In this document: in pieces, positions 1 to 24,021 of the stretch
Numbering within the stretch: the stretch's first letter is position 1
How the letters are laid out: the number at the start of each line of letters is the position of its first letter
Notes under the pieces: model-generated
What the model saw: the letters and a program-made list of their open reading frames with translations, nothing else
The model's database searches: none
What the model was told of the DNA's origin: nothing
Program-made: the position numbers and the translations under genes
Source: a virus
Strand: one strand, 5' to 3'
Virus record (IMG/VR): IMGVR_UViG_3300013101_000095
Coordinates: 1 to 24,021 of that record
Length of the DNA stretch: 24,021 bases

Positions 1-460
1 AGCATCTGGATCAATAGTAGGCGAAACTGCTATAGTCTATTCATTAAACCAAGCAGTAATATTAGATAAATTAAAAACTAGCAATGTTGTTGTTAAGAAT
101 TCTTTAGCTGCTACATTAACAGTTGATGTTGATTATACATTAGATGCTCGAGCTGGTACTATTACATTTATCGATGCAACCAATATCACTATTCCTGGTG
201 AAGTCATAGCAATTGATTATGATTATGTTGCTCAGTCTAAAGTTGATACTTTTACTCAAGGCCAATCTGAATATGCATTAAAAATGATCGGACACAATGT
301 AACAGATGGTAAAGCAGTTAGGATTAGTATTCCTAGAGCTGTATTATCTGCAGCTGAAACATTGGAAGCTATTACTGATAATGTTGTAACGCTTGCAATC
401 GGTGGCGCATTACTTGTTAATTGCGAAGATGAAGTAATGATTATAGAACAAGAGGACTAA
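1..460 (+). CDS. Probable major tail tube protein, C-terminal part (5' truncated)
   Basis: An open frame enters from the left edge (first full codon at base 2) and stops at 458-460, giving 152 residues. The protein is rich in Thr, Val, Ile and Ala with alternating polar and hydrophobic residues, as in beta-rich tube proteins, and ends in an acidic tail (NCEDEVMIIEQED). I do not recognise a diagnostic motif. The assignment as tail tube subunit is inferred from position: in siphophages this gene sits directly before the frameshifted tail assembly chaperone and the tape measure, as here, and only 4 bases separate it from the chaperone. It could also be another tail or head-completion protein; the N-terminal half outside the window would decide. 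Confidence 0.55.
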   Translation, partial: ASGSIVGETAIVYSLNQAVILDKLKTSNVVVKNSLAATLTVDVDYTLDARAGTITFIDATNITIPGEVIAIDYDYVAQSKVDTFTQGQSEYALKMIGHNVTDGKAVRISIPRAVLSAAETLEAITDNVVTLAIGGALLVNCEDEVMIIEQED

Positions 461-464
461 TTAA

Positions 465-866
465 ATGGCTAAAAAGTCAGAAACTGAAATACTATTTCCA
501 CAAGGAAAAGTGGTAGTAGTTGATGGAACTGAGATTACAGTATCTCGTATGAAACTCCATCAAATCATTAAAGGAACTGGTTTATTAAGTGGTGTGTTTG
601 ACATAGTATTTCAACTATTTGAAACTGAGAAAATGAATCCTAAATTAATAATGGAATTATTTACCACTGATGGAGATAACATGTTAGAATTTATCTCCAT
701 AGCTATTGGTCAAGATAGACGATACGTGGATAACCTTGAATTAGATGACGCTATTAATATTTTAGTAGGTATTCTGGAGGTGAACATGGATTTTTTCGTA
801 TCGAAGGTAATGCCGATGATGAACTCTCGAGCCGTAAGCCTCAAACAATTCAGAAGCAAGACCTAA
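465..866 (+). CDS. Tail assembly chaperone, short (gpG-like) form
   Basis: 133 residues, small and mostly helical in appearance, starting at an ATG 4 bases after the preceding stop with AGAGG as ribosome-binding site. It lies immediately before the tape measure gene, the invariant place of lambda gpG/gpT-type chaperones, which bind the tape measure during tail tube assembly and are not in the virion. The N-terminal text KVVVVDGTEITVSRMK looks like the beta-strand start common in such chaperones. The reading frame carries a T TTT TTC heptamer at 791-797 that allows about 17% of its length to be replaced by a long extension in the -1 frame (separate entry). Function is assigned from context and the frameshift architecture, not from a motif I can recognise. 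Confidence 0.8.
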   Translation: MAKKSETEILFPQGKVVVVDGTEITVSRMKLHQIIKGTGLLSGVFDIVFQLFETEKMNPKLIMELFTTDGDNMLEFISIAIGQDRRYVDNLELDDAINILVGILEVNMDFFVSKVMPMMNSRAVSLKQFRSKT

Positions 867-1084
867 ATAATCAATACACTTCACTTATTGTTTATTTAAA
901 GCATTTTGGTTTCAGCTTAAGTGAGATAATGAATTTCACTTATTCTGAGGCTTTACTTTATTTGAAAATCTGTGAGAAACAAGAATCACAAAGAAATGTT
1001 TTAAATGCCACAATGATTAGGTCTGCTTATCATGGTAAGCCTAATGAATTTCAAAAATTTATCCAATCAATTACAAGGAAATAA
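465..1084 (+). CDS. Tail assembly chaperone, long (gpGT-like) form made by -1 frameshift
   Basis: The -1 frame relative to the short chaperone is open from 758 to the stop at 1082-1084, filling the gap of over 200 bases before the tape measure gene. It has no good start codon of its own at its 5' end. Slippage on T TTT TTC (791-797) would join 111 residues of the short form to 95 new residues, a 206-residue product. The extension has helical, coding-like text (GFSLSEIMNF, ATMIRSAYHGK) resembling the T domain of such chaperones, which contacts the tape measure. This matches the conserved G/GT arrangement of siphophages. The efficiency of the shift cannot be read from sequence. Confidence 0.85.
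776..797 (+). promoter_or_regulatory. Programmed -1 frameshift site: internal Shine-Dalgarno plus T TTT TTC slippery heptamer
   Basis: The heptamer at 791-797 is in register with the zero frame (GAT TTT TTC GTA), so both P- and A-site tRNAs can re-pair after a -1 slip. A strong Shine-Dalgarno-like GGAGGT at 776-781 ends 9 bases before it. An upstream SD at about this distance is the known stimulator at the E. coli dnaX -1 site. I see no strong hairpin or pseudoknot in the 60 bases downstream, so the internal SD may be the main stimulator. An in-frame ATG at 786 lies only 4 bases after GGAGGT, too close for an efficient start, which favours the frameshift role. Confidence 0.85.
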
Positions 1085-1087
1085 CGG

Positions 1088-3025
1088 ATGGCAGATTTAA
1101 AACTAGAAACCCTATTAACTTTAAAAGATAGAGCTTCTAAACAACTTAAAGGTTTTCGTAAAAATCTTAAATCAACTAAATCTGAATTAAAATCATTTGC
1201 TGCCACTTTTACTAGTGCGTTAGCAGGTGGTTTACTTTTAAAGAGTTTATTTGATGTCAATAAGGAATTCAGTAAGTTAAAAGCTACTGTTTCCACCTTC
1301 ACTGATTCAGCTGAAGAAACAGAAGTAGCAATGCAGTTTATCAACGATATTGTTACTAAAATCCCAGAAAATTTAGAAGATGTAACAACAGCTTTCATTA
1401 GAATGAAAGGTTTGGGACTTGCACCTACTCGTGAGGCATTACTGTCGTTCGCTAATACTGCTGCAGCAACTGGTAAGTCTATAATTCAATTTGTTGAAGC
1501 TGTAGCTGATGCTACTACTGGAGAATTTGAAAGACTTAAAGAATTTGGTATTAAAAGTAAAAGAGAAGGTGAAATTGTTAAGTTCACATTCCAAGGTCAG
1601 ACAACAGCTATTCAAAATACAGCCTCTGCTGTTAACGAATATTTACAGGCTATTGGTAATAATCAATTTGCTGGAGCTGCTGAACGACAAATGGGTACAC
1701 TTGTTGGACTTACTTCAAATTTACGAGTTGAGTGGGAAAAACTACTTGTTAAATTAGGTGAAGGTGGAGCTAATTCTACATTCTCCTTTATTCTTAGTGG
1801 ATTAACTGATGTATTATCTGGAGTTGCACAATTACGTGGAGTTTTTATTGCATTCTTTGCTACAATAGATAAGAAAGCAGTAGAATTAACTTCAAGTTTT
1901 ACAATATTTTCAATTAAAATGGCTAAAGGATTTTCTATAGCTATAACATCTATTAAAAACCAATTTATAGATTTAGGTAATTCAGCTAAACGAATAGTTA
2001 ATTCAATTGGTGGAGTTTTTAATTTAGATCCAATATTCTTAGAAAAAATACCTAAAGCAAAAGCAGATTTAGCAGGATATGAAAGTGCTATTAAAGCTGT
2101 TAAAGATGAATCTGACGCTGCAATAGCCGCTATAGATGAAAATGCTTTAGCATTAATTAGTGCAGGTCTTGCTGCTAACAATTCTTCAAAAGCAATAGAT
2201 GAGTATAATGATAAATTAAAAGAAGAACAGAAAGCTGCAAATAGTGCCGCTGATGCTGAAAAGAAATTAGCAAAAGCTAGAGAATTAGCTGACATAGCAT
2301 TAGCCAAAGCTCAAAAAGCAGCAGATGCTAGAGCTAATCGTGGTGAAAACATACGATCTAATAATAGAACAGCTCAAGAAATATTTAATGAAACAAAACA
2401 AGAATTAGATTCACTTAAATCTTATGGAGATATTACAGGTGAAACCTATAAAAGAGCGTTGGATAAAGCTCAGACAGCTCTTGATGATTTTAGTGATAAT
2501 TCAAAACAACAATTTGGCGAAGTTACAGAATTTGCTAAAGAAGCAGCTAGAGGAATTGAGAATGGTTTCTCAACATTCTTCTTTGATATCATGCAAGGTA
2601 ACTTTTCAGACATGGGTGATTCGTTTAAACGGACTATTGATCAAATGGTTGCTGACTTTCTTGCATCACAATTGGCAAATGCTTTATTTGGTGGTTTTGG
2701 TACTGGTTCTAATAACTTAGGTGGTTTAGTAGGTGATGGAGTTGGTTTCCTACAAGGATTCTTTGCAGATGGTGGTTCAACTGTAGCAAATAGACCTATG
2801 ATAGTTGGTGAAAGAGGACCTGAATTATTTACTCCATCAGTATCTGGTAATATTACATCAAATTCAGATTTAAATTCAGGAGTTGGTAATACTTTAAATA
2901 TTAATATTACAGCAATGGATTCAAAAGATGTTATTTCCAAATTAGAAGAAGTAAAACGACCTTTAGCTGAAATGCTTAATGGTACAAATAGAGCTTATAA
3001 CTTAACAGCAGGAGTAGGTATTTAA
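1088..3025 (+). CDS. Tail tape measure protein
   Basis: 645 residues, the longest gene of the tail assembly part. It opens with a basic helical region, has hydrophobic segments near residues 37-54 and 233-260, and long Ala/Lys/Glu-rich coiled-coil stretches (about 320-420). The C-terminal part has the lambda-family tape measure signature at residues 560-589: ADGG, then MIVGERGPELFTPS. Tape measure proteins fill the tail tube, set its length and are ejected with the DNA; hydrophobic segments help insertion into the host membrane. At about 0.15 nm per residue the tail would be near 95-100 nm (inference). It starts 3 bases after the frameshifted chaperone stop and shares TAATG with the next gene. 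Confidence 0.93.
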   Translation: MADLKLETLLTLKDRASKQLKGFRKNLKSTKSELKSFAATFTSALAGGLLLKSLFDVNKEFSKLKATVSTFTDSAEETEVAMQFINDIVTKIPENLEDVTTAFIRMKGLGLAPTREALLSFANTAAATGKSIIQFVEAVADATTGEFERLKEFGIKSKREGEIVKFTFQGQTTAIQNTASAVNEYLQAIGNNQFAGAAERQMGTLVGLTSNLRVEWEKLLVKLGEGGANSTFSFILSGLTDVLSGVAQLRGVFIAFFATIDKKAVELTSSFTIFSIKMAKGFSIAITSIKNQFIDLGNSAKRIVNSIGGVFNLDPIFLEKIPKAKADLAGYESAIKAVKDESDAAIAAIDENALALISAGLAANNSSKAIDEYNDKLKEEQKAANSAADAEKKLAKARELADIALAKAQKAADARANRGENIRSNNRTAQEIFNETKQELDSLKSYGDITGETYKRALDKAQTALDDFSDNSKQQFGEVTEFAKEAARGIENGFSTFFFDIMQGNFSDMGDSFKRTIDQMVADFLASQLANALFGGFGTGSNNLGGLVGDGVGFLQGFFADGGSTVANRPMIVGERGPELFTPSVSGNITSNSDLNSGVGNTLNINITAMDSKDVISKLEEVKRPLAEMLNGTNRAYNLTAGVGI

Positions 3026-3627
3026 TGGCTTTTATAAACGAACAATTTCCAAGTGTTAAATTAGTACATGGAGTTAAGAAATCAATTATAGATCCTGTTG
3101 CTGTTGTAACAAATGGTAATCAAGAATTTAGAATTAAAAAGAACAGATTTCCTAGATTTAATTGGGAAATTCCATCAGCTAATGTAACTGAAGAAACAAA
3201 ATTAGAAATGAATGCTTTCTTAGCAGCTAAAGATCATAGTTTAGATTCATTTAAATTTTCAGATCCAGATCAAGTAACTCTTACAGATGGTCTTATGTTA
3301 TCTAAGTCAGGATCAGATTGGTATTTTAACATACCATTTGATTCTACTACAACAGGTAATCATCCAATATTCCATTCAGATAATTTAACTGCAACACGTA
3401 ACGGAAGTCCTGCTACTATTAGTGGTACTTCAGTTGTTGATGGTCTGCCAATTATTACAATAACAGGTTCAAGTCCTGGAGATGTGATTAAAATAACTGG
3501 AGAAATATTCTTTGCTGTTAGATTAGATTCAGCAACAGGATGGTCATTACAAGCTTTAAATGGAGATAATACTCCTAATATTATTGGTTATTCTACACTT
3601 AAATTAATAGAGGTCTTTGAAACATGA
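3025..3627 (+). CDS. Distal tail protein, DUF2460 (GTA gp12-like)
   Basis: 200 residues. The N-terminal half carries features I associate with DUF2460: an opening MAFINEQFPS, a central NGNQEFRIKK segment and RFNWEIPSANVTEETK, where this family has a conserved run describing its residues after a Gly-rich strand. In GTAs and related phages this protein forms the distal tail ring between the tube and the hub. Its place, directly between the tape measure and a DUF2163 gene, is the canonical order. The start overlaps the tape measure stop (TAATG) and its 3' end overlaps the next gene by 4 bases, so the tip genes are translationally coupled. Confidence 0.8.
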   Translation: MAFINEQFPSVKLVHGVKKSIIDPVAVVTNGNQEFRIKKNRFPRFNWEIPSANVTEETKLEMNAFLAAKDHSLDSFKFSDPDQVTLTDGLMLSKSGSDWYFNIPFDSTTTGNHPIFHSDNLTATRNGSPATISGTSVVDGLPIITITGSSPGDVIKITGEIFFAVRLDSATGWSLQALNGDNTPNIIGYSTLKLIEVFET

Positions 3628-4472
3628 GAACAATATCAGCAAATTTAAAATCAGCAATTTTATCTGGTAGAATTTGTAATCTTGTTAAAATCACTAGGAT
3701 AGATGCTACTGAATATCTTTATACAGATCATGATGTAACACTAACAATAGATGGAGATGTTTACGAGCCAGCACCTGGTTTACAACGATTACGTCTTGAG
3801 TCAACAATAGATAATAAAGTTTCTAATCAGCAATTTAATGCAGGTTGGTTAGATTTTGATCAATCAGATTTAAGAACTGGTTTATTTGATAATGCACAGA
3901 TTGAAGTTAAGAAATGTTCATGGGATAGTCCTCTTGAAGGATCAATAACTACATTCTTTGGTAATCTTGGAATTATTCAATGGACTGAAGATGGATTTAA
4001 AGCTGATGTTCATTCTATAACTCGTAAAATGAATAGAAATTATGGTGTAACAACTACTGCTTCATGTCGACATAGATTATTTGATCAATTTGATTCAACA
4101 TCATGTGGTGCATGTACACTTAATAAAGGTTCTAATACTTTTACAGGTTCAATTGATTCAGTTGTTAAAGATAGAATTAAATTTCAAGTTACAGGAACAT
4201 TTCCAACTACTCAAGATTATTGTGCATTTGGAGAATTAGTATTCACATCTGGTCTTAATTCAGGACTTACTTTTGAATTATCTAAGCATGATATTGGCGC
4301 ATTTTCAGAATTTGAATTAATGATTCAGACTACTAAAACTGTTCAGGCTGGAGATACTTTTACTGTAACTTCAGGTTGTGACAAATCATTCACTACATGT
4401 ATAAATAAGTATAGTAACGGATTGAACTTCGGTGGAATGCCGCATATCCAATCAGAAATTATGTTTAGATGA
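3624..4472 (+). CDS. Tail hub protein, DUF2163 (GTA gp13-like), likely metal/Fe-S bound
   Basis: 282 residues, usual length for DUF2163. Diagnostic features: four cysteines in the spacing typical of the family, C148 (ASCRHRL), C161 (STSCGAC) and C252/C259 (GCDKSFTTC), followed by the closing NFGGMPHI motif. In lambda gpL and in the GTA hub a comparable cysteine set holds an iron-sulfur cluster; here that is inferred from the pattern. C164 and C200 are extra. The hub forms the collar on which the tip protein sits and plugs the tube. It overlaps both neighbours by 4 bases (ATGA), as expected for stoichiometric tip components. Confidence 0.87.
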   Translation: MRTISANLKSAILSGRICNLVKITRIDATEYLYTDHDVTLTIDGDVYEPAPGLQRLRLESTIDNKVSNQQFNAGWLDFDQSDLRTGLFDNAQIEVKKCSWDSPLEGSITTFFGNLGIIQWTEDGFKADVHSITRKMNRNYGVTTTASCRHRLFDQFDSTSCGACTLNKGSNTFTGSIDSVVKDRIKFQVTGTFPTTQDYCAFGELVFTSGLNSGLTFELSKHDIGAFSEFELMIQTTKTVQAGDTFTVTSGCDKSFTTCINKYSNGLNFGGMPHIQSEIMFR

Positions 4473-4897
4473 TAATAAGAAATAAAATAACGAAAGTAGC
4501 TAGATCATGGTTAGATACACCATATCAACATCAATGTAGAGTTAAACATGTTGGAGTAGATTGTGCGATGTTAATTGCTGAAGTTGGTTCAGAATTAGGA
4601 TTAATTGATTCATCTACATTGATTCCAAATTATTCCAAACAATGGCATTTACATAATAGAGAAGAAAAACTAAAACAAATATTATTGGATTATGGTTTCA
4701 TTGAGATACCAATATCCGAATCTAAGACTGGTGATGTCTTAGGATTTAAATATGGGAGAGTAATGTCTCATCTAGCTATTCGCACACCTAGAGACAAAAT
4801 AATACAAGCATCTGTAGAAACTGGTAAGGTAACTGAATCTACGTATGATGATATGAAATCCCACTTAATTAGAGCATTTAAATTCCCAGGAGTTTAA
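4469..4897 (+). CDS. Tail-associated NlpC/P60 cell wall peptidase
   Basis: 142 residues. The catalytic Cys is C32 in the GVDCAMLI context, and the catalytic His is H101 in MSHLAI, preceded by the family's GDVLGF strand (residues 88-93). The third polar position probably falls at Q113 (KIIQAS), where His, Asn or Gln are seen in the family. The enzyme cuts gamma-D-Glu-diaminopimelate-type peptide bonds and would open the peptidoglycan during DNA entry; GTA gp14 holds this position. It overlaps the hub gene by ATGA. It is also the only recognisable peptidoglycan-active enzyme in the window, but its place argues for entry rather than lysis. Confidence 0.92.
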   Translation: MIIRNKITKVARSWLDTPYQHQCRVKHVGVDCAMLIAEVGSELGLIDSSTLIPNYSKQWHLHNREEKLKQILLDYGFIEIPISESKTGDVLGFKYGRVMSHLAIRTPRDKIIQASVETGKVTESTYDDMKSHLIRAFKFPGV

Positions 4898-4898
4898 A

Positions 4899-5021
4899 AT
4901 GGAAGAAAACGAAGATTGGGAACCTATGGATGAAGAAGCTCCATGGGTTACAATGGACCAAGAAGAAGATTTATGGTCTGATACTGACTTAGACGAATGG
5001 TTAAAATCACAAAATGATTGA
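4899..5021 (+). CDS. Very acidic, tryptophan-containing 40-residue protein
   Basis: Starts one base after the peptidase stop and ends with 8 bases overlapping the next gene. Of 40 residues, 17 are Asp or Glu and only one is Lys, while four are Trp, spaced 8 to 10 residues apart (positions 7, 16, 26, 34) in acidic surroundings (EDWEP, EAPW, EDLW, DEWL). No membrane segment or signal peptide. Such composition is seen in DNA-mimic inhibitors and in short chaperone-like partners of basic proteins; the next gene product is basic, so a pair is possible. No family recognised. Tight coupling on both sides makes a chance open frame unlikely. Confidence 0.7.
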   Translation: MEENEDWEPMDEEAPWVTMDQEEDLWSDTDLDEWLKSQND

Positions 5022-5232
5022 AAAATATTCATTAGCATGGCTTAAAGATTGGTCATCAACAGATTATGATTTCTATGAAGAAGTTAAAGAACTTGTTTAT
5101 AAGAGACATAAGTTAATTGAACCTCCATGTGGATGTTATGGTAGACGAGTTTATAATAAGATCAAACATAAAGCTGCTATTAAAATCATAGAAGATGAAA
5201 TAAGTATTCTAACAACTGGAACCTCAATTTGA
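5014..5232 (+). CDS. Hypothetical basic 72-residue protein
   Basis: Overlaps the acidic 40-residue gene by 8 bases, with its ATG inside the end of that frame. The first third is aromatic and acidic (LAWLKDW, DYDFYEEV) and the rest basic (YKRHK, YGRRVYNKIKHK). A CGC motif at residues 39-41 follows two prolines. No membrane segment. No family recognised. It sits in the cluster of three small genes placed between the tail peptidase and the tip protein, a place where GTA-type phages normally have none, so it may act in tip assembly or be an early gene lodged in the late operon. Confidence 0.7.
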   Translation: MIEKYSLAWLKDWSSTDYDFYEEVKELVYKRHKLIEPPCGCYGRRVYNKIKHKAAIKIIEDEISILTTGTSI

Positions 5233-5363
5233 CATATGGTGAGGATCTAAAATTATTAGTAGAATCACATAAAAACATAACACATAAAATAGATGAGCTA
5301 CTTTCAGAATTAGCTCATCTAGATAGACGATTAAAAGAATTAAACGAGGAACCAGATAAATGA
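5229..5363 (+). CDS. Short coiled-coil protein with TTG start
   Basis: An open frame of 44 codons fills the gap between the 72-residue gene and the tip gene. Its only sensible start is TTG at 5229, overlapping the previous stop (TTGA), with GGA 8 bases upstream; its stop overlaps the next start as ATGA. The product is strongly amphipathic: residues 8-38 have Leu/Ile at heptad spacing (KIDELLSELAHLDRRLKEL), so a coiled coil is likely. No membrane segment. The matched overlaps at both ends and the heptads support a real gene despite the rare start. Function unknown. Confidence 0.55.
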   Translation: MTYGEDLKLLVESHKNITHKIDELLSELAHLDRRLKELNEEPDK

Positions 5364-5977
5364 CACAATTAGTAATACCAGCAATCGGTGGACTTATGGG
5401 TACATACTTTGGTCCAGTAGGTTCAGCAATAGGTTGGGCTATAGGTTCAGCTTTAACTGCACAAGATCAAAATATTGATGTCACAAATACTCAACAAATC
5501 GGTGATTTACGAGTTCAAACTTCAGAATATGGAATAACTGTTCCTTCAATTGTTGGAAAACAACGAGTAGCTGGTAATGTTATTTGGTCAGAAGAAAAAG
5601 TTCCACATACTCACACATCAGAACAAGAACAAGGTGGTAAAGGTGGTAGTACAACAACTACAACTACAAGTATCACTACCTACACAGTTTCAATGGCAAT
5701 ATTATTATGTAAAGGTCCTATCTTAGGAATTGATAAAATATGGGCAGATGGTCAATTAATAATTGATTCTACTGCTGAAGCTAAACCTCTTATAGGAACT
5801 GTTTATGTTGGTTCTAATAGTCAAACACCAGATCCATACATGTTAGGTAAAATAGGAGCAGGTTCTGTACCAGCTTATAGAGGTATGGCTTACATTGTTC
5901 TTAAAGATTTTGATTTAGGAATAACAGGTCGTATACCTAATTTTACATTTAGAGTATTAAAAGAAGGATTATTATGA
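5360..5977 (+). CDS. Tail tip protein, N-terminal module (GTA gp15/'megatron'-like part 1)
   Basis: 205 residues. Residues 5-32 are Gly- and Ala-rich and hydrophobic (GPVGSAIGWAIGSAL). Then comes text typical of the first domain of GTA gp15: DLRVQTSEYGITVPSIVGK, RVAGNVIW, a low-complexity Gly/Thr loop (GGKGGSTTTTTT) and GPILGIDKIWADGQLI. In GTAs this is one end of a protein of about 1300 residues, but here it stops after this domain and the gene ends with ATGA overlapping the next. It probably forms the ring contacting the hub, with the remaining tip modules on the two following genes. This split is seen directly; that the pieces reassemble is inference. Confidence 0.82.
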   Translation: MTQLVIPAIGGLMGTYFGPVGSAIGWAIGSALTAQDQNIDVTNTQQIGDLRVQTSEYGITVPSIVGKQRVAGNVIWSEEKVPHTHTSEQEQGGKGGSTTTTTTSITTYTVSMAILLCKGPILGIDKIWADGQLIIDSTAEAKPLIGTVYVGSNSQTPDPYMLGKIGAGSVPAYRGMAYIVLKDFDLGITGRIPNFTFRVLKEGLL

Positions 5978-7167
5978 GTTGGAATTTCGATAGAATTTTA
6001 TACAAAGCATTCACTAATCCAAAGGACGTAATATTTGATGGTAGATTTGTAGTTGTTTTAGATGACATAGGTTTACATTTTATAGATTACAGAGATCAAC
6101 AAAATATTTCAGAAGATAGTTTAATTGGTGATTCTAACTTTGAACTTGAAATATTAAAAACGATATCAGTGAGTGGCCAATCAGTAACGTATTTTGATAA
6201 TCATTATTATGTAACTAACTTAGTTGAATGGGACACAGTTTATAAGATTAATTATTTAACAGGATTAGTTGGTACTTTAAATATGCCAGCAGTTATGAAT
6301 TCAAATTTAGCTGCAGTTAATGGTAAATTATGGTTCACTACTTTGGAACGTGATTCTAATGATGAACAATTATTATTTTCATTTGATGGTTCAGCATTTG
6401 TATTCAATTCAATGCCCGTTAGACATCAGACAGAACCAAGATTTATTGCTACTGATTATAGAGAGAATGTTTTAGTAACTAATTTCAATGATGTATCTGT
6501 TTCTAAATATGATTCAGATACTGGTGCGTTCATTTCATCTATAAGAATTTCAAGAGAACCTTATTTCATTAAGACTATTTCAGATAGAACATGTTTTGTG
6601 GCGTCAAGTCCAAGTGTATCTGATTTAGATGAAACAAAAGATAGAGTATTATGGGATGATTCTGTTGTAGATTCTATCTTTGATACTGGAATATTATACG
6701 CAATAGATACAGTTTTAGACACACAACAAACTAACTTTCAAACACTAGGAAAAGTAACAGGATTTACTGATGATTCTGGAGAATTATGGTTAACAATAGA
6801 TAGAACCTTAGATGGAGTTAAGTCTATTGCTAGATTAAATATTTCTACAAATGAGGTTAAATTTACTAAATCATATGAGATAAAAGACGTTGCTGATCCT
6901 GCTTCACCTACTCCATTTAATTGGAATATTAATGAATCTAAATTTCTTGAGAATTCTTATAATAAATCAGTTAAATGTGAATCATACACATATCAAAAAT
7001 GGAATGGAACTACTGAAGTAACTGAAACTGTTCCATGTTATAAATTTATAATATCTGATGGATATTTACAAGGATTTAAAATAGATCTTATGTATAATAC
7101 TCAATTTTCATCAATTCAATCGACTGCTATGATGGCTGTTGGTAATCATAATTACACTGGAGATTAA
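5974..7167 (+). CDS. Propeller-like tail tip component
   Basis: 397 residues with no signal peptide. The text repeats short beta-strand units of the type NGKLWFTT, ENVLVTNF and VSKYDSDTGAFISSI, suggesting a beta-propeller of the NHL/YVTN/WD type; I count several such units but cannot fix the blade number. It is coupled by ATGA to the tip N-terminal module and directly abuts the start of the third tip gene (TAA|ATG). In GTA gp15 the equivalent middle position holds a TIM-barrel glycoside-hydrolase-like domain, absent here, so this gene may be its functional replacement, perhaps binding surface glycan. Fold and role are inferred. Confidence 0.6.
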   Translation: MSWNFDRILYKAFTNPKDVIFDGRFVVVLDDIGLHFIDYRDQQNISEDSLIGDSNFELEILKTISVSGQSVTYFDNHYYVTNLVEWDTVYKINYLTGLVGTLNMPAVMNSNLAAVNGKLWFTTLERDSNDEQLLFSFDGSAFVFNSMPVRHQTEPRFIATDYRENVLVTNFNDVSVSKYDSDTGAFISSIRISREPYFIKTISDRTCFVASSPSVSDLDETKDRVLWDDSVVDSIFDTGILYAIDTVLDTQQTNFQTLGKVTGFTDDSGELWLTIDRTLDGVKSIARLNISTNEVKFTKSYEIKDVADPASPTPFNWNINESKFLENSYNKSVKCESYTYQKWNGTTEVTETVPCYKFIISDGYLQGFKIDLMYNTQFSSIQSTAMMAVGNHNYTGD

Positions 7168-9651
7168 ATGAGCGCTTGTCCAATACCAGATTTTTCAACA
7201 ACTACTGTATACCCAACTGGTACATTTACAGTATCTACACCACAGAATGTTACTGAAAATTGTGCTGTTTCTGGTGTGAATAATACTATAGGAGCTGGTA
7301 CTCCGTCTGTAACAACTATTAATTGTACTGGTCCAGCTGGACCTCAAGGTATTCAAGGTAATTGTGGACTTGGTTTCGACTGGGAAGGTAACTGGATAGA
7401 TACTACTGGATACTTTGCTCAAACTGATGTCTGTAATGCTTCCACTGTTCATAATGGAGGTCAAGCTTATGTTTGTATTCAAACTCATACTGCTGACGGT
7501 GCCATTGATGAACCAGGTGTAGGACCATCTTGGGAAGACTTTTGGGATTTACTTGTTAATCAAGTTGGTGGTTCTGGAGGTGGTGATGTAGAATGGAAAG
7601 GTAACTGGATTTCAACATTTCAATACGAACCTAATAATTTAGTAACTCATGAAGGTGCATCTTACATGTGCACAACATCTCATTTCTCAACTGAAGATAC
7701 AGTTCCAGATCCACAAGATAATTTTGAAGGTCAAGGTGAAAATTGGCATTTAGTATCTGCTGGTATGGATGATCCTGAAACATTTATTGATACATTTGAA
7801 AATTTCTTTGATTGGATTACTGATATTGATGAATGGGGTTTTGGAGATTGGTTACAAGCTATTGCTGGTATTGCTCTAGGAGCTGGAGTTATTTGGGCTG
7901 GTTTAAACATGTTAGACGCTATGTCTGCAGATGGTGATGATAATGGAACTGGAGAAGATGCTGATCAAAGATTTGCTTCTTATAATGGTTCACTTGGATA
8001 TGCTGGTGCTTACACTGCTCCACTATTACCTGATTTCATTGCTGATTTATGTACATTAGCTGGAATATCTTATGACGTTTCAGAATTACCGAATGAGGAA
8101 GTTAATAGCAGTTTAGGTCAGATAACAACAATTAGCAACATAATTGATCAGTTAGCTTTATTATACCAATTTGATAGAGTAGAATCTGGTAATATTATTA
8201 GATTTATACCAAAAGATAAACCTGCTGTAAAGGTTATTACTGACAGTGATATTGGATATTCAACTACTACTGGAGAAGTACCATTTACGTTTAAAAGATT
8301 TCAAGGTATAGATTTACCTAGAGCTGTTAAATTGACTTATTTGTCAGAAGCAAATAATTATAATACTTTCACACAAGAAACAAGATTTCAGAATTTTGAA
8401 GATGGGCAAGATGTTAATTTAAGAGTTTCAATGTCTGTTCCAGATAATAAAGCAAAAGAAATTACTGAAGTTATTTTAAAGAATGCTCATTTAGAACAAA
8501 TGAATTATGGTTTTACTGCTTCATATGATCAAATAGAATTAGAACCAGGAGATGTTGTAACTACTCCTGAAGGAAATATGAGAATAACTAAAGTTGTTGA
8601 AGAAGCTGAAGGTTTAATTAACTTTTTATGTACTGACGCTTCTAATAATGATATTGCTTATACTGTTGCTAATACTCCAGTACAATCACCAGATTCTCAA
8701 ACAAATGTTCAACCTCCAATTGGTTTTTCAGATGCATTCTTCTTAGATTTACCAGCACTTGAAATGTCAGATGATCAACCAAGATTATTTGCAGCAGTTC
8801 ATGGTTATGGTAAAGATGGTTGGCCTGGAGCTTCTATCTATAAATCAACAAATGGTGGTTCATCTTATCAATTAGTAACATCTACTGAAAAAGAATCAGT
8901 ATTTGGTATAGTTGGAGTAATTACACCTGCTGTAGATAAATGGCAAGTATTTGATGATACTACAACTATTTCAGTAGTGTTAAAGACAGGTACATTAGAA
9001 TCTCTTGCTGATATTGATTTATTTAATGGTTCAAATAGAGCTATGATAGGTGGAGAAATGATACAGTTTGGAACTGCAACATTAACTGCTCCTATGACTT
9101 ATACATTATCTCACCTATTAAGAGGTAGACAAGGTACAGATTGGGCGTTAACCGAGCACGTTGCCGATGAGCCATTCATTCTATTGAACGGATCTCCTGT
9201 GGAATTACCATTTGAGATGGATGATAGAGCTAAGCCAGTACTTTATAAAGTTGTGACAATAGGATCATCATTAGATGTAACAACGTCTACCCAGATTACT
9301 CCATATGGACTTAACATGGTTCCATGGACTCAAATGAACCCAGAATTAGTTCAACAAACTAATAATAATTGGGAAATAGCCTGGACAGAACGTAATAAAT
9401 GGGCTGGCGATGGTTTAGATGATTATCATGAAGTTAATAAAGATACAGATTGGGCAGGTTGGACAGTTGTTATTTTAGATTCTAATAATATTGATCAAAA
9501 AAGAATTAAACATGTCCAGAAACCAAGTTATACTTATACTGTTGCAGATCAAATTGCAGATTGGGGTATCATTAAGCCTTGTATTACTTGTAAGGTATTT
9601 GGTATGTCTAAACATGTTGGTGGCGGATATTCTGATATTTACTCATGCTAA
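7168..9651 (+). CDS. Tail tip protein, collagen/CBM-like modules plus C-terminal gp15/J-like region
   Basis: 827 residues. In order: a Thr/Cys-rich start; four collagen-like triplets at 55-66 (GPAGPQGIQG); two similar aromatic modules at about 71-130 and 143-196 (DWEGNW / EWKGNW, then QAYVCIQTH / ASYMCTTSH), which resemble chitin/cellulose-binding CBM5/12-type repeats; a hydrophobic segment at 229-247; and from about 285 the tip-protein core as in GTA gp15, with a domain containing DLPRAVKLTYL and a late segment with LSHLLRGRQGTDW. The core makes the tip below the hub. The N-terminal additions are probably receptor or cell-wall binding. It follows the propeller gene without a gap. Confidence 0.82.
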   Translation: MSACPIPDFSTTTVYPTGTFTVSTPQNVTENCAVSGVNNTIGAGTPSVTTINCTGPAGPQGIQGNCGLGFDWEGNWIDTTGYFAQTDVCNASTVHNGGQAYVCIQTHTADGAIDEPGVGPSWEDFWDLLVNQVGGSGGGDVEWKGNWISTFQYEPNNLVTHEGASYMCTTSHFSTEDTVPDPQDNFEGQGENWHLVSAGMDDPETFIDTFENFFDWITDIDEWGFGDWLQAIAGIALGAGVIWAGLNMLDAMSADGDDNGTGEDADQRFASYNGSLGYAGAYTAPLLPDFIADLCTLAGISYDVSELPNEEVNSSLGQITTISNIIDQLALLYQFDRVESGNIIRFIPKDKPAVKVITDSDIGYSTTTGEVPFTFKRFQGIDLPRAVKLTYLSEANNYNTFTQETRFQNFEDGQDVNLRVSMSVPDNKAKEITEVILKNAHLEQMNYGFTASYDQIELEPGDVVTTPEGNMRITKVVEEAEGLINFLCTDASNNDIAYTVANTPVQSPDSQTNVQPPIGFSDAFFLDLPALEMSDDQPRLFAAVHGYGKDGWPGASIYKSTNGGSSYQLVTSTEKESVFGIVGVITPAVDKWQVFDDTTTISVVLKTGTLESLADIDLFNGSNRAMIGGEMIQFGTATLTAPMTYTLSHLLRGRQGTDWALTEHVADEPFILLNGSPVELPFEMDDRAKPVLYKVVTIGSSLDVTTSTQITPYGLNMVPWTQMNPELVQQTNNNWEIAWTERNKWAGDGLDDYHEVNKDTDWAGWTVVILDSNNIDQKRIKHVQKPSYTYTVADQIADWGIIKPCITCKVFGMSKHVGGGYSDIYSC

Positions 9652-9683
9652 CATTTAATAAATAACATAAAGGATAAAAATAC

Positions 9684-9911
9684 ATGGCAACAACTACAAA
9701 TTTGGGTTTAACTTATTTAGAAATAGGTCAAAAAGATAAATCAACTACAATTAATACCAATATGGATTTACTAGACGTTCTTCCATCATATTTAGGTGAA
9801 TTTGCTGCTGATCCTGCAACTACTGGAATTGCTCCAGGTAGTACATATTACAATACAACAGGTTCTAATTTAAAAGTATTAAAATCTGATCTTTCTTGGA
9901 CTAATACATAA
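9684..9911 (+). CDS. Small tail fibre connector-like protein
   Basis: 75 residues. The first half (LGLTYLEIGQKDKSTTINTNM) resembles the N-terminal motif of phage fibre-associated proteins of the kind 'GQxxKExTxNEA', and the C-terminal part (GSTYYNTTGSNLKVLKSD) looks like the short strand pair of DUF2793-type proteins, here much shortened. AAGGATAAAAATAC before the ATG is a good ribosome-binding site. It shares TAATG with the first fibre gene, so it is probably co-translated and may join fibres to the tip. The family link is tentative. Confidence 0.55.
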   Translation: MATTTNLGLTYLEIGQKDKSTTINTNMDLLDVLPSYLGEFAADPATTGIAPGSTYYNTTGSNLKVLKSDLSWTNT

Positions 9912-10951
9912 TGGCAATAGCGAATAATACAACAGCAGGTACTATTACATTCGCTGGAGATTTACAAGGAACCTTTGATGTTCCAGAATTATCTCCAACT
10001 GGTGTAGTTCCTGGAGAATATCAAGGAGTGTCTCTTGTAGTTGATACAAAAGGTAGAACAATTTATGCTCGCTCAATGACTGAAGTAGATGTACCATGTG
10101 CTACTATTTCATCATGTGGAGTAGTTGCAATTGGTGATAATATTACTGATGAAGGCGCTGGTTTAATAAGTATTGCATTAGCAACAATAAATTCTAAAGG
10201 TGTAATCAAAGTAGGTTCAGGATTTACAATTAATGGATGTATTTTAGACGTAGATTATGATGAAGCAACAACTACATTAGACGGTGTAGTTATAGTTCCA
10301 ACTGCTGGTAATTTAGATGTAGATGGATCTGGTAATATCAGTGTTCCATTAGCAACTGATACAGTACTTGGAATAATTAAAGCTGGTAATGGTGTAGGTG
10401 TAGCTCCAGATGGAACATTGTCAGTTTCAGGTTTTGACATAGCTACTACTTCAACATTGGGTGTAGTTATAGTTCCAGTAAATCAAGGAATAAGTGTAGA
10501 CGGTTCAGGTAATATTGATACAATAAATGCTGAAACATCAACATTAGGTATAGTTAAATCAGCTGACACTGATAATATTACAATTTTTGCTGGCGGAGTA
10601 GTTAATGTTGGAACTAATATTGGTAAAAAAGATGCTTTTACAACTTGGACCAAATCACAACAACATTCATTATTTTCATTAGGAACTACTGGTAGTATTA
10701 CTCCAGATTTAGATGAAAGTTCAGTTTTTGAAGCTGATTTAACTGGAAATATTACATTAAATGCTCCTATCAATGGATTAGCTAACAATAATTACACAAT
10801 AATTATTAAACCAAATGGTTTTACTGTTACTTTTGGTTCTGAGTATAAAATCAAATCAACATTAACAACAGTTAATGGAATTTCTATCTTATCATTTGTT
10901 AAAATAGACTCTTCTAATTTTTACTCAATATTACAAACAAATTACATTTAA
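9911..10951 (+). CDS. Tail fibre/appendage protein, repeat-containing (copy 1)
   Basis: 346 residues. A conserved start (NNTTAGTITFAGDLQG, then PGEYQGVSLVVDTKGR) is followed by repeated units with the pattern LGVVIVP..G.L.VDGSGNI..., typical of trimeric phage fibre stalks, and a C-terminal domain after a TTWTKSQ motif that marks the stalk/head transition in many phage appendage proteins. The gene is homologous over its whole length to the next one, which is 135 residues longer. No endosialidase or lyase motif seen. Likely a receptor-binding fibre or its basal part; the trimeric state is inferred. Confidence 0.75.
   Translation: MAIANNTTAGTITFAGDLQGTFDVPELSPTGVVPGEYQGVSLVVDTKGRTIYARSMTEVDVPCATISSCGVVAIGDNITDEGAGLISIALATINSKGVIKVGSGFTINGCILDVDYDEATTTLDGVVIVPTAGNLDVDGSGNISVPLATDTVLGIIKAGNGVGVAPDGTLSVSGFDIATTSTLGVVIVPVNQGISVDGSGNIDTINAETSTLGIVKSADTDNITIFAGGVVNVGTNIGKKDAFTTWTKSQQHSLFSLGTTGSITPDLDESSVFEADLTGNITLNAPINGLANNNYTIIIKPNGFTVTFGSEYKIKSTLTTVNGISILSFVKIDSSNFYSILQTNYI
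10305..10356 (+). repeat. 52-bp direct repeat, copy 1 (in fibre gene 1)
   Basis: Identical to 11730-11781 in the next fibre gene over 52 bases, within a longer imperfect match. It encodes the stalk unit GNLDVDGSGNISVPLA. Since neighbouring stalk units differ far more, exact identity at the nucleotide level points to recent exchange between the two genes. Confidence 0.9.
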
Positions 10952-10960
10952 GGATAACAA

Positions 10961-12406
10961 ATGGCTTTAGCAACAAACACAACAACAGGTGAAATCAAAC
11001 TAGCTGGAGATTTAGCTGGTTCAAATGATGGAAACGCACCTGAATTAACAAATACTGCTGTAACTCCTGGAGAATACACTGTTGCTAAAGTGACAGTAGA
11101 TTCAAAAGGTAGAATTACAAATGCAATCAACTCAACATCAAATGAAATTACAGGATTAATAGATCCAGCTACAGTTTCTTCAACTGGCGTAGTTCAAGTA
11201 GGTTCTAATTTATACATCACTGGTTCTACAACATCAGGTAATATTCTAATAACATTTAGTCCAGTTATTTCAGCTGGTACAGATGCTACAGGATTAACAA
11301 CTGATGCATGTGCTACTTATTCAATTGATATCTCAGTAGATGATGCAACTGCAGTAACTGTAGAATTTGATGGCGCTGGTCATCAGACTATTCAAGATAT
11401 TTTAGATACTTTAAATGGAGTATCTGGACTAGTAGCTGCTTTAGATACTGGTCATATTAGAATAACTTCTGATTCAACTGGTAATACTTCAAATATTTCA
11501 TTAACAAATGATAGCATATTCAATTGTGTTACTAATTTCTCATCTATTGGAGCTTCAGTACGAGGTATTAGTCCATGTGAATTGTATGCCAAAGATGCTA
11601 CAGATTCCATAGCTGGAGTTATTCAAGCAGGTTCAGGAGTAACAATAGTAGCTGGTGTTTTATCGGTTGATACTGGTGCTATTAATGTAGCTACTGATAC
11701 TACTCTTGGTGTAGTAATAGTTCCAACTTCTGGTAATTTAGATGTAGATGGATCTGGTAATATCAGTGTTCCATTAGCAACATCATCAGCATTAGGCGTA
11801 GTTAAAGTTGATACATCAGGTGGATTAGCTATTGCTGGCGATGGCACTCTTTCTTATACAACAAGTCCATTAGCCGCAGCAACAACAACCACATTAGGCG
11901 GAGTTATAGTTCCAGTTTCTAGCCATTTATCAATTGATGGTTCTGGTAATTTATCAATGACGTTGGCTGATTCTAATACATTAGGAGTAGTTAAATCTGC
12001 TGATGTTGCTAATATTACAATCACTTCTGGTGATATTGATGTTGGAACTAACATAGGACAAAAAGATACAACTGGAACTTGGACCAAATCACAGAACGTA
12101 CAAAGTGTTGCTTTAACATCAGGAACAACTGTTGTAGTTGATGCTTCTTTATCTAATTCATTTACATTAGATTTGGCTCATAATTTAACAATTAATAATC
12201 CAGTTAATTTGGTAGCCGGCGGATTTTATACATATTTTGTAACACAAGATGCTTCAACATTTTATACTGTATCATTTGGTACAAATTATAAATTTAAATC
12301 AGGTTCTGATAATAGTGTTGGCGATGAATTATCTAAGACTGATGTAGTCACATGCATAAGTGATGGTACTAGTATGTATTGTTCAGTAGCAAAAGGATTC
12401 GTATAA
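10961..12406 (+). CDS. Tail fibre/appendage protein, repeat-containing (copy 2)
   Basis: 481 residues, paralogue of the preceding gene. Shared: the start (ATNTTTGEIKLAGDLAG, PGEYTVAKVTVDSKGR), the LGVVIVP / VDGSGN stalk units and the GTNIGQKDTTGTWTKSQ junction. It differs by an inserted region at about residues 75-215 containing the text SIDISVDDATAVTVEFDGAG, which is absent from copy 1, and by a different C-terminal domain. Divergent C-termini with conserved bases are usual for fibres with different receptors or fibre/chaperone pairs. AAGGATAACAA precedes the ATG, 9 bases after the previous stop. Confidence 0.75.
   Translation: MALATNTTTGEIKLAGDLAGSNDGNAPELTNTAVTPGEYTVAKVTVDSKGRITNAINSTSNEITGLIDPATVSSTGVVQVGSNLYITGSTTSGNILITFSPVISAGTDATGLTTDACATYSIDISVDDATAVTVEFDGAGHQTIQDILDTLNGVSGLVAALDTGHIRITSDSTGNTSNISLTNDSIFNCVTNFSSIGASVRGISPCELYAKDATDSIAGVIQAGSGVTIVAGVLSVDTGAINVATDTTLGVVIVPTSGNLDVDGSGNISVPLATSSALGVVKVDTSGGLAIAGDGTLSYTTSPLAAATTTTLGGVIVPVSSHLSIDGSGNLSMTLADSNTLGVVKSADVANITITSGDIDVGTNIGQKDTTGTWTKSQNVQSVALTSGTTVVVDASLSNSFTLDLAHNLTINNPVNLVAGGFYTYFVTQDASTFYTVSFGTNYKFKSGSDNSVGDELSKTDVVTCISDGTSMYCSVAKGFV
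11730..11781 (+). repeat. 52-bp direct repeat, copy 2 (in fibre gene 2)
   Basis: Second copy of the exact 52-base match with 10305-10356. The copies are 1425 bases apart in the same orientation and in the same codon phase, so recombination between them would make an in-frame fusion fibre lacking the intervening region. Confidence 0.9.
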
Positions 12407-13461
12407 TGTTTAATAATAATTTAATGATGTCATCTGGAGATATTACACCAGTCGATGATTTAATATCAATAGGAACGTTTGATACATATTCCAGTGGAGT
12501 AACAAGCCTTGATGGATCTATAACATGTATAACATCAGATGGAATTTTAAAAATTTATGAAAACGAAGTACTATTATTCACTACACCAAGAATAAGTGTT
12601 CCAAATTATGATCAAGGCTATGATGTAACAAGTTTTAATAATCAAATATCAGTTGATGGTTCAAAAATAGTTATTCATATGAAATATCAGCAAATTGGAT
12701 TTGCTGATAATTATTACAGGACTCTTGTATTTAATAGAGTTATAGATGATTGGATAGAAGATTCAGTACAGTTAAATAATACTAATAAAACTTTTCCAAT
12801 AAATTCTGATGCTAGTAAATTTTATGAAATATCTGGTGACGACATATTAATACATGATTATGTAATAGGTTCACCACTAACACTCAATAGTCAATTTACT
12901 GTTGCAACAGGCCCAGGAAATTTAGAAGTATCAGGAGACGATAATACAATATTAATAAGATATCCAACTAATGTAAAGGTTTATAACTTTAATGTATCAT
13001 GGAGTTTAGTTTTTACTACAGAAACTTATAATTTGCCTAGAAATATTACTATCTCTAATGATGGATTAATATTTTTATGTAATGTAAATGCAATTGGCGA
13101 TTCATTTGTTACATTGAAAAGATTTAAATTAGATGGTACCTGGTCTGAAGTTGCAAGTTTCCCTATTGTTAATTCAATATCAACCACTAACGCAGATCTT
13201 CAATTATCACAAGACGGCAGTGTTTATACTGCTTCATATCAAAATCCAGTATCATCTATACATAGATTTAAAAACAATGCAAGATCAACGGAAATTGGAT
13301 TACCTGTTAATACTATTGCTATTGCTACTAATAATACAGTAAATAAACTTTCTAAAAATCTAATAGCCAATGGTTCAAAATATTTAACCATGACCGAATT
13401 ATCATCAAGTCCATTTCCGTTGACGTGGTATTTTACAACAATTAATGATCTGGAGATTTAA
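12406..13461 (+). CDS. Propeller-like tail appendage protein
   Basis: 351 residues from the ATG at 12406, which overlaps the stop of fibre gene 2 as TAATG with AGGA 9 bases upstream; an upstream TTG in frame is less likely. The text has repeated beta-strand units with Asn/Ser-Asp-Gly turns (VSGDDNTILIRYP, SNDGLIFLC, SQDGSVYTASY, VDGSKIVIHM), as in WD40- or FG-GAP-like propellers that report a state at each 'DG' turn. It is a second propeller-type protein besides the one at 5974, though I see no direct sequence match. A role in surface recognition is inferred from its place in the fibre cluster. Confidence 0.6.
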   Translation: MFNNNLMMSSGDITPVDDLISIGTFDTYSSGVTSLDGSITCITSDGILKIYENEVLLFTTPRISVPNYDQGYDVTSFNNQISVDGSKIVIHMKYQQIGFADNYYRTLVFNRVIDDWIEDSVQLNNTNKTFPINSDASKFYEISGDDILIHDYVIGSPLTLNSQFTVATGPGNLEVSGDDNTILIRYPTNVKVYNFNVSWSLVFTTETYNLPRNITISNDGLIFLCNVNAIGDSFVTLKRFKLDGTWSEVASFPIVNSISTTNADLQLSQDGSVYTASYQNPVSSIHRFKNNARSTEIGLPVNTIAIATNNTVNKLSKNLIANGSKYLTMTELSSSPFPLTWYFTTINDLEI

Positions 13462-13998
13462 ATGGCCTTAAGTATAGAGTTATTCAAATCAACTGGTACT
13501 CCTGAAACTTCTGAGATTGTTACAAATAATAATTTCAAAGTGGATGGTCAAGCTAATTCTCTTGCAGAATATTACTTCTATCCTATTACTAGACCAGAAG
13601 GATCAGATCTTTTATCTGAATCTTTTGCTAATATGATATTTGCTAAATTGTCTGGTACATACACTAAATTCAGTAGACCAAGATGGAAAATTGAAGTACC
13701 AGATTTAACTTTAGATAAGGCTAAATTATTTGTAGGTAGACGAAATGTCTATGCAGAACCAGATGGTTCTTATGATGGTTCTCTTGCATATTTAAATGAT
13801 ACTACAGTTTACTTATTTCCAAATACTGGATTAACTGATCCTACAAATGCTACATCATTTAAATATGACTGGACGACTAATCAAACTGTATTTTCAGATT
13901 ATTTAGTCATGCAATTACTTACTGAATCAGGTTCAGATACTGATATTGGTAATATTCAACCAATTAAGATTACTCTTGAGGTTGACCTTTCCGAGTAG
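13462..13998 (+). CDS. Hypothetical structural protein at end of fibre operon
   Basis: 178 residues, starting directly after the preceding stop with CTGGAG as ribosome-binding site. Beta-rich, no signal peptide or membrane segment, with features such as ARRNVYAEPDG-like text (actual: GRRNVYAEPDGSYDGS). It ends the + strand late operon: its last 29 bases overlap the 3' end of a minus-strand gene. Position suggests an appendage or fibre-assembly protein. No family recognised. I see no intrinsic terminator in the convergent overlap. Confidence 0.7.
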   Translation: MALSIELFKSTGTPETSEIVTNNNFKVDGQANSLAEYYFYPITRPEGSDLLSESFANMIFAKLSGTYTKFSRPRWKIEVPDLTLDKAKLFVGRRNVYAEPDGSYDGSLAYLNDTTVYLFPNTGLTDPTNATSFKYDWTTNQTVFSDYLVMQLLTESGSDTDIGNIQPIKITLEVDLSE

Positions 13999-14200
13999 CT
14001 ATCACTTTAGCAATCGTTCTATTTCCAACAACAACTAATGCAAATACACTCCATAGGTTAATATCTACTGGAGTGTTTGTATAAGTATGCCAAATAAATC
14101 CCAAACACAATATCAAATATCCTGTATTAGACCAGAATTTAGTATGACTTATTTTCTCAGTTTTCTGATCTATTAGCCAAAAAGCGGTAATTTTCTTCAT
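13970..14200 (-). CDS. Small two-helix membrane protein, holin-like candidate
   Basis: 76 residues on the minus strand with a strong ribosome-binding site (AAGGAAG, 6-7 bases before the ATG). A charged N-terminus (KKITAFWLIDQKTEK) is followed by hydrophobic segments at about 27-43 (GYLILCLGFIWHTY) and 49-67 (LWSVFALVVVGNRT), then a basic tail. This size and shape fit a class II holin or the DUF2644-type small phage membrane proteins that I recall as similar (SNTGYLILC context); I cannot confirm the family. No endolysin lies beside it. It is one of only two minus-strand genes and overlaps the end of the fibre operon convergently. Confidence 0.65.
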   Translation of the reverse strand: MKKITAFWLIDQKTEKISHTKFWSNTGYLILCLGFIWHTYTNTPVDINLWSVFALVVVGNRTIAKVIATRKGQPQE

Positions 14201-14324
14201 CGTGTTCTTCCTTTAATTCTTGAAAATGTTTATCATGTTCCATTTTAACTCTTCTATAATCCTTGTCAGACGAGTGATAACCCTGACCAGTCGGTTGCTG
14301 ATGTTTCTTAACTAAGTTTCTCAT
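14157..14324 (-). CDS. Hypothetical charged 55-residue protein, overlapping the holin-like gene
   Basis: A minus-strand frame from ATG (14324-14322) to TGA (14159-14157). The product is hydrophilic and rich in His, Lys and Glu (QQPTGQGYHSSDKDYRR, then a helical KHFQELKEEHDEEN). Its last 44 bases overlap the first 44 of the holin-like gene in another frame, and the strong ribosome-binding site of that gene lies inside this frame. Start context is poor (AT-rich, no clear Shine-Dalgarno), which lowers confidence. If real, the two form a coupled minus-strand unit. No family recognised. Confidence 0.5.
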   Translation of the reverse strand: MRNLVKKHQQPTGQGYHSSDKDYRRVKMEHDKHFQELKEEHDEENYRFLANRSEN

Positions 14325-14416
14325 AATATTATTTATTCAAATTAATTTCATAAAGTGGTATACATTTACAGAGAATGGTATACAATAGACCTAACTTAAC
14401 CAAACAGAGAAATAAA
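14325..14416. promoter_or_regulatory. Divergent control region between minus-strand pair and + strand block
   Basis: 92 bases separate the start of the minus-strand pair from the first gene of the + strand small-gene block. They hold a tandem TGGTATACA element (14356-14364 and 14376-14384). On the minus strand the stretch toward 14324 is AT-rich with TATGAAAT and AATAAT-like boxes but no clear -35. The core GTATAC is its own reverse complement, so a protein bound there could affect transcription both ways. Confidence 0.5.
14355..14388 (+). promoter_or_regulatory. Tandem TGGTATACA element, copy 1 (extended -10 promoter and/or operator)
   Basis: Two TGGTATACA boxes 20 bases apart, the second continuing as TGGTATACAATAG. 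A second instance occurs at 18750-18785 with 21-base spacing and near-identical flanks. TGG-TATACA(AT) fits an extended -10 (TGnTATAAT-like), but no TTGACA-like -35 is present at either site, so a phage activator or operator function is as likely. The first gene starts 28 bases further on. Confidence 0.6.
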
Positions 14417-14695
14417 ATGCATCTAATTAATACAATTATACCTTCAAATAATCCTTTTAATGAAGATACTATAATAGAAATTGAATTAACAGATATTCAA
14501 TTTATCATATTTGAAAAATTTCAAAATTATAAAAATGTATTGGCTAAATTACATACGTTAAATATTTGTCAAGATTTACCTAAAGAAATTGTTCAATCAT
14601 ACATTCATACAGTAGGTAAAAAAATTGAAGAAGAAATGATGGAAAAAGTATTTACTGAAATTTCATACTTAACTGATATGTGGTTTACAGATTAA
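14417..14695 (+). CDS. Hypothetical 92-residue protein, first gene of small-gene block
   Basis: The ATG at 14417 is preferred: CAGAGAAATAAA precedes it and the alternative in-frame ATG at 14375 lies within the TGGTATACA promoter element. The product is hydrophilic and probably helical (FEKFQNYKNVLAKLHTL, KKIEEEMMEKVFTEI), without membrane segments. It is the only gene between the tandem TGGTATACA element and the 58-bp leader, which are directly joined at the second locus. No family recognised. Confidence 0.7.
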   Translation: MHLINTIIPSNNPFNEDTIIEIELTDIQFIIFEKFQNYKNVLAKLHTLNICQDLPKEIVQSYIHTVGKKIEEEMMEKVFTEISYLTDMWFTD

Positions 14696-14700
14696 TCTAT

Positions 14701-14758
14701 ACTGGTTAAAGATGGTCCAGTTTAAAACCATCTAATATTAATGAGAATATTCAAATGA
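14701..14758 (+). repeat. 58-bp duplicated mRNA leader with pseudoknot potential, copy 1
   Basis: Identical to 18789-18846. As RNA: stem 1 pairs ACTGG (14701-14705) with CCAGT (14717-14721), stem 2 pairs AGATGGT (14710-14716) with ACCATCT (14727-14733); the order a-b-a'-b' with no base between b and a' is a compact H-type pseudoknot. Then AATATT (14734-14739) and AATATT (14746-14751) can close a 6-base loop containing the GAG that serves as Shine-Dalgarno. The repeat ends 1 base inside the second codon of the gene at 14755. The pairing is read from sequence; function is inferred. Confidence 0.85.
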
Positions 14759-15225
14759 AAAAATTACAAAATAGCAATACACTATCTGAAAATATTGAAA
14801 TTGTTGCAAGAGAAGCATATGATTCAGGTATTCCAGAATTTAATTATTTAGCATTTATTGAAGGCGCTGAATTTAATTTTGATTGTTCACGTGTAAAAAC
14901 TCCAACAGTTTTAGTGGATGGGTATCGTGATACATATGTACAAGTAATATCAATAAATGGCTGTAATACCATATTTCCAGAAGGTAAACATTTGGACATG
15001 ATTGTGTTCCTAATTGAATTAGATAAACTACAATGTCAAATTCCACTTGAAGATCGAATTGAAAGTATTGCATTGTACCAAGAATCTGATGATGAAGTTA
15101 TAGAAGATTATGATGATGAAATCAATACACTTAATGATACCTTTGTAGATTTAGTTCAACGACAATGGACAACATTAGAAGAACTTTTTAACGTGACAGT
15201 TGATAGATTCAATAACTCAATTTAA
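14755..15225 (+). CDS. Hypothetical acidic protein behind duplicated leader (copy 1)
   Basis: 156 residues, acidic, with an especially acidic stretch near residues 111-124 (ESDDEVIEDYDDE). No signal peptide or membrane segment; the middle part (VLVDGYRDTYVQVISING) looks beta-stranded and the ends helical. The start codon directly follows the 58-bp leader that also precedes the gene at 18843, yet the two proteins share no evident similarity. The strong, dedicated leader suggests high or specially controlled expression. Acidic host-takeover proteins are common in phage early regions, but no family is recognised. Confidence 0.75.
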   Translation: MKKLQNSNTLSENIEIVAREAYDSGIPEFNYLAFIEGAEFNFDCSRVKTPTVLVDGYRDTYVQVISINGCNTIFPEGKHLDMIVFLIELDKLQCQIPLEDRIESIALYQESDDEVIEDYDDEINTLNDTFVDLVQRQWTTLEELFNVTVDRFNNSI

Positions 15226-15232
15226 CACTACA

Positions 15233-15275
15233 TCAGGTATCTGGTTAACACTGGGTACCTGAAACCTTTTAACTA
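15233..15275 (+). promoter_or_regulatory. Structured leader before 15290, pseudoknot-like
   Basis: TCAGGTA (15233-15239) pairs with TACCTGA (15256-15262), and TGGTTAA (15242-15248) can pair with TTAACTA (15269-15275, one G-U), again the a-b-a'-b' order of an H-type pseudoknot. It ends just before the GGGA Shine-Dalgarno (15278-15281) of the gene at 15290. Primary sequence differs from the 58-bp leader apart from CTGGTTAA. Confidence 0.55.
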
Positions 15276-15289
15276 ATGGGATATCACAA

Positions 15290-15481
15290 ATGACTAGAAG
15301 CGAAGAATTAGATTTAATGATTAGAGACCTTCAGAAACAGGCTACTGAAGCATCTAGAAAAGCTAAATTACCATTTCAACGTGATTTAAGATCACTTAGA
15401 AAACAATTACTAAAATTAAGGAAAAACAAAAATGGCAAGATTAACAAAAACACAAGTCATAACAGTACGAGTAACAACTGA
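15290..15481 (+). CDS. Hypothetical basic coiled-coil protein
   Basis: 63 residues, strongly basic, with a likely helix or coiled coil over most of its length (RSEELDLMIRDLQKQATEA, then RDLRSLRKQLLKLRKNK) and a disordered Asn/Ser/Lys tail. GGGA 8 bases before the ATG. The 3' end overlaps the ribbon-helix-helix gene by 50 bases in another frame. It could bind nucleic acid or a partner through the coiled coil. No family recognised. Confidence 0.65.
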   Translation: MTRSEELDLMIRDLQKQATEASRKAKLPFQRDLRSLRKQLLKLRKNKNGKINKNTSHNSTSNN

Positions 15482-15581
15482 ATTAGAAAATAAGTTTCTA
15501 AAATTACGAAAGAAATACAAATTATCTGCTACAGACCTTTTAATTAAATTGATGAAAGATTATGACAAATCCACTGTATGA
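15432..15581 (+). CDS. Ribbon-helix-helix (Arc/MetJ-type) DNA-binding protein
   Basis: 49 residues in a frame overlapping both neighbours (50 bases with the previous gene, 20 with the next), with a clear AAGGA 9 bases before the ATG. The text TQVITVRVTTELENKFLKLR has the alternating strand residues (V-T-V-R-V) that insert into the major groove, followed by helix A, a turn with YKLSATDLL and helix B (LLIKLMKDYDKS), which is the complete RHH fold of about 45 residues. RHH proteins act as dimers on short palindromic or tandem operators. The tandem GGTATAC elements in this window are candidate sites (inference). Confidence 0.8.
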   Translation: MARLTKTQVITVRVTTELENKFLKLRKKYKLSATDLLIKLMKDYDKSTV

Positions 15582-15975
15582 ATTAACTGACATGGTAGAG
15601 CCTAAAGATGGTAATACTAATAATGTCAGAGATCCTCACGTTACACCTGGTAGAAAATTATTCAATGCATGTTTAGAACTATTAGAAAAAGATAATAAGT
15701 ACATCAAGTGTATTGAGTATACCATATGTCCAATAGATACATATGTATTTGGCATGGCTAAATTTGATTATTTTGATGTCAATGCTAAAACTGGTAAAAC
15801 AGATCCAACACCCCGTGATTTTGAATTAAGAGGTGATGTTGATGATATAACAATAGATGTAATTTCAAATCTTAGACCTGGTTTAAATTATAATGTGTTA
15901 TCATATTATGAACATGGTTCCTATCATTGGGTAACCGCAGTTGAAATTAACAAAAGAAGACAGGATCTAACATGA
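15562..15975 (+). CDS. Hypothetical 137-residue protein
   Basis: Starts within the last codons of the ribbon-helix-helix gene and ends with ATGA overlapping the following membrane protein gene. No membrane segment. Mixed helix/strand text: VTPGRKLFNACLELLEKD, then IEYTICPIDTYVFGMAKFDY, and near the end YYEHGSYHWVTAVEI. No catalytic motif that I recognise. As the operon neighbours are a regulator and two membrane proteins, a host-directed function is possible. Confidence 0.7.
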   Translation: MTNPLYELTDMVEPKDGNTNNVRDPHVTPGRKLFNACLELLEKDNKYIKCIEYTICPIDTYVFGMAKFDYFDVNAKTGKTDPTPRDFELRGDVDDITIDVISNLRPGLNYNVLSYYEHGSYHWVTAVEINKRRQDLT

Positions 15976-16430
15976 ATAAAACAAGACAAGAAAAATTAAT
16001 ATTAATTGTTTGCAGTTTAATATTATTAATTACAATATTTGAAATACCAACTTATCATCATATTGATATCATTTTTATTATAATATTTTGTGTTGCATTA
16101 ATGGTAGAAATTTTTAAATCTATTGTAAGTATTAAAAAATCAAAAGCTTCAATTGATAGTTCTTTAAAAGCTGGACTAGAAACGTTTGAAAAAACATTGT
16201 ATGGTACATATGATGACTTAGATAAAAGAGATATTTCCGATATTACATATTTTAAAAAATTGGATAATGAAGATGATCCATTTTATGTTGGAAACGAACC
16301 TAATGATATTGTTAAATCATTACAATGTGTTAAATGTAATGGATTAGAATTCAACGTTGCTACAGCTGATTTTATCACTGTGATCAGATGTATCAAATGT
16401 AGATATGAAGTTGGGATACATGAAGGTTAA
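15972..16430 (+). CDS. Membrane protein with C-terminal zinc ribbon
   Basis: 152 residues. Two hydrophobic segments near residues 9-26 (LILIVCSLILLITIF) and 33-52 (IDIIFIIIFCVALMVEIF) form a hairpin anchor. A soluble charged linker follows, then a C-terminal CxxC...CxxC pair: CVKC at about 117-120 and CIKC at about 140-143, with an intervening beta hairpin, the pattern of a small zinc ribbon. With short N-terminus and loop, the ribbon would face the cytoplasm. Such domains usually bind protein or nucleic acid. Coupled by ATGA to the gene before. Unusual pairing of parts; no known family recognised. Confidence 0.72.
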   Translation: MNKTRQEKLILIVCSLILLITIFEIPTYHHIDIIFIIIFCVALMVEIFKSIVSIKKSKASIDSSLKAGLETFEKTLYGTYDDLDKRDISDITYFKKLDNEDDPFYVGNEPNDIVKSLQCVKCNGLEFNVATADFITVIRCIKCRYEVGIHEG

Positions 16431-16465
16431 AATCAAAAATTTCAAAAACAAATAGGATAAAACAT

Positions 16466-16939
16466 ATGATGACCGAAGAAGAAAAAATAATAATGTTATT
16501 AACATCAAAACTCAAAATTTGGATGTTGAACATTAAATTTATAATAGCCTTTATAATGGTAATATTGACAATATTATTCTACACTGATGTATTAACATTG
16601 GCAATATCATTAATATTATTTGGCTGTTCAGTATTATTTTTAATAATTTTATCAATATTTAAATCAGTTGCAATTACACAATTTGCTGATAATATTGGAG
16701 TAGATCTATCAAATGATGAATATGTTGAAGATTTATTTAAACGTACTAAAGAATATGTTGAAGTTAACCCAGTCCAAATAAGAACCGGTAAACTTGAAAC
16801 TAAAACATTTTATAATGAAAATAAAATGTTAAAATTTGTTGATGGTTTACCTAAAACTCCTAGAGAAGACGGTGTCATTTGTAATGTTGAAACAAATAAT
16901 GATTCATTATTTAGAACAAAATATGTGGTTACATGGTAA
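16466..16939 (+). CDS. Two-helix membrane protein with cytoplasmic tail
   Basis: 157 residues (start at the first of two consecutive ATG codons; AGGA lies 8 bases upstream). Two hydrophobic segments at about 23-40 (FIIAFIMVILTILFY) and 44-68 (LAISLILFGCSVLFLIILSIF), then a soluble domain of about 90 residues (FADNIGVDLSNDEYVEDLF, later KTFYNENKMLKFVDGLPK). Same topology and size as the preceding protein but without zinc cysteines; sequence similarity is not evident. Could be an inner-membrane exclusion or host-modulating protein. No family recognised. Confidence 0.7.
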   Translation: MMTEEEKIIMLLTSKLKIWMLNIKFIIAFIMVILTILFYTDVLTLAISLILFGCSVLFLIILSIFKSVAITQFADNIGVDLSNDEYVEDLFKRTKEYVEVNPVQIRTGKLETKTFYNENKMLKFVDGLPKTPREDGVICNVETNNDSLFRTKYVVTW

Positions 16940-16954
16940 TGAATAAATATTCCT

Positions 16955-17368
16955 ATGAAGACATCACATTGGAAAGGTGCCGAAAACTCGGCCCACATCG
17001 AAGAAGTCCCAGAGGGCATGGTAGGTTTCGTTTACTTAATAACTAATAATGTTAATGGAATGCAATACATTGGTAAGAAATTCTATTATAAGAAAGTAAC
17101 TAAAGGACCTTTGAAAGGTCGCAAACGAAAGAGGATTTCATATCCAGAATCTGATTGGAAAATCTATGAATCCTCTTCTGATTATGTAAAAGCAGCTATT
17201 GTGGAATTTGGTAAAGAGAATTTCTCGTTTGAGATTTTGAAATCATATCCAAATAAAACAATGACCAATTATGGTGAACTTGAAAGTCTCGTCAAACTGG
17301 ATGTTTTAAGATCTAATGATTGGTATAATGGTAGTATTTTAGGAAGATATTTTAATGGAAAAGTTTGA
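16955..17368 (+). CDS. GIY-YIG-like endonuclease
   Basis: 137 residues. GFVYLITNNVNGMQYIGKK (about 24-42) is the GIY-YIG core, with VYL for GIY and YIG intact. Then a basic loop (KGRKRKR), SDWKIYESSSDYVKAAI with the helix in which the family has its catalytic Arg/Lys region, and GELESLVKLDVL with the Glu expected as metal ligand (E107 or E109). A closing NDWYNGSILGRYFNG matches small phage homologues. Such genes act as freestanding homing nucleases or degrade host DNA. Its first 75 bases are clearly richer in G+C than the surroundings, a sign of transfer. Start context is weak. Confidence 0.8.
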   Translation: MKTSHWKGAENSAHIEEVPEGMVGFVYLITNNVNGMQYIGKKFYYKKVTKGPLKGRKRKRISYPESDWKIYESSSDYVKAAIVEFGKENFSFEILKSYPNKTMTNYGELESLVKLDVLRSNDWYNGSILGRYFNGKV

Positions 17369-17675
17369 AGTACAAATTACGAGATTAATTAAGACTCATA
17401 ATTTTAGAATCAGTGGAGCTACTGATCAATATGGTAATATTATAACTTTAAGATGGGATGATCAGTCATTTAGTACTACATTTACATATGCGGAATGTAA
17501 TCAGTTCTCACCTGACTTTATCCATGACATATTCGTACAACGATTGTATGATCATATGGTACCACCTCATTTAGTTCCTAAAAGTGATAAGGAGTTAACA
17601 AACATAGAGACCATAATAGATTATAATAAAGATATTGATAAACAAATTAAGCAATTAATAGAGAGTAAAATATGA
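17355..17675 (+). CDS. Hypothetical 106-residue protein
   Basis: Overlaps the nuclease gene by 14 bases and the following 23-codon gene by 4 bases (ATGA). The start is beta-rich (VQITRLIKTHNFRISG, NIITLRWDDQSFSTTFTYAE) and the end is helical and charged (IIDYNKDIDKQIKQLIESK). No membrane segment or motif recognised. An RBS is present in the nuclease coding end (GGAAGATATTTTAATGG context). Function unknown. Confidence 0.68.
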   Translation: MEKFEVQITRLIKTHNFRISGATDQYGNIITLRWDDQSFSTTFTYAECNQFSPDFIHDIFVQRLYDHMVPPHLVPKSDKELTNIETIIDYNKDIDKQIKQLIESKI

Positions 17676-17743
17676 AAACAACAGAAGAATTAATCATCGC
17701 TATTGAGAAATGGTTAAAAGAAAATCCGGTACAAGCAATATGA
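17672..17743 (+). CDS. Micro-ORF, 23-residue amphipathic peptide
   Basis: ATG at 17672 with a good GAGAG Shine-Dalgarno 7 bases upstream, and ATGA overlaps at both ends. The peptide (MKTTEELIIAIEKWLKENPV plus three) is an amphipathic helix. The following gene has no Shine-Dalgarno of its own, so this frame may serve to couple its translation. Short length limits confidence. Confidence 0.5.
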   Translation: MKTTEELIIAIEKWLKENPVQAI

Positions 17744-17904
17744 AATTAATTAAACTATTAACCCAAGTGGTGATTGAGGCCAGAATTGAAAAAAATGTGG
17801 AGGTAGAAATACTCGCATACAGAATACTGTATAAACTTAGTGGCGGTCAAGCTGATAAATTGCTCGCTGATTGTAAACCCAGAAGAAACAATAAAATAAA
17901 ATGA
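17740..17904 (+). CDS. Hypothetical basic 54-residue protein
   Basis: ATG at 17740 overlaps the stop of the 23-codon frame (ATGA); a further in-frame ATG at 17710 is less likely because it lacks such coupling. The product has a helix with alternating hydrophobic positions (IKLLTQVVIEARIEKNVEV, EILAYRILYKLSGG) and a basic end (CKPRRNNKIK). Its stop overlaps the next gene as ATGA. No family recognised. Confidence 0.6.
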   Translation: MKLIKLLTQVVIEARIEKNVEVEILAYRILYKLSGGQADKLLADCKPRRNNKIK

Positions 17905-18185
17905 AAATATTACAAACAACATTTAGTTACATAATGATGATAATTTTTGCAATAATAACGTATGCACCAACAATATGCATATTATTAATCACATATGTCC
18001 AAATTACAAATTTCATAATATCTGAAAATAAAAGATTTAATGACTGTAGACATGAACAAATTAGTATGATGATACCATTAAAAAGTATTGATATTTATAA
18101 CACAACTAAAATTGAAAGACAAAAATTAGTTGAAGAAATAAATTTAACATGTGAAAGTAAATTAGAAGTTAAATATTTCAAATAA
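17901..18185 (+). CDS. Small membrane-anchored protein
   Basis: 94 residues. A hydrophobic N-terminal region (about 8-40: YIMMIIFAIITYAPT, ICILLITYVQITNFI) makes one long or two short membrane helices. The C-terminal half is charged and helical with two cysteines (FNDCRHEQ, NLTCESK), which might form a disulfide if it faces the periplasm. Starts with ATGA overlap; ends 12 bases before the lipoprotein gene, so both may act together at the envelope. No family recognised. Confidence 0.65.
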   Translation: MKILQTTFSYIMMIIFAIITYAPTICILLITYVQITNFIISENKRFNDCRHEQISMMIPLKSIDIYNTTKIERQKLVEEINLTCESKLEVKYFK

Positions 18186-18197
18186 TCTGGAAATAAA

Positions 18198-18728
18198 ATG
18201 AAAACTTTAATAATAGCAAGTATAATATTAACATTAGTTGGATGTGCAGGTGGTCCAGCTAGAATGGCAATGCTGAGTGATACAGAGTTGCAATCAGCAG
18301 GTTTTGAACAATTATGCCATTCATATCGATATTGGGGATCTGAAAAATATTTAGAACCACTTAAAATTAGAACTAAAGTAGTTAAAAGATATGTGTCAGA
18401 TTTTAAACCATATGAAGCTCCTAAAGGTTTAACCGTTGTTGAACGAAGAAGAGCATTTTCTCACCATATGAGAACAAGTAAAACATATGGTGCCCATCAC
18501 TATGAATATGATACCGTTCCATTATTTACTGATGATGAAATTTACCTTATTAGAAAAGGTTCAATTAGAGTTGGTATGTCTTTAGGCGCTTTAAAATGTT
18601 CTAAAGGTCCACATACTGATGTTAGTTTTTCATCTTATGGTCCTACACAGTATGTTTATAGACCTAATAGATATTCAACAACTTATGTTTATGTTAAAGG
18701 TGATAAAGTAGTTGATTGGTCAAATTAA
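18198..18728 (+). CDS. Lipoprotein with BamE/SmpA-like C-terminus
   Basis: 176 residues. The N-terminus is a type II signal peptide: MK, hydrophobic LIIASIILTLVG, and Cys16 in the lipobox LVGC, followed by AGG. The C-terminal 55 residues (IRKGSIRVGMSLGALKCSKG and, after a gap, YVYVKGDKVVDW) follow the order of BamE/SmpA-like domains, in which a G-M-S-x-x-x start helix is followed by strands ending in a Y-V-Y-x-x-x-x-V turn. It should be sorted to the outer or inner membrane of a Gram-negative host. Phage lipoproteins such as T5 Llp block receptors and exclude superinfecting phages, so a similar role is plausible. GGA 9 bases before the ATG. Confidence 0.78.
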   Translation: MKTLIIASIILTLVGCAGGPARMAMLSDTELQSAGFEQLCHSYRYWGSEKYLEPLKIRTKVVKRYVSDFKPYEAPKGLTVVERRRAFSHHMRTSKTYGAHHYEYDTVPLFTDDEIYLIRKGSIRVGMSLGALKCSKGPHTDVSFSSYGPTQYVYRPNRYSTTYVYVKGDKVVDWSN

Positions 18729-18749
18729 AACATGTACATTTAATAAATA

Positions 18750-18785
18750 GTGGTATACATTTCCAAGAGAGTGGTATACAATAGT
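18750..18785 (+). promoter_or_regulatory. Tandem TGGTATACA element, copy 2
   Basis: Two TGGTATACA boxes (18751-18759 and 18772-18780), 21 bases apart, the second again continuing as ATAG. The flanks match the copy at 14355 closely. If the second box is an extended -10, transcription would start about 7 bases on, at or next to 18789, where the 58-bp leader begins, so the RNA would open with the pseudoknot. Confidence 0.6.
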
Positions 18786-18788
18786 CTC

Positions 18789-18846
18789 ACTGGTTAAAGA
18801 TGGTCCAGTTTAAAACCATCTAATATTAATGAGAATATTCAAATGA
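18789..18846 (+). repeat. 58-bp duplicated mRNA leader with pseudoknot potential, copy 2
   Basis: Second copy of 14701-14758 without a mismatch. All pairings given for copy 1 are present. Here the leader lies 3 bases after the tandem TGGTATACA element and ends within the second codon of the gene at 18843. Confidence 0.85.
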
Positions 18847-19265
18847 GAACTATTAAAATAGATGGTAACTATTACACTAAAAAAACAAGTAAAACACCAC
18901 AAGAACTATTTACTGAATTTCTGATGGAAATATCAGAAAATGGAGATCATGATTATACTAAAGAAATACATCCTGAAATATTTGAAACAGTTGAACCTGA
19001 ACTTACACTTAGGTTGAGTATGATGTTTCAATTTTATTCGAATGAATATGATCTATTACGTGATTCATATTTTAATAAAGATAAAGATTTATTTGATGTG
19101 TTGGATACATTACATGATGATATGAAATCAGGTAAATTTATCTTTTCAAACAAACATGAATATCCGCCACGTGTTGAAGATTTTTCAAATAAAGGTGATA
19201 TTAAACTGATTAATCAAGGTTTTCTAAAAGAAATGAAATTAAAAGGTTTTAAATTGGTTAAATAA
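18843..19265 (+). CDS. Hypothetical protein behind duplicated leader (copy 2)
   Basis: 140 residues, mixed charge, hydrophilic, probably helical (PQELFTEFLMEISENG, LFDVLDTLHDDMKSG) with a basic end (GFLKEMKLKGFKLVK). No membrane segment. Start codon directly follows the 58-bp leader, and an intrinsic terminator lies 10 bases after its stop, so it is probably expressed as a short monocistronic RNA from the element at 18750. No family recognised and no evident similarity to the protein at 14755, which has the same leader. Confidence 0.75.
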   Translation: MRTIKIDGNYYTKKTSKTPQELFTEFLMEISENGDHDYTKEIHPEIFETVEPELTLRLSMMFQFYSNEYDLLRDSYFNKDKDLFDVLDTLHDDMKSGKFIFSNKHEYPPRVEDFSNKGDIKLINQGFLKEMKLKGFKLVK

Positions 19266-19274
19266 GTATACAAT

Positions 19275-19305
19275 AAAGGACGAGACTGAGAACCTCGTCC
19301 TTTTT
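19275..19305 (+). terminator. Rho-independent terminator
   Basis: AAAGGACGAG (19275-19284) pairs perfectly with CTCGTCCTTT (19294-19303) over a 9-base loop, and the 3' arm runs into TTTTT (19301-19305). It ends the unit of the gene at 18843. A single GTATACAATA box, like the end of the promoter elements, sits directly upstream at 19266-19275. Confidence 0.93.
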
Positions 19306-19319
19306 ATGGAGAAATATTA

Positions 19320-20021
19320 ATGGAAACATACAACAATTTAGAAATTATTGTACACTCGTACCGTGATTCAACTAAAAAGATAAAACGAATAAGAGATTTT
19401 AGAAAGAAACATGGATTTGATTTTAATTCAACATCATGTGAAATCTATACTGATGATAGAATACATCCATTTAGTACTAATAGTACAAGTTTAAAAATTA
19501 ATGATGGTGTATTAGGAATATCTTCATGGAATAAAGAACTTAGTATGATATTACAATCTTTAATATTATACATTCCAGGATTTAATGGTAAAACTATTGA
19601 AATCTATTCATCTGAAAAAATGTTCACTAAGTTCTTAAAACGAGTAGATAATCTAATAAAATTCATCAAAACTGAAGATTTCAAACTATTATACAAAGAA
19701 AATTCTATAAACGATATTAGAGATATTATCTGTTATGAGGAGTTCATCTTCGATAAACGAAATAAATCTTTTGATATTGTCTATCATCATTTGGATAAAC
19801 TTATACCAGTGATATTCAGTAACCATAATCGATTTATAGTTAAAGGATTTGTCTATCAACCATTTAAAAAACATGAACATGATGAGATTTGGAACAGACA
19901 CTGGAGACACGCGACAGAATTACGGAACAGAGTAGTATCAACAAACCAAATACTTTCTAACATGGATGGATATGATACCTCGGCTGAAATTAAACTCCGC
20001 CGACAAATAAAATCAACCTAG
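19320..20021 (+). CDS. Hypothetical 233-residue protein
   Basis: Starts 15 bases after the terminator with GGAG as ribosome-binding site, so it must be read from another promoter or by read-through. Basic, no membrane segment. The N-terminal third is beta/alpha mixed (NLEIIVHSYRD, DFRKKHGFDF), the middle has IPGFNGKTIEIYSSEKMF, and the C-terminal part is rich in His and aromatic residues (HEHDEIWNRHWRHATELRNR). Overall form could fit a nucleic-acid-binding or nuclease-like protein, but I see no motif to back this. The G+C-rich AEIKLRRQIKS end runs into the structured non-coding region. Confidence 0.7.
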   Translation: METYNNLEIIVHSYRDSTKKIKRIRDFRKKHGFDFNSTSCEIYTDDRIHPFSTNSTSLKINDGVLGISSWNKELSMILQSLILYIPGFNGKTIEIYSSEKMFTKFLKRVDNLIKFIKTEDFKLLYKENSINDIRDIICYEEFIFDKRNKSFDIVYHHLDKLIPVIFSNHNRFIVKGFVYQPFKKHEHDEIWNRHWRHATELRNRVVSTNQILSNMDGYDTSAEIKLRRQIKST

Positions 20022-20126
20022 GGATTTCTAGGAACACTAATATCAATAACTTAGAACACACATTGTCACCTAAGTTATTGATTGTCATGTTCCTAGAAAT
20101 CTAAAGAAATAATTAGAAATCCCTAG
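20018..20126. repeat. Nested inverted repeats with alternative pairing
   Basis: GATTTCTAGGAAC (20023-20035) is the reverse complement of 20089-20101, and ATCAATAACTTAG (20042-20054) of 20070-20082, together a 26-bp hairpin with a 6x6 internal loop and 15-base apical loop. In addition 20018-20030 (CTAGGGATTTCTA) is the exact reverse complement of 20114-20126, so the left arm has two competing partners, each 13 bp. No poly-T follows either arm, so it is not a standard terminator. Confidence 0.88.
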
Positions 20127-20140
20127 AAATACAAAGAAAT
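20095..20140 (+). repeat. Five AGAAAT hexamers at exact 10-bp spacing
   Basis: AGAAAT occurs at 20095, 20105, 20115, 20125 and 20135, with differing 4-base spacers. One helical turn of spacing puts all copies on one DNA face, as in protein-binding iterons or bent DNA. The first and fourth copies are also arms of the inverted repeats. Confidence 0.88.
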
Positions 20141-20154
20141 TTCCCCAGACTAAG

Positions 20155-20179
20155 TCTTGACGGCCTAATCTTGACGGCC
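20155..20179 (+). repeat. GC-rich 11-bp direct repeat, TCTTGACGGCC twice
   Basis: Copies at 20155-20165 and 20169-20179, 14 bases apart, each preceded by TAA. They include TTGACG boxes; a perfect TATAAT is at 20190-20195, but only 13 bases after the second TTGACG, too short for a standard promoter. The G+C content stands out from the AT-rich surroundings. Confidence 0.8.
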
Positions 20180-20284
20180 ATAGTGTTCCTATAATATCGT
20201 CTTACGACGGGAAAATCGAATTCGTAACCTCATTCAGATTTATCCTCCATCACATTACATGTTCAGGTAGAAATCAAAGGACAT

Positions 20285-20324
20285 CAGTGATCACTGGTTG
20301 ACTGATTATAAATAGAGGTATAAT
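20285..20324 (+). promoter_or_regulatory. Sigma-70-like promoter with palindromic operator
   Basis: CAGTGATCACTG (20285-20296) is a 12-base perfect palindrome. TTGACT (20298-20303) and TATAAT (20319-20324), 15 bases apart, form a near-consensus promoter (spacer slightly short of 16-18). The palindrome abuts the -35 box. It should drive the gene at 20368 and the terminase genes. Confidence 0.65.
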
Positions 20325-20367
20325 AACATATTAACAAGAACCAATTAATTAACCAGGTATAAGAATA

Positions 20368-20661
20368 ATGAATAGAAAATATGGGTTATCGATCTACTTA
20401 ACAGATGAAGAACTAGAATATTTTGTTAAACTTAAACGATTGGATATTACTGATAAGGACATAGTACCAATTAATAAACAAGTTCAACTATTACTGTTCT
20501 ACACGAAACCAGTTCTATTTGTTTCTAAATTTACAAATATTGATGCGTTTACTCGTTCAGTTAATAAATACAAACAGATGCTTAAAAGATCAAAGGTTGA
20601 TCTATCTACTCAGGGAGTAAAATATGGCAAAAACAACAAAGGTAGTTCCATTACCACGTGA
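20368..20661 (+). CDS. Hypothetical 97-residue protein before small terminase
   Basis: Begins about 40 bases after the predicted promoter, behind AGGTATAAGAATA. The N-terminal text (YGLSIYLTDEELEYFVKLK) has a strand followed by a helix, and NKQVQLLLFY a second helix, loosely like ribbon-helix-helix proteins but with a long insertion; the C-terminal half is basic (NKYKQMLKRSK). Its 3' end overlaps the small terminase gene by 38 bases and holds its GGGAG ribosome-binding site. Could be a packaging-site or promoter-binding protein; no family assigned. Confidence 0.65.
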   Translation: MNRKYGLSIYLTDEELEYFVKLKRLDITDKDIVPINKQVQLLLFYTKPVLFVSKFTNIDAFTRSVNKYKQMLKRSKVDLSTQGVKYGKNNKGSSITT

Positions 20662-21037
20662 AGGCGTAGGCGGTAAATTCAAATTAAGTAAGAGAGACAT
20701 AAGTCAGATACAAGAAATGGCTGAGATGGGATTAAGATCTAATCATATTGCAGCTATTATGGGTTTTTCAAAACAGGCCTTCTTTAATATTATGACTAAG
20801 AACGAGAATATTCGTCTAGCTTATGATGCAGGTAAGGCCAATGGAGCTCGACAAGCAATAAAACATCTCATGACTCATATTGAAAATGGATCTGAGAAAT
20901 CACTTCACTTCTATTTAAAATTCATATCTGGTTATAATGCCACAGATGAATACATCGAATATCTATCTGAAAAAGAAGAATCAGATAAAAAACCAAAATT
21001 TCCATCATCTTTCAAGTTTGCTTTAATAGAAGATTGA
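20624..21037 (+). CDS. Terminase small subunit
   Basis: 137 residues. An HTH at about 31-56 (EMAEMGLRSNHIAAIMGFSK, then QAFFNIM) is followed by ENIRLAYDAGKANGARQAIK and EKSLHFYLK, the order usual in small terminases of siphophages: DNA-binding N-terminus, then helical oligomerization region. The C-terminus is charged and should contact the large subunit. It binds the packaging site and hands DNA to the motor. GGGAG 9 bases before the ATG. Separated from the large subunit gene by a terminator and a 100-residue gene, which is not the usual direct adjacency. Confidence 0.85.
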   Translation: MAKTTKVVPLPREGVGGKFKLSKRDISQIQEMAEMGLRSNHIAAIMGFSKQAFFNIMTKNENIRLAYDAGKANGARQAIKHLMTHIENGSEKSLHFYLKFISGYNATDEYIEYLSEKEESDKKPKFPSSFKFALIED

Positions 21038-21073
21038 TATTTACTACTCACTTTTTCCGTGTTATAAATAGAT

Positions 21074-21139
21074 ATGAATCAGATGAAAATGATTCAAACC
21101 ATTAATATCATAGCGACAGGGATGTTGCATTCTCATTAA
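21074..21139 (+). CDS. Possible 21-codon leader peptide before terminator
   Basis: ATG at 21074 to TAA at 21137-21139; the stop overlaps the start of the terminator stem. The peptide (NQMKMIQTINIIATGM and four more) has four Met and five Ile codons. No Shine-Dalgarno is seen and the first codons can pair into GAATCA/TGATTC (21076-21081, 21090-21095). Either a leader peptide or chance; listed because nothing else explains the stretch. Confidence 0.2.
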   Translation: MNQMKMIQTINIIATGMLHSH

Positions 21140-21170
21140 AAGGGCTTGCCGTTCAGGTAGGTCCTTTTTT
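21138..21170 (+). terminator. Intrinsic terminator between small and large terminase genes
   Basis: AAAAGGGCTTGCC (21138-21150) pairs with GGTAGGTCCTTTT (21156-21168) in 13 bp including three G-U pairs, over the 5-base loop GTTCA, and runs into six T (21165-21170). On DNA level it is less symmetric than at 19275 but as RNA it is a good terminator. Read-through or a separate promoter would be needed for the large terminase. Confidence 0.85.
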
Positions 21171-21182
21171 AATTAAAACTAC

Positions 21183-21485
21183 ATGAAAATAGACTTTAAA
21201 AATAATAATGCACATTTAATAGTTCCGTTTTGCGAATATTACGATAAAATTGTAATCCATGCAAGACGAGTTAAAAATACTAGATTAAGTACACCAGATC
21301 ATGATTTCGTATCATATCGCAATATGGCTAGACATTATGATATGCCAATTGTAGAACTTAAATACATATTCAATCATCTTGATGAACCAAGTCTCAGTAA
21401 TTCCCCATATTTTCCACAGTTAAAAGTAGGAGTAGTACCAAAATACATAGGATTCAAAGATGCAACCTACTATACAGGTACTTAA
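21183..21485 (+). CDS. Hypothetical 100-residue protein before large terminase
   Basis: Begins 13 bases after the terminator; no Shine-Dalgarno is seen before the ATG, which may mean leaderless or coupled translation, or a later start. Contains FCEYYDKIVIHARRVKN, then NMARHYDMPIVELKYIFNHL, which looks like a helix-turn-helix pair (short, with M-P-I at the turn), and a Pro/Tyr-rich end. Overlaps the large terminase gene by 26 bases and carries its AGGA ribosome-binding site. Could be a DNA-binding packaging accessory protein; no family recognised. Confidence 0.65.
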   Translation: MKIDFKNNNAHLIVPFCEYYDKIVIHARRVKNTRLSTPDHDFVSYRNMARHYDMPIVELKYIFNHLDEPSLSNSPYFPQLKVGVVPKYIGFKDATYYTGT

Positions 21486-22755
21486 ACACCAATTAAAATT
21501 CATAGAAGACAGAACAACTAAACATTTAGCCTTAGTCGGTGGTTTCGGTTGTGGTAAAACTTATACCTTCTGTCTTAAAGCTCTAGATTTAGCTTCCCGT
21601 AATGTCGGATTTACAGGTCTTTTATTAGAACCGACTTATGGTATGATCTCAGATACTCTAGCTCCAACCTTTCAAGAGATTTTAGATCTCTATAATATTC
21701 CATATGAAGTAAAGATCTCAAACTGGGAATTCAAACTCTATTTTGAAACTGGTATTACTAAAGTCATTATGAGATCTGCTGAGAACCACATGAAATGTCG
21801 TGGTATGAACTTAGCATTCGCTGGCATAGATGAAATCGATACAATTAAACCAGAAATAGCAGATGGTGCCTGGAAAACATGTCAATCTAGACTTCGTAAA
21901 GGAAATCCAAATGAGATTCTACAATTATTTACTACATCTACACCAGAAGGATTCGGTTTTCTTTATAATTATTTCGAAAAGAATAAACATAAAGAAAATC
22001 GTAAACTAATTCGTGCTAGAACTCAAGATAATCCATATCTTCAACCAGATTACATAGAAACTCTAAGAGCTGATTATCCACCTGAATTAATTGATGCATA
22101 TTTAGAAGGTAAATTTACAAACTTAACATCTGGAATTGTTTATACTTCATTTGATAGAGAAGAGAATAATACTGAATTAGATTATGAATGGGTTCTAGAA
22201 CAAGAACGTAAGTTTCCACATAATCCACCATTTACACTATACTGTGGTCAAGATTTTAACGTCGGTAAATGTTATACAGCTATTCATATTATTATAGATA
22301 AGAAACCATATGCTATTGCAGAACTCGCATTATCTAAGAATACTGAACATGTTATAACCCGTATAGATAATCTTTATCCAGATCGTAAGATTAAAATGTA
22401 TCCTGATAGTTCCGGTAAAAATGAAAGATCTAATGCATCTCAAACAGACATAACCCTGTTAAAGAATGCAGGTTATGAATTACATTATCCTACTAAAAAT
22501 CCATTCATTAGAGATCGAGTAGGTTCAGTAAATGCTATGTTAAAGAATAGTAACGACGAACGAAGATATTTTATAAATACTCAAAAGTGTCCAGTTTTAA
22601 CTGAATCTTTAGAACAACAGGTATACGATAAGACTGGTGTACCTGATAAAAATCATGACAACGATCATCCTGTAGATGCGATAGGGTATTTTATCCATAG
22701 AATGTATCCGCTTAAGAGAGCAAACACTAAAAAAATACAAATCATAGGAATTTAA
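21460..22755 (+). CDS. Terminase large subunit
   Basis: 431 residues, complete. ATPase: Walker A GGFGCGKT (27-34), Walker B LAFAGIDE (118-125) with catalytic E125, coupling motif TTSTPEG (158-164). Nuclease (RNase H fold): D265 (GQDFNVG), D316 (MYPDSSG) and D406 (HPVDAIGYF) are the likely metal ligands. It cuts the concatemer and pumps DNA through the portal using ATP. The set of motifs is complete. Start is ATG at 21460 after AGGATTCAAAG. Ends 3 bases before the portal gene. Confidence 0.96.
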   Translation: MQPTIQVLKHQLKFIEDRTTKHLALVGGFGCGKTYTFCLKALDLASRNVGFTGLLLEPTYGMISDTLAPTFQEILDLYNIPYEVKISNWEFKLYFETGITKVIMRSAENHMKCRGMNLAFAGIDEIDTIKPEIADGAWKTCQSRLRKGNPNEILQLFTTSTPEGFGFLYNYFEKNKHKENRKLIRARTQDNPYLQPDYIETLRADYPPELIDAYLEGKFTNLTSGIVYTSFDREENNTELDYEWVLEQERKFPHNPPFTLYCGQDFNVGKCYTAIHIIIDKKPYAIAELALSKNTEHVITRIDNLYPDRKIKMYPDSSGKNERSNASQTDITLLKNAGYELHYPTKNPFIRDRVGSVNAMLKNSNDERRYFINTQKCPVLTESLEQQVYDKTGVPDKNHDNDHPVDAIGYFIHRMYPLKRANTKKIQIIGI

Positions 22756-22758
22756 AAT

Positions 22759-24021
22759 ATGCCAATACAAACTACACATCCAGATTATGATATCGAAAAG
22801 CCTACCCTGACTCAGGATGCATTTGATGGCGATGTTAAACAGGAAAAATATGTAGGAAAACTATCCAAACAATCAAAACAGAAATATGAACAATATGTTA
22901 ATCGAGGCATTTATTACAATGTAATATCTCGTACTACTTCAGCTATTATAGGTACAATTCTTAGAAAAGATCCTGATATGGATGATTCTTTTAAAACTGT
23001 TAAAGAATTGACCGAACGAGAATTTATTGTAGATTTATTGAAAGGTTTACTATTACAAGGTCGTTCAGGTATTCTTACGGACTTCAATGATGAAAAACAA
23101 GAAGCTGAAATGATACCTATTCAAGGTGTTAATATTGTCAACTGGAGAGATGATAATAGTCTAATAGTACTTAAAGAATCTACCTACGTAGAAGACAAAG
23201 ACGATAAGTACAAATTAATAGCTCAAACTAATTACAGAGAATTATTCTTACAAGATGGAGTTTATACTACAAGAATATGGGTACCAGAAGGTAAGAACTC
23301 ATGGGTAGTTAAACCAGGTTCTGAAATTATACCAACTGTTAGAGGTAAGACTCTTGATTACATCCCATTCCAATTCATATCAGCATTTGATACTACACCA
23401 GAAGTTCATGCTCCAGTTCTTTACAATTTAGGTGATATTAACATATCTCATTTTAGAACTTCAGTAGATATGGAACACGTTGCCCATTACTCAGCATTAC
23501 CTACACCATGGGTTGCAGGAGATTTCCAATCATATGGAGAAGAAGAACAGGTTCAAGAAGTTCAAATTGGTTCAGAAACAGCATGGCATATGACAGAAAA
23601 TACTAAAGTAGGTTTTCTTGAATTTACAGGTATTTCAATAGATTCTCTAGCAGATATCATGTCACATAAAGAAGAACAAATGTTGAATATTGGTATTCGA
23701 TTATTATCCGATAAGAAAGGTGTAGAATCAGCAGAATCATTAACGATCAGATCTAATTCAGAAAATGCTACATTATTAGGCATGGTTCTTTCAATAGAGT
23801 CAGCGATTGTTTCCTCGTTGTTAACAATTAACTTATGGTCTAATATTACAACTGAACCATTATTTGAAATGTCTAAAGACTTCTCACCTACTCAATTGAC
23901 TGATAAAGATATTGAGATACAATTAAAATTATTAACAGAAGGTAAACTATCTGAACAGACATTCCTTGAGAATTTGTTTGATGGAGAAATAATCCCTGAT
24001 GTTGAAGAAGAAAGCAAAAGA
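22759..24021 (+). CDS. Portal protein, DUF4055 family (3' truncated by window end)
   Basis: 421 codons open to the right edge. Text typical of DUF4055: GIYYNVISRTTSAIIGTILRKDP near residues 52-75, LLLQGRSGILTDF, then GVNIVNWRDDNS, and the C-terminal IPFQFISAFD, DINISHFRTSVDMEHVAHYS and LPTPWVAG. DUF4055 proteins fill the portal position after the terminase in phages lacking other portal families. The portal is the 12-subunit ring for DNA passage and the docking point of the terminase. AGGA 11 bases before the ATG. Only a short C-terminus appears to be missing. Confidence 0.9.
   Translation, partial: MPIQTTHPDYDIEKPTLTQDAFDGDVKQEKYVGKLSKQSKQKYEQYVNRGIYYNVISRTTSAIIGTILRKDPDMDDSFKTVKELTEREFIVDLLKGLLLQGRSGILTDFNDEKQEAEMIPIQGVNIVNWRDDNSLIVLKESTYVEDKDDKYKLIAQTNYRELFLQDGVYTTRIWVPEGKNSWVVKPGSEIIPTVRGKTLDYIPFQFISAFDTTPEVHAPVLYNLGDINISHFRTSVDMEHVAHYSALPTPWVAGDFQSYGEEEQVQEVQIGSETAWHMTENTKVGFLEFTGISIDSLADIMSHKEEQMLNIGIRLLSDKKGVESAESLTIRSNSENATLLGMVLSIESAIVSSLLTINLWSNITTEPLFEMSKDFSPTQLTDKDIEIQLKLLTEGKLSEQTFLENLFDGEIIPDVEEESKR

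Follow-up and report, generated by a model that had tools for sequence, protein, structure and literature searches.

Why are two unrelated phage genes preceded by the same 58 bases? The window analysed here is a whole 24,021-base stretch from a virus record, belonging to a phage known solely through environmental DNA. Within it, the leader of one orphan gene (gene B) recurs with 0 of 58 changes in front of another (gene C; Table 1). An earlier note on this DNA had reported the repeat, and its coordinates and the 58-base identity proved right when we extended the match (final length 58). Its statement that the two downstream genes are unrelated is borne out by BLASTP (E = 4). Comparison of either gene with PHROGs, Pfam and the phage collection yields no convincing match, and their predicted structure models (pLDDT 41-42) are too poor to judge the fold. 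The reading that we favour, at a probability of roughly 45%, is that of a phage-private, start-associated 5′ leader that was duplicated as a module and, in cis, gives the mRNA a structured 5′ end or an insulator that serves its stability and translation.

Table 1. Features at and between the two copies of the leader (S, stem; L, loop or junction of the knot)
Feature	Position	Strand	Details
Promoter-like box P1	14356-14386	+	Tandem TGGTATACA 20 bp apart (14356, 14376), 5′ of gene A
Gene A	14417-14695	+	Orphan, 92 aa; probable start ATG 14417; between P1 and leader copy 1
Leader copy 1	14701-14758	+	Knot, A/U-rich linker, GAG, ATGA (from sequence and repeat extension)
H-type knot, copy 1	14701-14733	+	S1 14701-14705/14717-14721; S2 14710-14716/14727-14733; L1 4, L2 0, L3 5
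A/U-rich linker	14734-14754	+	Weak Shine-Dalgarno GAG 14743-14745, 9 nt 5′ of ATG
Gene B	14755-15225	+	Orphan, 156 aa, pI 4.1; follows leader copy 1
13-bp hairpin	15233-15262	+	Loop UAAC; in leader of gene at 15290, which lacks the knot and may be a diverged third leader
SegE-type GIY-YIG homing endonuclease gene	16955-17368		Between the leader copies
Promoter-like box P2	18751-18782	+	Tandem TGGTATACA 21 bp apart (18751, 18772); TATACA-17-TACAAT
Leader copy 2	18789-18846	+	Same 58 bases; directly 3′ of P2
H-type knot, copy 2	18789-18821	+	Same geometry (knot scan)
Gene C	18843-19265	+	Orphan, 140 aa, pI 5.4; follows leader copy 2

Boundaries of the duplicated leader

The conserved block runs from the first base of the knot to the start codon, and its flanks differ. 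On the left the match stops one base before the knot (T vs C); on the right it continues through ATGA and is lost with the next base, the fifth in the frame (ATGAA/ATGAG), such that both copies terminate at a start codon. No other exact dispersed non-coding repeat of at least 30 nt occurs in 885 kb of related phage DNA. The nearest comparable case in that DNA is a duplication of a leader plus N-terminus in L021, a contig of an unrelated phage (L021:2268-2794): two neighbouring genes 3′ of the terminase gene share an exact 70-nt repeat that covers the leader and the initial codons (MAIKRDSKGRFS).

The strongest rival to our reading holds that a strong start region was recently duplicated or gene-converted, with at most the ribosome-binding segment under selection and the knot without a role; we consider this unlikely, if still a serious contender. 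The identity of the two leaders is perfect, with no independent divergence, as a recent duplication would produce just as well. This genome does show a sign of recent copying or gene conversion, an exact 52-nt repeat (10305-10356/11730-11781) in paralogous tail genes that are 86% identical. Against a roleless knot stands the coincidence of the block edges with the start of the knot and the start codon.

Knot geometry, chance expectation and competing folds

The stems (S1, ACTGG/CCAGT; S2, AGATGGT/ACCATCT), the loops (TTAA and TTAAA) and the zero-base junction are as the earlier note gave them, and together they make a geometrically sound H-type knot. We defined a strict knot as 5 + 7 Watson-Crick pairs with a junction of no more than one base and six or more G/C across the 5′ arms. 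Over the whole window, the + strand has such a knot at these two places and nowhere else, and the - strand lacks it; among shuffles that preserve the dinucleotides of the window, 0 of 60 yield one. A strict knot at the left end of a copied block is thus improbable by chance, which argues against the recent duplication of a start region whose knot has no role. In relatives that are more GC-rich, the same definition returns 22 sites in 1.69 Mb of strand (some of them mutually homologous). Since this amounts to ~0.3 per 24 kb strand, a single knot somewhere within a window is unremarkable. The unusual part is the fit: the knot takes up exactly the left end of a perfect repeat, and a start codon forms the other end.

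Folding energies make formation of the knot plausible rather than certain. Taken alone, the S2 and S1 hairpins have Vienna energies of -6.7 and -4.3 kcal/mol. A rough energy for the whole knot, combining Vienna stacks with published-type penalty terms, is -10.3 kcal/mol, or about -12.6 with coaxial stacking; the knot of phage T4 gene 32 comes to -6.8 kcal/mol on the same yardstick without coaxial stacking. Nested folds compete closely and leave the knot without clear energetic dominance: the leader 57-mer has a nested fold of -10.7 kcal/mol that pairs part of the Shine-Dalgarno, and in copy 2 the coding sequence carries UAGAUGGU, which is able to pair ACCAUCUA away from the knot. We considered a switch between knot and hairpin that masks the Shine-Dalgarno, and dropped it: the nested fold exists, but shuffled tails match it in 16% of trials.

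The AATATT/AATATT hairpin that the earlier note placed around the GAG does not hold up, being unstable at a folding energy of +0.1 kcal/mol. A five-codon mini-ORF (ATGAGAATATTCAAATGA; 14741-14758 and 18829-18846) has its stop overlapping the gene start in both copies; it is without a Shine-Dalgarno, and we set it aside as a candidate.

Promoter-like boxes

Perfect copies of TGGTATACA occur in the window only in P1 and P2, which are 87% identical over 47 columns; the leader, with its 0 of 58 differences, has been kept better than these boxes. Were P2 a promoter, its end at 18782 would put the predicted +1 near 18789, where the knot of copy 2 begins. This supports, as a prediction, the earlier proposal that transcription from the box starts right at the knot. 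Equally good matches to the promoter consensus abound in the region (61 found vs 54 expected), so the duplication of the box is a stronger argument than the consensus match itself.

Copy 1 has no promoter-like box of its own and begins 5 nt past the stop codon of gene A; judged from this arrangement it must be operon-internal, within a longer transcript. If box and leader were ancestrally one unit, gene A would now separate them at the first locus. Directly 3′ of gene C lies a terminator-like element (19266-19310; GGACGAG/CTCGTCC, then a T run); 5′ of this element, GTATACAATA partly matches the promoter-like box.

Distribution of the leader in other genomes

Exact and relaxed patterns run over IMG/VR place the leader outside the window in a single contig, L001, a record of the same virus (99.6% identity over 5.3 kb). 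The search of related genomes that the earlier note had proposed has thus been run, and what it yields is a near-identical sequence from one lineage. Patterns with freed stems or freed loops return nothing beyond this contig, the leader is in none of 80 terminase relatives (identity ≤47%), and BLAST of the leader against phages and plasmids gives chance-level matches only. In Rfam no family exceeds the gathering threshold, and a lax threshold brings up chance snoRNA matches, none of them on the leader. Further candidate sites were rejected on inspection. At a Pantoea site, the one match of a genome scan, the stems do not form; the 20-base ribosome-binding end of the leader alone has two further matches, both within coding sequence; and three TTAAAGATGGT words in contig L014 fit coding sequence.

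Position 1 of L001 corresponds to window position 18737, exactly where the similarity between P1 and P2 begins, which may reflect an assembly fork or strain variation 5′ of P2. The same coincidence would suit an explanation at the level of DNA, in which the repeat is an operator, or a direct repeat related to recombination or homing that flanks a 4-kb cassette with the GIY-YIG endonuclease gene. That gene does lie between the two leader copies, but the repeat halts exactly at the start codons of the coding strand, a coincidence that neither a DNA operator nor a recombination repeat requires, and we found no relative in which the cassette is missing. Of the explanations weighed here we regard this as the least probable.

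A possible third leader

The gene at 15290 (63 aa) has a leader, 15226-15289, that is co-linear with the 58-mer in CTGGTTAA, GAAACC/AAAACC, TAATGRG and CAAATG. Among 6,707 AT-rich stretches that precede an ATG, 11 reach its anchored score, and it ranks first of the 13 gene starts tested (corrected p about 0.02); homology to the 58-mer is suggestive on this evidence. The leader keeps neither S1 nor S2. Instead it has the 13-bp hairpin (z -4.4, with G-U pairs allowed), which ends 27 nt before the start.

The earlier note had named relatives with broken, uncompensated stems as evidence against its reading. This leader does break both stems, which counts against the knot; it also has a hairpin in the same place, and as a relative it is suggestive only. 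A weakly similar leader without the knot favours the recent-duplication explanation. If the two are homologous, structure at that place would matter more than the knot itself, and a strong structure about as far from the start is consistent with structure as such mattering. The loop UAAC is also that of the gene 43 operator of T4 and RB69 (PMC3014915), a likeness that is probably a coincidence.

Comparison with known phage leaders

The earlier note had pointed to the gene 32 leader, and the analogy is good in shape and poor in gene, linker and regulator. The leaders of T4, T2 and RB69 gene 32 (the gp32 operator) likewise have an H-type knot 5′ of an A/U-rich, weakly structured start region (PMC3014915, PMC535899), and the T2 counterpart of the T4 knot has been solved by NMR (PMC3014915). 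Our scan recovers the T4 knot with S1 4, L1 1, S2 7, L2 0 and L3 5, at -67; in the leader studied here, which has no sequence homology to it, the sequence could form a knot with the same S2, the same near-zero junction and the same L3 but with S1 5 and L1 4, at -54. The T4 linker of about 40 nt is unstructured and has repeated UUAAA/UAAA, whereas here it is 21 nt with a single UUAA. The T4 knot precedes one gene, for a single-stranded DNA-binding protein (SSB); here two unrelated orphan genes follow, with no known binding protein. RNase E cleavage a short way 5′ of the knot, together with gp32 binding, also belongs to the T4 type of operator.

These differences bear on the possibility that the leader is a translational operator of the gene 32 type, in which the knot is the nucleation site for a phage RNA-binding protein that spreads over the linker and represses the two genes in trans. 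The shape of the knot (S2 7, L2 0, L3 5) and the A/U-rich, weakly structured start region after it would fit. The T4 operator is autogenous for the SSB, however, and genes B and C match no known family, the SSB families of PHROGs and Pfam included; nor was an SSB recognised among the scanned proteins of the window. With the short linker added, we think such an operator improbable. More doubtful again is that one transferable knot leader subjects two unrelated late-region genes to a common trans-acting translational regulator; if true, this would be a multi-gene operator of the gene 32 type outside T4-like phages. A 2010 review considered the gene 32 knot perhaps the sole viral knot in translational autoregulation (PMC3014915). 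In T4 the gene for SegG, which is related to the SegE type, directly adjoins the knot of gene 32 (PMC535899).

Where the repetition at gene starts is concerned, the better analogy is with the start-associated sequences (SAS) and extended SAS (ESAS) of Cluster K mycobacteriophages, which are also phage-private repeats just 5′ of the start codons of unrelated genes (PMC3203893), as the present leader is. SAS are sometimes accompanied by an upstream inverted repeat, but the authors who described them doubt that the ESAS repeats pair in RNA (PMC3203893). They are, however, 13-bp repeats in 11-19 copies (PMC3203893), and here there are just two perfect 58-bp copies that are able to form a knot; the SAS 13-mer GGGATAGGAGCCC (PMC3203893) is absent from the leader. 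The wcaG, manA and PhotoRC-II motifs are candidate structured RNAs in the 5′ leaders of phage or environmental genes (PMC2864571). Those rest on covariation across many sequences (PMC2864571), whereas this leader is confined to a single lineage and has no Rfam match.

Proposed role of the leader

Our preferred reading, a structured leader acting in cis, starts from the identity of the two copies, their boundaries, the geometry of the knot and the position of the promoter-like box. The earlier note's modular leader controlling translation or stability is upheld in its placement, since the copied block spans the knot through the start codon. Formation of the knot in the cell, and with it stabilisation of the mRNA or insulation of the start site, is what we infer. 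Knot, A/U-rich linker, weak Shine-Dalgarno and ATG would have been copied as one unit and retained before two late-region accessory genes. Acting in cis on the mRNA, the knot could close the 5′ end or boundary by base pairing and make it resistant to 5′-end-dependent decay, and it could prevent RNA further 5′ from pairing with the A/U-rich ribosome-binding site. At the second copy the knot would constitute the primary 5′ end, and at the first an operon-internal, possibly processed, boundary. If this is correct, the locus offers a small, portable test case for the reuse of structured 5′ leaders by phages.

Elsewhere in the window, a 346-bp intergenic stretch (20022-20367) lies 5′ of a 97-aa ORF and a likely terminase small subunit gene. 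It holds a 32-nt inverted repeat (20023-20054/20070-20101, 88%), repeated CCTAGAAAT units and CTGGTT...AACCAG, and may be a packaging site or an origin.
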